Shown here: positions 1 through 64,000 of the stretch, one piece after another
Layout: the number at the start of each line of letters is the position of its first letter
Numbering within the stretch: the stretch's first letter is position 1
Source: Nitrospirota bacterium
GTDB lineage: Bacteria > Nitrospirota > Thermodesulfovibrionia > UBA6902
DNA length: 64,000 nt
Direction: 5' to 3'
Assembly: GCA_016234115.1 (NCBI GenBank)
Contig: JACRHD010000024.1
Span: forward strand, 1-64,000
Position numbers and translations under genes: made by a program
The notes under the pieces: model-generated
Seen by the model: the letters and a program-made list of their open reading frames with translations, nothing else
Told to the model about the DNA's origin: nothing
Database searches by the model: none

Positions 1-69
1 AGGTAATCATAGTATCCGATTATTTTGCTTTTGATTAAAATGATCCGGCGGGATTGCTTTCAGGAAGGT

Positions 70-519
70 TTAATTGATATGCCTAAAATGGCTTGCGCCA
101 CTTCCGCCATTTTTGGCTTCTTTTTTACCGGCGCTTACAACATCTCCGACAAGCAACCGGATCAGCGCATTGACGTGTCCGACGGGCCTTCCTTTTTTGT
201 CTGTTTCCTGACCCTCTTCCGTTATGCGCTCAATCAGCAAGTCAGTGCGTTCAACCTGTAAATATATCCTTCTCAGGGTTTCCTGTTTTTCGTGGAGACT
301 TTCTTTAAAAACCATTTCAGCATGTTTCTCTGTCAATTCCCTCTTCGTCATACCCCTGACACTCTCTTTGAAGGCGTCATATTCCTTGTCGGTCATATGG
401 CGATATCTGTAATTCGGATTTTCAACGCGGGATTCAATCTTGTCTCTGATCTCAAGAATCTCTTTTCTTGAAAGTATTCCCTGAAATTCTTTTATTAACT
501 TCTCGATGCATTCTGCCAT
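70..519 (-). CDS. Hypothetical protein, charged and helical
   Basis: 149 residues, rich in Glu, Lys and Arg; probably helical over most of its length, with a glycine- and lysine-rich tail. I recognise no family. A strong ribosome binding site (GGAGGTG) lies about 5 bases before the ATG, inside the end of the preceding gene. The start follows directly on that gene's stop (TAAATG), so the two are very probably translationally coupled and act together. It lies in an accessory region near a toxin-antitoxin pair and a recombinase, so plasmid, phage or genomic-island origin is possible, but nothing in the sequence proves it. Confidence 0.6.
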   Translation of the reverse strand: MAECIEKLIKEFQGILSRKEILEIRDKIESRVENPNYRYRHMTDKEYDAFKESVRGMTKRELTEKHAEMVFKESLHEKQETLRRIYLQVERTDLLIERITEEGQETDKKGRPVGHVNALIRLLVGDVVSAGKKEAKNGGSGASHFRHIN

Positions 520-777
520 TTAAACACCTCCATGCAACTGTCTTATTGATTTCAGTGCAAATATACTGGATCTGAGCCCTTTGAGGGCCTTGATATAATC
601 GAGGACATTAATACTCACATTGCTATACAATTCCGAGAGCGCCTTATCTATATCTTCGCCTTCAACAATAAATACGACCTGTCCGTTCTGACTTTTCTCT
701 GGGATTATTTTGAAAGGTTTTTTTGATGCTTCAAAGAATGCGGGGATTGTGGGATCTGAAAATATTCTTTTTTCCAT
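520..777 (-). CDS. Hypothetical small protein
   Basis: 85 residues of unknown family. A good Shine-Dalgarno (AAGGAG) precedes the ATG. It is the first gene of a two-gene unit with the 149-residue protein, whose ATG begins directly after this stop codon. A 20-bp perfect inverted repeat about 30-50 bases upstream of the start could be its operator. No signal peptide, membrane segment or metal motif is visible. Confidence 0.6.
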   Translation of the reverse strand: MEKRIFSDPTIPAFFEASKKPFKIIPEKSQNGQVVFIVEGEDIDKALSELYSNVSINVLDYIKALKGLRSSIFALKSIRQLHGGV

Positions 778-807
778 TCGTGCTCCTTCTCTTAAGCTTT
801 TTCGTTT

Positions 808-827
808 TTGACTGAAATATCAGTCAA
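808..827. promoter_or_regulatory. 20-bp inverted repeat upstream of two-gene unit
   Basis: Two 8-base arms, TTGACTGA and TCAGTCAA, separated by AATA, lie 31-50 bases before the start of the gene ending at 520. Read on the minus strand, the arm includes TTGACT, which could also serve as a -35 box. The position fits an operator for a dimeric repressor. This is inference from symmetry and position only. The rest of 778-979 shows nothing I can name. Confidence 0.35.
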
Positions 828-979
828 CGAATTAAACCAGAAGGAAGCAAATTACAGATAGACAGGAAAAGAGGAAAAGCTTGTTTCTGTTTTTAGAGGA
901 TGGAATTTAATAGAATGGCTAATTTATCCGGAAGGGTAGATAGAGGTGGTCCAGTTTTTCCCAGGCCAGCTCTGATTGC

Positions 980-1687
980 TTAATTTTGCTTTGCAGCTTC
1001 TTCTATTTGCCGTATCGTTTCACGGGCTTTATTGTATACGGAGCGAATACCTTCATATGCACTTATTAGCCTTCTTCTGTCGATATCATTTAGATTCTTA
1101 GGTGGATTTGAGGGAGACCCCGGAATTTTTGTCTTATCGTTTGTAATTTTTTGGAGGGTCATTCCGTCCTGTTTCATTAAGTCAAAAATCTCAAGGGGAT
1201 CATATGATTGTTTGCTTTTTCTTCCTTTCGGTTTATTTACATATTTCCCGAAGAATTCATAAAAGAAATTTATACCTTTGGCCACTTCGCCTTTATCGGC
1301 CGTTAGATCGATTCTTAGATCTATAAATCTCCCATCCTTAAGTAATGGTGTGAAATCAATTTCATCATTGACGATTTTCCACCCTTTCGATGTAAGTTTC
1401 GGTTTCTCTTTCAACTTCACATTCTTAGTACTTAAAATACTAACAGGATGATTTTCAAATAGAGGTGATAGATTTTTAGAATATTGTTGCTCATATTCTT
1501 TAAACTCCTTCGGCGGAAGTAGAAAAGGCATATCTATTCCCCATTTTATTCTAAAAAGTTCTTCATCATCATCAAGGCGTTCCAGTTCTTCGAAGTCTCT
1601 AAGAAATTTATCACTTCTATATACATATCTTAACCGCTCGAATTTAGTTAGTTTTAAGTTATCTTTCTTTCCCTTTTTCTTTTTCAC
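980..1687 (-). CDS. Hypothetical protein
   Basis: 235 residues of unknown family. The N-terminus is lysine-rich, the middle mixed, and the C-terminus (about residues 180-235) looks helical and basic, as in DNA-binding or phage-type accessory proteins. There is no signal peptide, membrane segment or recognisable catalytic motif. The gene stands alone between the 85-residue hypothetical and the antitoxin. Its base composition (AT-rich, many Lys codons AAA) differs from the housekeeping genes further right, consistent with recent acquisition. Confidence 0.55.
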   Translation of the reverse strand: MKKKKGKKDNLKLTKFERLRYVYRSDKFLRDFEELERLDDDEELFRIKWGIDMPFLLPPKEFKEYEQQYSKNLSPLFENHPVSILSTKNVKLKEKPKLTSKGWKIVNDEIDFTPLLKDGRFIDLRIDLTADKGEVAKGINFFYEFFGKYVNKPKGRKSKQSYDPLEIFDLMKQDGMTLQKITNDKTKIPGSPSNPPKNLNDIDRRRLISAYEGIRSVYNKARETIRQIEEAAKQN

Positions 1688-1742
1688 AATATAGTACCTA
1701 TCCTCTCTCAGTTGAGAAGAGCGTTAATATCTTACATAAAAG

Positions 1743-2036
1743 TTATGCAGCCTTGACATGGAATTTGAGGCCCAGCGCCCGGACTACCTTCATCACCGTT
1801 GCAAACTCCGGATTGCCTTCAGGCGAAAGGGCCTTGTACAAGCTCTCGCGTCCGAGCCCTGTCTTACGGGCTATCAAGGCCATACCCTTGGCGCGGGCAA
1901 TGTCTCCGATTGCCGCTGCTATCAAGGCGGGATCTCCCTCCTCGATAGCAGCCTCAAGATAAGCGGCCATATCTTCTTCGGTCTTTAAATGCTCCGCTGC
2001 ATCCCAGGGGATAGTTTTAATTTTTCTGCGTGCCAT
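1743..2036 (-). CDS. HigA-like antitoxin (addiction module antidote family)
   Basis: 97 residues matching the 'probable addiction module antidote protein' type: an N-terminal toxin-binding stretch, then a Cro/C1-like helix-turn-helix at about residues 45-90 with the typical pattern IARKTGLGRESLYKAL. It would bind and neutralise the RelE-fold toxin encoded just upstream and repress the operon. Only 9 bases separate it from the toxin stop, and the order toxin then antitoxin is that of HigBA-type modules. Ends with the usual conserved LGLKFHVKAA-like tail. No full cognate operator was identified. Confidence 0.88.
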   Translation of the reverse strand: MARRKIKTIPWDAAEHLKTEEDMAAYLEAAIEEGDPALIAAAIGDIARAKGMALIARKTGLGRESLYKALSPEGNPEFATVMKVVRALGLKFHVKAA

Positions 2037-2045
2037 TTTAGCCTC

Positions 2046-2336
2046 CTAAATACTCTGCGCCAATTGCAGCGCGGTTTTGATGTCTTTATCCTGCGTGCGC
2101 TTGTCTCCGCCCGCCAACAGGATTACCAGTTCTTTGCCCCTCTGCTTATAATAAATTCTGTAGCCGGGACCGTAGGCGATCCGCAGTTCCGAGACGCCTT
2201 CACCTACAGGCTTAACATCGCCCGGATTGCCCAGCGACAAACGACGGATACGCGCATCGATACGTGCACGAGCTTGTCGGTCACGAAGGCGGCTAAACCA
2301 TTCAGCATATATATCGGTCTGACGAATCTCTATCAT
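2046..2336 (-). CDS. HigB/RelE-like toxin (addiction module killer family)
   Basis: 96 residues of the RelE/ParE superfamily, 'putative addiction module killer protein' subtype. Typical features are the basic helix with RLRDRQARARIDARI near the N-terminus, the VKPVGEGVSELRI strand region and the GPGYRIYY motif that forms the core sheet. Family members cleave ribosome-bound mRNA. It is the first gene of a toxin-antitoxin operon, with the antitoxin directly downstream. Length and motifs look intact. Confidence 0.88.
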   Translation of the reverse strand: MIEIRQTDIYAEWFSRLRDRQARARIDARIRRLSLGNPGDVKPVGEGVSELRIAYGPGYRIYYKQRGKELVILLAGGDKRTQDKDIKTALQLAQSI

Positions 2337-2445
2337 GTCTTACATTAGTGTATTCTATGGGATACGGGATGTCAATAAGATGAAGTTCATAGGGTCTCTA
2401 TGTTCTCATATGTGAAGGTGTTAACATGAAATTCAAGCTGAGATG

Positions 2446-2466
2446 TGGTACATTTAAAATGTACCA
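2446..2466. repeat. 21-bp perfect palindrome
   Basis: Arms TGGTACATTT and AAATGTACCA around a single central A. It lies 20 bases before the first unit of the tandem structured repeats and 110 bases upstream of the toxin gene. It could be an operator of the toxin-antitoxin operon, the boundary of the repeat array or a recombination site; the sequence does not decide. Confidence 0.4.
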
Positions 2467-2485
2467 TCAGGAGCCCGCCTGTAAA

Positions 2486-2892
2486 GCTCTGGCCCGTGCG
2501 CCAAGCACCGCCCTCCTGATCTTTATCGGGGCTGGTGTATGCAAGTGGGGCCGACTGGATCAGGGTTGGCTGAGGGTCTGCGCCCCTCCCAGGGCATTTT
2601 CCGTTATGTAGCCTGATGGCATATAAGTATATGCTCTGGCCCGAGCGCCAAGCACCGTCTTCCTGAGCGTTATTGGGGCTGGTGTCGGCAAGTGGGGCTG
2701 GCTGAGGCGGGGGGGGGGTAGCTCCCCTCCCAGAGCATTTCCCGTTATGTAGCCTAATGGCATTATATGCTCTGGCCCGTGCGCCTATCATCGCTCACCT
2801 GAGTATTTGCATCATCTGGGGCGATGCTGGCAAGTGGGGTCAACTGCTCAGGGCTGACTGAGGTGGGTTTGCTCCCCTCCCAGAGTATTTTC
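2486..2892 (-). repeat. Three tandem ~140-bp structured repeats (candidate ncRNA array)
   Basis: Three imperfect copies begin at 2486, 2633 and 2769 (periods 147 and 136). Read on the minus strand each begins near TGCTCTGGGAGGGG, has conserved inner blocks CCCCACTTGC and ACCAGCCCC, and ends GGCGCxCGGGCCAGAGC. In the middle copy the ends ATGCTCTGG and CCAGAGCAT are perfect reverse complements; the outer copies have one mismatch each, so every unit can close as a terminal stem. The third copy overlaps the last ~15 codons of the neighbouring small ORF. Conserved short blocks between divergent loops suggest a structured RNA or DNA element rather than coding sequence. Standalone RNA families such as HEARO/omega-RNA are one possibility; I could not confirm any. 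Confidence 0.6.
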
Positions 2893-3114
2893 CTTCCCCT
2901 TCTCATTCCACAGCATTTTAAGCAATTCCTGAGCATGTTCTAATTTGCGCTTTGTCTCAAATAACACCCATTCATATTGAGTTTTTTCCGCTGCTTCCTC
3001 CAGAGCTAATATCATCTCTACCACATTCAAACTGAAACTTAAATCGATATCAAGCCCATCAAATATGTCTATTTGCGACACAGGTAAGTTTGATTGTATT
3101 AATTTTAAAGCCAT
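2848..3114 (-). CDS. Small acidic hypothetical protein, C-terminus encoded by repeat unit
   Basis: About 88 residues from the ATG at 3114, which is preceded by a purine-rich site (GGAAAGG); a TTG 21 bases further upstream lies inside a palindrome and is less likely. Acidic and helical, family unknown. The last ~15 residues (from about GKENTLGG) are encoded by the third copy of the tandem repeat, so the natural C-terminus may have been replaced when the array was inserted. It follows the serine recombinase on the same strand with a 24-bp palindrome between them, so it may belong to the same element. Confidence 0.5.
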   Translation of the reverse strand: MALKLIQSNLPVSQIDIFDGLDIDLSFSLNVVEMILALEEAAEKTQYEWVLFETKRKLEHAQELLKMLWNEKGKENTLGGEQTHLSQP

Positions 3115-3130
3115 ATCCTTTTTCCTTTCC

Positions 3131-3154
3131 GTCAATCACCGGTCGGTGATTGAC
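3131..3154. repeat. 24-bp palindrome between recombinase and small ORF
   Basis: Arms GTCAATCACC and GGTGATTGAC around the centre GGTC, located 11 bases after the recombinase stop codon. The symmetry and position suit either a hairpin ending the recombinase transcript (no T-run follows) or a crossover or binding site for the serine recombinase. Neither can be chosen from sequence alone. Confidence 0.45.
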
Positions 3155-3165
3155 ACTTTGAATGT

Positions 3166-3840
3166 TTATGCGGCCTTCTTTAAAATGTTTTTTATTGTCT
3201 GAGGATGCCAGTACCGCCCTTGCGGCATATGTCCTTGGCTCTCTAATTCAGCGCATATTGAACGAAAAGAGTATCCCTTATTATTGAGCCCCTGTATTAA
3301 GCGTATCGCGTCCTGTTCTTTTTTATGAGCTACAAGAGTATATCCATCAGGTGACAGTCTCCATCCGAAGGGTATCTGTCCGGCCCTTTCATTGTTTGCT
3401 ATCTTCATCTGGAGTGCATCTTTCGTCCTCTCTGAAATCAGATCGCGTTCCATTTGCGCCAGGGATGCCGTAATATTCAGAAAGAATCTTCCCATTGCCG
3501 TTCCGGTATCAATTTTCTCATTAAGGCTGTGAAACGTGATCCCTGACCTTTCAATAGATTCTATCAGGGTAAGAGTATCAATGACCTTCCGGGAAAGCCT
3601 ATCGAGCTTATACACAATAATGGCCTGTATTCCTTTACTCTTCACCCAGGATAGAAGGCCCTGAATACCATCTCGGTTGAGACTCTTTCCGCTCTTCCCT
3701 GCATCCTCGATGATCTCCACAAGGTCCAGGTCTTGAATTTCGCAATACGCCCTGATTTTTGCTTTTTGATTATCGAGCGATATTCCTTCCGTGGCTTGCT
3801 CTATGGTAGAAACTCTGACATAACCTATTGCCTTTTTCAT
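3166..3840 (-). CDS. Serine recombinase (resolvase/invertase family)
   Basis: About 224 residues from the ATG at 3840, preceded by AAAGGGGAA. An in-frame ATG at 4089 would give 307 residues, but that extension is antisense to the ribbon-helix-helix gene and is rejected. The resolvase catalytic domain spans about residues 1-145: GYVRVST with the nucleophilic Ser, YKLDRLSR, and the E-helix segment MERDLISERTK. A short C-terminal helix-turn-helix-like DNA-binding part follows (residues 180-224). It catalyses site-specific DNA exchange through a 5'-phosphoserine link. It is divergent from a small RHH protein and shows a good sigma-70 promoter with a palindrome over its start region. Confidence 0.9.
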   Translation of the reverse strand: MKKAIGYVRVSTIEQATEGISLDNQKAKIRAYCEIQDLDLVEIIEDAGKSGKSLNRDGIQGLLSWVKSKGIQAIIVYKLDRLSRKVIDTLTLIESIERSGITFHSLNEKIDTGTAMGRFFLNITASLAQMERDLISERTKDALQMKIANNERAGQIPFGWRLSPDGYTLVAHKKEQDAIRLIQGLNNKGYSFRSICAELESQGHMPQGRYWHPQTIKNILKKAA

Positions 3841-3874
3841 TTTCGTTCCCCTTTCTTTTTCGTGTACTGCAAAT

Positions 3875-3912
3875 TGTATATACAGTTTAAATAAATATCT
3901 TCCTTTTGTCAA
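3875..3912 (-). promoter_or_regulatory. Recombinase promoter with palindromic operator
   Basis: On the minus strand TTGACA (3907-3912) and TAAACT (3884-3889) are spaced by 17 bases. The 10-base palindrome TGTATATACA (3875-3884) touches the -10 box and covers the likely start of transcription. The ribbon-helix-helix protein encoded divergently is an obvious candidate repressor (inference). Confidence 0.6.
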
Positions 3913-3940
3913 TACGTTCCTGCTATACTTTTTGTAGAAC

Positions 3941-4123
3941 ATGAAAGCTGAACATCTAAAGAAAATTTTGACCGGAAAATCTAAGACGATTAGTCTTCGG
4001 ATTAATCCGGATCTTCTGAGGCTCCTGGACGAGGCACTTGCAAGAGACAAGGAATTCAACAACAGAAACGAACTTATTGAAGTGCTCATCTTGCGTTATC
4101 TTGAGTCAAGGGGAAAGTTATAA
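3941..4123 (+). CDS. Ribbon-helix-helix (CopG/Arc-like) DNA-binding protein
   Basis: 60 residues with the pattern of an RHH domain: a short strand KTISLRINP, helix LLRLLDEALAR and helix NRNELIEVLILRYLES. Such proteins bind DNA as dimers through the paired strands. It is divergent from the serine recombinase and may control it through the palindrome over the recombinase promoter. No Shine-Dalgarno precedes the ATG, and a TATACT box ends only 11 bases upstream, so the mRNA may be leaderless. The antisense extension of the recombinase frame over this gene is an artefact. Confidence 0.75.
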   Translation: MKAEHLKKILTGKSKTISLRINPDLLRLLDEALARDKEFNNRNELIEVLILRYLESRGKL

Positions 4124-4437
4124 TATATCGAGGCTGCGAAACGTCTCGGACGTTTGAGCGGGGGACTTCTCCCGTCGAGAAGATGCATCCGGCGTCGCTG
4201 CCTCTATTCAACATGAAGCAGGCAAAGAAAAAGAAAAGAAATATCTACCCGAAATTCCGGGAAGTTCTAATTTGGAAGCCTACATGGAAAAAAAGAAAAG
4301 GCAAGTATCCGGAACTCGTAGATGGGATTTATCAATCGTAACTGTTATCTCCGCAGTAAATTCACCAAGTTATCTTAAATAAAAGTCCCATAAAAGCGAT
4401 TTTACAGTAGAGTCTATTTATAACTTCATGAAAAAAA
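4124..4437 (+). other. Gene-poor stretch with possible ORF remnants
   Basis: No convincing gene. One frame is open from 4158 to about 4380 without a good start, and a 42-codon lysine-rich ORF begins at 4213 in another frame without a ribosome site. Both look like remnants of a small gene downstream of the RHH gene. The stretch ends at the tRNA-Pro gene, a common site for integration of mobile DNA. Confidence 0.3.
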
Positions 4438-4447
4438 AGGGGAAAAA

Positions 4448-4526
4448 TGGTCGGGGCGAGCCGATTCGAACGGCCGACCTCTCGCACCCCAAGCGAGTGC
4501 GCTAAACCAGGCTGCGCTACGCCCCG
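4448..4526 (-). tRNA. tRNA-Pro (GGG)
   Basis: On the minus strand the acceptor stem CGGGGCG pairs with CGCCCCG, followed by ACCA, so CCA is encoded. The anticodon stem CTCGC/GCGAG encloses a loop with GGG. The T-arm has GTTCGAATC. It marks the border between the accessory patch to the left and housekeeping genes to the right. Confidence 0.95.
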
Positions 4527-4532
4527 TACATT

Positions 4533-4619
4533 TAAAAAGGGTTCAAGGGTTCAAGGGTTCGAGGGTCCGAGGGGAGCAGCATCACTTGACCCCTTGGACC
4601 CTTGACACCTTGAACCCTA
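4533..4619. repeat. Inverted repeat built of GGGTTCAAGGGTT-type words
   Basis: The left arm contains three slightly varied GGGTTCAA/GGGTTCGA words and the right arm the complementary TTGACCCC, TTGGACCC and TTGAACCC words. It can form a long imperfect hairpin after the MerR-type gene. The same word family occurs inside the P-type ATPase gene near 63376. Confidence 0.7.
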
Positions 4620-4958
4620 TTTTAATATATTCAGTATCTCCTTCAACTTCCGTCTGACGTCCTGGATTGTCCGGATCGAGACACTGTTTTTCTTTGGAGC
4701 ACTCTCCCCGAATTTCTTCCTGACGCCGGCTATAGTGTACCTTTCCTTGTAGAGGAGGTCCTTGATCTGGAGGACCGTCTCAAGGTCCTTCCGTGTATAA
4801 ACTCTCTGCCCCGTCTTGTTTTTCCTGGGCTTAAGGAATGGAAACTCGGTTTCCCAGTATCTTAATACATACGGCTCTAAATCCGCCAGCTCACTGATTT
4901 CGCCGATTTTATAAAAGAGTCTGTCGGAGCTGAGGTTCTTTCGGGATAAAGCCCCCAT
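4617..4958 (-). CDS. MerR-family transcriptional regulator
   Basis: 113 residues. The N-terminal winged helix begins FYKIGEISELADLEPYVLRYWE, the canonical MerR recognition fold, followed by the wing with QRVYTRKDL. A short helical dimerisation part follows, and there is no large effector domain, so it resembles the small MerR proteins that sit next to ihfA in many Gram-negatives. The ATG overlaps neither neighbour; six bases separate it from the ihfA stop, so the two are co-transcribed from the strong promoter before ihfA. The ligand is unknown. Confidence 0.9.
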   Translation of the reverse strand: MGALSRKNLSSDRLFYKIGEISELADLEPYVLRYWETEFPFLKPRKNKTGQRVYTRKDLETVLQIKDLLYKERYTIAGVRKKFGESAPKKNSVSIRTIQDVRRKLKEILNILK

Positions 4959-4964
4959 CGGATG

Positions 4965-5243
4965 TTATACCTTTTCAACAACATCTTTGAACTGAAGGCT
5001 GGGTTTAAAGGTAACGACCCGTCTCTGTTCTATTTCAAGCTCCGAGCCTGTCTTGGGGTTTCTCCCTCTGCGGGAACCCTTTTTCCTGACAAGAAAGGTC
5101 CCGAATCCGGTTATCTTGATGGACTCGCCGTCCGCAAGAATGCTCTTCATGGATTCAAAAAGAGTTTCAACGATCGCGGCTGCCTCCTTTTTGGGAAGAC
5201 CGATCTTCTCGTACAGCTTGTCCGCCAAATCCGCCTTAGTCAT
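4965..5243 (-). CDS. ihfA: Integration host factor subunit alpha (HU/IHF family)
   Basis: 92 residues, full HU-family length. It shows the N-terminal MTKADLADKLYEKIGLPKKEA helices, the GFGTFLVRKKGSRRGRNPKTG beta-arm with the intercalating proline and the terminal VTFKPS strand. IHF bends DNA at specific sites during recombination, replication and transcription. Position directly before a MerR-type gene is the usual ihfA context, which is why alpha rather than HU is preferred. It is preceded by a consensus sigma-70 promoter. Confidence 0.88.
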   Translation of the reverse strand: MTKADLADKLYEKIGLPKKEAAAIVETLFESMKSILADGESIKITGFGTFLVRKKGSRRGRNPKTGSELEIEQRRVVTFKPSLQFKDVVEKV

Positions 5244-5269
5244 ATATAACCCCCTGTTGATTTTCTTAA

Positions 5270-5298
5270 ATTATAAAAGGACATATCTTCATTGTCAA
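5270..5298 (-). promoter_or_regulatory. Consensus sigma-70 promoter for ihfA-merR
   Basis: On the minus strand TTGACA (5293-5298) is separated by exactly 17 bases from TATAAT (5270-5275), 26 bases before the ihfA ATG. Both hexamers match consensus fully, predicting strong constitutive expression. Confidence 0.85.
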
Positions 5299-5401
5299 GG
5301 AAACGGTACAGTAAAAATTATATTTTATTCTGATAATTTATGCAAACAAATCATAAAAAGGGGCAGGGGATGAAATCCCTTAGTATTGTGCATTATTCTT
5401 G

Positions 5402-6430
5402 TTAAAACACCAGCCAGGGCTGGGGAAGGAAAATTTTTTCATACATAATGAGCGCGAACCGGTCCGTCATCCCCGCTATAAAATCGCATACCAGCCTATC
5501 CTTGCGGTCAATGGATTCCTTGGGGAATTCCTTAAACACCTCATCGGTATGTTCCATATAATAATTGTAGAGGTCGAGGAGTATCTTGCGGGCCTTTTTG
5601 AACTCCTCTTTGGATATACCGCTCTCATATACGTTTTTATAGAGGAAGTCCCTCAGAGATGAAGTGGTTTCCTTCATGGAATCACTCATGGTGACTTCCT
5701 TCAGCCCGGTCTCAGAGGAGGTTTGTATCACATCCCTCACCATGGCGCCGATCCGCTTTGAATTCCTCTCGCCCGTCCTGAAAAATTCCGAGGGGATTCC
5801 GGAACGCTTAAGGACGCCGGCGCGCAGGGAATCATCAATGTCATGGTTCACGTATGCGATTACATCCGAAACCCTGACGATCTGACCTTCAAGCGTATCG
5901 CTGCGGATTGTTGAGGAGAAAATTTCGCCTTTGCCCTTTGAGTGTTTTACGATGCCTTCCCGGACTTCATGCGTCAGGTTAAGCCCCTGCCCGTTTCTCT
6001 CAAGCACATCGACGACCCTGAGGCTCTGCTCGTAATGCTTGAACCCGCCGGGGTAGATTTCGCGCAGGATGTCTTCTCCGGCATGACCGAAAGGCGTATG
6101 ACCCAGGTCGTGTCCGATGGCGATTGCCTCGGTAAGGTCTTCGTTTAACCGGAGGGCGCGGGCGATGGTCCTTGCGATCTGCGAGACCTCCAGCGTATGC
6201 GTCAGCCTGGTCCGGTAGTGGTCACCCTTGGGCGCGAGGAAGACCTGTGTCTTATGCTTCAGTCTCCTGAAGGCCTTTGAATGGATGATCCTGTCCCTGT
6301 CCCGCTGAAAGCAGGTCCGTATGTCATCCTCCTTCTCCTTCCTGAGCCTTCCCCTGCTCTGCGAGCTCAGGCAGGCGTGAGGATGGAGGATTTTTCTTTC
6401 AATCTCTTCTGTCTGTTCGCGGATGGTCAT
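5402..6430 (-). CDS. dgt: dGTPase-like HD-domain triphosphohydrolase
   Basis: About 342 residues from the ATG at 6430; an upstream ATG at 6454 lies in a repeat element and is rejected. The HD metal-binding residues are seen in THTLEVSQ (His), [16 protein letters not shown] (His-Asp) and the later [13 protein letters not shown] (Asp). The family cleaves dNTPs, classically dGTP, to nucleoside plus tripolyphosphate. The N-terminus with SQSRGR and [18 protein letters not shown] is diagnostic for the dGTPase-like type. The gene stands alone, convergent with nothing, between ihfA and a methyltransferase. Confidence 0.92.
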
Positions 6431-6440
6431 TTTAACAAAA

Positions 6441-6510
6441 GTAACAAGTGACAAGTAACGGGTGACGGGTACTAGTTTTTTAAATTATCGGGTCACCTGT
6501 TACTCGTCAC
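6441..6510. repeat. Inverted repeat, GTAACAAGTGACAAG word family
   Basis: The left arm GTAACAAGTGACAAGTAAC and its degenerate copy GGTGACGGGT are mirrored by GGGTCACCTGTTACTCGTCAC. The same word family forms the start of the multicopper oxidase gene at 45575-45652. Confidence 0.75.
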
Positions 6511-6514
6511 TGCA

Positions 6515-7567
6515 TTATTTTACTGCGCTTATCAACACTGAATCCTCTACCATCTTCTTTCTTATACCCTTCATTCCCGCCTTCAACAGCCATCCCTTCA
6601 TTTCATCCGTCGAATAACATCTTCCGCCTTCGGTGTTTACAAGCATGTTTACCGAAAAGAGCGAACCGTTTGCGGGCCGTGTCAGGTCATTGGAGATCGG
6701 AAATTCCTGGATAACGACCCTTCCGCCGCTGTTCAGGGCCTTTTTGCATTTTTTCATAAGGAGGATATTGTCCTTCTCTGAATTTGAATGCAGTATCTGG
6801 CTTGCGAATATCAGGTCATACTCCCCGCCGATATCGTCGGTGTTGAAATCACCGCGAAGGAAATTGATATTGTTGAAAAATCCCACCTGACCCCCCTTTT
6901 TCAAAGTGGGGGACACATCCCTGGCCCTTCTTGACAGAGTGGAATTTTCCCTTTTTGGCAAAGGGGGATTAAGGGGGATTTTGCCGATGAGTTTCTTCGC
7001 GATCTCGATGGTCTCCGGCCTGTCGAAGAGTGTAACGTTTATACCGTTCTTCGCCATTTCCATACTGTATGTCCCCGGCCCGCCGCCGAGGTCGAGCGCT
7101 GTCTTAACTCCTTTTAGTCCCATCGCCTCGATTACCGTCTTGACCTTCATGGACGCAAGGTCATGCATTCCGAGAATGAAGGCCTCGTGGTCATGGGCCT
7201 TACGGTAAGGCTTTCCCGTTTTTATAATCTCGTCGAGCCCCGACCAGTTCTGCCACAGGGTCTCAGCATGTCTTATTATATTGCCCTGGTAATGAGGGCT
7301 TCCGGTGACGAGGAATCGGGACGCGGTCCCGGAGTTTTGATATTTGTTATTCCGCTTTTTCAGAAGGTCCAGTCCGGCAAGGGCGTCAAGCAGGACCGTT
7401 GTCGCCCTTAAATCGGTTTTAAGCCTCGCGGAAACCGCCCCGGCCGTTTGAGGTTTGATCAGGTGATCGAATACACGGTAGTTGTTGGCGGTCAGCAGGA
7501 CCCTCGCCTGCCTGAACGCCCCCCATATCTTCCGTAATTCAATGGATTGCTCGTCAATGTTCGGCAT
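6515..7567 (-). CDS. SAM-dependent O-methyltransferase-like protein
   Basis: About 350 residues from the ATG at 7567, chosen because AAAGGA lies about 9 bases upstream. The N-terminal part (residues 1-100) is a winged-helix dimerisation domain like that of plant-type and acetylserotonin O-methyltransferases. The SAM fold starts at ALDLGGGPGTYS (motif I), with GEYDLIFASQILHS and GGRVVIQEF as later motifs. The substrate is unknown. Within the fold about 35 residues, beginning near NPPLPKRE, are encoded by an inverted repeat of intergenic type carried in frame. They fall between motif I and the third strand and must form a loop if the protein is active. Confidence 0.8.
   Translation of the reverse strand: MPNIDEQSIELRKIWGAFRQARVLLTANNYRVFDHLIKPQTAGAVSARLKTDLRATTVLLDALAGLDLLKKRNNKYQNSGTASRFLVTGSPHYQGNIIRHAETLWQNWSGLDEIIKTGKPYRKAHDHEAFILGMHDLASMKVKTVIEAMGLKGVKTALDLGGGPGTYSMEMAKNGINVTLFDRPETIEIAKKLIGKIPLNPPLPKRENSTLSRRARDVSPTLKKGGQVGFFNNINFLRGDFNTDDIGGEYDLIFASQILHSNSEKDNILLMKKCKKALNSGGRVVIQEFPISNDLTRPANGSLFSVNMLVNTEGGRCYSTDEMKGWLLKAGMKGIRKKMVEDSVLISAVK
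6889..6985. repeat. Inverted repeat inside the methyltransferase gene
   Basis: C-rich/G-rich arms (ACCCCCCTTTTTCAAAGTGGGGG and CCCTTTTTGGCAAAGGGGGATTAAGGGGG) lie in frame within the coding sequence. Related elements occur in the DinG gene (11670-11728) and between pgk and galT (37054-37120). Confidence 0.75.
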
Positions 7568-7598
7568 AAAATTATATCCTTTCATGAATGTCGCGCAG

Positions 7599-7708
7599 GC
7601 CCGTAGCGCCCTCATTTATTGGGGGCGGATTTAAACGACGGGCGATAAACGACGCATACGACGGGGATAAACCCCGTCGCTACGGGCGAGGCGCCGCCTC
7701 GTCCCTGC
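7599..7708. repeat. Intergenic inverted repeat with CGTAGCG words
   Basis: GCCCGTAGCGCC near the left end is mirrored by CGTCGCTACGGGC at the right, with internal CGACGGG/CCCGTCG words. It lies between two minus-strand genes and probably gives a hairpin in the transcript. Confidence 0.65.
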
Positions 7709-7715
7709 AAATATT

Positions 7716-7994
7716 TTACAGGCCCATTTTCTTCAGCGCGTCTTCTCCGGCGTCTTTCATTGCAGGCGCGTCTTCAGGCAGGTACAACATCACCCCGCCT
7801 TTAACGGGCCTGATTACTATCTTCCCTTCCGAGGCAAGCTGGTTTGTCACCTTAATGGGGTCTTCGCCGTCAAAGTATTTCTTGAACGCCGTGTTGAACC
7901 CGGAATAAACCGTGTGTATGCCTTTGTAACCCTCTTTTCTCAGGCTGACTATAGCCTTCTTTACAAATTCTTCGTGACTCAGTTTTTCTGCCAT
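7716..7994 (-). CDS. Conserved small hypothetical protein
   Basis: 92 residues with an excellent ribosome site (AAAAGGAGGG) before the ATG. The first half is helical (HEEFVKKAIVSLRKEGYKGIHTVYSGFN), followed by a basic strand-rich part (GKIVIRPVKGGVMLYLP). The pattern suggests a small winged-helix-like fold, but I recognise no named family. It lies 27 bases after the rmuC stop on the same strand? No: it is downstream of rmuC in transcription order, so it is likely the last gene of the rmuC unit. Confidence 0.65.
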   Translation of the reverse strand: MAEKLSHEEFVKKAIVSLRKEGYKGIHTVYSGFNTAFKKYFDGEDPIKVTNQLASEGKIVIRPVKGGVMLYLPEDAPAMKDAGEDALKKMGL

Positions 7995-8021
7995 AATGCC
8001 CTCCTTTTGCGGTTAATAGAA

Positions 8022-9563
8022 TTATTTACTGCCTCCCTCGGTTTCCACTTCCTCATTTTCCGCGTTCCCGTCGGATAGATATAATAATGATTCCTGGACC
8101 GGCAATTCCTGGATGTCCTTGAGTTTCCGCTGTATCTGCCTTGTCCTGACGCCTACAAGCTTGTCTATCTCGTCGTCCGCCTCCTTTATCTTTTCCTGCG
8201 CCTTCTTCAGGACGAGGCCGAACCTCTCAAACTCCGTCTTTACAGCTCCGAGGATATTCCAGACCTCGCTTGACCGTTTCTCAATAGCCAGCGTCCTGAA
8301 GCCCATCTGCAGACTGCTTAAAAAAGCGGACAGGGTCGTAGGCCCGGCAATCATTATTTTATGGTCTCTCTGTAACACCTCAAGCAATGCGGGCCTTCTG
8401 ACAACCTCGGCGTAAAGCCCCTCAATCGGTAAAAACATAATCCCAAAATCCGTGGTATGGGGAGGGTCGATATACTTGTCCTTTATGTCTTTGGCGAATT
8501 TCCTGATATTCCCCTCAAGGAGCTTTCCCGCTTCTTCAACCGCCGCGGGGTCCCCATGTTCATAAGCATTGACCAAGGCTTCATAATTCTCCCTCGGAAA
8601 TTTGGAATCCAGCGGCAGATAGACAATCTCTCCTGAAGCGTCCTTTCCGGGAAGCCTGATCGCAAATTCCACATTGTCCCTGCTGCCTTTTTTGGTGGCC
8701 ACATTTTTGTCATATTGCTCGGGAGTCATAATCTGCTCCAGTATATTCCCCAACATGATTTCGCCGATTATGCCGCGGGTCTTGACATTAGACAGGACCT
8801 TCTTCAGATCGCCGACCCCTACGGCAAGGTTCTGCATTTCTCCTAATCCCTTATGGACCAGCTCCAGTCTCTCACTGACTATCCTGAAAGACTGACTGAG
8901 CCTCTCTTCGAGTGTCTTGTGGAGTTTTTCATCGACTGTGGCCCTCATCTTTTCGAGCTTCTCACTGCTGTCATCCTGAATAAGCTTCAGCCTTGCTTCG
9001 ATGGTTTCTCTCATCTTGTCCAGTTTCACTTCAGTAGACTGGACCAATTCCGTCTGCCGGTTTGTCAGATTATCGAATTTCTGTTTCTGGAGGTCATTAA
9101 ATTCCCTCACGCTCGCGCTGAACCTGTCTTCAAAGGACTTCAAAGCCTTGCTCAGCTCGTCCCTGCCGTCTCTGGCGCTGGAGGCGATTTGTTCCTGCAT
9201 CAGCCTCAATTTCTCTTCAAACGTCCCGGCCGTTTTCCCAAGCTTGTCTTCAATAGAAGCGGTCAGGAAGGCAAGCTGTCTTGAAAAAATATCGAGCTGG
9301 TCTTTCTGGAGGTTGGCTATGTTGGTCATACTGTTGACTATCTCTTCCCTCAACTGCCGCGAGTTGACGGCGGTCTCTTCCCTGTTTTTCGCGATCTCCT
9401 CTTTCAGCGATCTTTCCATCCTCTCCTGGCTTTTCTCAAAGGAAGTCAATTGCGTTTCAAACTGCACGAACCTGTTCTCCGGTTTCCGGTTCAGCAATAC
9501 GACAAGCAGGATGAGCGCCGCGCCCGCCAATAATGTCAAGACTATCAGGCCCGGTTCAATCAT
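8022..9563 (-). CDS. rmuC: DNA recombination protein RmuC
   Basis: 513 residues. An N-terminal membrane anchor (LIVLTLLAGAALILLVVLL) is followed by a long coiled coil to about residue 250. The conserved RmuC nuclease-like domain follows, with NVKTRGIIGEIMLGNILEQI, VYLPLDSKFP and DFGIMFLPIEGLYAE. RmuC limits DNA inversion at short repeats; the family is related to PD-(D/E)XK nucleases. It sits 12 bases after the sixA stop, so it is co-transcribed with sixA and DUF1284. Confidence 0.95.
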   Translation of the reverse strand: MIEPGLIVLTLLAGAALILLVVLLNRKPENRFVQFETQLTSFEKSQERMERSLKEEIAKNREETAVNSRQLREEIVNSMTNIANLQKDQLDIFSRQLAFLTASIEDKLGKTAGTFEEKLRLMQEQIASSARDGRDELSKALKSFEDRFSASVREFNDLQKQKFDNLTNRQTELVQSTEVKLDKMRETIEARLKLIQDDSSEKLEKMRATVDEKLHKTLEERLSQSFRIVSERLELVHKGLGEMQNLAVGVGDLKKVLSNVKTRGIIGEIMLGNILEQIMTPEQYDKNVATKKGSRDNVEFAIRLPGKDASGEIVYLPLDSKFPRENYEALVNAYEHGDPAAVEEAGKLLEGNIRKFAKDIKDKYIDPPHTTDFGIMFLPIEGLYAEVVRRPALLEVLQRDHKIMIAGPTTLSAFLSSLQMGFRTLAIEKRSSEVWNILGAVKTEFERFGLVLKKAQEKIKEADDEIDKLVGVRTRQIQRKLKDIQELPVQESLLYLSDGNAENEEVETEGGSK

Positions 9564-9575
9564 TATTGTCTCTCA

Positions 9576-10040
9576 TCACCCGGCCATCTCCGGAACAATC
9601 ATCCACTCCACCGCCCAGCGGCCGTCATCAGACCTTTTCAGGCATACAATGCCGCCCATTCTGAAGTCTATTATATTCGCTTCCCGGTCGCCGCAGAGGA
9701 GCAGGGCCGCGAGCCCGCCGAGGTGAGGAAGATGGCCGACAAGCATCAGGTCTTCCCGAGTTTCAGTGAGGCGGTCAAACCATATCGCCGGGTCATCCTG
9801 AGGGGCCAGCCCCTCTGCCTGTATCAGCTCGCTGCCGGATTTCAGACACTCGTCTAAAACCTGGGCGGTCTGGAGCGAGCGCATTTTTCCGCTGTGAAAT
9901 ATCCGGCCGACCCTGATATCATTTTTCCCGGCGTACCCGGCGACTCTCCTGATGTCCGCGACGCCTTTGTCCGAAAGACTTCGCGAAGCGTCCTCTTCCT
10001 TCGTTAGCGCCTCCGCATGCTGAACAAGATAAAGAAACAT
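9576..10040 (-). CDS. sixA: Phosphohistidine phosphatase SixA-like
   Basis: 154 residues of the histidine phosphatase (RHG) superfamily. The N-terminal LVQHAEA carries the catalytic His, with Gln in place of the usual Arg as in many SixA proteins. The second His is in LVGHLPHLG, and RIFHSGKMRSLQTAQ holds the phosphate-binding Arg. SixA removes phosphate from phosphohistidine in relay proteins. It is followed closely by rmuC and preceded, 17 bases away, by the DUF1284 gene. Confidence 0.88.
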   Translation of the reverse strand: MFLYLVQHAEALTKEEDASRSLSDKGVADIRRVAGYAGKNDIRVGRIFHSGKMRSLQTAQVLDECLKSGSELIQAEGLAPQDDPAIWFDRLTETREDLMLVGHLPHLGGLAALLLCGDREANIIDFRMGGIVCLKRSDDGRWAVEWMIVPEMAG

Positions 10041-10057
10041 ACAACGTCCTCCCTGTG

Positions 10058-10453
10058 TTAAATTTTCAATTTCCGGTAATGCTGATTTTTCTCACACGTC
10101 TTTTTCCAGTCGCATTCAGCGCAATATTCCCCGGACCAGCGAGGGAACAGGGCCGGGACCTTTTCCTTTATTTCGCCCCAACTGACTTTTGATCCGTTTT
10201 TGACTTCGAGTAACGCCATGGCCTCACGGTCCATTTCCCTTATCGCCTTGTCTGCGTGCGCGTCGTACTCGCACTTGCGGTCTTTGAGGCAGGGACATTT
10301 TTCACATACCATGTCCGCTCCTTCGCAGACCTCGATGTATTCACTCCCGGCCCGCTTAAGGACATCTTCAAGATTTGCGGCAAAGGCGGCATCATAACCT
10401 TCTCCATTAAAGAAATGAAGACATATGAGATGATGCCCTCTCAGTCGTATCAT
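10058..10453 (-). CDS. DUF1284 cysteine-rich protein
   Basis: About 131 residues from the ATG at 10453, which has GAAAGGA upstream; a further in-frame ATG at 10510 lies inside a repeat and is rejected. It starts MIRLRGHHLICLHFF, typical of DUF1284. Two cysteine clusters, CEKCPCLKDRKC in the middle and CAECDWKKTC near the end, could bind a metal or iron-sulfur cluster. Function is unknown; a redox or metal role is inference. Confidence 0.85.
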   Translation of the reverse strand: MIRLRGHHLICLHFFNGEGYDAAFAANLEDVLKRAGSEYIEVCEGADMVCEKCPCLKDRKCEYDAHADKAIREMDREAMALLEVKNGSKVSWGEIKEKVPALFPRWSGEYCAECDWKKTCEKNQHYRKLKI

Positions 10454-10483
10454 ACATTTCCTTTCAACAGTCCTTCTTTTAAC

Positions 10484-10567
10484 GTCATGCCCGAAGCCTT
10501 TAATCGGCATCCAATGCCTTATAATTGTCCGGATTCCCGCTTATCCGATACATCGGCCGGGAATGAC
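10484..10567. repeat. Dispersed inverted repeat, GTCATxCCCG family
   Basis: Begins GTCATGCCCG and ends CGGGAATGAC with inner GGCATCCA and GGATTCCCGC words. Other copies lie at 12536-12567, 13442-13496, 16569-16720, 25883-25979 and 28088-28221. It separates the DinG gene from DUF1284 and probably acts as a transcript-end hairpin. Confidence 0.8.
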
Positions 10568-10584
10568 AAACAAAGCGGCATTAT

Positions 10585-12513
10585 CTACTTAATATTTACC
10601 CGCAGCGTTTCATTATATCCATTTTTACGGGCGTTATCCACGATTTTATTTTTCGCGGCAAAAAATCTTTTCACGTCTTTTATATCATGGACGATGTCCA
10701 TTTCGGGAAGGGAAGCGATGACCGCGCTGCCGTAGGAGCTCTTCATGAGGCGCGCGTCAAGAATAGCCACCAGGCCGTAATCGTCGGCGCTTCTTATGAG
10801 CCTTCCGAAACCCTGCCTGAGGAGAAGGACCGCGGAGGGGAGAGCAAGATCGCTGAACCAGCGTTCTCCGAGCCGTCTGCACCGTTCATCATACACGGGG
10901 TCGCCGGGCGAGCCGAAGGGCATCTTTACGATAATAACGAGGCTGAGCTTGTCTCCCTTGATATCAATTCCCTGCCAGAAAGTGGCCGTTGCCAGGAGTA
11001 CCGGGTTATCGGCCTCCCTGAACCATTCAATCAGTCTCGCGGGGGGCATCTCCCCCTGGAATTTGACGGGATATTTCAGACTGATATTGTCCCGGACAAA
11101 ATTGAGATGACTGTACGACGTAAAAAGGACCAGAGCCCTGCCCGCGGACGCGTTTATAAGGGCTTCGATGACCCCGAGGCTGCTGTGCTGAAATAATCCG
11201 CTGTTCTCCCTTACGGGCGGCGGCAGTTCCCTGTCGAGATAGAGGAGCGCCTGTTTCCTGTAATCAAAGGGGGAGCCGACGATCATTTCCCTGAAATCCG
11301 CGAGGCCGAGCCTTTCCTTTATGAAGCCGAAATTCTTTCCGGCCGTCAAGGTCGCCGAGGTCATGACGATACTGTCATAAGCGTCCGAGAGACCTTTAAA
11401 AGGGGCCCTGACTTCCACGAGATTGCTCCTGAGTTCGATACCCTTTTTGTCCCTGCTCATATAATAAACCTTGTCTTCGTCAGCCTGGCCGATGAAGTCA
11501 TCGATAACCGTCCCGAGGGAATTTATATAACTGATTGTCGTCGTAATCCGGTCCCTGGTCTCGTCATCGGGGGCGGAATCACTGCTGCTGTTCAGCCTTT
11601 TGATTATCTTGTCGAATGCAAATTGAGAATTCAGATTTTTCAAACTGTCTATGACGGAGTCGGGGATACCATTACCCCCTTTAACCGCCTTGACCCCCCT
11701 GTGTCCCCCCTTATCCAAGGGGGGAATCGAAGGAAGGGTAAAGAACTTATTCACATCCTCGAATATATGCTCAACGGACAGCTTTAACCCTTTCAGCCGG
11801 TAAAGCAGCCACGCAAGCCGTGAGTGGCTGAGCACATTTCCAAAGACAGCGGAGATGACATCCTCAAGCTGATGCGCCTCGTCGATGATCAACTGACCGT
11901 GAAACGGCAGGAAGTTAAACCCGGAAAGGGCGTCAAGCATGAGTACGTGATGGTTAACGACAAGGATGTCTTTTCTGTACAGGCCCTTGTAGTGGCTGTA
12001 GTAGAAGCAGTCGCTGTAAGAGGGGCACTGGTTTACGTTGCAGTCATCCGAGTCGCCGCAGACCTTTCCCCAGAATTCCGGGATAAACGGGAGCCCGTCC
12101 CTGTCTCCTGTATCCGTCTCCGAAGCCCATTCGAGAAATATCTTGTGCTCTTTGCTCAGCTCGGGTTGAAACTCCCGCGCCCTCTTCAGGCACAGGTAAT
12201 TGTTCTTGCCCTTGAGGATCGCAAAGGAAAACTTCTGCGGCATGACCTTTCGCAGGAATACCAGGTCCCTGTTTACAAGCTGGTCCTGGAGGGTAATCGT
12301 GGCTGTTGAGATGACCGTCTTCTCGCCCGATAAAATAGCGGGTATAAGATACGCAAACGACTTACCCACCCCCGTCCCCGCCTCTACGAGGAGGTCCTTC
12401 TTTTCAGACAGGCAATCAAGGACCGCTTCAGCCATCTCCATTTGCTGGGGGCGATGCTCGTAGTCCGGGAATTCCTTTTTCAGGATGTTGAATGCATTTT
12501 TCAACTCATTCAT
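10585..12513 (-). CDS. dinG: DinG/XPD-family iron-sulfur DNA helicase
   Basis: About 642 residues from the ATG at 12513 (a start at 12540 lies in a repeat). Walker A is VEAGTGVGKSFAY, and the DEAH box is IIDEAHQLED. Four cysteines in the CLKRAREF...CGDSDDCNVNQCPSYSDC stretch fit the [4Fe-4S] cluster of this superfamily 2 group, and motif VI is LRQGFGRLIRS. It unwinds DNA 5'-3', often at R-loops or forks. About 15 residues near PSIPPLDKGG, in the Arch-like region, are encoded by an in-frame inverted repeat of the intergenic type. Confidence 0.88.
   Translation of the reverse strand: MNELKNAFNILKKEFPDYEHRPQQMEMAEAVLDCLSEKKDLLVEAGTGVGKSFAYLIPAILSGEKTVISTATITLQDQLVNRDLVFLRKVMPQKFSFAILKGKNNYLCLKRAREFQPELSKEHKIFLEWASETDTGDRDGLPFIPEFWGKVCGDSDDCNVNQCPSYSDCFYYSHYKGLYRKDILVVNHHVLMLDALSGFNFLPFHGQLIIDEAHQLEDVISAVFGNVLSHSRLAWLLYRLKGLKLSVEHIFEDVNKFFTLPSIPPLDKGGHRGVKAVKGGNGIPDSVIDSLKNLNSQFAFDKIIKRLNSSSDSAPDDETRDRITTTISYINSLGTVIDDFIGQADEDKVYYMSRDKKGIELRSNLVEVRAPFKGLSDAYDSIVMTSATLTAGKNFGFIKERLGLADFREMIVGSPFDYRKQALLYLDRELPPPVRENSGLFQHSSLGVIEALINASAGRALVLFTSYSHLNFVRDNISLKYPVKFQGEMPPARLIEWFREADNPVLLATATFWQGIDIKGDKLSLVIIVKMPFGSPGDPVYDERCRRLGERWFSDLALPSAVLLLRQGFGRLIRSADDYGLVAILDARLMKSSYGSAVIASLPEMDIVHDIKDVKRFFAAKNKIVDNARKNGYNETLRVNIK
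11670..11728. repeat. Inverted repeat inside the DinG-type helicase gene
   Basis: Words ACCCCCTTTAACC, GACCCCCCTGTG and CCCCCTTATCCAAGGGGGG form a hairpin and are translated in frame (on the minus strand as PPLDKGGHRGVKAVKGG). Relatives are at 6889-6985 and 37054-37120. Confidence 0.75.
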
Positions 12514-12535
12514 AGCAAACTCTGTCCGGGTCTCC

Positions 12536-12567
12536 GTCATTCCCGCAATCCTTTAGCGGGAATCCAG
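12536..12567. repeat. Short GTCATTCCCGC repeat
   Basis: GTCATTCCCGC and GCGGGAAT are inverted around about ten bases. It overlaps the spurious upstream start of the DinG gene and supports the later ATG. Confidence 0.7.
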
Positions 12568-12579
12568 AACCTCTAAATA

Positions 12580-12831
12580 TTATTCTTCCTCAACAAGCTG
12601 CCATTCGGCATAGCCCGGTTTCCTCTCGTCCAACTTTTTACCCGTCAATGTCACTTTCGTTACGGTCGGATGCGTTTTAACAGTTACATACGCGCGCACC
12701 ATGTTAGCGACAGCCGCCTCCTGAAAGGTTATCTCCGTCCCGTCCCGAAGGACCACCGTGGTCCTGAGATGTTTGTGCCCCTCCGGGATTTCGGCGGTAA
12801 GTTCTTTTATGTCTTCGTTATGTATGATCAT
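12580..12831 (-). CDS. Small hypothetical protein
   Basis: 83 residues from the ATG at 12831; the start overlaps? It lies 11 bases inside the end of the upstream STAS-like gene (which ends at 12842), so the longer reading from 12855 overlaps slightly and both remain possible. Strand-rich sequence with TVVLRDGTEITFQEAAVANMVRAYV and a basic VTLTGKKLDERKPGYAEWQL end. No known family recognised. It is probably co-transcribed with the STAS-like gene. Confidence 0.6.
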   Translation of the reverse strand: MIIHNEDIKELTAEIPEGHKHLRTTVVLRDGTEITFQEAAVANMVRAYVTVKTHPTVTKVTLTGKKLDERKPGYAEWQLVEEE

Positions 12832-12841
12832 CCCAAAACCC

Positions 12842-13402
12842 TTACACCCTCTCATACACCCACACCCGCCCGCCGTCGCGGATTTCTTCTATTCTTTTTA
12901 CGAGGCGTTTTTTGTGCAGGTTCAGCAGGCGCGTGCCGCTTGTATTGGCTTCGAGCTTCATTACGTCGGAAAAGTCCCTGGCGGTGATTTTTTCCTTCTG
13001 CTCGATGAATGACAGCGTCTCTTTCAGATAATTATTGAGGTCCCCGAGGAGGGCCCTTTTCCCGTCCCTCATCTCCGCCATCACCGCGAGGTCTTTTCTC
13101 TCGAGCGCCACTTCGATGTTTTCCTTCTGGCTGTCGCTGAGTCCCGTCAGAAGGACATACCTGTCGCCGTACTCGTTGCCTAACAGGCGTGAAATAAGCT
13201 TCGCCACGATCTCATCCGCGCAGGAATAATCGATGACGCCGATCTTTGAAAAGTCGAGGGCGACGACCGCCCCGTTTTTTTCTCCGGCGATATCGCGTTC
13301 GATCCGCTCCCTTATCGCCTGTCCCGAGCGCCTGGTGACAAGGTCGGACGAGCCGTTTTTCAGTTCTTCCTTTAACAGTTTATAAATGTTGTAAGTTACC
13401 AT
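12842..13402 (-). CDS. STAS-like domain protein (DUF4325-like)
   Basis: About 186 residues from the ATG at 13402; a start at 13450 begins in a repeat element. The segment AVVALDFSKIGVIDYSCADE is characteristic of the STAS-like DUF4325 fold, where a Ser or Thr in the loop can be a phosphorylation site in related anti-anti-sigma proteins. The C-terminal ~60 residues resemble a winged helix (ITARDFSDVMKLEANTSGTR). A regulatory role in protein-protein switching is inference. First of a group of small unknown genes. Confidence 0.7.
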   Translation of the reverse strand: MVTYNIYKLLKEELKNGSSDLVTRRSGQAIRERIERDIAGEKNGAVVALDFSKIGVIDYSCADEIVAKLISRLLGNEYGDRYVLLTGLSDSQKENIEVALERKDLAVMAEMRDGKRALLGDLNNYLKETLSFIEQKEKITARDFSDVMKLEANTSGTRLLNLHKKRLVKRIEEIRDGGRVWVYERV

Positions 13403-13441
13403 TCTTGTTTGGAACCATGTTGTCACTGCAACTGTCACTTT

Positions 13442-13496
13442 ATCGGGCATCCAGCGCCTTTAATCCGGATTCCCGCTTAAGGACCGCGGGAATGAC
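13442..13496. repeat. Dispersed inverted repeat, GTCATxCCCG family
   Basis: ATCGGGCATCCAGC with GGATTCCCGC and terminal CGGGAATGAC words, a shortened member of the family described at 10484. Confidence 0.75.
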
Positions 13497-13513
13497 GGCA
13501 AAGCTTTGCCGGT

Positions 13514-13804
13514 TTACCAGAGCATCTTGTTTACGAGCTGCTCAAAGCTTGTGATCGTTTCATATCCGAGATATTCGACGGCGACGCCTTCTTCGAGGGA
13601 ATAGAAGAGGTTTTCGCCCACCTGTGAAAGCTCGCCCTCCCCGAAATACACTTTAAGATACTGGCTTATCTTCAGTTCGAGGTCGATCTCGTCCTTTGCG
13701 TAGAAGGCCTTCTCAAACCTGTGCTCGAAGTCTCCGCAGAGGAATTCAAATGTTGCTAAGTGGAGCTTTTGACCGTTATCAATTGTTACGTCTTTATCGC
13801 ACAT
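13514..13804 (-). CDS. Small acidic hypothetical protein
   Basis: 96 acidic residues with alternating strands and helices (HLATFEFLCGDFEHRFEKAFYAKDE...LEEGVAVEYLGYETI). No signal peptide or known motif. Downstream of the cysteine-rich 75-residue gene on the same strand (41 bases), so probably the same transcript. Confidence 0.6.
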   Translation of the reverse strand: MCDKDVTIDNGQKLHLATFEFLCGDFEHRFEKAFYAKDEIDLELKISQYLKVYFGEGELSQVGENLFYSLEEGVAVEYLGYETITSFEQLVNKMLW

Positions 13805-13845
13805 TCCCTGGTATCTTCCTGCCGTTTTATTGTTTCACGCCGCGA

Positions 13846-14073
13846 CTACATGTAAAATCCGTCCCACTCGTCCTTCATTTCCTCATAGGCTTCGCAATTG
13901 ATTATTTGCGCGCATTCGGGGCAGAAGCCGTCACAGCAGGTGTGATCGACATAGATGACCCCATGCTCGGCGCAGATTTCCTGTATCTGCTCCGTATTGC
14001 AGGAGCATTCACGGTATTGACTGAAAACCCCCCTGACATAAGCCCTGAAGATTTCATTATCGATATTTTTCAT
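13846..14073 (-). CDS. Cysteine-rich small protein
   Basis: 75 residues with a clear ribosome site (AGGGGGT). Seven cysteines include C-x-C early and the cluster CCDGFCPEC followed by INC, suggesting a bound zinc or iron-sulfur cluster. Family unknown. A perfect 18-bp palindrome lies about 30 bases upstream, overlapping the presumed promoter, so the gene is probably controlled by a dimeric repressor. Confidence 0.6.
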   Translation of the reverse strand: MKNIDNEIFRAYVRGVFSQYRECSCNTEQIQEICAEHGVIYVDHTCCDGFCPECAQIINCEAYEEMKDEWDGFYM

Positions 14074-14101
14074 AAGCTACCCCCTGTCGGTTTAGGGTCC
14101 A

Positions 14102-14148
14102 TTGATTCAATTGAATCAATTGAATCATAAAGCGAGTATGCTTGTCAA
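14102..14148 (-). promoter_or_regulatory. Promoter -35 box and 18-bp palindromic operator
   Basis: TTGATTCAATTGAATCAA (14102-14119) is a perfect palindrome, with an additional half-site TTGAATCAT directly after it. On the minus strand a TTGACA box (14143-14148) lies upstream; the -10 region would fall on the half-site. This looks like a repressor-controlled promoter for the small unknown genes. Confidence 0.5.
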
Positions 14149-14166
14149 GGGGTTTTCCACGGGAGT

Positions 14167-15069
14167 TTACTTTACCAGCATTTCGAGCAGGGCCTTCTGG
14201 GTGTGTAACCTGTTTTCAGCCTGATCGATGACCACGCTCTGCCGCGAATCAAGGACTTCGTCGGTTATCTCTTCACCCCTGTGCGCGGGCAGGCAGTGCA
14301 TTACAATTGCGTCGGGCTTTGCAAGGGACATGAGTCTGCTGTTGATCTGGAAGCCCTCGAACTTCTTTTTCTTCCGCTCGACCTCTTTCTCCTGCCCCAT
14401 GCTTATCCATACATCGGTATAAAGGATATCGGCGTCCCGGGCAGCGCCTGAAGGGTCCGTCAGGATTTTCACTTTTGCGCCTCCGGCTATCGCCCTCTCA
14501 TAAATCCTGCCGTCAGGCTCGTATCCCTGGGGACAGGCGAGGACCAGGTCTATTCCCGTGAGCAGAGCGGCTTCAATCAGAGAATTGGCGACGTTATTGC
14601 CGTCTCCTATGTATGCCATGCGCACGCCCTGGAGGCGGCCCTTTTTCTCCGATACCGTCAGTATGTCGGCAAGGGCCTGGCAGGGATGATGCAGGTCGGT
14701 CAGCCCGTTTACTATGGGGATCGTGGAATTGGCGGCGAGTTTTTCAATCGTGCTGTGCTCATAGGTCCGTATTACAATCCCGTGCAAATATCTTGAAAGC
14801 ACCTTTGCCGTATCTTCGACGGTTTCTCCCCTGCCCAATTGCAGGTCGTTCGTGTTTATGTAGATCGCCTGAGCGCCTAACTGATAGATGCCCGTCTGGA
14901 AAGATATTCGTGTGCGCGTTGATGTCTTGTTGAACAGTAGTCCTATGCTTTTCCCTATCAGCGGACAAGACGAACTGTCTTTGCCCGCCTTCAGCTCCGA
15001 CGCGCGTTTCAGAAGCGCGTTGAGCTCGTCCCGCGTTAAATCCAGCAATGTCAAGAAATCCTTTTTCAT
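14167..15069 (-). CDS. argF: Ornithine carbamoyltransferase
   Basis: 300 residues, typical length. Carbamoyl-phosphate binding STRTR (in NKTSTRTRISF), the catalytic HPCQ motif (DLHHPCQALAD) and the ornithine-binding HCLPAHRGEE are all present. It converts ornithine and carbamoyl phosphate to citrulline in arginine synthesis. It lies downstream of argD on the same strand, with a 180-base repeat-filled gap, so transcription may continue from argD. Confidence 0.97.
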   Translation of the reverse strand: MKKDFLTLLDLTRDELNALLKRASELKAGKDSSSCPLIGKSIGLLFNKTSTRTRISFQTGIYQLGAQAIYINTNDLQLGRGETVEDTAKVLSRYLHGIVIRTYEHSTIEKLAANSTIPIVNGLTDLHHPCQALADILTVSEKKGRLQGVRMAYIGDGNNVANSLIEAALLTGIDLVLACPQGYEPDGRIYERAIAGGAKVKILTDPSGAARDADILYTDVWISMGQEKEVERKKKKFEGFQINSRLMSLAKPDAIVMHCLPAHRGEEITDEVLDSRQSVVIDQAENRLHTQKALLEMLVK

Positions 15070-15093
15070 GTTTGTTTCCTCTTTAATTTATCT

Positions 15094-15240
15094 GCCACAG
15101 AGAACACAGAGATACAAAGAAAGATTGCTTATCCACAGATTAAACGGATTAAGGAATTTATTCCAAATAAATCTGTGTTAGTCTGTGTAATCTGTGGACT
15201 ATTCATTTTGTTTTTCTCTGTGCCTCCGTGGCCCTGTGGT
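15094..15240. repeat. Nested inverted repeats between argD and argF
   Basis: CCACAGAGAACACAGAG is mirrored by CTCTGTG and CCCTGTGG at the far end; inside, ATCCACAGATTAAACGG is mirrored by GTAATCTGTGGA. The element could form a long hairpin in the argDF transcript. Confidence 0.75.
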
Positions 15241-15248
15241 TTTATTTT

Positions 15249-16439
15249 TTACCTTCCGAGAATTTCTTCAAGCGCGTCGATCAGGTGATCGATTTCCTTT
15301 TCCGTGACAATCAGAGGGGGAGTAAAGCGCAGTACATTGCCGCTCGTGCAGTTTATGAGAATTCCCGTCCTTGCGCATGATTCGACTATGGGGTCGCCGG
15401 CTTTTGTCATTTCCATCCCTAACATCAGCCCTGCTCCCCTCACTTCGATGATATATGAAGAGTAATCTTTTTTCAGTTTCTCAAGACAGTCTTTAAAATA
15501 TTGGCCGATACGGCGGCAGTGGTCCAGCATAAAGCCGTCTTCAAGGAGCGTTTCCACTGTTGCGATCGCCGAGGCGCACGCCAGAGGATTGCCTCCGAAA
15601 GTGGAGGCGTGTGAGCCCGGCTGAAAAGACGCGGCCACATGCTCTCTTGCCAGAAGCGCGCCTATCGGGACCCCCCCGCCCAGTCCCTTGGCAAGGGCCA
15701 TAATATCAGGCTGTATACCGAAGTGCTCATACGCGAAGAGCTTTCCCGTCCTCCCCATTCCGGTCTGGACCTCATCGAGGACAAGCAGCAGCCTGTTTTC
15801 ATCGCATATCCGGCGGACCTCTTTCAGATAATTATCGGAAGGCGCCCTTACGCCGCCTTCTCCCTGTATGGGTTCAAGCATAATGGCGCAGGTTTCGGCA
15901 GTGATCGCTTTTCTGACGGCGTCCGCGTCGTTGAACGGCACATATCTGAATCCGGGGACCAGGGGCTCAAAGCCCTTATGAAATTTTTCCTGCCCGGTTG
16001 CGCTCAACGCCGCAAGGGTCCTGCCGTGGAAGGAGCCTTGCGCGGTTATGATTTCATATTTATTGGGGGCCACATTCTCTTTCGCATATTTACGGGCAAG
16101 TTTTATCGCAGCTTCTATCGCTTCTGCCCCTGAATTACAGAAGAAGACCCTGTCCGCAAACGAATTCTCCACTAATAATTTCCCAAGCCTGATCTGGGGC
16201 TCGATATGGTACAGGTTTGAGACGTGAATGAGCCTCTGCGCCTGTTTTTGAAGGGCGATGACGACCTTGGGGTGACAGTGTCCGAGACAATTCACCGCGA
16301 CCCCGCCCACAAAATCGAGGTACTCTTTCCCGGTTGAATCCCACACCTTCATCCCTCTCCCTTTTCGCAGGACGATCGGGGCGCGGTTGTAAGTGTTCAT
16401 CAGATATTTCTTTGATTCATCGATGAGTTTTTTATCCAT
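15249..16439 (-). CDS. argD: Acetylornithine aminotransferase
   Basis: About 396 residues from the ATG at 16439 (an ATG at 16457 is also in frame). Class III PLP aminotransferase: NSGAEAIEAAIKLAR binds the cofactor phosphate, LVLDEVQTGMGRTG holds the conserved Asp, and DIMALAKGLGGG contains the Schiff-base Lys. It makes N-acetylornithine from the semialdehyde and glutamate in arginine synthesis. Followed by argF. Confidence 0.96.
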   Translation of the reverse strand: MDKKLIDESKKYLMNTYNRAPIVLRKGRGMKVWDSTGKEYLDFVGGVAVNCLGHCHPKVVIALQKQAQRLIHVSNLYHIEPQIRLGKLLVENSFADRVFFCNSGAEAIEAAIKLARKYAKENVAPNKYEIITAQGSFHGRTLAALSATGQEKFHKGFEPLVPGFRYVPFNDADAVRKAITAETCAIMLEPIQGEGGVRAPSDNYLKEVRRICDENRLLLVLDEVQTGMGRTGKLFAYEHFGIQPDIMALAKGLGGGVPIGALLAREHVAASFQPGSHASTFGGNPLACASAIATVETLLEDGFMLDHCRRIGQYFKDCLEKLKKDYSSYIIEVRGAGLMLGMEMTKAGDPIVESCARTGILINCTSGNVLRFTPPLIVTEKEIDHLIDALEEILGR

Positions 16440-16568
16440 TGCATAAGAATATAACATAAATTACAGGGGTTTTGAAAAAGTGTTACAACCTCCGGCAGTA
16501 GCAATTCGCAGTTATTTGTGATTAAATTTATCTTACTGAGAGTTCATAAGGAAAGACATATAAATTAC

Positions 16569-16720
16569 GTCATGCCCGAGGTTCTTAGTCGGGCATCCAC
16601 CCTTCGACCCTTCGACAAGCTCAGGGCCTCAGGGTGACAAGCTTGTCATGGTGAGCCTGTCGAACCATAGATTCCCGCTTACTGACTTCCGACAGCAGGT
16701 GCTTTAGGCACGGGAATGAC
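16569..16720. repeat. Long dispersed repeat, GTCATxCCCG family
   Basis: Full-length member: GTCATGCCCGAGG, CGGGCATCCACC, TTCGACAAGCTCAGG, TTGTCATGGTGAGCCTG, GATTCCCGC and final CGGGAATGAC. It fills most of the gap between the divergent argD and oxidoreductase genes. Sister copies at 25883-25979 and 28088-28221. Confidence 0.85.
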
Positions 16721-16751
16721 GAGCTATGGAACCCCGTCAGGAGGAGAGAAT

Positions 16752-17960
16752 ATGAAAGGACCGTTCATGAAATATGTGATTATCGGAAACGGCGTTGCGG
16801 GGACTGCGGCGGCTGCCAATATCCGCAAGCTCGACGGCGAAGGCGACATAACTGTTTTCACAGATGAGGCCGTACCTTTTTACAGCCGCATCCGGCTTAT
16901 CGAATACCTGGCCGGTGACGCGGGCGCAAAAGATATTATTATTTATAAAGACGAGTGGTACGGGAAGAATAATATCAGGCTGCTGCTCGATACCTCCATT
17001 TCAGATATAGACAGCGAGAAAAAGGAAGTCGTTACATCAAAGGGCGAAAGATTTGATTATGATAAGCTGCTCCTGGCAACTGGCGGCAGTTCATTTGTGC
17101 CTCCTGTCCCCGGCGCCGACAAAAAAGGCGTCTTTACTTTACGCACGATCAGGGACGCGGACAGGATTATCGAGTATGCGAAGGGTCCAGGGAAGGTTCT
17201 CCTCATCGGGGGCGGCGTGCTGGGGTTGGAGGCGGGCAACGCGCTGAGGAAGAGGGGGTGTGAAATAACCGCCGTCGAGGTCTTTCCCCGGCTGCTGCCC
17301 AGACAAATGGACCCCGAGGGCGCGGAGATACTGAAGGCCCAGTTGGAGGTTATGGGCTTTACCTTTCACCTCGACGCAAAATCAAAAGAGATTACCGGAA
17401 ATGACAGGGCAGAGGGGCTTGTGCTTGAGGGCGGGACCAGGATCGATTGTGATTTAATCATCATATCGGCGGGCGTAAGACCGGTTGCCGGACTTGCCCG
17501 GAAAATAGGTCTGACGGTAAACAAGGGATTGATCGTAAACGACAGGATGGAGACGTCTATAAATGATATCTACGCGGCAGGCGATCTTATTGAGCATAAA
17601 GGCGTTTTTTACGGCATATGGCCGGCGGCGCAGAAACAGGGGGAAATAGCGGGCACTAATATGGCCGGAGGAAATGCGCACTATGGAGGCACTATCATGT
17701 CGAATGTACTCAAGGTCGTGGGTGTCGATCTTGCCGCGGCAGGCGATATAGACGCGGAGGGAAAAGGCGGGTCCATCGTACATAAGGACAGGGAAAAATA
17801 TGTCTACAGGAAGCTCGTGATAAGAGACAATATCCTTTCCGGATGCATCTTATACGGCGATATAACCGGCTACCGCAAAATTCTCAAGGCCATAGAGGAG
17901 AAGAGGGACGTATCCGGAATTAAAGACGCCCTCGCCGACTGGGATTTAAGCGGCTTATAA
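16752..17960 (+). CDS. FAD-dependent NAD(P)H oxidoreductase (NirB N-terminus/rubredoxin reductase-like)
   Basis: 402 residues from the ATG at 16752, with GAGGAGAG just before it; the in-frame ATG at 16716 lies in a repeat. The FAD-binding Rossmann fold starts YVIIGNGVAGTAAA, the NAD(P)-binding one is VLLIGGGVLGLEAGNAL, and the second FAD motif is TSINDIYAAGDLIE. No CxxC redox pair is present, so it is not a thioredoxin-reductase type. The layout resembles the N-terminal half of assimilatory nitrite reductase NirB and rubredoxin:NAD reductases. The electron acceptor is unknown. Confidence 0.85.
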   Translation: MKGPFMKYVIIGNGVAGTAAAANIRKLDGEGDITVFTDEAVPFYSRIRLIEYLAGDAGAKDIIIYKDEWYGKNNIRLLLDTSISDIDSEKKEVVTSKGERFDYDKLLLATGGSSFVPPVPGADKKGVFTLRTIRDADRIIEYAKGPGKVLLIGGGVLGLEAGNALRKRGCEITAVEVFPRLLPRQMDPEGAEILKAQLEVMGFTFHLDAKSKEITGNDRAEGLVLEGGTRIDCDLIIISAGVRPVAGLARKIGLTVNKGLIVNDRMETSINDIYAAGDLIEHKGVFYGIWPAAQKQGEIAGTNMAGGNAHYGGTIMSNVLKVVGVDLAAAGDIDAEGKGGSIVHKDREKYVYRKLVIRDNILSGCILYGDITGYRKILKAIEEKRDVSGIKDALADWDLSGL

Positions 17961-18050
17961 AGACCGTCTTCTTCGCCCTGCGAACGATGTCTCCGGATTT
18001 CAGGGCGGTGTGCGTTGAAAAAAGCGGAGTGAAACAATTAAGATAGCTTG

Positions 18051-18788
18051 ATGGGAAAGGCCGGACCGATATTGTTGCGGAAGACAAATTTCTTTGGTCG
18101 CTCCGGCCTGCAAAATCTTATAACAGGCCTTTCTGTTTTGTTCTTTGCGGTATCATGCCTGATTACCGTTGTTGCTCTGTTTTCCCCTCATAGGAATGTC
18201 CCTTATCAGAATGGACCGGAAGATTTGCAGGCCGCGACGCCCTCGCCTGAATTAAAGGCCATGCTGGGAAAAGTCGCCAGGGAGCAGGAGGCCAACAGCG
18301 CCCTGATCGGAGAAATGCAGGCCACTATCGCAAAGCTGGAAGAAAAGCTCTCCCAAAAGGCCGGGAAGGCTTCCACAATCGCCGGGACCGCAGTGGCCCC
18401 GAAAAAGGCGCATGTGCTGGCTGTGCTGGACGGCGGGTCTTTCGGTTCAGGGCAGGCCGTGATCAGCGAAAATCTCATGGACTCAGTGAAAGCGCTGGCG
18501 CCCGACATTCTACGGTCCCCTGAGAGTCGTGTTCTTATCGAAGGGAATACCGACAACAAACCCATAAGGACTTCCGACGAAAAACAATACAGGGACAATA
18601 TAGAGCTGTCCTTTCTCAGGGCAAAGGCCGTCGCGCTTATACTGGAGAAGTACGGAGTTCCCGCTGAGCGCATTTCCGTCATTGCCAACGGCGACACCCG
18701 TCCTGTGGCCCCGAATGAGACAGAGGAGGGCAGGGCGAAAAACCGCAGGGTCGAGGTAAAACTTACAGCCGGAGAAGGGGAGTTTTAG
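18051..18788 (+). CDS. OmpA/MotB-like peptidoglycan-binding protein with N-terminal TM
   Basis: About 245 residues; the ATG at 18051 is preferred to a TTG just before it. One membrane segment (about residues 22-45, LITGLSVLFFAVSCLITVVAL) is followed by a coiled coil with QEANSALIGEMQATIAKLEEKL. The C-terminal OmpA domain (about 120-240) has VLIEGNTDNKP, LSFLRAKAV and the ENRRVEV-like KNRRVEVKL end. It probably anchors the inner membrane to the cell wall. Only six bases separate it from the ExeA-like gene, so they are one unit. Confidence 0.85.
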   Translation: MGKAGPILLRKTNFFGRSGLQNLITGLSVLFFAVSCLITVVALFSPHRNVPYQNGPEDLQAATPSPELKAMLGKVAREQEANSALIGEMQATIAKLEEKLSQKAGKASTIAGTAVAPKKAHVLAVLDGGSFGSGQAVISENLMDSVKALAPDILRSPESRVLIEGNTDNKPIRTSDEKQYRDNIELSFLRAKAVALILEKYGVPAERISVIANGDTRPVAPNETEEGRAKNRRVEVKLTAGEGEF

Positions 18789-18794
18789 GACACA

Positions 18795-19919
18795 ATGTAT
18801 ACCCGTCATTTCGGTCTCAAAATACTGCCGTTTGAAAATGTTCCCGACCCGGCGTTCTTTTTTGATCAGGGAGATTATGCGCGGATACGTAACCGTATTA
18901 CGGAATCTCTGAAGGCGGGCCGGGGCCTGATAGTGGTAACCGGGCCCGTGGGCTCGGGCAAGACCACCCTGAGCCAGATGATAATCTCCTCATTCTCCGA
19001 TCAAATAATGCTCATATGGATGTCCGCCCCGCCTGAAAACAGCGTGGACCTTTTTATGTTTATCGCCCAGGAGCTCGGCATGAATCCGACGGCGTCCAAG
19101 GAAACATTCGTCCTGCGGGACATCAGGAACGCCCTCCGGAAACTCAAATCCGAAGGCAGAAAATGCCTGATGATAATTGATGAATCACACCTGATGTCGC
19201 ACGATCTGCTCAATGGTATTCGCCTGCTTAACAACCTCGAGGAGGGGCCTGTAAAACTGATCCAGATCCTCTTGCTGGGCCAGGAGGAATTGATGAAAAC
19301 GCTTGCCGGACCGGGGATGGAGCCCTTCAAACAGCGTATTGCCGCCCTCGAGATAATCGGAAAAATGGACCCCGGAAAGACGCGCAGCTACATATCGCAT
19401 CGCATCCAGGTGGCGGGGGGCGGGCCTTCCATATTTACGGACACGGGCTGGGAAGCCATTGTGCTGGCCTCTAATTCTGCAGGCGTCCCGCGCAAAATAA
19501 ATTTACTGTGCGACAAGTCCCTGACCGTCGCCTTTGAGAAAGGAAAGTCAAAGGTCGACATAGACTCGGTATCGGAAGCCGCCGACGGAATGGAGCTGGG
19601 AAAAGAGGTCTTTCATTACAAGCTTGCGCAGCGCGAAGACAGCAGGACGGGAGACACTGATGCAGTTGAAAATGCCGCTGCCGAAAAACACGCGCCTCCT
19701 GCTGAAGGACCCTCGCCGGAAGGACCGGCCGGCGCCGGACTGTCCGGTAAGGACAAAAAATCGTCCTCCACTCAGGTCAGCGGTAAGATACCGGGATTGT
19801 CGGCTGTAGCGGCTGAAACAGGACCGGGCGATCTGAAAATACCGCTCCTGATGCTTTCTCTGTCAATCGTCACGCTGATACTGAGCATCATCTTTTATTG
19901 TCAAAAAACAGGCTGCTGA
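18795..19919 (+). CDS. ExeA/GspA-like AAA ATPase with C-terminal TM
   Basis: 374 residues. The start MYTRHFGLKILPFENVPDP is the ExeA signature; Walker A is GPVGSGKTTLS and Walker B CLMIIDESH, with the AAA core to about residue 270. A Pro/Ser/Lys-rich linker leads to a single C-terminal membrane segment (KIPLLMLSLSIVTLILSIIF). ExeA proteins with partner GspB-type proteins help pass secretins through peptidoglycan. Here the partner is the OmpA-like protein encoded just upstream, which supports a cell-wall-related role. Confidence 0.87.
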   Translation: MYTRHFGLKILPFENVPDPAFFFDQGDYARIRNRITESLKAGRGLIVVTGPVGSGKTTLSQMIISSFSDQIMLIWMSAPPENSVDLFMFIAQELGMNPTASKETFVLRDIRNALRKLKSEGRKCLMIIDESHLMSHDLLNGIRLLNNLEEGPVKLIQILLLGQEELMKTLAGPGMEPFKQRIAALEIIGKMDPGKTRSYISHRIQVAGGGPSIFTDTGWEAIVLASNSAGVPRKINLLCDKSLTVAFEKGKSKVDIDSVSEAADGMELGKEVFHYKLAQREDSRTGDTDAVENAAAEKHAPPAEGPSPEGPAGAGLSGKDKKSSSTQVSGKIPGLSAVAAETGPGDLKIPLLMLSLSIVTLILSIIFYCQKTGC

Positions 19920-19934
19920 GAGAGGGTTTTCAGC

Positions 19935-19978
19935 TTACACCCCTTCGTACTTCTTCATGCGCCGGTATTCCGCGTTGA
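19935..19978 (-). pseudogene. Remnant of the 3' end of a B12-radical SAM gene
   Basis: About 40 bases match, with one or two differences, the last 13 codons of the radical SAM gene whose stop is at 21659 (NAEYWRMKKYEG). Only this terminal scrap is present, on the same strand, just after the ExeA-like stop. It looks like the leftover of a duplicated or moved gene copy. Confidence 0.65.
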
Positions 19979-20029
19979 CCCGGATTACTCATAAACTCCG
20001 GGAGGTATGATTCAAAAACATGTTGCATA

Positions 20030-20587
20030 TCATCTTTTCACTTCATGGAACCCGGCGATATCAAAATCGGAACCGGACATGATCGACGGTTTGACCTCAA
20101 ACACATATGTTCTGATGACTTCCTGCCCCAGTCTGTTAGTCAGCGTTACATCATAAAGGAATTCAAATTCATAACGGCGCTCATCCCTTTTAACAAGGAG
20201 CCCGTCATTCGCCTGTTTTGCTTTTTTGCCGTAAATTTTCTTCATCCCGTCTATAAACTCATCATAATTTTTGAAAGCGGTCCTGAAAGATTTTTCATAC
20301 ATATTCCGGTCAATGACCAATGGTTTATCTTTGACCCGTTCTCTCTTAAGCGTATCAAGGTACAAAAAAGCACGAACGTTCTCCAATATCGCCTTGACTC
20401 TCAGCACGTCCACTGTGTCATAAGGATTACCTTTTCCCGTTATGACGGCTTCCAGATGTTTTTCAACGGTGTTTCGCGCCTTTCTCTCTATTAACTTCAG
20501 ATTTATAAAATAGCCTGCCGCAATAAAGATAATAATGATTGATGAGCTCAAAATAGCGAGCTTCTTTCCGTCTATTCTTCTAAGCAT
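20030..20587 (-). CDS. Membrane-anchored hypothetical protein
   Basis: 185 residues. One N-terminal membrane segment (about residues 11-30, ILSSSIIIIFIAAGYFIN) is followed by a mostly hydrophilic, probably periplasmic domain with strand-rich end (RYEFEFLYDVTLTNRLGQEVIRTYVFEVKPS). It resembles small inner-membrane proteins of unknown function; no family recognised. Its ATG overlaps the end of a short open reading fragment upstream. Confidence 0.6.
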   Translation of the reverse strand: MLRRIDGKKLAILSSSIIIIFIAAGYFINLKLIERKARNTVEKHLEAVITGKGNPYDTVDVLRVKAILENVRAFLYLDTLKRERVKDKPLVIDRNMYEKSFRTAFKNYDEFIDGMKKIYGKKAKQANDGLLVKRDERRYEFEFLYDVTLTNRLGQEVIRTYVFEVKPSIMSGSDFDIAGFHEVKR

Positions 20588-20745
20588 CTTGCCTTATATC
20601 GACTCAACGCCGCAAAAACTTCATTCGGGTATCTGTCCGCATAATCTCTCATTGCAGGAAAAATTCGCCGTAATATTCCATCCGTCGGATTTGTATAATA
20701 GACAAGGGCGATAGCAGGGCAATTAAAAGGCTCACTGAAAATCCT
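20572..20745 (-). pseudogene. Possible ORF remnant overlapping downstream start
   Basis: A frame without a good start is open over about 57 codons, ends at 20572 and overlaps the start of the 185-residue gene by 16 bases. Its composition (TNPTDGILRRIFPAMRDYADRYP) looks protein-like. The only ATG is at 20652. It may be the tail of a gene whose beginning was lost. Confidence 0.3.
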
Positions 20746-20767
20746 TTATCAATTAAGAGGGGACAAT

Positions 20768-21283
20768 ATGAACGAGATCATTCCACAGCAAGTTATCGAA
20801 AGCAAAAATCTTTTTCTCAGAGGCAAGAAGGTGATGCTGGATAGAGACTTGGCGGCTCTTTATGGAGTTGAGACATTTAATCTTAATAAAGCAGTCAAAC
20901 GTAATATTGATCGTTTTCCCGAAGATTTTATGTTTCAATTAAATAATGACGAATTTAAGGACTTGATATTCCATTTTGGAATATCAAGTTGGGGAGGCAC
21001 TCGCAAGCGTCCATATGTATTTACTGAGAATGGTGTCGCTATGCTTTCCAGTGTTTTGAATTCTAAGAGAGCTATTCATGCCAATATTCAAATTATGAGG
21101 ACTTTCACGAAGATCAGAGAAATGCTGGAACACAATACGGAACTTGCCCGAAAAATAGAGGCCCTCGAAAAGAAATATGATGCTCAATTTACGATAGTGT
21201 TTGATGCTATACGTCAGCCTATGTCACCGCCGGAGATCCGAAAGCCGCAAATAGGGTTTAGGCCGTCGGGAGACAGAAGGTGA
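20768..21283 (+). CDS. ORF6N-domain protein (phage-type DNA-binding)
   Basis: 171 residues. The N-terminal ORF6N domain is clear: NLFLRGKKVMLDRDLAALYGVET, NKAVKRNIDRFPEDFMFQL, then YVFTENGVAMLSSVL. A short helical region with EKKYDAQFTIVFDAIRQ follows, as in the common chromosomal ORF6N proteins. The domain was first described in phage anti-repressors. It stands alone, probably a mobile cargo gene. Purine-rich GAGGGGACAAT precedes the ATG. Confidence 0.9.
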   Translation: MNEIIPQQVIESKNLFLRGKKVMLDRDLAALYGVETFNLNKAVKRNIDRFPEDFMFQLNNDEFKDLIFHFGISSWGGTRKRPYVFTENGVAMLSSVLNSKRAIHANIQIMRTFTKIREMLEHNTELARKIEALEKKYDAQFTIVFDAIRQPMSPPEIRKPQIGFRPSGDRR

Positions 21284-21416
21284 AAAATAATGAAGGACGA
21301 GAATTAGTTTAAGTAGTCAACAACGTTCCCCGTGGCAGTTCGGCATCCGAAGAATTCTGAACCCATTTTTAAATTGCCATGATCGACTGTTTATATTAAA
21401 ATAACGACCATAAGGC

Positions 21417-21662
21417 ATGACTAACGTAAGAGAAATTACTTCAGAATTGTGCGGCAGGCTCGAAGAGCTTTATGGTGAGAGCCTTGTGCATACAATCCTT
21501 TTCGGCTCTCACGCGCGAGGTGATGCTGAACCGGACTCTGATATCGATATACTTGTAGTGTTGCAGGGAGAGCGCGCCGTGGACCTCTATCTTGCGCAAA
21601 AAGACCAGAAAAAGGCCCTCGATAACATACGCCCGCTGAACGCAGCGCAGCGCCGGCCCTAA
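21417..21662 (+). CDS. MNT-type nucleotidyltransferase, truncated
   Basis: 81 residues. The minimal nucleotidyltransferase motif is intact: ILFGSHARGDAEPDSDIDILVV (GS-x10-DxD). The family is usually 95-110 residues with a third catalytic Asp further on; here the frame ends in DNIRPLNAAQRRP, which lacks it and overlaps the stop of the convergent radical SAM gene by four bases. It is probably the 5' part of an MNT gene cut by rearrangement, and no HEPN partner follows. Confidence 0.65.
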   Translation: MTNVREITSELCGRLEELYGESLVHTILFGSHARGDAEPDSDIDILVVLQGERAVDLYLAQKDQKKALDNIRPLNAAQRRP

Positions 21663-23140
21663 ATCCCTTCGTACTTCTTCATGCGCCAGTATTCCGCGTT
21701 GAGCGTCTCGACTATATAATCGACCCTGCGGGTCCTCAGCAGTTTGCCGAAGGCGTCAAGGAAGACCTTCGGATGCTTGAACAGGATGCTGAACAGGATT
21801 GAATAGAAGCTGATGTTGCTCTTGCGGGTGAAGTAATTCTTCACGAAGAACGCGTTCTGCAGTTTCCTGCGGATGTCGCGGAGCTCTTCCTTCTGAAATG
21901 TTATTGCCATGAGGGGCAGCTCCGGCTGTCTGTGCGCCCATATCTCAGAGAAGGGCAGGTTGGGGTCGAGCCATCCGTTTTTGATCGCCATATCGTAAAT
22001 ATCGGTGCCGGGATATGGAGTGAGGAAATAAAAAGCGGTGTAATCCGCCTCGATATCTTTCGCCACCTGGAAGCTCTGTTCTATGTCCTCTTTGGTCTCT
22101 TCAGGATTGCCGATAATGAAGGTCGCGAGCGTCCTGATGTCGAGCTCCTTGCACATCTTGAAGGAATGCTTGATCTGCGCGGTCCTGTCTCCTGCGCCGC
22201 CCTTGCCCAGTACCCTGAGGATCTTTTCGGAGCCGCTTTCAACGCCGAAATCAAGCTGAACGAGTCCTGATTCCTTCATCATCTTCATCAATCCTATGTC
22301 TGTCTGGTCCACCCTGGACTGGCAGCCCCATTTGATATTCAGGTTTCTCTTCTTTAATTCCTCGCAGTATTCCTTCACCCATTTGGGGCTCAGCGTAAAG
22401 GTGTCGTCGCAGTAATATATGCCCTTCATGTCATAATTTTTAACGAGATGCTCTACCTCATCCACCACGTTTTTGACGGAGCGCCTCCTGGTGCGTCTGC
22501 CGAAGATGTTGTGGCTGCCGCAATAAATGCATTTAAAAGGACAGCCCCTGCTTGTAACGATAGTCGTCTGGTTCTTGGTCGCGTAACCTCTTATTATCCC
22601 GGGCGGCTTGAGATACGGCGTCATATCGATAAGATGGCGCGCGGGAAACGGGATGGTATCCAGGTCCTGTATCATTTCGCGCCTGCCGTTTTCAATGATG
22701 TTGCCGTCTTCAATGTACATGACGCCGTTGACTCCGGCAAGCCCTTCCTTGTTCCCCAGTTTACTGCATGCCTCGACGATTGTATCTTCACCTTCACCGA
22801 CTACAATGAAGTCGAGACCGAACTCCTTCAGGGTCTCTTTCGGCTTGACGGTTGTGTGGACGCCGCCGGAACAGTATATTTTGTCCGGCAGCTCCTTCTT
22901 GAGGTCCTTCATCAGGGTAAATGCCTTCTGGTATCCTACCGTTAAGAAGCTGAGGCCTATCAGGTCCGGGTTGAAATCCTTTATCTCCCTGATCATGCTC
23001 GACTGGTATTCAGGGTCCGAGTCGTAAATCTGAACGGCATGCCCCGCCTTTTCCAGAACAGCGGCAATATACATGAGACCCAGAGGGGGCACGACATTAT
23101 TGCCGTCCAATACCTGTGCATTTACCAAAGTGACTCTCAT
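21659..23140 (-). CDS. B12-binding-domain radical SAM protein
   Basis: About 493 residues from the ATG at 23140, preceded by AAGGGGAAGGG; the longer frame to 23200 overlaps the upstream stop and is rejected. The cobalamin-binding Rossmann-like domain (residues 1-150) has PPLGLMYIAAVLEKAGH and DPDLIGLSF-like segments. The radical SAM motif SRGCPFKCIYCGS carries the three cysteines, followed by GIYYCDDTFT. These enzymes commonly methylate unreactive carbon or remodel lipids. It follows 31 bases behind the PqqD-radical SAM-methyltransferase gene, so both probably act on one product. Confidence 0.9.
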   Translation of the reverse strand: MRVTLVNAQVLDGNNVVPPLGLMYIAAVLEKAGHAVQIYDSDPEYQSSMIREIKDFNPDLIGLSFLTVGYQKAFTLMKDLKKELPDKIYCSGGVHTTVKPKETLKEFGLDFIVVGEGEDTIVEACSKLGNKEGLAGVNGVMYIEDGNIIENGRREMIQDLDTIPFPARHLIDMTPYLKPPGIIRGYATKNQTTIVTSRGCPFKCIYCGSHNIFGRRTRRRSVKNVVDEVEHLVKNYDMKGIYYCDDTFTLSPKWVKEYCEELKKRNLNIKWGCQSRVDQTDIGLMKMMKESGLVQLDFGVESGSEKILRVLGKGGAGDRTAQIKHSFKMCKELDIRTLATFIIGNPEETKEDIEQSFQVAKDIEADYTAFYFLTPYPGTDIYDMAIKNGWLDPNLPFSEIWAHRQPELPLMAITFQKEELRDIRRKLQNAFFVKNYFTRKSNISFYSILFSILFKHPKVFLDAFGKLLRTRRVDYIVETLNAEYWRMKKYEGI

Positions 23141-23171
23141 AATTCCCTTCCCCTTTTTATTGATATTTTTG

Positions 23172-24416
23172 TTAACCGCAGGCACAACACCCGCACTCAA
23201 TTTTTGCGGGTTTGGTGCTCTTCATCGTTACTGAATAAAACTGGATATATTCGACTTTTTTGTAAAGATAATTTATTGTCAGATTGACCTCCGGGAACCC
23301 CGCTTTTTCAGCGGCCTCTTTAAACCTCTTGTCGGTGAGCGCACCGGAGAGGCAGGCGTTCCATAATTCCTTGTCTCTCTTGAGGTAACCGGGAACAGGC
23401 TTGTCGGAAACGATATCGGATATTATAAATCTGCCGCCCGGTTTCAATATCCGGTATATCTCATCGAGGACCTTAGTCTTGTCCTCCGTAAGGTTGATGA
23501 CACAGTTGGATATGACAAGGTCGACCGAATTGCTTTCAACCGGGAGCTCCATGATATTTCCTTTTCGGAATTCGACGACGTTGAAACCCAGGACCTTCGC
23601 GACTTTTTCCGCGTTGGCCGTGGCCGCCTCGACCATTTCGTCAGTCATGTCCACCCCGATGACCTTGCCCTTTCTGCCTAATCTCTTTGCAGCGATAAAG
23701 CAGTCGATGCCGCCGCCCGCGCCGAGATCGACGATGGTCTCCCCTTCTTTGATGTCCGCCAGCGCTGCGGGGTTGCCGCAGCCGTAAGAGACGTCGAGGA
23801 CTTCGCTGGGAATATGCTCCAGGTCTTTCGGATCATAGCCGGCAGGGCAGTAATAATCAGCCACAGGCAGGAACGCCGCCTTTGAAAATTTCTTCTTCAC
23901 GGTCTTGGTCACATGCCCTTTTATCTCAGGCTTGCAAACCTCCTCGTCATCTTCCACATCCACCGACAGCACGCAGGAACAATGGTAGCAGCCTACCTCG
24001 AATTTCTTGTCGACCGGCTTGATCCCGGCCCCGAGATGGGACGGGCTTTTTGAATCCATGGCATTATATACAAGGGGCGTGGAATAGCCTTTTCCATCTG
24101 CGGCAGGGACGCCTTCGGAAGCGAGCTCCCATATGATATCTTCAAACAAGGCCTTATATGTTGAACAATAAGGGTCGCCCGCTGTTACGGAACCCTTTCC
24201 CGTAGCGACTTCACTTGCATAATAACTGTGCGAGGTGCACCCGCCGCCGCAAAAGAATTCGAGATAACAGTCCCTGCATCCGGGCTTTTGGTGCACACTT
24301 GCGGCCCTTCCCCGCTCCATTATCTTTGAATTCAGCCAGATATCTTTGAGGGACTTTTTCCTTACGGACCCGGCGTTGAAATGCGGGTCTCCGTTTAATG
24401 ATGCGCATGGATACAC
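23172..24416 (-). CDS. C-terminal half of frameshifted fusion: SPASM plus ArsM-like methyltransferase
   Basis: 414 residues are open from a GTG at 24416, but the frame is open further upstream to about 24486 and carries the cysteines CNNCYEKIC that begin a SPASM domain. The true start is therefore in the 24431-25591 gene and a one-base shift at a G4 run (24477-24480) splits them. SPASM cysteines continue in PGCRDCYLEFFCGGGC. From about residue 165 an arsenite-methyltransferase-like SAM domain follows: SYGCGNPAALADIKEGETIV, LGAGGGIDCFIAA and FYSVTMK, ending with a cysteine-rich ECGCCACG tail. Substrate unknown. Confidence 0.75.
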   Translation of the reverse strand: MYPCASLNGDPHFNAGSVRKKSLKDIWLNSKIMERGRAASVHQKPGCRDCYLEFFCGGGCTSHSYYASEVATGKGSVTAGDPYCSTYKALFEDIIWELASEGVPAADGKGYSTPLVYNAMDSKSPSHLGAGIKPVDKKFEVGCYHCSCVLSVDVEDDEEVCKPEIKGHVTKTVKKKFSKAAFLPVADYYCPAGYDPKDLEHIPSEVLDVSYGCGNPAALADIKEGETIVDLGAGGGIDCFIAAKRLGRKGKVIGVDMTDEMVEAATANAEKVAKVLGFNVVEFRKGNIMELPVESNSVDLVISNCVINLTEDKTKVLDEIYRILKPGGRFIISDIVSDKPVPGYLKRDKELWNACLSGALTDKRFKEAAEKAGFPEVNLTINYLYKKVEYIQFYSVTMKSTKPAKIECGCCACG

Positions 24417-24430
24417 ATGGCCGTCCGAGT

Positions 24431-25591
24431 TTACGCAGATCTTTTCATAGCAGTTGTTGCACAGATCATTTTCCTGCCCCTCTTTGCGCGCACACGGACC
24501 TTAAGGGATTCGATGTTGTCCAGGATAACTTCCTGCTCCTTATATGTCTTTTTCAGCTTCCGCATGGTCTGCGCGATGTTTTCCGAAGGCACAAGCAATT
24601 CGTTTACATTGTCAGCGCCTCTGCCCTTAGAGTGCATCCATAGTATATTATGCTCCTGGATGCCGAGCTTCGACAGAAACCGCGACGTCTTGCCGATCTC
24701 TTTTTCATTATATCTGCTTATTGCCGTTGAAATGATGGGGACGATACCGATGCCGACAAGTCTTTTTATGCCGGCAACAGCGGCGTCAAAACTTCCCTTT
24801 CCGCGCAGCTTGTCATGTATTTCGGCATTGGGCCCCTCGAGGCTGACCTGAAGGATGAGTTTCGGGTCCATTACTTGCTTCAGCTCGGCAATTTTCTTAT
24901 CGTCAAGGAGTGTGCCGTTGGTCAGTATAATGAGTTCCCGTTTCCTGACCTTTGTAATATACTTTATAAGCTCGAATATCCCTTCCTTTATAAAAGGCTC
25001 GCCGCCTGTGATATAAAAACGCTTGACGCCTAATTTGACCGCCTCATCTACGACCTTTTTAAACTCTTCAGTCGTCAATTCCTTCCTGAGCATTTTCCCG
25101 GCGTCGACCAGGCAGTGCTTGCACCGCAGGTTGCAGGCGAGGGTGTAATATAACCACAGTTCATCCAGTTTAAAGGGAGCTATGGCCTTGCCCCGGCCCG
25201 GATACGCGGGCCTCCCGATCTTTTTGTCGGCAACGAATTCAAGCAATCCGGCGGCGTTGAGGAAATCGGAGACTTCCTTCTTTACATGTTCCCTTTCCGG
25301 GGAAGGGACTTTGTATTTATTGCAGACGTCTTCCTGAATATCAGACAGCGTATGTTTGCCGTCGCAGAGTTTCAGGATATACGCGCCGCTCTGATTTACG
25401 CTGATCCAGTTGGGTAATTCAGGATCAATGAAAAGGGATATCCCGTTTTTCTTTTTTTCCAGGTAATTGGGAGTGAATAAATAATTGTTTGGACGAAATG
25501 ACTTAATGGAAGGGTTTGCGACCTTCCAGTAATCAAGGCTGTATTTTTTTATCCTGTCTTCCCTGCCGGTATCACAACATGCCTGCGACAT
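24431..25591 (-). CDS. N-terminal half of frameshifted fusion: PqqD-like plus radical SAM
   Basis: 386 residues from an ATG with CCGGAG upstream. Residues about 60-125 form a PqqD-like peptide-binding domain (WISVNQSGAYILKLCDGKHTL). The radical SAM motif CNLRCKHC lies near residue 155, with ITGGEPF following. The last ~15 codons of this frame are out of register: after VRVRAKRG the -1 frame continues into the SPASM cysteines. With one more G in the run at 24477-24480 a single protein of about 800 residues results. PqqD and SPASM point to peptide or peptide-derived product modification. Confidence 0.8.
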   Translation of the reverse strand: MSQACCDTGREDRIKKYSLDYWKVANPSIKSFRPNNYLFTPNYLEKKKNGISLFIDPELPNWISVNQSGAYILKLCDGKHTLSDIQEDVCNKYKVPSPEREHVKKEVSDFLNAAGLLEFVADKKIGRPAYPGRGKAIAPFKLDELWLYYTLACNLRCKHCLVDAGKMLRKELTTEEFKKVVDEAVKLGVKRFYITGGEPFIKEGIFELIKYITKVRKRELIILTNGTLLDDKKIAELKQVMDPKLILQVSLEGPNAEIHDKLRGKGSFDAAVAGIKRLVGIGIVPIISTAISRYNEKEIGKTSRFLSKLGIQEHNILWMHSKGRGADNVNELLVPSENIAQTMRKLKKTYKEQEVILDNIESLKVRVRAKRGRKMICATTAMKRSA

Positions 25592-25991
25592 TTATAACTC
25601 CGGTGAATAGATTATGCTGAATATAAAATGAAAATATTGCATGCTCCGATTCACGATCTTTTAATTTTTAACGGAAAAAAGCTCCGAAATCTTGAGACGA
25701 CAAAAAAGGTATTCTGACGGTATAAGGCAAACACATTCGGCGAACACATTCCATTATAACTATTAATATATAAATAAACAAGATTTTGCCGGCCCCCGAA
25801 AAATATGGAGATTTCATATCCGGATGTGGATAATATGCTATTAAGCCATAAAATTTGTTTGAGGTGTTTTACATATATTATTGTCATTCCCGAGGTCTTT
25901 ATCGGGAATCCACCCTTCGACAGGCTCAGGGTGACATAGCTTGTCATGGTGAGCTTGTCGAACCATGGATACCCGCTTATGTAGGATTGAG
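25592..25991. other. Intergenic region between divergent genes
   Basis: AT-rich to about 25880, then a dispersed repeat to 25979. No gene. An open frame on the minus strand across 25651-26058 reads through the repeat and the deacetylase gene and is discarded. Promoters for both divergent genes are presumably here, but I see no clear consensus pair. Confidence 0.5.
25883..25979. repeat. Dispersed repeat, GTCATxCCCG family
   Basis: GTCATTCCCGAGG, CGGGAATCCACC, TTCGACAGGCTCAGGGTGAC and TTGTCATGGTGAGCTTG words as in the copies at 16569 and 28088, ending at ATACCCGCTTA just before the deacetylase-family gene. The false upstream start of that gene lies in it. Confidence 0.85.
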
Positions 25992-26840
25992 ATGAAGATA
26001 TTTTATTCACCGAAATGTCTTGAATATTCACAACCGGGGCATCCTGAAGCCCCGGCAAGGGCCCGCTCCACGTACGAATATCTTGAAAAAAAGGGGTATG
26101 AGTTTACCGCCCCCAGGCCATGCGCGGATGAAGATATCCTGCTGGCGCATTCCCCTCAGATGCGCGACAGCGTAAGAAACGGCAGCTTCTTTGATCCTGA
26201 TACGCCTGTTTTCCCCGGAATATTCGATATTGCAAAGTTGGCCGCGGGAGGCGCTATCGAGGCGGCGATGCACTGTTTAACCACCGGTGAGAAGGCCTTT
26301 TCGCTTATGAGGCCGCCGGGGCATCACGCCACGCGCAGCAATCCCGGGGGGTTCTGTTATTTCAATAATATCGCCATAGCTTCACTGAAGGTGAAAGAAA
26401 AAGCAGGGAAGATCGCGGTAGTGGATTTTGACTGCCATCACGGCAACGGCACCGAAGATATTCTGCTCGGCAGCAGGGATTTCCTTTACCTTTCGCTCCA
26501 TCAGAGCCCGCTGTATCCCGGCACGGGTCTGAGGAGCAGGGAAAACTGTATCAACTACCCGCTCCCCGCCCGCACGACCCCCATTGAATACCTGTCGTTA
26601 CTGAAAAAGGGACTGGAAAAGGTGACGGAATTCGCCCCGGACCTTCTTGCGATCTCCGCCGGGTTTGACACATACAAACTCGACCCTATCGCCGGGCTTT
26701 CCCTGGAACAGGAAACATACTGGGAAATCGGCCGTATGCTTAAGGCGTTGAATAAACCCACATTCGCCGTCCTTGAAGGCGGTTACAGCAGGGACCTTCC
26801 GGAATGCGTGCATCAGTTCCTTATTGGCCTTGAGGGGTAG
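25992..26840 (+). CDS. Histone deacetylase-family amidohydrolase
   Basis: 282 residues from the ATG at 25992 (GGATTGAG upstream); the frame's earlier ATG at 25965 is inside a repeat. Catalytic and zinc-binding features of the class II-like family are present: RPPGHHATRS with the two His, FDCHHGNGTED with the zinc-binding Asp and His, SAGFDTYKLDP with a further Asp, and LEGGYS. Bacterial members act on acetylpolyamines or acetoin-related substrates; which one cannot be told here. Confidence 0.92.
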   Translation: MKIFYSPKCLEYSQPGHPEAPARARSTYEYLEKKGYEFTAPRPCADEDILLAHSPQMRDSVRNGSFFDPDTPVFPGIFDIAKLAAGGAIEAAMHCLTTGEKAFSLMRPPGHHATRSNPGGFCYFNNIAIASLKVKEKAGKIAVVDFDCHHGNGTEDILLGSRDFLYLSLHQSPLYPGTGLRSRENCINYPLPARTTPIEYLSLLKKGLEKVTEFAPDLLAISAGFDTYKLDPIAGLSLEQETYWEIGRMLKALNKPTFAVLEGGYSRDLPECVHQFLIGLEG

Positions 26841-26870
26841 CCGCGAACAAAGGCAAGCCCGGCTTACGGT

Positions 26871-26956
26871 GTAGTTAGCAGCAAGTAGTCAGTAGTTAAG
26901 GGATAGTTTAGAAAGTTTTTTCCCCCCTTAACTACTATCTACTAACTACTTGCTAC
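26871..26956. repeat. Inverted repeat, GTAGTTAG/CAGTAG words
   Basis: GTAGTTAGCAGCAAGTAGTCAGTAGTTAAG is mirrored by CTTAACTACTATCTACTAACTACTTGCTAC around a central AT-rich loop. It ends about 22 bases before hisC and may act as a transcript-end hairpin for the upstream gene. Confidence 0.75.
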
Positions 26957-26978
26957 TTTTTTTGTTATAATTCCCCGC

Positions 26979-28043
26979 ATGGATATCCGGAAATTCGTAA
27001 GACCCAACATACGTTCCCTTAAGGCATATCATGCGGAAGAAATCCCATGCAAAGTGAAAGTTGACGCCAATGAGAGTCCTTATTCGGCGATCAGCAATCA
27101 GCAATCAGCGATCAGCCTGGAGAAGACACTTCAGGCCTTAAACCGCTACCCCGACCCGGAGGCCAAGGTTTTTAGAAGACTGATTGCAAAGGACCTGCAC
27201 GTAAAACCTGAAAACATCCTTCACGGCAACGGCTCTGACGAGCTTATTTACTATGTAATCACAACGTTCGGCGGGCCGGTACTTTATCCTGTGCCTGCGT
27301 TCTCGATGTACGGTATCATCTCCCAGGCCCTGAATGAAAAAAAGATCGGCATACCGCTCGATGACAACTTCGATCTTGATATGGGGAAGATGCTCGGGGC
27401 CATGAAACAGCACAGGCCGAAACTGATATTTCTGAGTTCCCCCAATAACCCGACGGGAAATTGTTTTTCAACCGGGAAGATATTGGAAATAATAAAGCGC
27501 GCCTCATCCGTCCGTCACCAGTCGCTTGTAGTTGTGGATGAGGCGTACCAGCCTTTTTCAGGAAAGAATGAATTTCTTCCCATGATGGACAAATTCAATA
27601 ACCTCGTTGTCATGAGGACCCTCAGCAAGATCGGGCTGGCGGGATTGAGGCTCGGTTTCCTGATTGCGGGCGAAGAGATAATAAATGAGGTGAACAAGGT
27701 CAGGCTTCCTTTTAATGTAAATGCCCTCTCGCAGGCCGTCGCAATAATGGCGCTGAAAAATAAGAACCCGGTGCGCGCGAATATAGCATCCGTTATTTCC
27801 CAAAGGGAAGCGCTCCGGACGGCCCTGGATAACATTGATGGTATAACGCCGTATCCATCTGATGCGAATTTCATACTCTTCAGCGTTGCGGGAGCGGACA
27901 GGATATATGGAAGACTTTTAAGGAAAGGCGTTCTTGTCAGGAACATGTCAGGGGTAATCAGAGACTGTCTGAGGGTGACGGTCGGGACGCCGGAAGAGAA
28001 TAAGATCTTTTTGAAGGCACTTAAAGATATTCTGAGGCATTGA
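26979..28043 (+). CDS. hisC: Histidinol-phosphate aminotransferase
   Basis: 354 residues, class I/II PLP aminotransferase. LSSPNNPTGN, VVDEAYQPF and the Schiff-base segment RTLSKIGLAGLRLGF are canonical. It transaminates imidazole acetol phosphate to histidinol phosphate. At residues about 36-48 the sequence SAISNQQSAIS interrupts the usual short N-terminal loop and is encoded by tandem GCGATCAGCAATCAGCAATCAGC words like those of intergenic repeats. Standing alone from other his genes. Confidence 0.9.
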   Translation: MDIRKFVRPNIRSLKAYHAEEIPCKVKVDANESPYSAISNQQSAISLEKTLQALNRYPDPEAKVFRRLIAKDLHVKPENILHGNGSDELIYYVITTFGGPVLYPVPAFSMYGIISQALNEKKIGIPLDDNFDLDMGKMLGAMKQHRPKLIFLSSPNNPTGNCFSTGKILEIIKRASSVRHQSLVVVDEAYQPFSGKNEFLPMMDKFNNLVVMRTLSKIGLAGLRLGFLIAGEEIINEVNKVRLPFNVNALSQAVAIMALKNKNPVRANIASVISQREALRTALDNIDGITPYPSDANFILFSVAGADRIYGRLLRKGVLVRNMSGVIRDCLRVTVGTPEENKIFLKALKDILRH

Positions 28044-28087
28044 TTTTGCCTTTACTTGGCAGACGCATAGCCATACACGTAAGAATT

Positions 28088-28221
28088 GTCATTCCCGAGG
28101 TAGTAATCGGGACTCCAGCCCTTCGACAAGCTCAGGTGGGTACGACTCGTTCCGAAGTGACAAACTTGTCATGGTGAGCCTGTCGAACCATGGATTCCAG
28201 CTAAAGGACTGCGGGAATGAC
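28088..28221. repeat. Dispersed repeat, GTCATxCCCG family
   Basis: Full-length copy between hisC and tRNA-Ser, beginning GTCATTCCCGAGG and ending GCGGGAATGAC, with the shared TTCGACAAGCTCAGG and GTCATGGTGAGCCTG words. The remainder of 28044-28377 holds no gene I can see. Confidence 0.85.
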
Positions 28222-28377
28222 GGCTCAAGCGCTCGAAATATATGTAAGGAAGCATTGGACGCACTATAATAACTCTATCCTCCAAACTCTAACCTCTTTC
28301 CCGCCCCCCCATGTCATGTGAGTTTACAAAATAATCTTCAATTGGGTAATATTCATATGCTGGCTGGCAGTTAGCCT

Positions 28378-28470
28378 GGAGAGGTGGCCGAGTCGGTCGA
28401 AGGCAGCCGCCTGCTAAGCGGTTGTGGGGGTAACACTCCACCCAGGGTTCGAATCCCTGCCTCTCCGCCA
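28378..28470 (+). tRNA. tRNA-Ser (GCT)
   Basis: Acceptor GGAGAGG pairs with CCTCTCC followed by GCCA. The anticodon arm CCGCCTGCTAAGCGG carries GCT, the long variable arm (TTGTGGGGGTAACACTCCACCC) is typical of class II serine tRNAs, and the T-arm has GGTTCGAATCC. Confidence 0.96.
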
Positions 28471-28576
28471 GTAAAATTTGAGTTATGAGTGAGATAGGCG
28501 GGAGTTGAAATACGCTTTGCGTTTTTAACTTTTAATTTTGACCGTTGACTTTAAACAAAAAATCAAGGAGGAAAAA

Positions 28577-29140
28577 ATGAAAAAGACGTTATTAGCATTG
28601 ACGGCTGCAATGCTGCTGCTGTCAACTGAAGCCTGCAAGAAAAAAGAGGAGCATCCGCAGCCCCCGGCGCAGCAGGCCCCGCATGGCGGACTTCCCCAGG
28701 GACCGGTTACAGGGTCTCCGCAGGCCCCGGCGCCAGGACATGGAATGCCTCAGGTACAGAAAGTTGATTTGAAGGTAGTCGTGCCCAAGGAAGTAGAAGG
28801 ACGCTGGTCCGCCGTGAAATTCATAGTTGAAGACAAGTCCAAGAATAGCAAACAGGAACTCTCGGCGCCCGTCGGAGGAGAACTGAAGATCCCGGATTCA
28901 AACCTGGTAGTCAAGGTCGGTCCCTTTATGCCTGATTTCAAAATGAACGGGGACACGATTACTTCGGCCTCAAATGACGCGAACAATCCGGCTGTCGGTG
29001 TTGTCGTTTATGAAGGCGGCAAGCAGATATTCCCTCCCGACGACAAGAAGATCGGATGGATATATGTGAAGTTCCCGGCCATACATCCTTTCCAGCATGA
29101 TCGGTTTACTCTGGCGCTGAAAGAGGGAGTCAAGAAGTAA
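28577..29140 (+). CDS. Lipoprotein, DUF2155-like
   Basis: 187 residues from the ATG at 28577, with AAGGAGGAAAA before it. The signal peptide MKKTLLALTAAMLLLSTEAC ends at a lipobox-type Cys. A Pro/Gln-rich linker to about residue 60 precedes a beta-rich domain (VVVPKEVEGRWSAVKFIVEDK...), ending in IGWIYVKFPAIHPFQHDRFTLAL, which resembles DUF2155. It is exported and lipid-anchored. Function unknown. Lies between two tRNA genes. Confidence 0.75.
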   Translation: MKKTLLALTAAMLLLSTEACKKKEEHPQPPAQQAPHGGLPQGPVTGSPQAPAPGHGMPQVQKVDLKVVVPKEVEGRWSAVKFIVEDKSKNSKQELSAPVGGELKIPDSNLVVKVGPFMPDFKMNGDTITSASNDANNPAVGVVVYEGGKQIFPPDDKKIGWIYVKFPAIHPFQHDRFTLALKEGVKK

Positions 29141-29281
29141 AGCTTTGCCACAAATGGACACGAACAGACACGAATGGAAGAAGGAATTTGACAGGGAAAA
29201 AGGCAGATCATAAAAGGCCAAAAAAAGTTCCGACTTAATTCGCGACAATCTGTGAAGATTCGTGGTTGATTTTATTAAAAC

Positions 29282-29358
29282 GCGCCCATAGCTCAATTGG
29301 ATAGAGTGCCGGACTACGAATCCGTAGGTTGCAGGTTCGACTCCTGCTGGGCGCGCCA
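29282..29358 (+). tRNA. tRNA-Arg (ACG)
   Basis: Acceptor GCGCCCA pairs with TGGGCGC followed by GCCA. The anticodon loop CTACGAA carries ACG (read as ICG after A-to-I editing in bacteria). T-arm GCAGGTTCGACTCCTGC. The outermost anticodon-stem pair is a C/T mismatch, otherwise regular. Confidence 0.94.
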
Positions 29359-29364
29359 AAGAAA

Positions 29365-29462
29365 GAGTCAGGAGTTATGAGTTAAGAGTCAAGGATACAT
29401 CCGGTTAACTGTTAAACAACTCTTCACATAACTCTTAACTCTTGACTCTTGACTCTTGACTC
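29365..29462. repeat. Inverted repeat of GAGTTATGAGTTAAGAGTC words
   Basis: GAGTCAGGAGTTATGAGTTAAGAGTCAAGG is mirrored by ACATAACTCTTAACTCTTGACTC with tandem copies of CTTGACTCTTGACTC. It fills the space between tRNA-Arg and the creatininase-family gene. Confidence 0.75.
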
Positions 29463-29474
29463 GAAGAAGCTGCC

Positions 29475-30188
29475 ATGATACTTGAAAATATCACCATGCC
29501 GGATTTTCAGAGACATCTGAAAAAGACGAAGACGATTATTTTCCCTTTCGGTACGGTTGATGAGCACGGCAATCACCTTCCTCTCAACACAGACACCCTG
29601 ATTATCTATGAAGCGCTGAAGCGCGTCGTCGGCAAAAGGAATGTGTTTCTCGCGCCCCCGGTAAATTTCGGCGTATGCACTTCGACCGGCGAGCACCCGG
29701 GGACCATAGGCATTACCCCTGAAACGCTGAGAAGGCTGGTTCTCGACCTGGTAAGGGACGCATACAGAAAAGGCCTTAGAAATTTTTTTCTTGTCACCGG
29801 CCACGGGGGAGGGCTTCATTCGGCCGCGATGAAGGAATCCGCTGAAGTCCTGATTGAAGAATTAAAGGGGGCGACTATTGCGGTCCTTTGTCCGTACGAG
29901 GTCCTGCGCAGGGAGCTTTCCGCGCTCGCGGAGACCCATAACGATTCTCATGCCGGAGAGATTGAGACTTCGCTGGTCCTGTTCCTCGCCCCGGAGCTCG
30001 TAAAGGGCCGCTCAAAGGAAGAATATCCGAAGCTGCCGAAGCCGTTTATAGTGAAAGACAAACTGAAATACTGGCGCGGCGGGGTGTGGGGAAACCCTGA
30101 AAAGGCCGGCAGGGAAAAAGGCGAAAAGGTATTGCAACTGATTGTTGACAAAATAATCGAGATCATCGATTCTATGCCCCGTCACTGA
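29475..30188 (+). CDS. Creatininase-family amidohydrolase
   Basis: 237 residues. Metal ligands characteristic of the family are seen: PFGTVDEHGNHLPLNTDT (Glu, His, Asp), VTGHGGGLHS (His) and NDSHAGEIETS (His, Glu). Members hydrolyse creatinine, or formamides as in mycofactocin, riboflavin and F420 related pathways. The C-terminus YWRGGVWGNPEKAGREKGEKV is the usual FAPy deformylase-like ending, so a role other than creatinine breakdown is likely (inference). Confidence 0.9.
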   Translation: MILENITMPDFQRHLKKTKTIIFPFGTVDEHGNHLPLNTDTLIIYEALKRVVGKRNVFLAPPVNFGVCTSTGEHPGTIGITPETLRRLVLDLVRDAYRKGLRNFFLVTGHGGGLHSAAMKESAEVLIEELKGATIAVLCPYEVLRRELSALAETHNDSHAGEIETSLVLFLAPELVKGRSKEEYPKLPKPFIVKDKLKYWRGGVWGNPEKAGREKGEKVLQLIVDKIIEIIDSMPRH

Positions 30189-30264
30189 ACTGTTCGACAA
30201 GCCTTTTCACGGCCACGCTAACCGGACACGGTCCACGGTAATTAAAATTATATCTCGCCCCGCC

Positions 30265-30294
30265 TTGATTGTTAATTGATTCCACAGTTATACT
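30265..30294 (+). promoter_or_regulatory. Sigma-70-like promoter for flippase gene
   Basis: TTGATT (30265-30270) and TATACT (30289-30294) are spaced by 18 bases and lie just upstream of the ATG at 30311. Confidence 0.5.
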
Positions 30295-30310
30295 ATTATT
30301 CATAAAATTT

Positions 30311-31351
30311 ATGAGTAAAAAGCATCTCCATCTCTTTATAGGGCTCGTCATCATCGCGCTTTCCATGTATTATGCGTTCAGGGGCGTAAAACTCTCCGAG
30401 CTTTCCGACGCCCTGATGTCCGTTCGTTATATCTATCTCGTCCCGGCCGTAATCCTGGTCGTCCTCAGCTATTTGCTCAGGGCAATGCGGTGGCGTTATC
30501 TGGTGCGCCCGGTGAAAAAAGATATTAAGACGTCGGCGCTGTTTTCCCCCCTTATGGTAGGTTATATGTCAAATATGCTGCCGGCCAGGGCCGGGGAATT
30601 CATCAGGGCTTATCTCCTTGCCAGGAAAGAACGCATCAGTTTCGGTTCCGCTTTTGCAACGATCTTTATCGAGCGTCTCTTTGACCTGATCCTGCTTCTG
30701 TTCATGATCGTCTGGATACTGCTCTTTATCCCCGACGCCTTTGCCCCTAAGGGGCAGGACAGCTCATTGCAGGTAGCGGACAAGGTCAGGATCTTCGGGT
30801 TAATCAGTTTTATATTATGCCTTTTCATCCTCCTTTTTTCCGCCTTGCTGCAATTCAGGAACGACCTCGCGCTGAAGATAACAGGTTTTTTTATAAAACC
30901 GTTTCCGCTGAAGTGGAAAGAGAAGATCATCGATCTGGTCCATTCATTCAGGGAAGGGCTTAATATCATCAGAGACGGCAGGGGTTTTTTAGCGACCATT
31001 CTGCTTTCCTTTCTGATCTGGGGCATTTTTGTCGTTACTTATTACCCGATTTATCTCGCCTTCGATATAGACAAGGGACTGCCCATCGTGTCTTCCCTCC
31101 TGATACTTTGTCTGATGGTGGCGGTCTTCATTACCCTTGCCCCGACACCCGGTTTCCTGGGTTCGTATCATTTAGCCTGTGTGGCCGCGCTGCATGGAAT
31201 ATACGGCGTCCCGAAGGCCGTCGCATTAAGCTACGGCATTGTCGCGTGGCTCGTGGCCATGGGCTCTACCGTGGTCATAGGATCAATTTTTGCGTTAAAA
31301 GACCATGTCTCAATTTTTCAGGTCTCGGCAGAAAAAGAGAAGTCAGAGTAG
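30311..31351 (+). CDS. LPG-synthase-TM/flippase-like membrane protein
   Basis: About 346 residues from the ATG at 30311. Seven to eight membrane segments (for example LFIGLVIIALSMYYAF, YLVPAVILVVLSYLL, LLLFMIVWILLFI, TILLSFLIWGIFVVTYY). The conserved NMLPARAGEFIRAYLL and TIFIERLFDLILL segments and the PTPGFLGSYH motif are the signature of the lysylphosphatidylglycerol synthase TM (UPF0104) family. A role in moving lipid-linked sugars or lipids across the inner membrane is inferred from the family. Confidence 0.9.
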   Translation: MSKKHLHLFIGLVIIALSMYYAFRGVKLSELSDALMSVRYIYLVPAVILVVLSYLLRAMRWRYLVRPVKKDIKTSALFSPLMVGYMSNMLPARAGEFIRAYLLARKERISFGSAFATIFIERLFDLILLLFMIVWILLFIPDAFAPKGQDSSLQVADKVRIFGLISFILCLFILLFSALLQFRNDLALKITGFFIKPFPLKWKEKIIDLVHSFREGLNIIRDGRGFLATILLSFLIWGIFVVTYYPIYLAFDIDKGLPIVSSLLILCLMVAVFITLAPTPGFLGSYHLACVAALHGIYGVPKAVALSYGIVAWLVAMGSTVVIGSIFALKDHVSIFQVSAEKEKSE

Positions 31352-31379
31352 TCCTTCCCGGTAAAAAAAAGAAAAATTA

Positions 31380-31407
31380 TTGAAATGCCGCCGTGAGTTG
31401 TGATAAT
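31380..31407 (+). promoter_or_regulatory. Promoter upstream of rpsB operon
   Basis: TTGAAA (31380-31385) and GATAAT (31402-31407) are spaced by 16 bases, about 140 bases before rpsB, leaving a long leader. Confidence 0.55.
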
Positions 31408-31475
31408 CTTATTACACTTGCGGAAAGAAGGACCTTTTGTTCTTCTTAAAAAAAACACACGTCCACCCAATATTC

Positions 31476-31513
31476 TCTCCGCGGGTGTCCCGCTGACGCG
31501 GGATGCGGAGGGA
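31476..31513 (+). promoter_or_regulatory. Structured leader hairpin before rpsB
   Basis: Nested stems CTCCGC/GCGGAG and TCCCGC/GCGGGA close around TGAC in the rpsB leader, 30 bases before a strong AGGAGGT site. In other bacteria ribosomal protein S2 represses its own operon through leader RNA; a similar role is possible here (inference). Confidence 0.45.
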
Positions 31514-31543
31514 AAGGACGGAGGAAAAACTTAGGAGGTAGTT

Positions 31544-32317
31544 ATGGTAGTAACAATGAAAGATCTGCTGGAGGCCGGGGTCCATTTCGGACACCAGGTC
31601 AAGCGCTGGAACCCCAAGATGAAAAAGTACATTTTCGGGCAGCGCAACGGTATTTACATTATCGACCTGCAAAAGACGGTCAAGATGTTTGAAGACGCCT
31701 ATAATTATGTCAAGGACGCATCGAGCAGGGGAGAGACAGTCCTGTTTGTAGGCACGAAGAAGCAGGCGCAGGACGTGATAATAGAAGAAGCGCAGCGCTC
31801 GCAGTCCTATTATGTGAATCAGCGCTGGCTTGGGGGTATGCTGACGAATTTTACGACCGTCAAGCAGGGGATAGAGAAATTAAAGAGGATCGAGAAAATG
31901 AAGGAGGACGGCACCTACGAGCTCCTGACAAAGAAAGAGGTCGCAAAATATGAGACCGAGAGGCTGCGCCTCGAAAAGAACCTGAGCGGGGTAAAAGAGA
32001 TGGTCAAATTGCCGGGGGTCGTGTTTATTGTCGATCCCAGGAAGGAATCGATCGCCATTGCCGAGTCGAGGAAACTGTCCATCCCTATCGTGGCGCTTGT
32101 GGACACAAACTGCGACCCCGACGACGTGGATTACGTGATCCCGGGCAATGACGACGCCATCAGGTCGATAAAGCTGATAACTTCCAAAATATCCGAGGCG
32201 ATACTCGAGGGGAAAAATATCCTGAACAAGACGGCGCAGGAGAGCGCCGAAAAGACGGTTATTGAGGAAAAAGTAGCTGAAGAAGAAAAGCAGGCCAAGG
32301 AGGAAGTGGCAGGATGA
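31544..32317 (+). CDS. rpsB: 30S ribosomal protein S2
   Basis: 257 residues of normal length. [25 protein letters not shown] at the start, [15 protein letters not shown] and [23 protein letters not shown] are signature segments. A glutamate- and lysine-rich tail follows (from about residue 230). AGGAGGT precedes the ATG. It overlaps tsf by four bases (ATGA) and begins the conserved rpsB-tsf-pyrH-frr operon. Confidence 0.98.
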
Positions 32318-33174
32318 TAACAGCGGATGCAGTAAAAAAACTCAGAGAACAGACCGGCGCCGGAATGATGGAATGCAAGAAGGCGCTTACCGAGAGCGGC
32401 GGTGATTATGAGAAGTCCGTTGACCTGTTGCGTCAGAAAGGGCTCGCGGCGGCGGCCAAGAAGGCCGGCCGTATCGCTGCCGAAGGCGTTATTGCCCTTC
32501 ACGTCGCCGGGACGACGGGAGTGCTTGTAGAGGTCAACAGCGAGACCGATTTCGTTGCCAAGAATGAAGAATTCCGGAAATTTGCGGGAGACCTTGCCGG
32601 GCTTGTTTCGGCACAGGACCCCGCCGACGTAGAAACTCTTTTAAAACTGCCTCTTGGAAGCTCTGCTGTTGAAGCGAGGCGGCAGGAGCTTATACAGAAG
32701 ATAGGCGAGAACCTGTCGGTCCGCCGCTTTGTCCGGTTCAGTACCGACGGAAAGATCGCTTCATATCTGCATGGCACACGCATTGGGGTCATAGTGGATT
32801 ATGCGGGAGGAGACGAGCAGTTAGGCAAGGACCTCGCCATGCAGGTAGCGGCCTCAAACCCGCTTTATCTGAACCGGGAGTCCATACCTGCCGAAGACCT
32901 CGAAAGGGAGCGCGCTATTTACGAGGCGCAGGTGAAGGAGTCCGGCAAGCCTGCCGGCATCGTCGGCAAGATAGTGGAAGGAAAACTCGAGAAATTTTTC
33001 GGGGACACCTGCCTTGTTGATCAGTTGTTCATCAAGGACCCTGAAGGGAAGCAGAAGGTAAAAGATGTTCTCAAAGGCGCCGTCATCCGCCGTTTTGCCC
33101 GGTTCCAGGTCGGCGAGGGCATAGAGAAGCGGAAGGAGAATTTTGCCGAGGAGGTTGCATCCCAGCTTAAGTAA
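32314..33174 (+). CDS. tsf: Translation elongation factor Ts
   Basis: 286 residues with the N-terminal UBA-like [22 protein letters not shown] and the core motif [14 protein letters not shown]. It recycles EF-Tu by exchanging GDP. It overlaps rpsB by four bases and is followed 15 bases later by pyrH; the family motif [18 protein letters not shown] is complete. Confidence 0.97.
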
Positions 33175-33189
33175 AGCTGTCAATACCAT

Positions 33190-33903
33190 ATGGCAAGAAC
33201 AGTGTACAAACGTATATTGCTCAAGTTAAGCGGCGAGGCCCTCATGGGCGGCAAGAATTTCGGGATCGACCATAAGATCGTGCAGTACATATCGCATGAA
33301 CTCAAGGGGCTCTCGAAAACAGGCGTCCAGGTCGCGATCGTGATAGGGGGCGGCAATATATTCCGGGGGCTCGAGGCGAGCGCCGAAGGCATGGAGAGGA
33401 CTTCCGCCGACTATATGGGTATGCTGGCAACCGCGCTGAACGCGCTGGCCCTCCAGAACGCGCTTGAAAGAAACGGGATGCCCACAAGGGTATTATCAGC
33501 CATTGAGATGCGGGAACTGGCCGAGCCTTATATCAGGAGGCGGGCTGTCAGGCATCTTGAAAAAGGGAGGATAGTCATATTCGCGTGCGGCACGGGGAAC
33601 CCTTATTTTACAACTGACACCGCGGCGGCCCTGAGGGCGATGGAGATAGGCGCGGAGATAATCATGAAGGCCACGAAGGTCGACGGCGTCTATACGAGTG
33701 ATCCGATGAAGGATGCGTCCGCGAAGAAATTTTCCGAAATCAGCTACCTGGATGTCCTCAAGAAGGGACTCAAGGTAATGGATTCCACGGCGATATCGCT
33801 TTGTATGGACAACAGGCTTCCGATAATAGTATTCAGCCTGATGAAGAGCGGTAATATCAAAAAAATTCTGGAAGGCAAGAAAATCGGCACGCTGGTCAAA
33901 TAG
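33190..33903 (+). CDS. pyrH: UMP kinase
   Basis: 237 residues of the amino acid kinase fold. [13 protein letters not shown] binds phosphate, [13 protein letters not shown] is the nucleotide loop and [13 protein letters not shown] the base-binding loop. It makes UDP from UMP for pyrimidine nucleotide synthesis. Third gene of the rpsB operon. Confidence 0.97.
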
Positions 33904-33914
33904 GGGGGGTCATC

Positions 33915-34472
33915 ATGCAGAAAGAGGTAAAGGCAAGACTCGCGGACAGGATGGAGAAAACGGTCGAGGCGCTTAAAAAAGACCTCGGGGGAATCAGGAC
34001 GGGGCGCGCTTCACTGTCTATTTTTGAAGGGCTGCATGTCGATTATTTCGGCACTCCCACGCCGATTAACCATATAGCCACGTTAAGCGTGCCTGAAAGC
34101 AGGCTGATTACTATCCAGCCCTGGGACCCTAAACAGATATCGGATATTGAAAGGGCCATCCAGAAATCCGACCTCGGTTTAAACCCGAGCAATGACGGCA
34201 AGATCATAAGGCTGGCAATCCCGCCTCTGACTGAAGAGCGCAGAAAAGAGATTGTAAAACATGTCCATAAGCGGGGGGAAGAGGCAAAGGTTGCCGTCAG
34301 GAATATCCGGCGCGACAGCAATGAAGAAATGAAAAAACTCGAAAAGGACAAACATGTCAGTGAGGATGATACAAAACGCGCCATCGAGGAGATACAGAAA
34401 ATAACGGATTCATATATAAAGAAGATCGACGAAATTGTTTCACACAAGGAAAAGGAAGTAATGGAAGTTTAA
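33915..34472 (+). CDS. frr: Ribosome recycling factor
   Basis: 185 residues, canonical. [40 protein letters not shown]-like [17 protein letters not shown] and [20 protein letters not shown] are signature segments. It splits post-termination ribosomes with EF-G. Last gene of the rpsB operon, followed by a strong hairpin repeat. Confidence 0.97.
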
Positions 34473-34479
34473 AAGACAG

Positions 34480-35558
<1,079 letters not shown>

Positions 35559-35568
35559 AAGGTCGATC

Positions 35569-36789
35569 ATGGATAACAGCTATTCGGTTCCCATCAAAGG
35601 TGTCTTAAACAAACTCTCCATCAGGGACATGGAAATCAGCGGCAAGCGGGTCTTCATCCGCGTGGATTTCAACGTGCCGCTGGATGAAAACCTCAACATC
35701 ACCGATGACAGGAGGATCCGTTCGGCGCTTCCGACGATAAATTACGCGATCGATGAAGGCGCGAAGATAATATTGGCTTCTCACCTGGGCAGGCCGAAGG
35801 GAAAACCCGACAAGAGATACAGCCTCGCCTCCGTTGCGAGGAGGCTGCAGCGCCTCATCAAGAAAGAAGTCAAATTCCTGCCCGACTGTACGGGTCCTGA
35901 AACTGAAGCCGCAGTCGCCAAGATGTCGAACGGCGACATCGTGCTCCTTGAAAACCTGAGGTTCCATACTGAGGAGGATAAAAATGACGAGGCGTTCAGC
36001 AGGAAACTTGCGAACCTTGCCGATTACTACGTAAACGACGCCTTTGGAGCGGCCCACAGGAGCCATGCCTCCATTGTAGGCATCACGAAATTCCTTCCCG
36101 CGGCCGCGGGCTTCCTCCTGCAGAAGGAGATTGAATATCTGCAGGGCGTTACGCTTCACCCCGTGCGGCCGTTTGTCGCGATACTCGGCGGGGCAAAGGT
36201 TTCAGGAAAGATAGATGTTATCAAGAACCTCGAAAAGAAGGTGGACAAGGTGATCATCGGCGGAGGAATGGCCTTCACCTTCATGAAGGCGATGGGGTAC
36301 AACGTCGGCGACTCGCTTGTTGAAAACGACATGCTCCCCCTTGCCAATGAGATAAAAGACAGCGTCACGTCGAAGGGGATCAAATTCTACCTCCCCGTGG
36401 ATTGCGTCATCGCCCAGAGCATCGAACCCGGCGCTGAAACAAAACTCGTCACCGCCCAGGAAATCCCTAACGGCTGGAAGGCGGTAGACATCGGCCCCGC
36501 GTCCGTGAAGCTTTTTTCCGAGGCCCTTGAAAGCGCAAAGACGATATTATGGAACGGCCCGATGGGCGTATTTGAAGTCGACGCCTTTTCACGCGGCACC
36601 TTTTCAATAGCGCATGCCGTTGCCGATGCCTATGCCCTTACCATTGTGGGCGGAGGCGATACGGACCTCGCAGTCAGCCGGGCGGGTGTTGCCGAGAGTA
36701 TCTCCTTCATCTCCACCGGCGGCGGGGCCGCGCTTGAGCTCCTTGAAGGCAAAGAACTCCCGGGACTCGTGGCGCTTACGGACAAGTAA
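35569..36789 (+). CDS. pgk: Phosphoglycerate kinase
   Basis: 406 residues. KRVFIRVDFNVPLDE, ILASHLGRPKG, DAFGAAHRSHAS and the nucleotide loop GGGDTDLAVSRAGV are canonical. It transfers phosphate between 1,3-bisphosphoglycerate and ADP. The N-terminus is extended by about 12 residues (MDNSYSVPIKGV) before the usual LNKLSIRD start; no better alternative start is seen. Co-transcribed with gap. Confidence 0.96.
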   Translation: MDNSYSVPIKGVLNKLSIRDMEISGKRVFIRVDFNVPLDENLNITDDRRIRSALPTINYAIDEGAKIILASHLGRPKGKPDKRYSLASVARRLQRLIKKEVKFLPDCTGPETEAAVAKMSNGDIVLLENLRFHTEEDKNDEAFSRKLANLADYYVNDAFGAAHRSHASIVGITKFLPAAAGFLLQKEIEYLQGVTLHPVRPFVAILGGAKVSGKIDVIKNLEKKVDKVIIGGGMAFTFMKAMGYNVGDSLVENDMLPLANEIKDSVTSKGIKFYLPVDCVIAQSIEPGAETKLVTAQEIPNGWKAVDIGPASVKLFSEALESAKTILWNGPMGVFEVDAFSRGTFSIAHAVADAYALTIVGGGDTDLAVSRAGVAESISFISTGGGAALELLEGKELPGLVALTDK

Positions 36790-36844
36790 AAGATCAGAGT
36801 TGTTTCGCGCATTTTTGCTTATGCGCAATTTTTCTGCCTCTGCA

Positions 36845-36875
36845 GGGCGGGTTTAAAACCCGCCCTTTTGTGTTT
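36845..36875 (+). terminator. Rho-independent terminator after pgk
   Basis: GGGCGGGTTTAAAACCCGCCC forms a perfect stem followed by TTTTGTGTTT, 55 bases after the pgk stop codon. Confidence 0.85.
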
Positions 36876-36892
36876 CGGCAGTCCCTCCCGAA

Positions 36893-36958
36893 ACATGTCC
36901 TTCACCCTCTGCCCTTTGCTCTTTGCCCTTTGCTCTTTGCCCTTCGCCCACAACCCTT
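36893..36958. repeat. CCCTTTGCTCTTTG tandem words
   Basis: CTGCCCTTTGCTCTTTGCCCTTTGCTCTTTGCCC contains two and a half near-perfect 14-bp direct repeats. No coding potential. It lies between the pgk terminator and galT. Confidence 0.65.
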
Positions 36959-37053
36959 GACAACGATCCAATTGTATTATAAAAGTACCATAGCGGCGAG
37001 GATGCAACAGCAGACTTGCGCGCGTTTCAAAGTAAATCAGGAGTAACCCGCTC

Positions 37054-37120
37054 GGTCCCCCTTAACTTAAGGGGGAAGGAATAGTTCCCCCTCTTTTGGA
37101 AAGAGGGGGTAGGGGGAGTT
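37054..37120. repeat. Double inverted repeat upstream of galT
   Basis: CCCCCTTAACTTAAGGGGG followed by CCCCCTCTTTTGGAAAGAGGGGG. Same word family as the elements inside the methyltransferase (6889) and DinG (11670) genes. It ends eight bases before galT. Confidence 0.75.
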
Positions 37121-37128
37121 ATTAACAC

Positions 37129-38127
37129 ATGTCCGAATTAAGGCAGGACCCTACAACATTCGACTGGGTGATAATCGCGAAGGAAAGGGCGAAGCGGCCT
37201 CATGAGTTCAGAAAGCATGGGCCCACGAAATCATCCCTGCTTTCGCACAGCGAAGAATGCCCTTTTTGCCCGGGCAATGAAGACAGGACTCCGGGGGCCG
37301 TTGCCGTATATGGGCCTCCTGATAACTGGAAGATCAGGGTCGTCCCCAATAAATTCGCCGCCCTGACCCCTGAGGGCAATACACAGAGAGACGAATGGAA
37401 GATGTTCAGAAAGACCCTCGGCTACGGCAGGCATGAAGTCGTCATCGAGTCGCCTCTTCATAACAAGTGCATCGCTTATATGGAAGACGACCATGTGGAA
37501 CAACTTATCGGGGTTTACAGGGACCGGTATCTGGAATTAAAGAAGGACCCCAATATCAAAGTAATAATCATCTTCAAAAATCACGGCGAGGCAGCCGGCA
37601 CTTCCCTTGAGCACCCCCATACCCAGATTGTGGCGTCGCCCGTGGTCCCTCCTTTTATCAGGAGAAGGTATGAAATCGCCACCCAGCACTTCGACAATAC
37701 CGAGAGATGCCTCTACTGCGACCTGCTGTTTACTGAATTCGAGGCAAAGGAGAGGATAGTCCAGGAGAGCGAATTTTTTGTGGCATTGCATCCCTTCGCC
37801 TCCCGGTCTCCCTTTGAAACATGGATCATGCCCAAGGTCCACAGCTCGTCTTTCGGCAAGATCGCCGCGATTGAGATAGCGGACCTTTCACGCATACTGA
37901 AGGGCATTTTTCTGAAGCTGCATGTCAGTCTTGGAAACCCCGATTATAACCTGATAGTCCATACGGCCCCGGTCGATGATGAGCACAAGACGTATTACCT
38001 TTGGCACATACAGATAATCCCGCGCCTCACGCTCGCAGCGGGGTTTGAATTGGGCTCCGGCATTTTTATCAACACCTCCGTGCCGGAAGAGACCGCGGCT
38101 TTTATGAGAGAGGTGAAGGTACCGTAG
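37129..38127 (+). CDS. galT: Galactose-1-phosphate uridylyltransferase
   Basis: 332 residues. Zinc-binding cysteines in CPFCPGNED, the catalytic HPHTQ (SLEHPHTQIVASP) with the nucleophilic His, and CLYCDLL are present. DHRVVPNK-like IRVVPNKFAAL is at about residue 65. It exchanges UMP between UDP-glucose and galactose-1-phosphate, or acts on a related sugar; this shorter bacterial/archaeal-type form may work as an ADP-type adenylyltransferase. Stands alone before the defence island. A palindrome (38129-38146) after the stop could form a transcript-end hairpin. Confidence 0.92.
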   Translation: MSELRQDPTTFDWVIIAKERAKRPHEFRKHGPTKSSLLSHSEECPFCPGNEDRTPGAVAVYGPPDNWKIRVVPNKFAALTPEGNTQRDEWKMFRKTLGYGRHEVVIESPLHNKCIAYMEDDHVEQLIGVYRDRYLELKKDPNIKVIIIFKNHGEAAGTSLEHPHTQIVASPVVPPFIRRRYEIATQHFDNTERCLYCDLLFTEFEAKERIVQESEFFVALHPFASRSPFETWIMPKVHSSSFGKIAAIEIADLSRILKGIFLKLHVSLGNPDYNLIVHTAPVDDEHKTYYLWHIQIIPRLTLAAGFELGSGIFINTSVPEETAAFMREVKVP

Positions 38128-38128
38128 A

Positions 38129-38146
38129 GGCGTTGCATGCAACGCC
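38129..38146. terminator. 18-bp palindrome after galT
   Basis: GGCGTTGCATGCAACGCC is fully palindromic and begins two bases after the galT stop; no T-run follows, so termination is only a possibility. Confidence 0.4.
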
Positions 38147-38184
38147 CCTGCGACATTCCGGTCGGGTCATATCCTTCAGATATT

Positions 38185-38293
38185 TTTTCATTTCTCCTTT
38201 CCATTTAACTTGTATATAATATTCCATTCCCTGAAAGGCAGGATGCTTTTAGCTGAATGAGAATCTCCCGATCCGAGAAGTCAGATTATTGAG
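38185..38293 (+). repeat. Copy A of duplicated promoter/5'-end module
   Basis: This stretch matches 47734-47841 closely. Shared are TTTCATTTCTCCTTTC, a TATAAT box (38215-38220), ATTCCATTCCCTGAAAGGCAGGATG and then the first codons of the SNF2-helicase gene, here with indels that put a stop after eleven codons (MRISRSEKSDY). The truncated 5' end now supplies GAGGAACG, the ribosome site of the type III restriction gene that follows. Confidence 0.75.
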
Positions 38294-38299
38294 GAACGT

Positions 38300-40744
38300 A
38301 TGAATAATAGATTCTTCGAGCAGCCGATACTCAACTCTCCGTATGAATACCCTGTGCGTCACTGGGAACTCGACGCAAGCGGGCAACCGACGCAAGAAAT
38401 CATTGAGCATCGCCGCCGTGCTGAGTTCATTACGCCGATACCAAAACCCAGAAAACGCAAAGGGGCGGCGACGCAGGAACAGATGGGGCGCTCTTTGCTC
38501 CAGGGACGCGGTGAAGAGCTTCACACTCTGGAAACCGAAGGGCAGATGCTTCAACGAGTAATGCCGGAACTGATGGGCATGAAGAGCATAATGGCGCTTA
38601 ATGACGAAGCGCACCATTGTTACCGTGAAAAGCCCACCCACAGCGACGAGGATGAAGAACTGAAAGGTGACGAAAAGAAAGAAGCTGAGAAGAACAATGA
38701 GGCCGCCCGGCTCTGGATATCCGGCCTTGAAATCGTCAAACGCAAGCTCGGTATCAATCATGTCATTGACCTGTCGGCGACGCCTTTCTTCCTGAGTGGC
38801 TCCGGCTATGCCGAAGGGACACTGTTCCCATGGACCATGAGTGACTTCTCTCTGATGGATGCCATCGAATGCGGTATCGTTAAGCTGCCTCGCGTACCGG
38901 TGGCCGATAATATCCCCGGTAATGAAATGCCGATGTTCCGCAATCTATGGGAACATATCCGTACCAAAATGCCGAAAAAGGGGCGGGGCAAGGCCGATGC
39001 ACTGAACCCGCTTGACCTGCCGCCGCAATTGCAAACAGCACTGGAAGCGCTTTACGGGCATTACGAAAAAACATACAACCTTTGGCAGCAGAGCGGAATT
39101 AAGGTGCCGCCCTGTTTCATCATTGTCTGCAATAACACCTCCACCTCCAAACTGGTGTACGATTATATCTCCGGATTTCAACGGCAGAATAAGGACGGCA
39201 CAAGCCAGCTCGAATTCGGCCGTCTGCCGCTGTTTCGCAATACCGATGAACACGGCAACCCTCATGCCCGTCCTCATACACTGCTCATTGACAGTGAGCA
39301 GCTCGAATCCGGCGAAGCGCTCGATGACAATTTCCGCAGCATGGCCGCTGATGAGATTGAACGCTTCCGCCGCGAGATCGTAGAACGCGGGGGGAAGCTC
39401 GCTGATGAAATGCAACAAGGCAAACAACTCGATGACGTGACTCTTCTCCGCGAGGTTATGAATACAGTGGGCAAGCCCGGCCAGTTGGGTGGAGAGATCC
39501 GTTGTGTCGTCTCTGTCTCTATGCTTACTGAGGGTTGGGATGCCAACACCGTAACTCATGTTCTCGGCGTGCGCGCCTTTGGCACTCAGCTTCTATGCGA
39601 GCAGGTCATTGGCCGTGCCCTGCGCCGCCAGTCCTATGATCTCAACGAGGAAGGCTTGTTCAATGTCGAATATGCCGATGTGCTGGGTATTCCCTTCGAC
39701 TTCACCGCGAAGCCGGTGATAGCGCCGCCGCAGCCTCCACGCGAGACCATTCAAGTCAAGGCTGTTCGTCCTGATCGTGATTCGCTGGAAATCCGCTTTC
39801 CCCGTGTTGCCGGTTATCGTGTCGAACTTCCAGAGGAACGGCTGAGCGCAAAGTTCAACGATGACTCTGTGATGGAGTTGACCCCCATCCTGGTTGGTGC
39901 AACAGAGACCAGAAATTCCGGGATCATTGGTGCATCGGTTGATCTTAACCTCATTCATACCGGCGACATAAGACCCTCACAAGTTGTCTATGAATTGACT
40001 TCACACCTGCTTATGACAAGGTGGCGCGATGCTAACGGAGAACCACAACTGCATCTGTTCGGACAGCTAAAGCGCATAGCCCGGCAATGGCTTGATAACT
40101 ACCTTGTTTGCACGGGGAAAACATATCCGGCCCAGCTTAAATACAAGATGCTGGCCGACATGGCATGCGAGCGTATTATGGCGGGAATTAACAGAGAGCA
40201 TATCGGCGGAAGCCCTATCAAGGCGGTACTCGATTCCTATAATCCCGTTGGCTCTACGCGCCATGTAAATTTTAATACATCGAAAACCGACCGTTGGCAG
40301 ACGGATGCCCGTCGCTGTCACATCAACTGGATTATTCTCGACAGTGATTGGGAGGCCGAGTTCTGCCGCGTGGCAGAGGCGCATCCGAAGGTAAAGTGTT
40401 ACGTCAAGAACCACAACCTCGGTCTGGAAGTGCCGTACCGCTATGGCTCCGAGACGCGCAGATACATTCCTGACTTCGTCGTGCTGGTAAATGACGGTCA
40501 CGGTGAGGACGACCTTTTGCACCTGATCGTCGAGATCAAGGGTTATCGGCGTGAGGATGCCAAAGAGAAGAAGAACACCATGGATGTCTATTGGGTTCCG
40601 GGCGTAAACAACCTCGGCAGCTACGGCCGCTGGGCCTTTGCCGAGTTTACAGAGGTCTATCAAATCGAGTCTGACTTTGCGAAAAAGGTTGAATCCGAGT
40701 TTAATAAGATGATCGAGGTAATTTTATGTCCACCACACGCTTAA
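38300..40744 (+). CDS. Type III restriction-like helicase (Res), lacking the Walker A segment
   Basis: 814 residues. The N-terminal ~60 residues (MNNRFFEQPILNSPYEYPVRHWEL) and the part from about residue 62 on are typical of BPTD_3080-like Res proteins, but they are joined directly. The stretch carrying motif I (GxGKT) between KGAATQEQM and LLQGRGEEL is missing, removed in frame near 38484. The DEAH-like box NDEAHHCY, motif VI VIGRALRRQS and the nuclease-like C-terminal DWEAEF...PDFVV...LIVEIKGYR survive. Family members have about 1,000 residues (from memory). It is probably inactive as an ATPase. It overlaps the next gene by 19 bases. Confidence 0.8.
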   Translation: MNNRFFEQPILNSPYEYPVRHWELDASGQPTQEIIEHRRRAEFITPIPKPRKRKGAATQEQMGRSLLQGRGEELHTLETEGQMLQRVMPELMGMKSIMALNDEAHHCYREKPTHSDEDEELKGDEKKEAEKNNEAARLWISGLEIVKRKLGINHVIDLSATPFFLSGSGYAEGTLFPWTMSDFSLMDAIECGIVKLPRVPVADNIPGNEMPMFRNLWEHIRTKMPKKGRGKADALNPLDLPPQLQTALEALYGHYEKTYNLWQQSGIKVPPCFIIVCNNTSTSKLVYDYISGFQRQNKDGTSQLEFGRLPLFRNTDEHGNPHARPHTLLIDSEQLESGEALDDNFRSMAADEIERFRREIVERGGKLADEMQQGKQLDDVTLLREVMNTVGKPGQLGGEIRCVVSVSMLTEGWDANTVTHVLGVRAFGTQLLCEQVIGRALRRQSYDLNEEGLFNVEYADVLGIPFDFTAKPVIAPPQPPRETIQVKAVRPDRDSLEIRFPRVAGYRVELPEERLSAKFNDDSVMELTPILVGATETRNSGIIGASVDLNLIHTGDIRPSQVVYELTSHLLMTRWRDANGEPQLHLFGQLKRIARQWLDNYLVCTGKTYPAQLKYKMLADMACERIMAGINREHIGGSPIKAVLDSYNPVGSTRHVNFNTSKTDRWQTDARRCHINWIILDSDWEAEFCRVAEAHPKVKCYVKNHNLGLEVPYRYGSETRRYIPDFVVLVNDGHGEDDLLHLIVEIKGYRREDAKEKKNTMDVYWVPGVNNLGSYGRWAFAEFTEVYQIESDFAKKVESEFNKMIEVILCPPHA

Positions 40745-42180
40745 GAATATTTATCAGCAGCGTCCAAAAGGAGTTTGCACAGCAGCGTTTGGATCTGAAG
40801 GCCTTTCTGCTTGGAGATGCCGTTATGCGACGTTTCGTTTCAGAGGTTTTCCTGTTCGAGGAAATTCCAGCCAAAGACCGTCGTGCTGATCAGGTCTATC
40901 TGGAAGAAGTCGAACGTTGCGACATATACCTCGGCATCTTTGGTTATGAATATGGAACCGAAGACCCGCAGGGCTTATCTGCAACGGAACATGAATACAA
41001 CCATGCAACCCGGCTTGGCAAGACCCGGCTGATTTATGTATGGGGATCCGAAGAGAAAAGGCGCGCTGCCAAGATGAAGAAGCTGGTCAGCAAGGCCGGC
41101 AGCGCCCTGGTCCGACGTCGCATTGAAGACGCTAGCGCTCTTACCTCCGAGGTCTATGCCAGCCTTGTGGACTATCTCGATACAAACGGCGTGCTGCGCG
41201 TCCCGCCCTTTGATACCGCTGCTTGTCGCGGAGCAGGACTGAAAGATCTTTCCCGAAAACGCATCGATTGGTTCCTGGAGGCAGCCCGCCGCGAGCGAGG
41301 CTTCCCCCTCAAGTCCAACACCACAACGCAGGCATTGCTCACTCATCTCAACCTTTTTGATGGCGGGAAACCGACCAATGCTGCCATACTGCTGTTTGGT
41401 ACTAACCCCCAGCGCTTTCACCGTACCGCTGAAACCAAGTGCATTCACTGTCACGGCACGGAATACCGTCGTCCCTTTGCCACTATGCAGGTGTACGGCG
41501 GGGACCTCTTTGAACAGGCTGACCTGACGCAGGATTTTATCCTGGGCAAGATCAATCGCGTTATCGGTACCCGTGCCGCGAGTATCACTGCGCCTGCAAC
41601 ATACGAACTTCCCCCTGATGCCGTAGCGGAGGCCATTATCAACGCTATTGCGCACCGCGATTATCACAGCAATGCATCTGTTGAAGTCCGCCTGTTTGTG
41701 GACCGCCTTGAAATCTGGAACCCCGGTATACTGCCCGGTACGCTGACGCTCGATTCTCTGCGTGATGATCATCCGTCGGTACCGAACAATCCCTTAATTG
41801 CCGAGTCGCTCTACCTGACGCGCTACATCGAAAGGGTTGGTTCCGGTACTCAGACGATGATTGAGTTGTGCAGAGAAGCCGGACTGCCGGAACCTCAATT
41901 CGAGCAACGGAGTGGTTCGTTTGTCATTACACTCTGGCGCGACTGGCTGACGCCCGAGGTGCTGGCCGGATACAAGCTTAACGAGAGGCAGATGCAGGCT
42001 GTGGCTGTAGTGAAAAGCAACGGCAGGATCACCAACTCGGGTTATCAGGAAGCGACTGGGACTAGTCGGCCAACAGCTATAAGAGACTTAGCCGAGTTAG
42101 TTGGCAAAGGTGTTTTCTTGCGCATCGGTGAGGCACGAGGGGCTTTTTACGTCGTAGCAAAAAAAACGACTCGGAAATGA
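40726..42180 (+). CDS. DUF4062 / RecG-like HATPase / winged-helix protein (copy A)
   Basis: 484 residues in three parts. Residues 1-140 are a DUF4062 domain, a TIR-like Rossmann fold (RIFISSVQKEFAQQR, CDIYLGIFGYEYG, LSATEHEY). Residues 190-400 are the RecG-like ATP-binding part with HATPase motifs (EAIINAIAHRDY, RLEIWNPG, RVGSGTQ). A C-terminal winged helix ends near residue 484 (RITNSGYQEATGTSRPTAIRDL). A paralogue lies at 51454. Its role in defence is inferred from context. The 3' end runs into AAATGACTC tandem repeats at the stop codon. Confidence 0.85.
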   Translation: MSTTRLRIFISSVQKEFAQQRLDLKAFLLGDAVMRRFVSEVFLFEEIPAKDRRADQVYLEEVERCDIYLGIFGYEYGTEDPQGLSATEHEYNHATRLGKTRLIYVWGSEEKRRAAKMKKLVSKAGSALVRRRIEDASALTSEVYASLVDYLDTNGVLRVPPFDTAACRGAGLKDLSRKRIDWFLEAARRERGFPLKSNTTTQALLTHLNLFDGGKPTNAAILLFGTNPQRFHRTAETKCIHCHGTEYRRPFATMQVYGGDLFEQADLTQDFILGKINRVIGTRAASITAPATYELPPDAVAEAIINAIAHRDYHSNASVEVRLFVDRLEIWNPGILPGTLTLDSLRDDHPSVPNNPLIAESLYLTRYIERVGSGTQTMIELCREAGLPEPQFEQRSGSFVITLWRDWLTPEVLAGYKLNERQMQAVAVVKSNGRITNSGYQEATGTSRPTAIRDLAELVGKGVFLRIGEARGAFYVVAKKTTRK

Positions 42181-42300
42181 CTCAAATGACTCAAACCCCA
42201 GGAAAAAGGAAATGACTCAGAAATGACTCAAATGACTCATCATGCGAAGAGGCAAAGGAAGAATATATACGCCAAATGCGCCACTAATGGCGCCAAACAG
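42175..42300 (+). repeat. Tandem-repeat tail of DUF4062 gene A
   Basis: Five copies of the nonamer AAATGACTC lie at 42175, 42184, 42210, 42221 and 42230, the first one across the stop codon. In the +1 frame they read Asn-Asp-Ser repeats. Further on, TACGCCAAATGCGCCACTAATGGCGCC resembles the tail downstream of the second DUF4062 gene near 53069-53097. The repeats look like a variable C-terminal extension that is now out of frame. Confidence 0.75.
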
Positions 42301-42320
42301 TAAAGAGTGAAAGAAAAATA

Positions 42321-42476
42321 ATGGCAAAAAAGAAAACAAACAAACTGACAGTCGAGACACTAAAGCACGAAGAGGCGAGTCGCAAGAATATCCCTACCGC
42401 CGAACATCAGTCTGTCATGCACGATGCTGAGAAGAATCCAATCCGTGTGGCTTATGAACGGCGCAACCGCGACTGA
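42321..42476 (+). pseudogene. 5' stub of type III Mod DNA methyltransferase
   Basis: 51 codons starting MAKKKTNKLTVETLKHEEASRKNIPTAEHQ... From memory this matches the start of the large methyltransferase that partners BPTD_3080-like Res proteins, ending at AYERRNRD where the normal protein continues for several hundred residues. The frame then stops. The catalytic domain is absent, so the type III methyltransferase has been lost, together with the Walker A part of Res. Confidence 0.7.
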
Positions 42477-42566
42477 TTTAAGACGGAGTTGAAATACGCG
42501 ACTTAAATAAGGTTGCCCCGCCCGCTTGTCAAAGCGACCTGAAAATGAGATGATTATATTGTCCGG

Positions 42567-43442
42567 ATGAATAAAAAGAGTTCTGATATGAGATTCAAAC
42601 TCTACATCTCCTTATTAATATTTATTGCGCTCCTTTGCGGGCCGGGAATTGCGGGCGCTGAGGGGCCGCTTACGCTCGGCATTCATCCCTTCCTCCCTGC
42701 CACAGAGCTGGTGGACCGGTTTACTCCTCTTGCGGAGTATCTGGGCAGAAGGATTGGTAAGCCTATCGTTATAGATATAGCGAAGGATTATACAGAGCAT
42801 ATAGACAAGACAGGGAACAACAAGGTCGATATCGCTTTCATGGGGCCGGTTTCCTATGTAAGGCTGGTGGAGAAGTATGGCAAGAAACCCGTCCTTGCGC
42901 GTCTGGAGATAACCGGCAAACCCACATTTATGGGCGCCATCATCACTGCAAAGGACAGCGGTATTAAAAAGTTGACCGACCTGAAGGGAAAGCGCTTCGC
43001 CTTCGTAGACCCTGAATCCACAATGGGACATCTCGTGCCGAGGTGTATGCTGTTGGAGGCGGGAATAGATGTCAAGGATTTCGCCATGTCGAAGTTTGTC
43101 TACAACCACCACAACGTCGCCCTCGGCGTTCTTGCAGGAGACTTTGACGCCGGGGCCGTCAAGGAGGACGTCTACTATGAATATGAAAAGCGCGGCATAA
43201 GGGCGCTTGCGTGGACGCCTCCCATCTCGGAACATGTGTTTGTCACAGGCTCTCATCTCCCCAAAGAGACCGTCACCGCATTGCGGGAGGCCCTGCTTCA
43301 GCTTAAAGATGATAAGGAGGGCAAGGCTATCATGCTCAGGATACAGGAGAACCTGACGGGCATTGTGCCGGCAGTTGACGGGGATTATGATAACCTGCGG
43401 ACGATCCTGAAGAAACTGGAAAAAATCGGCGTTCAGCCATGA
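42567..43442 (+). CDS. PhnD-like periplasmic binding protein
   Basis: 291 residues. A signal peptide (LYISLLIFIALLCGPGIAGA) is followed by a phosphate/phosphite/phosphonate-type binding fold starting LTLGIHPFLPATELVDRF, with LKGKRFAFVDPESTMGH and FDAGAVKED segments. It overlaps the histidine kinase gene by four bases and no ABC permease is present, so it probably acts as a periplasmic sensor partner for the kinase rather than as a transporter component. The ligand is unknown. Confidence 0.85.
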   Translation: MNKKSSDMRFKLYISLLIFIALLCGPGIAGAEGPLTLGIHPFLPATELVDRFTPLAEYLGRRIGKPIVIDIAKDYTEHIDKTGNNKVDIAFMGPVSYVRLVEKYGKKPVLARLEITGKPTFMGAIITAKDSGIKKLTDLKGKRFAFVDPESTMGHLVPRCMLLEAGIDVKDFAMSKFVYNHHNVALGVLAGDFDAGAVKEDVYYEYEKRGIRALAWTPPISEHVFVTGSHLPKETVTALREALLQLKDDKEGKAIMLRIQENLTGIVPAVDGDYDNLRTILKKLEKIGVQP

Positions 43443-45565
43443 CCATACCGGCGTTCAGATACAGGCGGGCAGTCCTGTCTTTTGTTGCGATATTACTGGC
43501 GTCATTAGGCGTTGTCGTTGCCGTCATTTTGTCACATGAGCGTGAGATGCTTGATGAGGCGCACAGGGACGCCTTCGGCGAGCTGGAGCTCATGGGGGCC
43601 TTTGTTCAGGATGCGATCCTGAGACACGATTATGCCTCGGTAGAACAGTTCCTGCAGCACTGGGGGGAAGTGCATCAGGAGATAATAGAGTTGAAGTCGA
43701 CAGCGCCTAACGGTTTTGTTATTTCACAGTTCAGACACGGCGAGCCGTCAATGCATGCATTCCCTTTCAGAAAGACCATTCAGTATGCCGGGCGCCACCT
43801 GGTCACCCTCGAGATGGTCAAGGACTTTTCATCTATCCATGAAAGCCTGAACCGGTTCATGCTGAGGCTCATTTCCGGCTCTGTACTGTTTACGGTTTTA
43901 CTGGGACTGACTCTCTGGTTCAGCGTGAGGAAACTCGCCCTGGTCCCGATGGAGAGGGAGCTCGCCATCCGTCGGGAGGCGGAGATGAAGTTCAGGATGC
44001 TTATGGAATCCGCGCCCGATGCCCTGGTATATGTCGACAGAGAAGGCAGGATAGTCCTTGTCAATGCGCAGGCGGAACGGATCTTCGGCTATTCCCGTTC
44101 AGAGCTGCAGGGGAAGGAGATAGAGATGCTGATTCCGGAGCGTTTTCGCAGTATTCACACGGAGCAGAGGAGGGGATATTATTCGATGCCCAAGGCCCGG
44201 CTCATGGGCACAGGGCTGGACCTTTACGGCCTTGCGAAGGACGGCAGGGAGTTCCCGGTAGATATAGGCTTAAGTCCCGTGGAGACGGAAGAAGGCGTCT
44301 TCGTCCTGGCCGACATCCGCGACATAACCGACCGCAAGGCAGCGGAGAAGAAGATCGAAAGGGGCTACTATTTTCAGAGCTCGATAAATTCCATGCTGCG
44401 GATATCCTTCGAACCCGTGTCTTTTGAAGAGCAATTGGGACGCATGCTCGACATTGTCCTTTCCATTCCCGTGCTTCCCCTGCTGTCAAAGGGCTGCATA
44501 TACCTGGTGGACGATGAGCCTGAAGTGCTCGTGATGAAGGTCCACAGAGGGTACGACGAATCGATGCAGGCGACCTGCAAAAAGGTCCCCTTCGGATCAT
44601 GCCTTTGCGGACTGGCCGCTTCACGGCATGAGGTCATATCCTGTGAATACCTCGACGACCGCCACGAAAAGCAGTACAAAGGCATGCTGCCTCACAGTAA
44701 CTACTGCATCCCGATAGTGTCGGGGGAAAAGGTCCTTGGAGTGATCAGCCTCCTGTTAGAGGAAGGATATGCGCGGAATGATGAAGACGACGGTCTTATG
44801 TCATCCATAGCAGGGACAATGGCCGGGGTCATCGAAAGAAGGAGGACCGAAGAGGAAAAGAACAGGCTCCAGCAGCAGCTCGTCCAGGTCGAAAAGCTCT
44901 CCGCGCTGGGAAGGCTTACGGCGAATGTCGCGCACGAGATACGCAATCCTCTTACGTCGATCGGCGGATACGCGAGGAGACTTGGCAGGAAAACGCCTGA
45001 GGGTACCGACGAGAAGGGATACGCGGACATAATCGTTACAGAGGTTGACAGGCTTGAAAAGATATTGAGGAATGTACTGACTTATTCGAGAGAGACCCGC
45101 ATGAATTTAGGGGAACATGAAGTCATTGAGATAATCAACGAGTCTCTAAAGACCTTTGAGCTCATCTGCGGGGAGCGGGGCATAAAGATAGAAAAGCTGT
45201 TTGCCGACGTCCCCCGGATGATGGTGGACATGGACAAGATCAGGGAGGTAATAAATAACATCCTCACTAACGCGATAGATGCCATGCCGCAGGGCGGGGT
45301 ACTGACTGTATCAGCGCAGATGGAAGTCCGAAATGAGAAGCCGTACCTGAATATTACAATAAGCGATACGGGCGAGGGGATCCCCGAAGACAAACTCAAG
45401 ATGGTGTTTGAGCCGTTCTTTACCACCAAGGTATCGGAACACGGCACGGGCCTGGGTCTTGCCATCAGCAAGAAGATTATCGAAGACCACGGCGGACGTA
45501 TCAGGCTGGAAAGCAGCGTCGGCAAAGGTTCCGCCTTCAGCCTTTATATCCCTTATCGCGTATGA
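43439..45565 (+). CDS. Membrane sensor histidine kinase with PAS and GAF domains
   Basis: 708 residues. Two membrane segments (about 12-32 and 140-160) flank a periplasmic part. PAS follows (FRMLMESAPDALVYVDREGRIVLVN), then a GAF domain (about 300-460), HisKA with LTANVAHEIRNPLTSI carrying the phospho-His, and the HATPase N and G boxes (NILTNAIDAM, DTGEGIP, GTGLGLA). No response regulator gene lies beside it. It overlaps both neighbours by four bases, linking the PhnD-like sensor and the multicopper oxidase in one operon. Confidence 0.93.
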   Translation: MTIPAFRYRRAVLSFVAILLASLGVVVAVILSHEREMLDEAHRDAFGELELMGAFVQDAILRHDYASVEQFLQHWGEVHQEIIELKSTAPNGFVISQFRHGEPSMHAFPFRKTIQYAGRHLVTLEMVKDFSSIHESLNRFMLRLISGSVLFTVLLGLTLWFSVRKLALVPMERELAIRREAEMKFRMLMESAPDALVYVDREGRIVLVNAQAERIFGYSRSELQGKEIEMLIPERFRSIHTEQRRGYYSMPKARLMGTGLDLYGLAKDGREFPVDIGLSPVETEEGVFVLADIRDITDRKAAEKKIERGYYFQSSINSMLRISFEPVSFEEQLGRMLDIVLSIPVLPLLSKGCIYLVDDEPEVLVMKVHRGYDESMQATCKKVPFGSCLCGLAASRHEVISCEYLDDRHEKQYKGMLPHSNYCIPIVSGEKVLGVISLLLEEGYARNDEDDGLMSSIAGTMAGVIERRRTEEEKNRLQQQLVQVEKLSALGRLTANVAHEIRNPLTSIGGYARRLGRKTPEGTDEKGYADIIVTEVDRLEKILRNVLTYSRETRMNLGEHEVIEIINESLKTFELICGERGIKIEKLFADVPRMMVDMDKIREVINNILTNAIDAMPQGGVLTVSAQMEVRNEKPYLNITISDTGEGIPEDKLKMVFEPFFTTKVSEHGTGLGLAISKKIIEDHGGRIRLESSVGKGSAFSLYIPYRV

Positions 45566-47703
45566 CAAAAAAAACAGTGACAAGTAACAAGTTACAAGTG
45601 ACTGATAACCTGAAAGCGCTCTCCCGTCACTTGTTACTCGTCACTCGTTACTTATTTGTATCTCCCCTCGTCGTTCTATTTCTCATTGCATGTAGTCTGC
45701 CTGCGTACGGGGGCCTAATCGAGTACGACCTTCTCATTGAATATAATACTGTAAATTTCACGGGCAAAGAGGCGCGGGCGATGACCATCAACGGCGGCAT
45801 TCCCGGACCGACGCTTTACTGGACTGAGGGGGATGTTGTCAGGCTCCGTGTTCACAACAGGCTCGATGAGGAAACCTCCATCCACTGGCACGGGATACTC
45901 GTTCCCAACAAGGAAGACGGTGTTTCATATCTCACGACACCGCCGATAAAGCCCGGGACTACGCGGGAATTCAGCTTCCCCGTGAAACAGTCGGGGACCT
46001 ATTGGTATCATTCACACACAAGCCTTCAGGAACAGTCCGGTGTGTACGGGCCGATTGTGATATACCCGAATGGAAAACAGACAAAGGCGGACAGGGAGTA
46101 TGTCCTTGTCCTTTCCGACTGGACCGACGAAGACCCGCACGAGGTGATGAGGACCCTTAAACGGGGAAGCGATTACTACATGCTGAAGAGGGGGTCTGTG
46201 CAGAGTATTTATGATGCTTTCAGGAGAGGAGCGCTGCCGGATGTGCTGAAGCGGTCCCTTGAACGCATGCCGCCCATGGATATTTCTGATGTGGGGTATG
46301 ACCTCTTTCTTATAAACGGTAAAAAAGAAGCGGTCCTCCCTGCGAAGCCGGGCGAAGATGTCCTCCTCCGCATTATCAATGCCTCGGCCGGCACATATTT
46401 CTACCTCCAGTTTGCCGGCGGTTATTTGAAAGTTTCATCAGCGGACGGGCAGGATGTTAAGCCATTTGATATTGACCGTACTCTTATTGCAATAGCCGAG
46501 ACATATGATGTGATCGTCACTGTGCCCGATAAAGGCTCCTTTGAGCTCAGGGCCACTGCTCAGGATGGAAGCGGAAGTACATCCGCCTTTATCGGAGAGG
46601 GAGACCGGGTATTTGCGCCGGATGTGCCGAAACCTGATTTATACAGGATGCACGGGGCAGGGTATGAGGGGATGAACATGGATATGGATATGAAAATGGG
46701 TATGGAAGGACATGATATGCACATGATGCATGATGTTGGCAGAAAGCCGGATGAACGCCCTTTGCCGCCATATCCGTACCTTCGCTCTGAAAGGTCAACT
46801 GTCCTGCCTGAAGCAAATCCCGCCAGGACCATTACCCTCGCCCTCGACGGAGACATGGAGCGATATGTCTGGACCATAAACGGGAAGGTCCTCTCCGAGG
46901 CTGGTCCGCTGATTGTACGAAGGGGGGAAAACGTACGCCTTGTCTTTGAAAATAAATCAATGATGCATCACCCCATGCATCTTCACGGTCATTTTTTCAG
47001 GGTCCTGAATGACCAGGGTGAATATGCGCCTCTGAAGCATACTGTTGATATTCCTCCGATGGGAAAGCAGACAATAGAGTTTTATGCGGGAGAGGACAAG
47101 GACTGGCCGCTCCACTGTCATATCCTTTATCACATGAAGGCGGGGATGTTCACGGTGCTCAGTTATGAAGGCTCGGAGGTTGACCCTGAGATTGCAGAGG
47201 CAAGAAAAGACCCGGCCAATAATTTGAAAAAGGACCCATGGTTTTTCTGGGCAGAGGCGTCGCTTCTGACACAGATGAGTGATGTTTACCTCAATGCTTC
47301 AAATACCAGAAACACCTTTTCCATTTACAGCGAGGCGGACTGGCACGGAAGTTATGACTCGGAGATCCTTTACTTAAGGTATATAAACCGTTTTCTCAGC
47401 ATCCTTGCCGGGGCGGATATTGCCGATGAAGAAGACAAAGGAGTGTTTGGAGTCAACTATCTCCTGCCTCTGAACATAGGCAGCAGGATTTGGGCGGACA
47501 CGAAGAAAGAAGCCGGAATGTCCCTTGAGAAAAAGCTCCGGATTACAGACAGGCTCAGCGTGGCCGGGGATGTTGAATATGATACAGGGACGCAGTGGGA
47601 AGGTGTTGTAAGGGCGGAATGGACGCTGAATAAATACGCCTCTCTGGTCGGTTCTTATCATTCGGATTATAAGGGAGGGGCCGGGGTGAGTGTGAGGTTT
47701 TAA
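45562..47703 (+). CDS. Multicopper oxidase fused to a CopB-like barrel
   Basis: 713 residues. Copper ligands of a CopA-type multicopper oxidase are seen in SIHWHGIL, TYWYHSHTS, HHPMHLHGHFF and PLHCHILYHM. A methionine/histidine-rich stretch (GMNMDMDMKMGMEGHDMHMMHD, about residues 370-395) suits copper(I) binding. The last ~170 residues (YLNASNTRNTFSIYSEADW... to AGVSVRF) resemble the outer-membrane CopB barrel. The N-terminus before the signal peptide is encoded by an inverted repeat, so a TTG near 45634 may be the real start. Role: periplasmic copper oxidation and tolerance. Confidence 0.87.
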   Translation: MTKKTVTSNKLQVTDNLKALSRHLLLVTRYLFVSPLVVLFLIACSLPAYGGLIEYDLLIEYNTVNFTGKEARAMTINGGIPGPTLYWTEGDVVRLRVHNRLDEETSIHWHGILVPNKEDGVSYLTTPPIKPGTTREFSFPVKQSGTYWYHSHTSLQEQSGVYGPIVIYPNGKQTKADREYVLVLSDWTDEDPHEVMRTLKRGSDYYMLKRGSVQSIYDAFRRGALPDVLKRSLERMPPMDISDVGYDLFLINGKKEAVLPAKPGEDVLLRIINASAGTYFYLQFAGGYLKVSSADGQDVKPFDIDRTLIAIAETYDVIVTVPDKGSFELRATAQDGSGSTSAFIGEGDRVFAPDVPKPDLYRMHGAGYEGMNMDMDMKMGMEGHDMHMMHDVGRKPDERPLPPYPYLRSERSTVLPEANPARTITLALDGDMERYVWTINGKVLSEAGPLIVRRGENVRLVFENKSMMHHPMHLHGHFFRVLNDQGEYAPLKHTVDIPPMGKQTIEFYAGEDKDWPLHCHILYHMKAGMFTVLSYEGSEVDPEIAEARKDPANNLKKDPWFFWAEASLLTQMSDVYLNASNTRNTFSIYSEADWHGSYDSEILYLRYINRFLSILAGADIADEEDKGVFGVNYLLPLNIGSRIWADTKKEAGMSLEKKLRITDRLSVAGDVEYDTGTQWEGVVRAEWTLNKYASLVGSYHSDYKGGAGVSVRF
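45575..45652. repeat. Inverted repeat forming the start of the oxidase gene
   Basis: GTGACAAGTAACAAGTTACAAGTGAC is mirrored by CGTCACTTGTTACTCGTCACTCGTTAC. Same word family as the intergenic element at 6441-6510, here translated as the first ~30 residues of the multicopper oxidase frame. Confidence 0.8.
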
Positions 47704-47733
47704 ATTATCCCGATGGCCCAACCTTATCCGTGT

Positions 47734-47841
47734 TTTTCATTTCTCCTTTCTATTTAACTGGTATATAATATTCCATTCCCTGAAAGGCAGGATGAGTTAA
47801 GCAAAATGAGCAATCTCCCATTTCGAGAAGGTCAGATTATC
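47734..47841 (+). repeat. Copy B of duplicated promoter/5'-end module
   Basis: Matches 38185-38293. Contains TATAAT (47764-47769), then CCATTCCCTGAAAGGCAGGATG and the intact first twelve codons of the SNF2-helicase gene (MSNLPFREGQII). This copy is the functional parent of the decayed one at 38.2 kb. Confidence 0.75.
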
Positions 47842-50800
47842 GAGAGCCCGTTATTTAATGAGCTTATGCAGGTAGAAACTGTCAAGGCTCAAGGCGCAAA
47901 CTCCTGGGTTGTAGGACTTGTCGGGAAGAAATCGGACGTTTTTCGCAGAGTTACCCTTACCTCGAATGACCTTAACGACATAACAATTATTCATTCTCAA
48001 TACCAGTACAATGGAGACGGGCGTCTTTTAAGACTTGGGCTGCAGGCATATTCTCTCGGTATCGCTTATGAATTCGATCCTTATTTCGGTCTTTCAATTT
48101 CCCGCGTAGATCCTCTGCCGCATCAGCTTGAAGCTGTTTATGACTATCTTCTCAAGCTTGCCCGCGTGCGGTTTCTTCTTGCAGACGACGCCGGAGCAGG
48201 AAAAACAATAATGGCCGGCTTGCTTATCAGGGAGCTGAAACTCAGAGGTCTTGCCGAACGCATTCTCATAGTATGCCCTGCCAATCTTTCATTTCAGTGG
48301 CAAAGGGAATTAAAGGAAAAGTTCGATGAAAAATTCCTCGTTCTGAAAGGAAGCGACATAAGGGATCAATTCGGGGTAAATCAGTGGCTTGAGCAGAAGA
48401 CAATCATTACATCCCTCGATCTTGCCAAGCGGGAGGAAATACTTCCGGGCTTGAGGCAGGTTCAGTGGGACTTGATTATCATAGACGAGGCGCATCGTAT
48501 GTCATGGACACCTCCATCCCGAAAGACCTCGCGTTATGCGCTCGGTGAACTTTTAAGAGATACTTCAGATCATATGCTGCTTCTTACCGCGACCCCTCAT
48601 AAGGGAGACCCTGCAAACTTCAGTCTGTTTTTACAGTTGCTCGATGCTGATGCGTATGCAGACGTGCGGTCAATACGTGAGGCAATGGACCGGCGTCGTG
48701 CTCCTTTTTATCTCCGCAGGACCAAGGAGGCAATGGTTTATTTTCCTGAAAAGCAGCCTGATGGTTCATGGGCAGCCAGGAAGATTTTCACGAAACGCAT
48801 TCCTCACACAGTAAATTTTCAGATCGACGGTGAAGAATTAGACCTTTACCGTGAGATTACAAGATTTGTAAAGAGGCAGAGTGCTAAGGCGGCAGCACAG
48901 GGTGATGATCCGAGGGCAAGGGCAGTTGGGTTCCTTATGTCTCTTTATCAGCGCCGTCTTGCATCAAGCACATATGCCATGAGGCATTCTCTTGAAAACC
49001 GCGTCAAACGCCTTTCAGACGGGCTGAAGCGTGCCCAGGAGCTTTTACGTATTGCTCCCCCTGAGATTCCTACGCCAGAAGAGCTTGAAGAAATGGAAGA
49101 TTCGGAACGTGAACGCCTTGAAGAGATAGTCGAAGCGATAACATTGACCGGTAATGAAGAACAAATCCGTGAAGAGATCGATGAGCTCAAACAGTTCGCG
49201 GAAAGGGCAAAGACGATAGAAGAATCCGGGATTGAATCTAAACTTTCAAGGCTTAAGGACCTCCTGCACAAGGAAGGTTTTTTTGACAATACTGAAAAAC
49301 GCCTCCTGATCTTCACTGAGTTTAAGGACACCCTTGATTATTTGCTTGGATGTTTCAAAAAATGGGGTTTTCAGGTCGGATGTATTCACGGCAGAATGAA
49401 GCCGGGCTCGCGCGATGAACCCGGCACAAGGCTTTATGCAGAGCAGCAGTTCAGGGAAGGTGGAATTCAGATTCTCGTTGCAACAGAGGCTGCCGGTGAG
49501 GGTATAAACCTTCAATGCTGTAACATCCTCTTTAATTATGATATTCCGTGGAACCCGAATCGCCTTGAACAGCGAATGGGACGTATTCACCGCTACGGAC
49601 AGACTCAAGACTGCCTGATTTTTAATTTCGTTGCTTCCAATACCATTGAGGGCCGTGTCCTTCAGAGGCTCCTTGAGAAACTTCAGGAGATACGCGATGC
49701 CCTTGATGATGACGCTGTATTTAATGTTGTGGGAGAAATACTTCCCTCTGCACATATTGAAAGAGTGCTTCGTGATTACTACGCAGGTATGTTGGGCGAC
49801 GAGGACCTTGAAGATCGCCTTTTGAAAAATGTTGATGAGCAGCAGTTCCGGTCAATCTGTCAGAATGCCCTTGAAGGGCTTGCAACAAAAAGATTGAACC
49901 TTGAAATGCTCATTGAGCGCCGTGCATTGGCCCAGGAGCGCCGTGTTGTTCCTGAGTCGATAGTGCGATTTCTGAAAGAGTCGACAGAGTATGTTCCTTT
50001 GAACCTGAAAATGATTCCGAAGTTCCTGCACACCTTTGATATCGGCAAAACACCTTCGGTCTTGAGGCAATATGAAAGTGAGACTGACTGGAAGCTCCCG
50101 TCGCTTGCCAACAAATATCCCCGCAGTTCGACAGATCGGGACATTGCCGAAAAAAACAAATTTGAATGGATTACTCCGGGGCATCCGCTGTTTGAAGCAG
50201 TCCGGCGACATATTCTGAAACGCTCGCAAGAGACATTTGGGAAAGGGGCTTGTTTCTACTCATTGAAACATGATACCCCATCCCGTCTTGATTTCTACCG
50301 CGCCCGCATTGTGGATGGGCTTGGCCATGTCATACATGAACAGCTTTTTGTTGTGGAAATCAGGGAGAACGAAGAGCCCAGAACCCATGATCCGGGCATT
50401 TTAGGCGATCTTATGCCTGCAGAAGGAATAGATAAAATCCCTGATGTGGCAATGAGGTCGGAAGCCGAAGATTGGCTTCACAGGAATGAACTTAATCCCT
50501 TTCTTGAAAGGGTGCGTGCAGAACGTATAGATGAGGTCGACAGGGTTGCCGAGCATATTGAGCTTTCACTGACAGAGCTTTTACATAAAGTAGATGAGGA
50601 GATCGGCAAGGCAGCTTCCGATGTTGAACAAAAACTGCCCGGCGCTGAAGGACGCCTTGCACAGGCTGAGGCCCGTCACGCTGAACTGCTTAACAGAAGG
50701 GAAAAACGCAGGAAAGAGCTTGAACGCCAGCGTTCGGTATCATTACAGGCAGTAGACCGGATTGCCGGTATCCTTGTTCTTCCACACCCTGAAAAAGAAT

Positions 50801-51234
50801 CGCCGGAAGTTCGTCGGTTAAGACCCAATCTTGAGACAGAAGCAAAGGCAATGACGTTTGTTCTTGAGCATGAGCGCTCTCAGGGTAGACAGGTCTTCGA
50901 TGTGCATGAGAAAAATTTGGGTTACGATATAACAAGCCTTGATATTAATTCCGGCGAGCTCAGGTTGATTGAAGTAAAAGGTATCGGCGCATCGAAAGGC
51001 AATATCTTATTGACACCTAACGAACGCCGTGTTGCTGAAGACAGAAGGGATTGTTACTGGCTTTATGTAGTCACCGATTGTAATACAGAACCTCAATTGC
51101 AGGAGCCGATCAGAGACCCTGCGCAGTTTGAGTGGAATGAAGTTATAAAGGTCTCGCATTACTATCTGTCCATTGATTCAATGACTCAGCCGATGACGGT
51201 GAAAGAGGATCGGGCACCTTATGAGAGAGGTTAA
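47806..51234 (+). CDS. SNF2/superfamily 2 helicase with DUF3883-like C-terminus
   Basis: 1142 residues. Walker A is DDAGAGKTIMAGLL (about residue 128) and the DEAH box IIDEAHRM. The C-terminal helicase half has GRMKPGSRDEPGTR and NPNRLEQRMGRIHRYGQ (motif VI). A coiled coil with QAEARHAELLNRREKRRKEL (about 950-985) precedes a DUF3883-like end (LDINSGELRLIEVKGIGASKGNILLTPNE), related to restriction nuclease folds with the core Glu-x-Lys. It is the first gene of the putative defence operon and starts with the promoter module shared with the 38.2-kb copy. Confidence 0.88.
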   Translation: MSNLPFREGQIIESPLFNELMQVETVKAQGANSWVVGLVGKKSDVFRRVTLTSNDLNDITIIHSQYQYNGDGRLLRLGLQAYSLGIAYEFDPYFGLSISRVDPLPHQLEAVYDYLLKLARVRFLLADDAGAGKTIMAGLLIRELKLRGLAERILIVCPANLSFQWQRELKEKFDEKFLVLKGSDIRDQFGVNQWLEQKTIITSLDLAKREEILPGLRQVQWDLIIIDEAHRMSWTPPSRKTSRYALGELLRDTSDHMLLLTATPHKGDPANFSLFLQLLDADAYADVRSIREAMDRRRAPFYLRRTKEAMVYFPEKQPDGSWAARKIFTKRIPHTVNFQIDGEELDLYREITRFVKRQSAKAAAQGDDPRARAVGFLMSLYQRRLASSTYAMRHSLENRVKRLSDGLKRAQELLRIAPPEIPTPEELEEMEDSERERLEEIVEAITLTGNEEQIREEIDELKQFAERAKTIEESGIESKLSRLKDLLHKEGFFDNTEKRLLIFTEFKDTLDYLLGCFKKWGFQVGCIHGRMKPGSRDEPGTRLYAEQQFREGGIQILVATEAAGEGINLQCCNILFNYDIPWNPNRLEQRMGRIHRYGQTQDCLIFNFVASNTIEGRVLQRLLEKLQEIRDALDDDAVFNVVGEILPSAHIERVLRDYYAGMLGDEDLEDRLLKNVDEQQFRSICQNALEGLATKRLNLEMLIERRALAQERRVVPESIVRFLKESTEYVPLNLKMIPKFLHTFDIGKTPSVLRQYESETDWKLPSLANKYPRSSTDRDIAEKNKFEWITPGHPLFEAVRRHILKRSQETFGKGACFYSLKHDTPSRLDFYRARIVDGLGHVIHEQLFVVEIRENEEPRTHDPGILGDLMPAEGIDKIPDVAMRSEAEDWLHRNELNPFLERVRAERIDEVDRVAEHIELSLTELLHKVDEEIGKAASDVEQKLPGAEGRLAQAEARHAELLNRREKRRKELERQRSVSLQAVDRIAGILVLPHPEKESPEVRRLRPNLETEAKAMTFVLEHERSQGRQVFDVHEKNLGYDITSLDINSGELRLIEVKGIGASKGNILLTPNERRVAEDRRDCYWLYVVTDCNTEPQLQEPIRDPAQFEWNEVIKVSHYYLSIDSMTQPMTVKEDRAPYERG

Positions 51235-51236
51235 GA

Positions 51237-51345
51237 GGTAATATCCATTTAAATGGGTAATGAATTAGGTAAGATAGAGCGGCGCTCTGAAAGAAAAGTG
51301 GTAATACATCTAAAAGAGGGTAATAAAAAGGGTAATGTTAAATAT
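51237..51345 (+). repeat. Degenerate 63-bp tandem repeat of GGTAA triads
   Basis: GGTAA occurs at 51237, 51256, 51268, 51300, 51319 and 51331. The spacings 19 and 12 repeat exactly after 63 bases (21 codons), so two units are present. It lies in the gap between the helicase and the second DUF4062 gene, the same kind of repeat tail as found after both DUF4062 genes. A hairpin TGCCACAG/CTGTGGCA follows at 51345-51361. A 44-codon ORF from 51254 overlaps it but has no support. Confidence 0.6.
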
Positions 51346-51453
51346 GCCACAGCCTGTGGCACAAAGTGTCTGAATAGTGCATGAATGTTTCAGAAAAGAT
51401 AAACATGGACAACTTGCGCAGCAGCTTGCTGCATAAATAGAAATAAATTTGAT

Positions 51454-52932
51454 ATGAAATTTAAAATCTTTGTCAGCGGAGTTCAAAAGGAATTAAAAGA
51501 AGAGCGGTTTTCTGTAAAAGAAATAATCGCCGAGCATGTATTATTGAAGGAGTATTTTAAGGTCTTTTTATTTGAGGATTCCCCGGCAAAGAGTAAATCT
51601 GCCAAAACAGCTTATATTGATGAAGTTCGCAAATGCGGTATTTATCTTGGAATATTAGGAAATGAATATGGGGCTGTCAGTAAAAATGATCTTTCCGCCA
51701 CAGAGCAGGAGTTTCGTGAAGCGCAGAGAACGAGCAAGGATGTCCTGATTTATATAAAAGGGAAAGATGATACGAAACGCGAAAAAAGATTGAAGAAATT
51801 AATCAGTGAAATTAAAGATGAGGATACCGGATATAAATACAAACGCTTCAATACTATCCCCGAATTAAAAAACAACATCTATGAAAGTCTCATTGATTTC
51901 TTGCGGGAAAAAGGCATTGTTGGAAGACAGACCTTTGATAGCTCTGTTTGTGAGGATGCCGATTTCAAGGATATTGATGAGGATAAAATCCGGAGGTTCC
52001 TGCGGACTGCAAAAAGCCGGCGTAATTTTCCACTGGATGTAACTTCGCCGGTCAAAGACGTTCTTACTCATCTCAACCTTTTAAAATCCGGCAAACTGAC
52101 CAATGCCGCAGTTCTTTTATTTGGGAAGGAGCCTCATAAATATTTCCTTCAGGCAGAAGTAAAATGCTTGCATCTTCACGGCACTGAAATTGAAAAACCT
52201 TTTGACTCATATCACATATACAAGGGCGCTATTTTTGAGCAGATTGATAATGCATTAGGCTTCGTCCTTGACAGATTGAAACGACCGGTTATTCCTGAAC
52301 CGGGTAAAGCGGCAACACTGAGACCGTTTGAAATCCCCGAATTTGCAGTCAGAGAAGCAATCGTCAATGCAGTCGCGCACAGGGATTATAATTCATCGGC
52401 AAGTGTGCAGGTCAATGTTTTCATCGACCGCATTGAAATATGGAATCCCGGTAAACTACCGCCTCAATTAACTGTTGAATTACTGAAGCAGCCGCATCCT
52501 TCATTCCCGCAAAATCCTCTGATTTGTGAACCATTTTATTTAGCTGGTTATATTGAAAGAGCCGGCTCCGGCACTATTGAGATGATAAAACAATGCAGGA
52601 AAAATAATTTGCCTGAACCGGAATTTAGTCAGAAGATGGGACATTTCATAACTGTATTATGGAAGGATATATTTACAGAAAAGTATTTGTCCGGGATCGG
52701 CCTGAATGAGCGGCAATTAAAGGCGGTCAACTATGTAAAAATCAAGGGCCGTATCAACAATGCTCAATATCGAGATATTACCGGGACATCGGCAAGAACT
52801 GCACTCCGGGAATTGCGACAGCTTACTGAAATCGGTATGTTAGACAAAATGGGTGGCACAGGACAGTCGGCACATTATGCACTTGCTAAAGCGAAGTTCG
52901 TCATTGGCAAACAAAAGGAGAACCCGTCATGA
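51454..52932 (+). CDS. DUF4062 / RecG-like HATPase / winged-helix protein (copy B)
   Basis: 492 residues, paralogue of the protein at 40726 along its whole length. DUF4062 (KIFVSGVQKELKEER, CGIYLGILGNEYG, LSATEQEF), the RecG-like HATPase part (EAIVNAVAHRDYNSSASVQVN, RIEIWNPGKLP, RAGSGTIEM) and the C-terminal winged helix (RINNAQYRDITGTSARTALREL) are complete. Base use is AT-rich compared with copy A, so the two were acquired separately or long ago. No strong ribosome site is visible. A low-complexity tail ORF begins at its stop codon. Confidence 0.85.
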   Translation: MKFKIFVSGVQKELKEERFSVKEIIAEHVLLKEYFKVFLFEDSPAKSKSAKTAYIDEVRKCGIYLGILGNEYGAVSKNDLSATEQEFREAQRTSKDVLIYIKGKDDTKREKRLKKLISEIKDEDTGYKYKRFNTIPELKNNIYESLIDFLREKGIVGRQTFDSSVCEDADFKDIDEDKIRRFLRTAKSRRNFPLDVTSPVKDVLTHLNLLKSGKLTNAAVLLFGKEPHKYFLQAEVKCLHLHGTEIEKPFDSYHIYKGAIFEQIDNALGFVLDRLKRPVIPEPGKAATLRPFEIPEFAVREAIVNAVAHRDYNSSASVQVNVFIDRIEIWNPGKLPPQLTVELLKQPHPSFPQNPLICEPFYLAGYIERAGSGTIEMIKQCRKNNLPEPEFSQKMGHFITVLWKDIFTEKYLSGIGLNERQLKAVNYVKIKGRINNAQYRDITGTSARTALRELRQLTEIGMLDKMGGTGQSAHYALAKAKFVIGKQKENPS

Positions 52933-53192
52933 ACCCGCCAAACGCGTCATCAGGGTGTAAGCCGGGAACCCGCCATGAACCCGCCAAACCCGCCACGAAA
53001 GGGATGATGACAAAGGGGCCATATATGGGCCAATTGGGCCACAAAGGGGACATTTCTCAATCGCGCCATAAATACGCCAAATACGCCACTAATGGGCTCA
53101 CAAAGGACTCAAAGGGCTCATGGGAATGCAAACATAAACCCGACAAACATGACACGAAAGGGGCCATAAAGGGGACAATGGGGACACCGTGA
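52929..53192 (+). CDS. Low-complexity tail ORF after DUF4062 gene B
   Basis: 87 codons beginning four bases before the stop of the DUF4062 gene (ATGA). The sequence is basic and repetitive (HEPAKPATKG, YAKYATNGLTKDSKG, KHDTKGAIKGTMG), built of GCCA-rich words such as TACGCCAAATACGCC. Part of it (YAKYATNG) is also encoded after DUF4062 gene A (YAKCATNGAK near 42270). It is probably a frameshifted C-terminal extension rather than an independent gene. The remainder up to 53309 holds similar degenerate words and no gene. Confidence 0.4.
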   Translation: MNPPNASSGCKPGTRHEPAKPATKGMMTKGPYMGQLGHKGDISQSRHKYAKYATNGLTKDSKGSWECKHKPDKHDTKGAIKGTMGTP

Positions 53193-53309
53193 GAATGAGA
53201 CATCAATCGGCTCATAAAGGACTCAAAAGCTATGGGGCGGCAAAGAGGCATAATGTGGGAAAAAAGATTGAGGCGGAGTTGGGGAAAAAGGGAAATGTAT
53301 ACATAAGAT

Positions 53310-55613
53310 ATGCTTGAGAAGATAATACAAATTAAGAATGTCGGTCGCTTTCGAAATTACGGTGCAAGCGGCGATGTAACTTTTCGTAAACTGACGCTTA
53401 TTTATGCTGAGAATGGGCGAGGCAAGACTACCCTCTGCGCTGTCTTACGTTCACTACAGAACGGCCAGCCGGAACTTATAGCAGAGAGGAAAACTCTGGC
53501 TGCTACAGAACCGGCGTTTGTACATATACGTCTAAACGGAACAGACTATAAGTTTACAAACGATGCGTGGATTCAGCAGTATCCCGATATCATAATTTTT
53601 GATCCGCTCTTTATAAGTGATAACGTGTATTCAGGTAACTATGTGGAGCATGAGCACAAGAAGAATTTGTATCGTATTGTCGTCGGGGACCAGGGCGTAC
53701 AACTTGCCAAACAAATCGAGGAGTTTGATGGAAAAATCCGGGATGCAAATACAGACTTGAGAACAAAGAAAGAGTCTGTGTCCAGGAACCTACCGTCAGG
53801 CGTTAATTTTGAAGATTATCTTGCATGGCTGCCTGTTGAAAATATCGACATACAGATTCAGCGAAAAACCGAGGAACTGTCAAAGCGGCAGACTGTTGCT
53901 TTAAAGGCTGGTGACATCAAATCTAAAAGTGTTTTTCAGAAAGTCCAGCTTCCAGATGTCCCTCCTGAATTTACCGCAATTCTATCAAAACAATTGACAG
54001 ACATCACCGCTGATGCCGAGGCAAAAGTGCGGAAGCAGATAGCCCGACACCAAATGGGGCATCAAGGAGAGTCTTGGCTTTCTAAAGGTATGGGCTTCAT
54101 CAAAGATGATCGTTGCCCCTTCTGTGGACAAGACGTGACGTCAAATGACTTGCTTGCGGCATACCGTTCACATTTCAATGAAGCATATAGAACTCTTAAG
54201 GATGAAGTTGCTCAATTGGGAGAGCGCATCAATAGCGCTATCGGTGAATCGGCTCTTTTCGCTGTTCAACAAATAATTTCTGGCAACCAGTCTTTAGCAG
54301 AATTTTGGAAGCAGTTTATAACGATTGATTTGCCAGATATCTCTATGTCAACAGTTCAGGAGATATATGTCTCTCTTCGGGAATCTTGTCTGACCATCGC
54401 AGCAAGAAAAAAGAACAGTCCTGCTGAAATGGTTGCCACGGATGAAACTTTTTCTTCCGCACTCGCAGGCGTAGCGACCTTGAAACAAAGTGTAGTGCAG
54501 TACAACGAGGCTGTCGAAAAGTTAAACGTTCTTATCGGTGAACAAAAAGCCGCAGCTCAACGAGAGGGCGATCTCACGGTCCTTAAGAATGAACTATCGC
54601 GACTTCAGGCCAGGAAACGTAGGTTTGATCCGGATGTTATGCGGGTATGCCAGGCATACCGGGATGCGGTAACGGCCAAGGATAACCTCGAACAACGGAA
54701 GCTTTCGATTCGACAGGAACTCGACCTGCACTGTCAAACTATTCTTCAAAGTTACGAAAACTCCATAAATGACTTCCTCGATCAATTCAACGCTGGCTTT
54801 CGGATTACCAACACCCGACACTTATATACCGGCGGAACCCCCAGCTCACATTACAAGATTGAAATCAATAACACTGCGGTTGAGTTAGGGGACGCCAGAA
54901 CACAATCAGGAACGCCTTGTTTCAAGACAACCTTAAGTTCCGGAGACAGACGTGCTTTGGCTTTAGCGTTCTTCCTCGCAGTATTAGAAAAAGACAGGGA
55001 TATTGCTCGTAAGATTGTCGTGCTCGATGATCCATTCACAAGTCTTGACCGCTTTCGCCGCACTTGTACGCAGCAGATGATACAGCGCCTTTCCGAATCT
55101 GCTCGGCAGGTCATCATTCTTTCCCATGACCCCCTATTCCTTAAGCTCATCGTTGATGAATGCCCATCCGCGAATACTGATATCAAAGCACTTCAAATGA
55201 GCAAAGCGGGAGACACGACTGTTATCGGGGAGTGGGATGTTCATGCTGAGGTACAAAGTTCCTACATGAAGGATTTTGCGACTTTGCTCGGATTCTACAG
55301 GGAAAGAAGGGGTGACCTCCGCGCAGTTGCAAGAACTATACGCCCGTTCCTTGAGGGTATGTTGAGGAGCCACTTTCCAGGACATTTTCAGCAGAATGAT
55401 TGGCTCGGCGAGTTTCTCGGTAAAATACGAATGGCTGATGCGACAAGCGGGTTGCAACACGCTAAGACAGACCTGTCCGAATTGGAAGCTATAAACGGAT
55501 ATTCTAAGAAATACCACCACCAGCAAAATGCTAATGCCGATACAGAACCAGTTAATGATGATGAACTGCATGGATACGTGAAACGAACCCTTAGGCTTGT
55601 AGGTGGATGTTGA
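53310..55613 (+). CDS. RloC/PrrC-like AAA ATPase, candidate anticodon nuclease
   Basis: 767 residues. Walker A AENGRGKTTLC (near 34), a coiled coil, and at its tip a zinc-hook-like CPFCGQ (about 269-274). After the second coil come the ABC signature LSSGDRRALAL (near 541), Walker B IVVLDDPFTSLD (near 570) and the switch His in ILSHDPLF. These are AAA_13-type features. The C-terminal ~100 residues carry R-x3-E (IRPFLEG, near 676-684) and a later YHH, resembling the Arg-Glu-His triad of PrrC/RloC tRNA nucleases. That activity is inferred. The gene ends 27 bases before the methyltransferase gene. Confidence 0.8.
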   Translation: MLEKIIQIKNVGRFRNYGASGDVTFRKLTLIYAENGRGKTTLCAVLRSLQNGQPELIAERKTLAATEPAFVHIRLNGTDYKFTNDAWIQQYPDIIIFDPLFISDNVYSGNYVEHEHKKNLYRIVVGDQGVQLAKQIEEFDGKIRDANTDLRTKKESVSRNLPSGVNFEDYLAWLPVENIDIQIQRKTEELSKRQTVALKAGDIKSKSVFQKVQLPDVPPEFTAILSKQLTDITADAEAKVRKQIARHQMGHQGESWLSKGMGFIKDDRCPFCGQDVTSNDLLAAYRSHFNEAYRTLKDEVAQLGERINSAIGESALFAVQQIISGNQSLAEFWKQFITIDLPDISMSTVQEIYVSLRESCLTIAARKKNSPAEMVATDETFSSALAGVATLKQSVVQYNEAVEKLNVLIGEQKAAAQREGDLTVLKNELSRLQARKRRFDPDVMRVCQAYRDAVTAKDNLEQRKLSIRQELDLHCQTILQSYENSINDFLDQFNAGFRITNTRHLYTGGTPSSHYKIEINNTAVELGDARTQSGTPCFKTTLSSGDRRALALAFFLAVLEKDRDIARKIVVLDDPFTSLDRFRRTCTQQMIQRLSESARQVIILSHDPLFLKLIVDECPSANTDIKALQMSKAGDTTVIGEWDVHAEVQSSYMKDFATLLGFYRERRGDLRAVARTIRPFLEGMLRSHFPGHFQQNDWLGEFLGKIRMADATSGLQHAKTDLSELEAINGYSKKYHHQQNANADTEPVNDDELHGYVKRTLRLVGGC

Positions 55614-55640
55614 AACTAAGGGCAATGAGATAAGGAATAA

Positions 55641-58600
55641 TTGAAAATGATCCCAAAAGAATGCAAACGCCTTGCTGAGGTAGACTTCCCGATTGCGGTG
55701 GTATCAAAGCACTCGGCGAGAGAAAAGTCTATCCGTCACGGGCATCCGTCAACGCTGCATCTATGGTGGGCGAGACGGCCGTTGGCGGCATGCCGTGCGA
55801 TGTTGTTGGGGCTTTTGCTTCCCGATCCCTGCGACAGGCATTGTCCTGAAGACTTCAAGACAAAAGCGCGTTCTTTGTTGCCGCCGGTACAGGGGGCTGT
55901 CGGATCAAATGACATAGACCTTCGTCAGGCGCTTCTTAAATTTATCGGCGATTTTGCGAACTGGGATTTATCTTCCAATCAATTGTATCTCGAAGTTTCA
56001 CGGGGGCTGGTCAAGGCTGCGCATCCGGAAGAGACCCCGCTGGTAGTTGACCCGTTTGCGGGGGGAGGCTCGATTCCGCTTGAGGCATTACGTCTTGGTT
56101 GCGAGACATTTGCAAGCGATCTCAATCCGGTTGCCTGTTTGATCCAGAAAGTGATGCTGGAAGATATTCCTCGTCACGGGCCAAAACTTGCAGACGAGCT
56201 TCACAAAGTCGGAAAAGAAATCAAAGAGGCAGCGGAGAAAGAACTTGCTGAGTTCTACCCGGCTGATCCTGACGGATCAAAACCAATTGCTTATCTATGG
56301 GCGCGGACAGTCAGATGTGAAACCCCCAACTGCGGAGCAGAGATTCCGCTTATGCGGTCTTTTTGGCTATCGAAGAAAGCAGGACGTAAGCATGCTTTGA
56401 AATATAATATCGTAAGACTACAAGGGAAACCTCCCTATGTTGAGTTTGAAATATTTCAGCCCAAAAATGATAAAGAAGTTCCTGATGGCACTGTAACAAG
56501 GGCAAAAGCAACTTGTCTTTGCTGCAATACCGTGCTTTCGCCTGAGCGCGTGAGAGCACAACTCAGCGAACAAAGGGGTGGTGCTGACGTCATTTTCGAT
56601 ACAGGGGGAATCCGAGTTGGTGGCACGCGACTATTCGGTGTGGTAACAGTCTACCCAGGTGTGCAGGGGCGTAATTATCGTTTGCCTGTCAGAAGCGATT
56701 ACTTGGCAGTCTGGAATGCACAGAACCGGCTGAAGCAAATTCTAGACGAGTGGGCTCAAGGCGACAAGAGGGTATTATATCCTGTACCTGATGAGCCACT
56801 TCCTTGGCGACATGGTCATCGAGCGATTGGTTCGCCACGAGTCTACGGCATGACTCAGTGGGGTGACCTTTTTACCATCCGGCAGAAGTTAGCCTTGATA
56901 GGCTTACAGGTATGTATTCGCGGATACAGCCAACAACTTCTCCCGTTCTTAGCTCTTGCGCTCAATCGTGTTGTAATGAGTGATATGTCGTGTACGAGAT
57001 GGAATTCCACTGCTGAGAAAATGCAACATACATTTGGACGCCAAGCATTGCCTATGGTTTGGGATTTTGCAGAGGTTGCGCCACTCGCAGATGCTCCAGG
57101 AAATTGGCAAAGTGGATACATGATAATTGCCGATATTGTCGAAAAATTACCAGCCCCTTTCAAGATTGGCCAGATTCAGCAAGCCGATGCTGCGAAATCG
57201 CCATTGCCCGAAGAATCATGTGGGGTTTGGTTTACAGACCCACCTTACTACGATGCTGTGCCTTATGCCGATCTTTCAGACTTCTTTTTTGTCTGGCTCA
57301 AGCGATCGCTTCCTAATTATTCGCTGTTACTTGATCCGTTCGATCCAACAAATCCGTCGACACCAAAAGAAAAAGAGCTGACTGTTACAACAGTTGATAA
57401 ACAAGACGGCCAACCCAAGACAAGGGAATTTTTTGAAGCGGGTATGTTTGATGTTTTTGCCGAAGGTAGTCGCGTTCTCAGGGCAGACGGAATCGGATCA
57501 GTTGTTTTCGCCCACAAGACCACCGAAGGGTGGGAAGCCCTACTTTCTGGGATGATTCAAGGAGGACTGACAATTACTGCATCCTGGCCTATCGCTACAG
57601 AAATGGGTAGCAGACTTAACGCTATGGAAACAGCTGCCCTTGCAACCAGCGTTCACCTCGTCTGCCGTCCGCGGCCTGAAGATGCGTCTGTTGGTGACTG
57701 GGGAGATGTTCTGCGGGAACTACCGAAGCGTGTCGGCGACTGGATGGAGCGGCTTCAAAAGGAACACATTCGCGGCGCTGATCTTGTATTCGCATGTATA
57801 GGTCCTGCGCTTGAGATATTCAGCAGATATTCAAAGGTTGAAACTGCTGAAGGGCGGGAAGTTAAGCTTGCTGAATATCTTGAAAAGGTCTGGGAAGTAG
57901 TCGGCCGCACTGCTCTTGAGCAGGTACTTGGAACTGCTGAGGCAAAGGCAAGGAATGGTGCAGGGGCCATTGAAGAGGATGCAAGGTTGACAGCATTGTT
58001 TCTGTGGACATTGCAAAGCACGAATGGGGAAAATGGAACCCCCTCACCCCAGCCCTCTCCCGCGAGGGGAGAGGGAGAACAACCTGAAGAAGACGCGGAA
58101 GATGAGGATGAATCACCGAAAGGAAAGTCAAAGGGCTTCAGTCTTGTCTTTGATGTTGTCCGTCGTTTCGCGCAACCGCTCGGCATTCATCTTCAGGAAT
58201 GGGAAGGCCGGATAATTGAGACACAGAAAGGCGTTGTCCGTCTCCTCTCGGTTAGTGAACGGTCAAAACAACTCTTTGGAGAAGATTCCGCACAAGCCGG
58301 AATGACAGCAATTGCCGATCAGCTTGAAAGCGGACGGACTGCGCAATTGACTCTGTTTGCGGGAAGTCAGGAGAATGTGGCCCCAGAGATAAAAGGCAGA
58401 GGCAGGAAACCCTCACCCCGGCCCTCTCCCAGTGGGAGAGGGAGTCAGGGTGAGGGAGACGAATCACTCAAGGAACATAGAGGAGCTACAACGCTCGACA
58501 GGGTTCATGCTGCTATGCTACTTCAGGCAAGCGGCAGAGCCAATGCACTCAGGGCGCTCCTGAAAGCAGAACAGGAACGAAGCCCGGATTTTTTAAGATT

Positions 58601-58685
58601 GGCAAACGCCCTTTCGGCATTGTATCCTAAGGGCAGCGAGGAAAAACGATTATTGGACGCTATGCTTTTGGCTGTGCCGAGATAG
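55641..58685 (+). CDS. DUF1156-domain DNA adenine methyltransferase
   Basis: 1014 residues. It opens with the DUF1156 signature (ECKRLAEVDFPIAVVSKHSA and LHLWWARRPLAACRA). SAM motif I is DPFAGGGSIPLEALRLGC (about 140) and motif IV is TDPPYYDAVPYADLSDF (near 530). Zinc-ribbon-like cysteines appear in RCETPNCGAEI and TCLCCNT. Expected to methylate adenine in host DNA and mark self. At about 799-812 and 922-940 the sequences PSPQPSPARGEG and PSPRPSPSGRGSQGEG are encoded by in-frame inverted repeats. Downstream gene starts 9 bases later. Confidence 0.9.
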   Translation: MKMIPKECKRLAEVDFPIAVVSKHSAREKSIRHGHPSTLHLWWARRPLAACRAMLLGLLLPDPCDRHCPEDFKTKARSLLPPVQGAVGSNDIDLRQALLKFIGDFANWDLSSNQLYLEVSRGLVKAAHPEETPLVVDPFAGGGSIPLEALRLGCETFASDLNPVACLIQKVMLEDIPRHGPKLADELHKVGKEIKEAAEKELAEFYPADPDGSKPIAYLWARTVRCETPNCGAEIPLMRSFWLSKKAGRKHALKYNIVRLQGKPPYVEFEIFQPKNDKEVPDGTVTRAKATCLCCNTVLSPERVRAQLSEQRGGADVIFDTGGIRVGGTRLFGVVTVYPGVQGRNYRLPVRSDYLAVWNAQNRLKQILDEWAQGDKRVLYPVPDEPLPWRHGHRAIGSPRVYGMTQWGDLFTIRQKLALIGLQVCIRGYSQQLLPFLALALNRVVMSDMSCTRWNSTAEKMQHTFGRQALPMVWDFAEVAPLADAPGNWQSGYMIIADIVEKLPAPFKIGQIQQADAAKSPLPEESCGVWFTDPPYYDAVPYADLSDFFFVWLKRSLPNYSLLLDPFDPTNPSTPKEKELTVTTVDKQDGQPKTREFFEAGMFDVFAEGSRVLRADGIGSVVFAHKTTEGWEALLSGMIQGGLTITASWPIATEMGSRLNAMETAALATSVHLVCRPRPEDASVGDWGDVLRELPKRVGDWMERLQKEHIRGADLVFACIGPALEIFSRYSKVETAEGREVKLAEYLEKVWEVVGRTALEQVLGTAEAKARNGAGAIEEDARLTALFLWTLQSTNGENGTPSPQPSPARGEGEQPEEDAEDEDESPKGKSKGFSLVFDVVRRFAQPLGIHLQEWEGRIIETQKGVVRLLSVSERSKQLFGEDSAQAGMTAIADQLESGRTAQLTLFAGSQENVAPEIKGRGRKPSPRPSPSGRGSQGEGDESLKEHRGATTLDRVHAAMLLQASGRANALRALLKAEQERSPDFLRLANALSALYPKGSEEKRLLDAMLLAVPR
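58038..58080. repeat. In-frame inverted repeat in methyltransferase gene (1)
   Basis: CCCTCACCCCAGCCCTCTCCCGCGAGGGGAGAGGG: C-rich arm and G-rich arm around CGCG, translated in frame as PSPQPSPARGEGE. Second copy at 58408-58462. Confidence 0.8.
58408..58462. repeat. In-frame inverted repeat in methyltransferase gene (2)
   Basis: CCCTCACCCCGGCCCTCTCCCAGTGGGAGAGGGAGTCAGGGTGAGGG folds into a near-perfect hairpin and is translated in frame. Same family as 58038-58080. Confidence 0.8.
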
Positions 58686-58694
58686 GAGACTATT

Positions 58695-59030
58695 ATGAGA
58701 AAGTTATCACAACCATCTGTACAAAAACTCATTCGGGAGATGGTCAAACGGATTGTTGCACAGTTTAATCCGGAAAAGATCATTTTATTCGGGTCACATG
58801 CCCGAGGCACAGCAGGGCCTGACAGCGACGTTGATCTGCTGGTTGTGATGCCGGTCAGCGGATCGAAACGTCGGGCCAGACTGGAAATACAAACAGCTTT
58901 ACACGATATTATGATAGCTACAGATGTGATCGTGAGCGATCCTGCTGAATTTGAATGGCGCAAGGATATTGTGGGGACAATTGAGTGGCCTGCAACACAT
59001 GAAGGCAAGGTGCTTTATGCAAAAAGATAA
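58695..59030 (+). CDS. MNT-type nucleotidyltransferase
   Basis: 111 residues. The catalytic ILFGSHARGTAGPDSDVDLLVV (GS-x10-DxD) is complete and the third Asp is in IATDVIVSD. Such proteins act as antitoxins that add AMP groups to a partner HEPN toxin. It starts 9 bases after the methyltransferase stop and overlaps the HEPN gene, so it belongs to the defence operon. A truncated relative lies at 21417. Confidence 0.9.
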   Translation: MRKLSQPSVQKLIREMVKRIVAQFNPEKIILFGSHARGTAGPDSDVDLLVVMPVSGSKRRARLEIQTALHDIMIATDVIVSDPAEFEWRKDIVGTIEWPATHEGKVLYAKR

Positions 59031-59463
59031 ACATATAACGGAAGTTATTCGTGAATGGATAAATAAGGCTGAGAATGACCTCATTAACGCTGCGAACACC
59101 CTGAAAATGGGAGATGACTGTCCTACGGATACGGTTTGCTTTCATGCCCAGCAATGCGCTGAAAAATATGTGAAGGCACTGTTGGTTTGGAAAGGTATTC
59201 CATTCCCCAAGACTCATAACCTGTCGTTGCTTATGGCTCTTTTACCCCTGAAAACACCTGCTTTATTGTCCGTCGCAGAACAGAAATTGTTGACAGATTA
59301 CGCTGTTGTGACACGTTATCCCGGAGACGAGGAAGAACCAACGCTCGGTGAGGCCAGAAAAGCTGTGAGTCTCGCCCGCAGAGTTCGCAAAAATATCAGG
59401 GGAATGCTGCCTAAAGAAGCCCTTACGCCGATACGGCGCAAGAAAACGAAGGGACAATCATAA
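59017..59463 (+). CDS. HEPN-domain protein
   Basis: About 148 residues from the ATG at 59017, overlapping the MNT gene by 14 bases; the frame's ATG at 58951 is inside MNT and rejected. Typical COG2250-like HEPN segments are seen: INKAENDLINAANTL, CFHAQQCAEKYVKALLV, TRYPGDEEEP. The R-x4-6-H ribonuclease motif of active HEPN toxins is absent, so it may be a non-catalytic partner or use another site. Its stop overlaps the ATG of the DUF499 gene. Confidence 0.85.
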   Translation: MQKDKHITEVIREWINKAENDLINAANTLKMGDDCPTDTVCFHAQQCAEKYVKALLVWKGIPFPKTHNLSLLMALLPLKTPALLSVAEQKLLTDYAVVTRYPGDEEEPTLGEARKAVSLARRVRKNIRGMLPKEALTPIRRKKTKGQS

Positions 59464-62222
59464 TGGAACCCTGGTACAAAGTTGCAACGCCGCGAAGTGA
59501 AGTCCGTCAAGGACGTTCATTCAATCCCGATGAATTCGCCATTGCCCTTGAGCAGGTGGTTGCGAAAACAGCTCCTGAGGATTACCGGAATCCTGTGCAG
59601 TTTTTCGCGCGCACGTATTTTACCAAGGCCCTGCGCGAACATGCGGGAATGGTTCTTCGCCGTCTCAGTGGTGACACCGAAAATACTGCGCCGGTTCTCA
59701 CTCTTATAACACAATTCGGAGGCGGCAAGACGCATACATTAACCAGCTTGTACCACCTTGTGCATAATGCTAAGCAGGCGCGTGAATTTCAGGGCGTTCC
59801 GGAATTCCTCAGCGAAGCAGGTCTTTCAGAAGCTCCACAGGCAAAAGTGGGTGTGTTTGTCGGCAATGCATGGGACCCCCAGGAAGGCAAGGAAACACCA
59901 TGGATAGATCTTGCCCGTCAATTAGCAGGTGATAAAGGAGTTTCGCTTCTTGGCTCATCTGCCATGAAAACGCCACCGGGGACTGAAGCATTGAGCAGGG
60001 TATTTGATGCTGCTGGAGGCTCTGTACTGGTTCTCTTTGATGAGGTGCTTAATTTCGTGAACCGTCACAGGGGAATGGCTGACCAGTTTCATGCATTCAT
60101 ACAAAATCTTACTGTTGCCATGACAGGCACAACAAGGAGCGCTGCGGTAATAAGTCTTCCGAGAAGTCAGGTCGAGATGACGGACTATGATATTCAATGG
60201 CAGGACAGGATAACGAAAGTTGTCCGCCGCGTTGCAAAAGACCTGATCGCTCTCGATGAAACCGAAATAAGCGAAGTTGTGAGAAGGAGATTGTTTGAAG
60301 ATTTGGGCAGTGAAAAGATCAGGAAAAATGTTGCCAAGCTTTATGCAGACTGGTGTTTTGAGCGCCGTGCGCAGTTGCCTCCTCAATGGACGGCAGTTGA
60401 TACGGCTTCAACCGAGGCAAAGGCAAGAGAGTACCTTCGCAGCAGGTTTGAATCCTGTTATCCTTTTCATCCTGCCACTCTTTCAGTCTTTCAAAGGAAA
60501 TGGGCGATTCTTCCGCACTTCCAGCAGACCCGAGGCGCACTCGCAATGCTGGCCCAATGGATATCTCTTGTTTATAAGAAAGGGTATGAAAGTGCAAGAC
60601 GGGAGCCTTTAATAACTCTTGGCTCTGCTCCCATTGAAATATCGGAATTCCGCAGCATAGTTTTAGGTCAGCTTGGAGAGACGAGGCTTATATATGCGAT
60701 TGATGCCGACATTTCAGGTATGCAGTCCCATGCACGAGCTCTCGATGCTGATACAAAAGCTCCTTTACGTGACATTCACCGCAGAGTTGCAACCGCTATT
60801 TTATTTGAATCTTCAGGTGGGCAAAAGGACAAAATAGCTCACCTGCCGGAGCTGCGTTTTTCTCTTGGCGAACCGGAAATAGACACTACATCCGTTGACA
60901 GCGCCGCGCTTTCTCTTGAGTCAAAGGCCTTCTTTATCAGAAAGATCGGCACCGACGGTTTTCAAATCAGATATCAGCCGACTCTTAAGAAGGTTGTAAA
61001 TGACAGGAGGGCGTCACTTGACGAGGATACGGAAATTAAACCTGCGATGAGAACACTTGTTCAGAAAGAATTTGAACGCGGAGCGAGTATCCCGATTGTA
61101 TCATTCCCAACTGACAGCGCCTCTATCCAGGATTCACCCCGGTTAACTATTGTCGTTGTTGACCCTGAACTTGAGTGGAACGGCGGCAGCGCATTAAGAC
61201 AGCAGATTTCCGAATGGACCAAACAGCGCGGAAAATCTCCACGGCTTTACCCGGGATCTCTCGTCTGGTGTGTAAAGAAACCGGGACGGGACATTCGGGA
61301 GAAGATAGAGCTGTGGCTTGCCTGGAAGCGTGTGATACGGGAAGTTATCGAAGGGACATTGGGAAGTGATTTTGACAATGCAGACAAGACAGAGATAAGA
61401 GTAAAGATGACAGATGCGGAAGAAGCGGCAAAGGATGAAGTCTGGGGCGGATACCGGTTTGTAATTATTTCAGATAATCAGTCGCCTGATGGGCTTAGAG
61501 TAATTGATCTCGGGGCCGGACATGCAAGCGGCTCGGAGACTCTTTGCGGCAGGATAATAACTGCCCTGAAAACAGAGGCATTGTTGAATGAATCAGTCGG
61601 AGCAGGATACATCGACCGTAACTGGCCTCCTGCCTTAAAAGAAAGCGGAGCTTGGCCGCTTACAAGTCTTAGGCAGAGTTTTTTAAATGGATCTTTAACA
61701 AGGCTTCTGGATCCGGATGCCGTGCTGAAAAATAAGATAGCAGAATTCGTTGGGAATGGCGATTTCGGCCTTGCCTCAGGACAAAAACCCGATGGTTCAT
61801 ATGAACGTATATGGTTTAACGAGCTGATCTCCATTGATGAAGTATCATTTGAACCGGCGGTTTTTCTTCTGACGAAAAGTAAGGCAAAAGTTCTCAAAAA
61901 AGTGATAATTACCGGTCCGTCTGTAGAACCGGAACCTCCGTCAGAACCAGTACCGCCAATAAAACCTGAAACGAAACCTCCGCTTAAGCCTGCTTCAGAG
62001 ACATGCACCCTGCGACTTGTCGGAACGATCCCGCCTGAATTGTGGAACCGCCTCGGAACAAAGATTCTCCCCAAATTAAGAAGCGGCGAAAAACTATCAA
62101 TCGGCATTGATTTCCGGGTATCTCTTAAAAAGGATGCCGCACGAAATATAACCACTGAACTCAATCAAATAGTGGACGACTTGGGACTGGCGGAAAAAGT
62201 GGAGATAGAGGAGATTGAATAA
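59463..62222 (+). CDS. DUF499 AAA ATPase of defence module
   Basis: 919 residues. It opens MEPWYKVATPRSEVRQGRSFNPDEFA as in DUF499 proteins. Walker A is QFGGGKTHTL (near 84) and Walker B VLVLFDEVLNF (near 192). A Pro-rich linker (EPEPPSEPVPPIKPETKPP, about 820-840) leads to a C-terminal ~80-residue domain with LRLVGTIPPELWNR. DUF499 (COG1483-like) genes usually accompany DUF1156 methyltransferases and helicases in predicted phage defence. Its ATG overlaps the stop of the HEPN gene, so the four last genes are one translational unit. Confidence 0.88.
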   Translation: MEPWYKVATPRSEVRQGRSFNPDEFAIALEQVVAKTAPEDYRNPVQFFARTYFTKALREHAGMVLRRLSGDTENTAPVLTLITQFGGGKTHTLTSLYHLVHNAKQAREFQGVPEFLSEAGLSEAPQAKVGVFVGNAWDPQEGKETPWIDLARQLAGDKGVSLLGSSAMKTPPGTEALSRVFDAAGGSVLVLFDEVLNFVNRHRGMADQFHAFIQNLTVAMTGTTRSAAVISLPRSQVEMTDYDIQWQDRITKVVRRVAKDLIALDETEISEVVRRRLFEDLGSEKIRKNVAKLYADWCFERRAQLPPQWTAVDTASTEAKAREYLRSRFESCYPFHPATLSVFQRKWAILPHFQQTRGALAMLAQWISLVYKKGYESARREPLITLGSAPIEISEFRSIVLGQLGETRLIYAIDADISGMQSHARALDADTKAPLRDIHRRVATAILFESSGGQKDKIAHLPELRFSLGEPEIDTTSVDSAALSLESKAFFIRKIGTDGFQIRYQPTLKKVVNDRRASLDEDTEIKPAMRTLVQKEFERGASIPIVSFPTDSASIQDSPRLTIVVVDPELEWNGGSALRQQISEWTKQRGKSPRLYPGSLVWCVKKPGRDIREKIELWLAWKRVIREVIEGTLGSDFDNADKTEIRVKMTDAEEAAKDEVWGGYRFVIISDNQSPDGLRVIDLGAGHASGSETLCGRIITALKTEALLNESVGAGYIDRNWPPALKESGAWPLTSLRQSFLNGSLTRLLDPDAVLKNKIAEFVGNGDFGLASGQKPDGSYERIWFNELISIDEVSFEPAVFLLTKSKAKVLKKVIITGPSVEPEPPSEPVPPIKPETKPPLKPASETCTLRLVGTIPPELWNRLGTKILPKLRSGEKLSIGIDFRVSLKKDAARNITTELNQIVDDLGLAEKVEIEEIE

Positions 62223-62339
62223 TCCTTTCTCCGCCGGACCTCCCTTTGCGTGTTCCCTTGCCCCTTGAATTATAGTGCATTCAAGTTTCCTTCAAAGTTA
62301 TGTGATAATATTTAAATCAAAAGGACGGGAGAATAAAAA

Positions 62340-64000
62340 GTGGATAAACAGGAACTCGACAAGGACCCTGAGAAGATCAGGGACGAGGGTGTCGCATGCC
62401 CTCTTCCGGGGCCGGTAACGGAAGCAGGCGCTGAAATTTCTGCGCGGGCCAAAAGAATCGACCTTCCCGTAACCGGCATGTCCTGCGCCTCATGCGCGGC
62501 GAGGATACAAAACGCGCTTGCGGAAATGAAGGGCGTTAACAGCGCGACACTTAATTTTGCCGCGGAACGGGCGACTATTTTTTACAATCCTTCGGAAGTG
62601 TCCTCGGATGAATTTATAAAGACAATAAAAGACCTCGGATACGGCGTTTCTACTTCCAAAACGACCATGCCGGTAAAAGGCATGACCTGCGCCTCGTGCG
62701 TAAAAAGGGTGCAGGACGCGCTGTCTTCGCTAAACGGGGTCTTGTCGGCTGAGGTCAATTTCGCGACTGAGCAGGCCGCTGTTGAATATGTCCCCGGACT
62801 TGTCGGGGTCAGGGATTTCAAGAAGGCCGTCAGGGACGCGGGCTATGACATAGTGGAGGTGAAAGAAGGAGAGGACATTGTTGAAAAAGAAAAGAGGGAA
62901 AGGGAAAGCGAATTCAGGAAACTGAAGATCAAATTGATTGCAGGGACTGCATTGACTGTCCCGCTCCTCCTGCTGGCTTTTTCGGGCATGACCGGGACCC
63001 ATTTTATGGCCGGCCTGCCCATGCGGACAAATTTCATCATACAGTTAATGCTTGCCACGCCGGTCCAGTTCTGGGTAGGAAGGCAGTTTTATTCCGGGGC
63101 GATTGCCGCGGCCCGGCACAGGTCTACAAACATGAATACACTGATTGCGGTCGGGACCACGGCTGCATATGTTTACAGCGTCATCGCGACTTTTTTCCCG
63201 TCTCTGTTTGAAATAAAGGGCTATTCCGCGGAGGCTTATTTCGACACCGCCGCGACTATTATTATCCTGATACTGCTTGGAAGGTTTTTTGAGGCGAAGG
63301 CCAAGGGCAGGACCTCGGAGGCGATAAAGAAGCTGATAGGGCTTCAGCCGAAGACGGCGAGGGTAATAAAACAGGGTCAAGGGTCAGGGGGCAAGGGTCA
63401 AGGACTGGAAGAAGAGGTGGACATACCTGTGGAGGAAGTCGAGACAGGCGACATCATCATCGTCAGGCCCGGAGAGAAGGTCCCGGTAGACGGCATTGTG
63501 ATTGTTGGGTATTCCTCTGTGGATGAATCCATGATCTCAGGGGAGTCTATGCCGGTGGAGAAAAAGGCCGGCGATCCCGTAATCGGGGCGACCATTAACA
63601 GGACGGGCTCCTTTAAATTCGAGGCAACGAAGGTAGGGAAAGACACCATGCTGTCCCATATAATAAGCATGGTCCAGGAGGCCCAGGGCTCGAAACCTCC
63701 CATTGCGAGGCTTGCGGACAAGATAGCGTCAGTATTTGTGCCGTCGGTCATGGCCATTGCGTCACTGACCTTTCTCATATGGTTTATATTCGGGCCGGAG
63801 CCTTCGTTTACGTATGCCATGCTCAACTTCATCGCCGTCCTGATAATAGCGTGTCCGTGCGCGCTGGGCCTTGCCACGCCTACTTCGATAATGGTGGGCA
63901 CCGGCAAAGGGGCTGAAAACGGCATTTTAATCAGGAGCGGGGAGGCGCTTGAGACGGCCCATAAGATCACTGCCGTGGTCCTGGACAAGACCGGCACGCT
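62340..64000 (+). CDS. copA: Cu(I)-type P-ATPase, 3' end beyond window
   Basis: About 553 codons from a GTG with GGACGGGAG upstream; the gene continues past the window. Two heavy-metal-associated domains carry GMSCASC (near 47) and GMTCASC (near 115). The membrane Cys-Pro-Cys motif is in [12 protein letters not shown], the actuator TGES-like motif is SGESMP, and the last residues are the phosphorylated-Asp motif DKTGT. It exports copper. The insert [15 protein letters not shown] (about 342-356) in the actuator domain comes from GGGTCAAGG-type repeat words. It follows the defence island and matches the copper genes at 42.6-47.7 kb. Confidence 0.93.

Follow-up and report, generated by a model that had tools for sequence, protein, structure and literature searches.

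Structured RNAs linked to predicted nuclease domains of phage polyvalent proteins, and orphan arrays of such RNAs, in Nitrospirota

The RNA locus and its surroundings

The analysed DNA (hereafter, the window) comprises the 64,000 nucleotides at positions 1 to 64,000 of contig JACRHD010000024.1, from a Nitrospirota bacterium (assembly GCA_016234115.1; genome G000). Three direct-repeat units were found at positions 2475-2895, with spacings of 147 and 136-142 nt, 73-91% likeness within blocks and complementary ends (GCTCTGG/CCAGAGC), and no further unit was detected elsewhere in this 3.5-Mb genome. A first-pass annotation of the same DNA had described three structured repeats with complementary ends and conserved blocks, adjoined by a recombinase gene and a small ORF, and this description proved to be accurate. 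Comparison with homologues indicates that each repeat is a copy of a folded, hitherto undescribed RNA of ~130 nt, named here RNA1, encoded on the plus strand and not, as the annotation implied, on the minus strand.

The three orphan copies, all of which belong to the training set of the covariance model R1 (see below), are located at 2475-2604 (copy 1, plus strand, 109.1 bits), 2622-2745 (copy 2, plus strand, 103.7 bits) and 2758-2895 (copy 3, plus strand, 132.3 bits). Copy 3 is the most complete and shares 84% DNA identity with a consensus drawn from the window and its relatives. Copy 1 retains the pseudoknot of the family through a compensatory change (CCTGATC/GATCAGG), while the alignment places in copy 2 a run of 10 G and a deletion of the helix-3 (P3) loop, with which the pseudoknot partner is gone. 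Since no recognisable promoter precedes the array and the pseudoknot is missing from copy 2, expression of these units in this genome is uncertain and the array may be decaying. Upstream of it lies a perfect 21-nt palindrome (2446-2466), possibly an operator; a second, 24-nt palindrome (3131-3154), which the annotation had listed beside the first, is present with one of its 12 pairs mismatched.

This second palindrome separates the small ORF (2848-3135, minus strand, 95 aa), taken from the ORF list and without a family match in the Pfam scan, from a gene for a small serine recombinase (3166-3840, minus strand, 224 aa; Resolvase 1.6e-43, Recombinase 6.2e-5). The small ORF extends at its 3' end into the strand opposite RNA1 copy 3, just as the nuclease domains do at other loci; no relatives of this ORF were found in the genome-collection scan. 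Divergent from the recombinase is a gene for a ribbon-helix-helix (RHH) protein (3941-4123, plus strand; PF01402, 2.4e-5). Its stop is overlapped by a promoter-like sequence, TTATCT-17-TATAAT (4096-4124, plus strand), which lies directly upstream of a fourth structured RNA, overlooked previously and of a different family, RNA2 (4125-4211, plus strand). This orphan copy was the sole match in G000 of the RNA2 model R3 (35.5 bits, whole-genome E 8.4e-5), which was built without the window and, like other such models, gives rough E-values; its promoter-like sequence occupies the same position as the promoters of its relatives. A tRNA-Pro gene (4448-4526, minus strand) lies at the border of what is probably a mobile remnant. 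The window recombinase is 63% identical to one encoded near RNA1 on contig L063 and therefore probably belongs to a plasmid or phage-plasmid remnant, rather than being a partner of the repeats. DNA and protein searches of plasmid and phage records returned no match.

Next to the array, a pair of HI1420-type antidote and Gp49/RelE-type toxin genes (1743-2336, minus strand; Pfam 2.6e-32 and 2.8e-7) is accompanied by TTGACA-17-TACACT at 2375-2347. Between the contig start and this pair (1-1687) there are three ORFs without Pfam matches, all on the minus strand (70-519, 520-777 and 980-1687), which may form the remainder of a genomic island situated at tRNA-Pro.

Distribution and structure of RNA1

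The first homologues, recovered by DNA searches of the class, were mostly from one family, which includes Candidatus Magnetominusculus. Covariance model R1, built from 12 copies including the three of the window, gave 24 matches, among them the 12 copies used for training, in 13 of 230 genomes from the class, and three more divergent members (L103, L104 and L114) came from fetched regions. In total, about 26 copies were identified with the covariance model, in Nitrospirota genomes of the same class. No match outside the class was obtained in a phylum-wide sample of 396 genomes searched with R1, a model that misses distant forms. Not every copy is independent, since some loci represent the same place in related genomes. 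L021 and G156:C116 denote one and the same contig. Candidates L022-L024 from pattern scans were rejected as chance matches, their similarity not extending into the element, and L004 and L005 as short DNA matches due to chance.

Isolated units fold no clearly better than shuffled sequences (z from -0.6 to -0.9 on the plus strand and from -0.2 to -1.7 on the minus strand). Since single-sequence folding cannot separate the units from shuffles, the evidence for structure is the comparison of homologues. The deduced fold consists of a closing helix (P1), three hairpins (P2, P3 and P4) and a pseudoknot that joins the P2 and P3 loops. In an alignment of 26 copies fitted to the model (a structure-blind alignment of 12 copies agrees in direction), 87.4% of cells were paired versus 74.4% in shuffles, double changes affected 29 pairs versus 19.1 and 142 cells versus 48.7, and the covariation score reached 0.464 versus 0.232; none of 500 shuffles reached any of these four values. 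According to the tool's own warning, related sequences can exceed shuffles; controls in which the partners were slid by 1-3 columns preserve relatedness, and in these pairing fell to 38-48%. The pseudoknot, although outside the model, still covaries (CCTGAGC/GCTCAGG, CCAGAGC/GCTCTGG and CCTGATC/GATCAGG) and is 97.1% paired. The four-helix fold with its loop-loop pseudoknot is thus supported by covariation.

Compensatory substitutions across further copies had been named in the annotation as one test of its proposal that each unit may be a structured RNA, and the proposal holds on that test. Its statement that variation lies mainly between the conserved blocks, as for loops, does not hold: many of the helix changes are compensatory. 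The Rfam search that it called for was run on the units without a match, and neither they nor their relatives have a counterpart there at the gathering threshold or at relaxed thresholds (E up to 5).

Promoter and mobility of RNA1

A promoter of the type TTGACA-17 nt-TAnAnT is present directly upstream of all RNA1 copies, except those of the window, L017, L062 and L063; in L016 the second hexamer is CACAAT, and L114 has a weaker version (TTGATT-18-TACACT). The distance is nearly constant and places the presumed transcription start close to the 5' strand of P1, so RNA1 looks like a small-RNA gene. Across 0.79 Mb of strand sequence, the strict form of this promoter was counted 47 times; 25 of these sites lie within 75 nt of the start of an RNA1 or RNA2, and several of the remaining ones precede further candidate RNAs of this kind.

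In genome G071, a 187-bp block composed of the promoter and RNA1 is found with 98.9% identity behind two nuclease domains, BECR-x (L052) and PBECR3 (L051). The mobile unit is the promoter together with the RNA. Filled and empty sites that were read showed no clean target duplication.

The BECR-x domain, usual partner of RNA1

At most loci, RNA1 lies on the strand opposite the C-terminal tail of a ~120-aa domain, designated BECR-x, and at the paired loci the reading frame stays open through the RNA1 element. BECR-x occurs within large phage proteins (L019, L052, L055, L058, L060 and L061) and also as short genes beside chromosomal cobO, queE, miaA and folP (named from sequence, miaA additionally via Pfam); relatives with empty sites were found for cobO and queE. 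Only two of 11 members matched the Pfam family PBECR3, and weakly (best E 2.1e-4). A His residue, placed in a helix, is present at position 44 in 12 of 13 members and Thr/Ser at position 112 in all 13; these correspond to the His and Thr/Ser signature of PBECR domains (PMC5512222). The structural model (pLDDT 95) is an alpha/beta, nuclease-like fold, whose best match among solved folds is a contact-dependent-inhibition (CDI) toxin (7m5f_C, prob 1.00, E 3.4e-3, TM 0.42), and the structure search also revealed a resemblance to phage polyvalent proteins. BECR-x is accordingly predicted to be a BECR-fold ribonuclease domain of these giant phage proteins.

BECR-x was found in eight of the 396 genomes of the phylum-wide sample; seven of them contain R1 matches and the eighth, G154, the weak L114 copy. 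Two BECR-x genes (L115 and L119) have no RNA behind them, and in these the homology breaks off inside the domain or right behind it, seemingly as a result of insertions. Identity at codon positions 1/2/3 equals 0.60/0.58/0.49 in the tail versus 0.61/0.68/0.36 in the domain, a pattern by which the tail is constrained at the nucleotide level. The RNA1 partner in L051 is PBECR3 (3e-25).

Several arrangements of BECR-x were also observed. In L018 (G150:C18, 9245-9939), a BECR-x gene has a promoter-RNA1 unit on either side, the two in direct repeat, and is fused in frame upstream of miaA (IPPT 6e-82). L064 (G159:C245, 4183-4428) contains RNA1 and BECR-x, and L016 (G095:C74, 11001-11627), at the same chromosomal site, RNA1 alone; this site is empty in G158 and G156. 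A BECR-x relative is encoded on the viral contig L107 (IMGVR_UViG_3300013126_000051, about 3350-3700). Its antisense tail, read by eye, contains a promoter-like TTGACT-17-TATCTT and complementary ends; it gave no R1 match and is perhaps a distant form.

RNA2 and its association with PBECR3

RNA2 is a second undescribed family of structured RNAs, distinct from RNA1, and is found elsewhere with PBECR3. Twelve PBECR3 loci above the Pfam cut-off were identified in the class; in nine of them a strict antisense promoter lies behind the domain and, in eight of these nine, is followed by an RNA2-like sequence. The ninth is L051, where RNA1 and then RNA2 are placed behind PBECR3. Matches of the RNA2 model were strong in L123, L124 and L139 and weak (E 0.002-0.2) in L122, L125, L129, L130 and L141; RNA2 was also placed at PBECR3 by model matches in L126 and L128. 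Covariation of the RNA2 fold exceeded all shuffles for a hand structure and seven copies picked as alignable, a choice that favours that structure. This hand structure replaced an RNAalifold prediction over all copies, whose fold came out weak owing to misalignment of the divergent members. Neither BECR-x nor PBECR3 was found in G000. Two tandem orphan RNA2 copies are present in another family of the class (L151; G080:C11, 14790-14991).

Further candidate RNAs and mixed orphan arrays

Within the L052 polyprotein, antisense promoters were also detected behind PBECR2 (RNA5), LPD3 (RNA4) and one further unnamed domain (RNA3). RNA3, RNA4 and RNA5 are candidate families which differ in sequence and each have paired ends. 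The antisense promoters that lead into these candidate structured sequences, each within a phage polyvalent protein or next to one, are found in L052 (4937-5070, 6128-6300 and 7571-7720), L062 (2412-2822) and L017 (14256-14564 and 5711-5852). Several of them recur as orphans, in tandem with each other or with the first two families: RNA3-RNA5(partial)-RNA4 and RNA2-RNA1-RNA4(partial) in L062, RNA3-RNA1-RNA4 in L017 and RNA2-RNA1 in L063. These three are plasmid- or phage-like contigs; L017 also encodes a serine recombinase and Rep_3 initiators. The locus of the window, with its three RNA1 copies, small ORF, recombinase, RHH gene and RNA2, is similar to them. The link to a recombinase, which the annotation had stressed, is real in the window and is otherwise shared only with plasmid/phage-like contigs: a resolvase-family gene accompanies RNA1 only there, in L063 and, farther off, in L017, and none was noted among the ORFs read at other RNA1 loci.

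Comparison with known systems

Type III toxin-antitoxin systems (ToxIN, CptIN and TenpIN) resemble the loci described here in that a pseudoknotted RNA is linked to an endoribonuclease gene and occurs in tandem arrays; the RNA antitoxin forms a pseudoknot, and that of RNA1 covaries. They also have phage-borne orphan repeats (pseudo-ToxI; PMC3475682). In type III systems the toxin processes the RNA, by which it is bound and inhibited. In contrast, RNA1 and RNA2 are antisense and convergent to the nuclease, whereas type III repeats lie upstream on the same strand; RNA1 has ~130 nt and its own promoter for each copy, whereas type III units have ~36 nt; and the partners are BECR-type, with a different RNA family for each domain. 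No ToxN-, CptN- or TenpN-family match was listed for the partners, which match PBECR3 or resemble PBECR and CDI toxins.

A convergent antisense RNA is known from the type I toxin-antitoxin system bsrG/SR4. As in type I systems, an RNA gene with its own promoter runs opposite the partner gene and overlaps its 3' end, which does not apply to the window copies and other orphans. A type I toxin is a small hydrophobic peptide, whereas the partner here is a folded nuclease-like domain, often within a giant protein; moreover, the RNA fold is conserved and orphans exist without a partner. The features that define type III (toxin family and layout) and type I (peptide toxin) were looked for and are absent.

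Polymorphic toxins with their immunity genes offer a protein analogue, including swapped domains and orphan immunity arrays (PMC5512222, PMC3482391), and the partner domains belong to or resemble the PBECR families of phage polyvalent proteins (PMC5512222). The linked factor here, however, is an RNA, antisense within the effector's own reading frame; antisense RNA linked to PBECR effectors is not mentioned in PMC5512222, and no report of such RNAs was found in the open-access subset of PubMed Central. The loci resemble HEARO/omega-RNA systems (IscB, TnpB) in that mobile DNA carries a nuclease gene together with a structured RNA, and IS607-type elements contain serine recombinases, but the orientation here is antisense and no guide-like variable end was noted. 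Pfam revealed no IscB or TnpB around the window array, and none was seen among the ORFs read by eye at other loci. Together with the Rfam result, this leaves the annotation's suggestion of a HEARO/omega-RNA-like guide relic unsupported.

Possible function of the RNAs

The reading that we tentatively prefer, and hold to be quite possible though short of probable, is that the RNAs are domain-specific antidotes and the orphan arrays a form of immunity. Each RNA would bind and block its nuclease, as ToxI does ToxN, and/or silence the nuclease mRNA, and in this way a lysogen, or a cell producing phage, could survive its own effector. As the RNA gene and the domain lie in one reading frame, they might move jointly between polyproteins. 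Orphan arrays, including that of the window, would act in trans to give immunity to nucleases that other phages or plasmids bring in. The more general picture, in which polyvalent proteins carry a domain-specific neutralising RNA opposite each effector-domain tail, and plasmids, phages and hosts bank these RNAs in mixed orphan arrays, is also possible but more doubtful.

Trans-acting antidotes fit best because there is one RNA family per domain, promoters are strong, constraint acts at the RNA level, the unit moves, and orphans and mixed arrays exist. Action in trans is supported by G000, which holds RNA1 and RNA2 yet neither nuclease, and by the mixed orphan arrays. An experimental precedent for a phage-borne antidote RNA is phage PhiTE, whose pseudo-ToxI repeats block ToxN (PMC3475682). 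Several observations count against the antidote model: association alone would fit cis-antisense control too; antisense promoters are also found behind LPD3, which is not known to be a toxin; the window array lacks a recognisable promoter and, in copy 2, the pseudoknot; RNA1 in L051 is beside PBECR3, together with RNA2; and BECR-x matches PBECR3 weakly in sequence and its best solved fold at TM 0.42. If proven, the model may define a new toxin-antitoxin type, with an antidote RNA gene buried antisense in the effector frame and both moving as one in-frame cassette. It would explain how phages with PBECR-type effectors keep from poisoning the cell that produces them, and mixed orphan arrays would be stockpiled RNA immunity, playing at the RNA level the part that immunity genes play for polymorphic toxins. 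Whether or not this mechanism holds, families of structured RNA that Rfam lacks, each going with a known effector domain, offer pairs that can be tested directly.

Strong promoters and an antisense position over the 3' end of the effector gene would also suit type I-like cis-antisense regulators, acting by duplex formation or transcriptional interference on the effector mRNA and timing its expression, with orphans as leftovers or as agents that base-pair with distant alleles. We regard this as unlikely: a duplex needs no conserved four-helix fold with a pseudoknot, orphans keep their fold in a genome without the nucleases, and differing RNA families stand behind differing domains. That last regularity, a single RNA family per domain, is in turn what would be expected if the effector domain used, cleaved or were activated by the RNA, as a cofactor, guide, substrate or decoy, for instance one mimicking a host target. 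The partner is a predicted ribonuclease, and the compact fold (a closing stem and three hairpins) is loosely tRNA-like; nevertheless, orphan arrays without the protein, the separate promoter on the opposite strand and the lack of any noted variable guide-like end make such a role slightly less likely still.

Beyond these RNA-based readings, the complementary ends, the movement of the unit and the recombinase that adjoins RNA1 in the window and L063 (farther off in L017) could point to a mobile DNA element or an array of serine-recombinase recombination sites, folding as DNA. A recombination target array was the other proposal of the first-pass annotation, and we consider it improbable, since most copies have no noted recombinase yet possess a sigma-70-type promoter; besides the conservation of these promoters, the pseudoknot changes are compensatory and the filled and empty sites lack a clean target duplication. 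Finally, the open frame through the element at paired loci would be compatible with there being no RNA at all, the element being a conserved protein linker behind the nuclease domain and the pairing a by-product of coding. This has very little likelihood given the codon-position pattern, the pairwise covariation and the antisense promoters, and the copies in the window and on plasmids lie outside any such gene.
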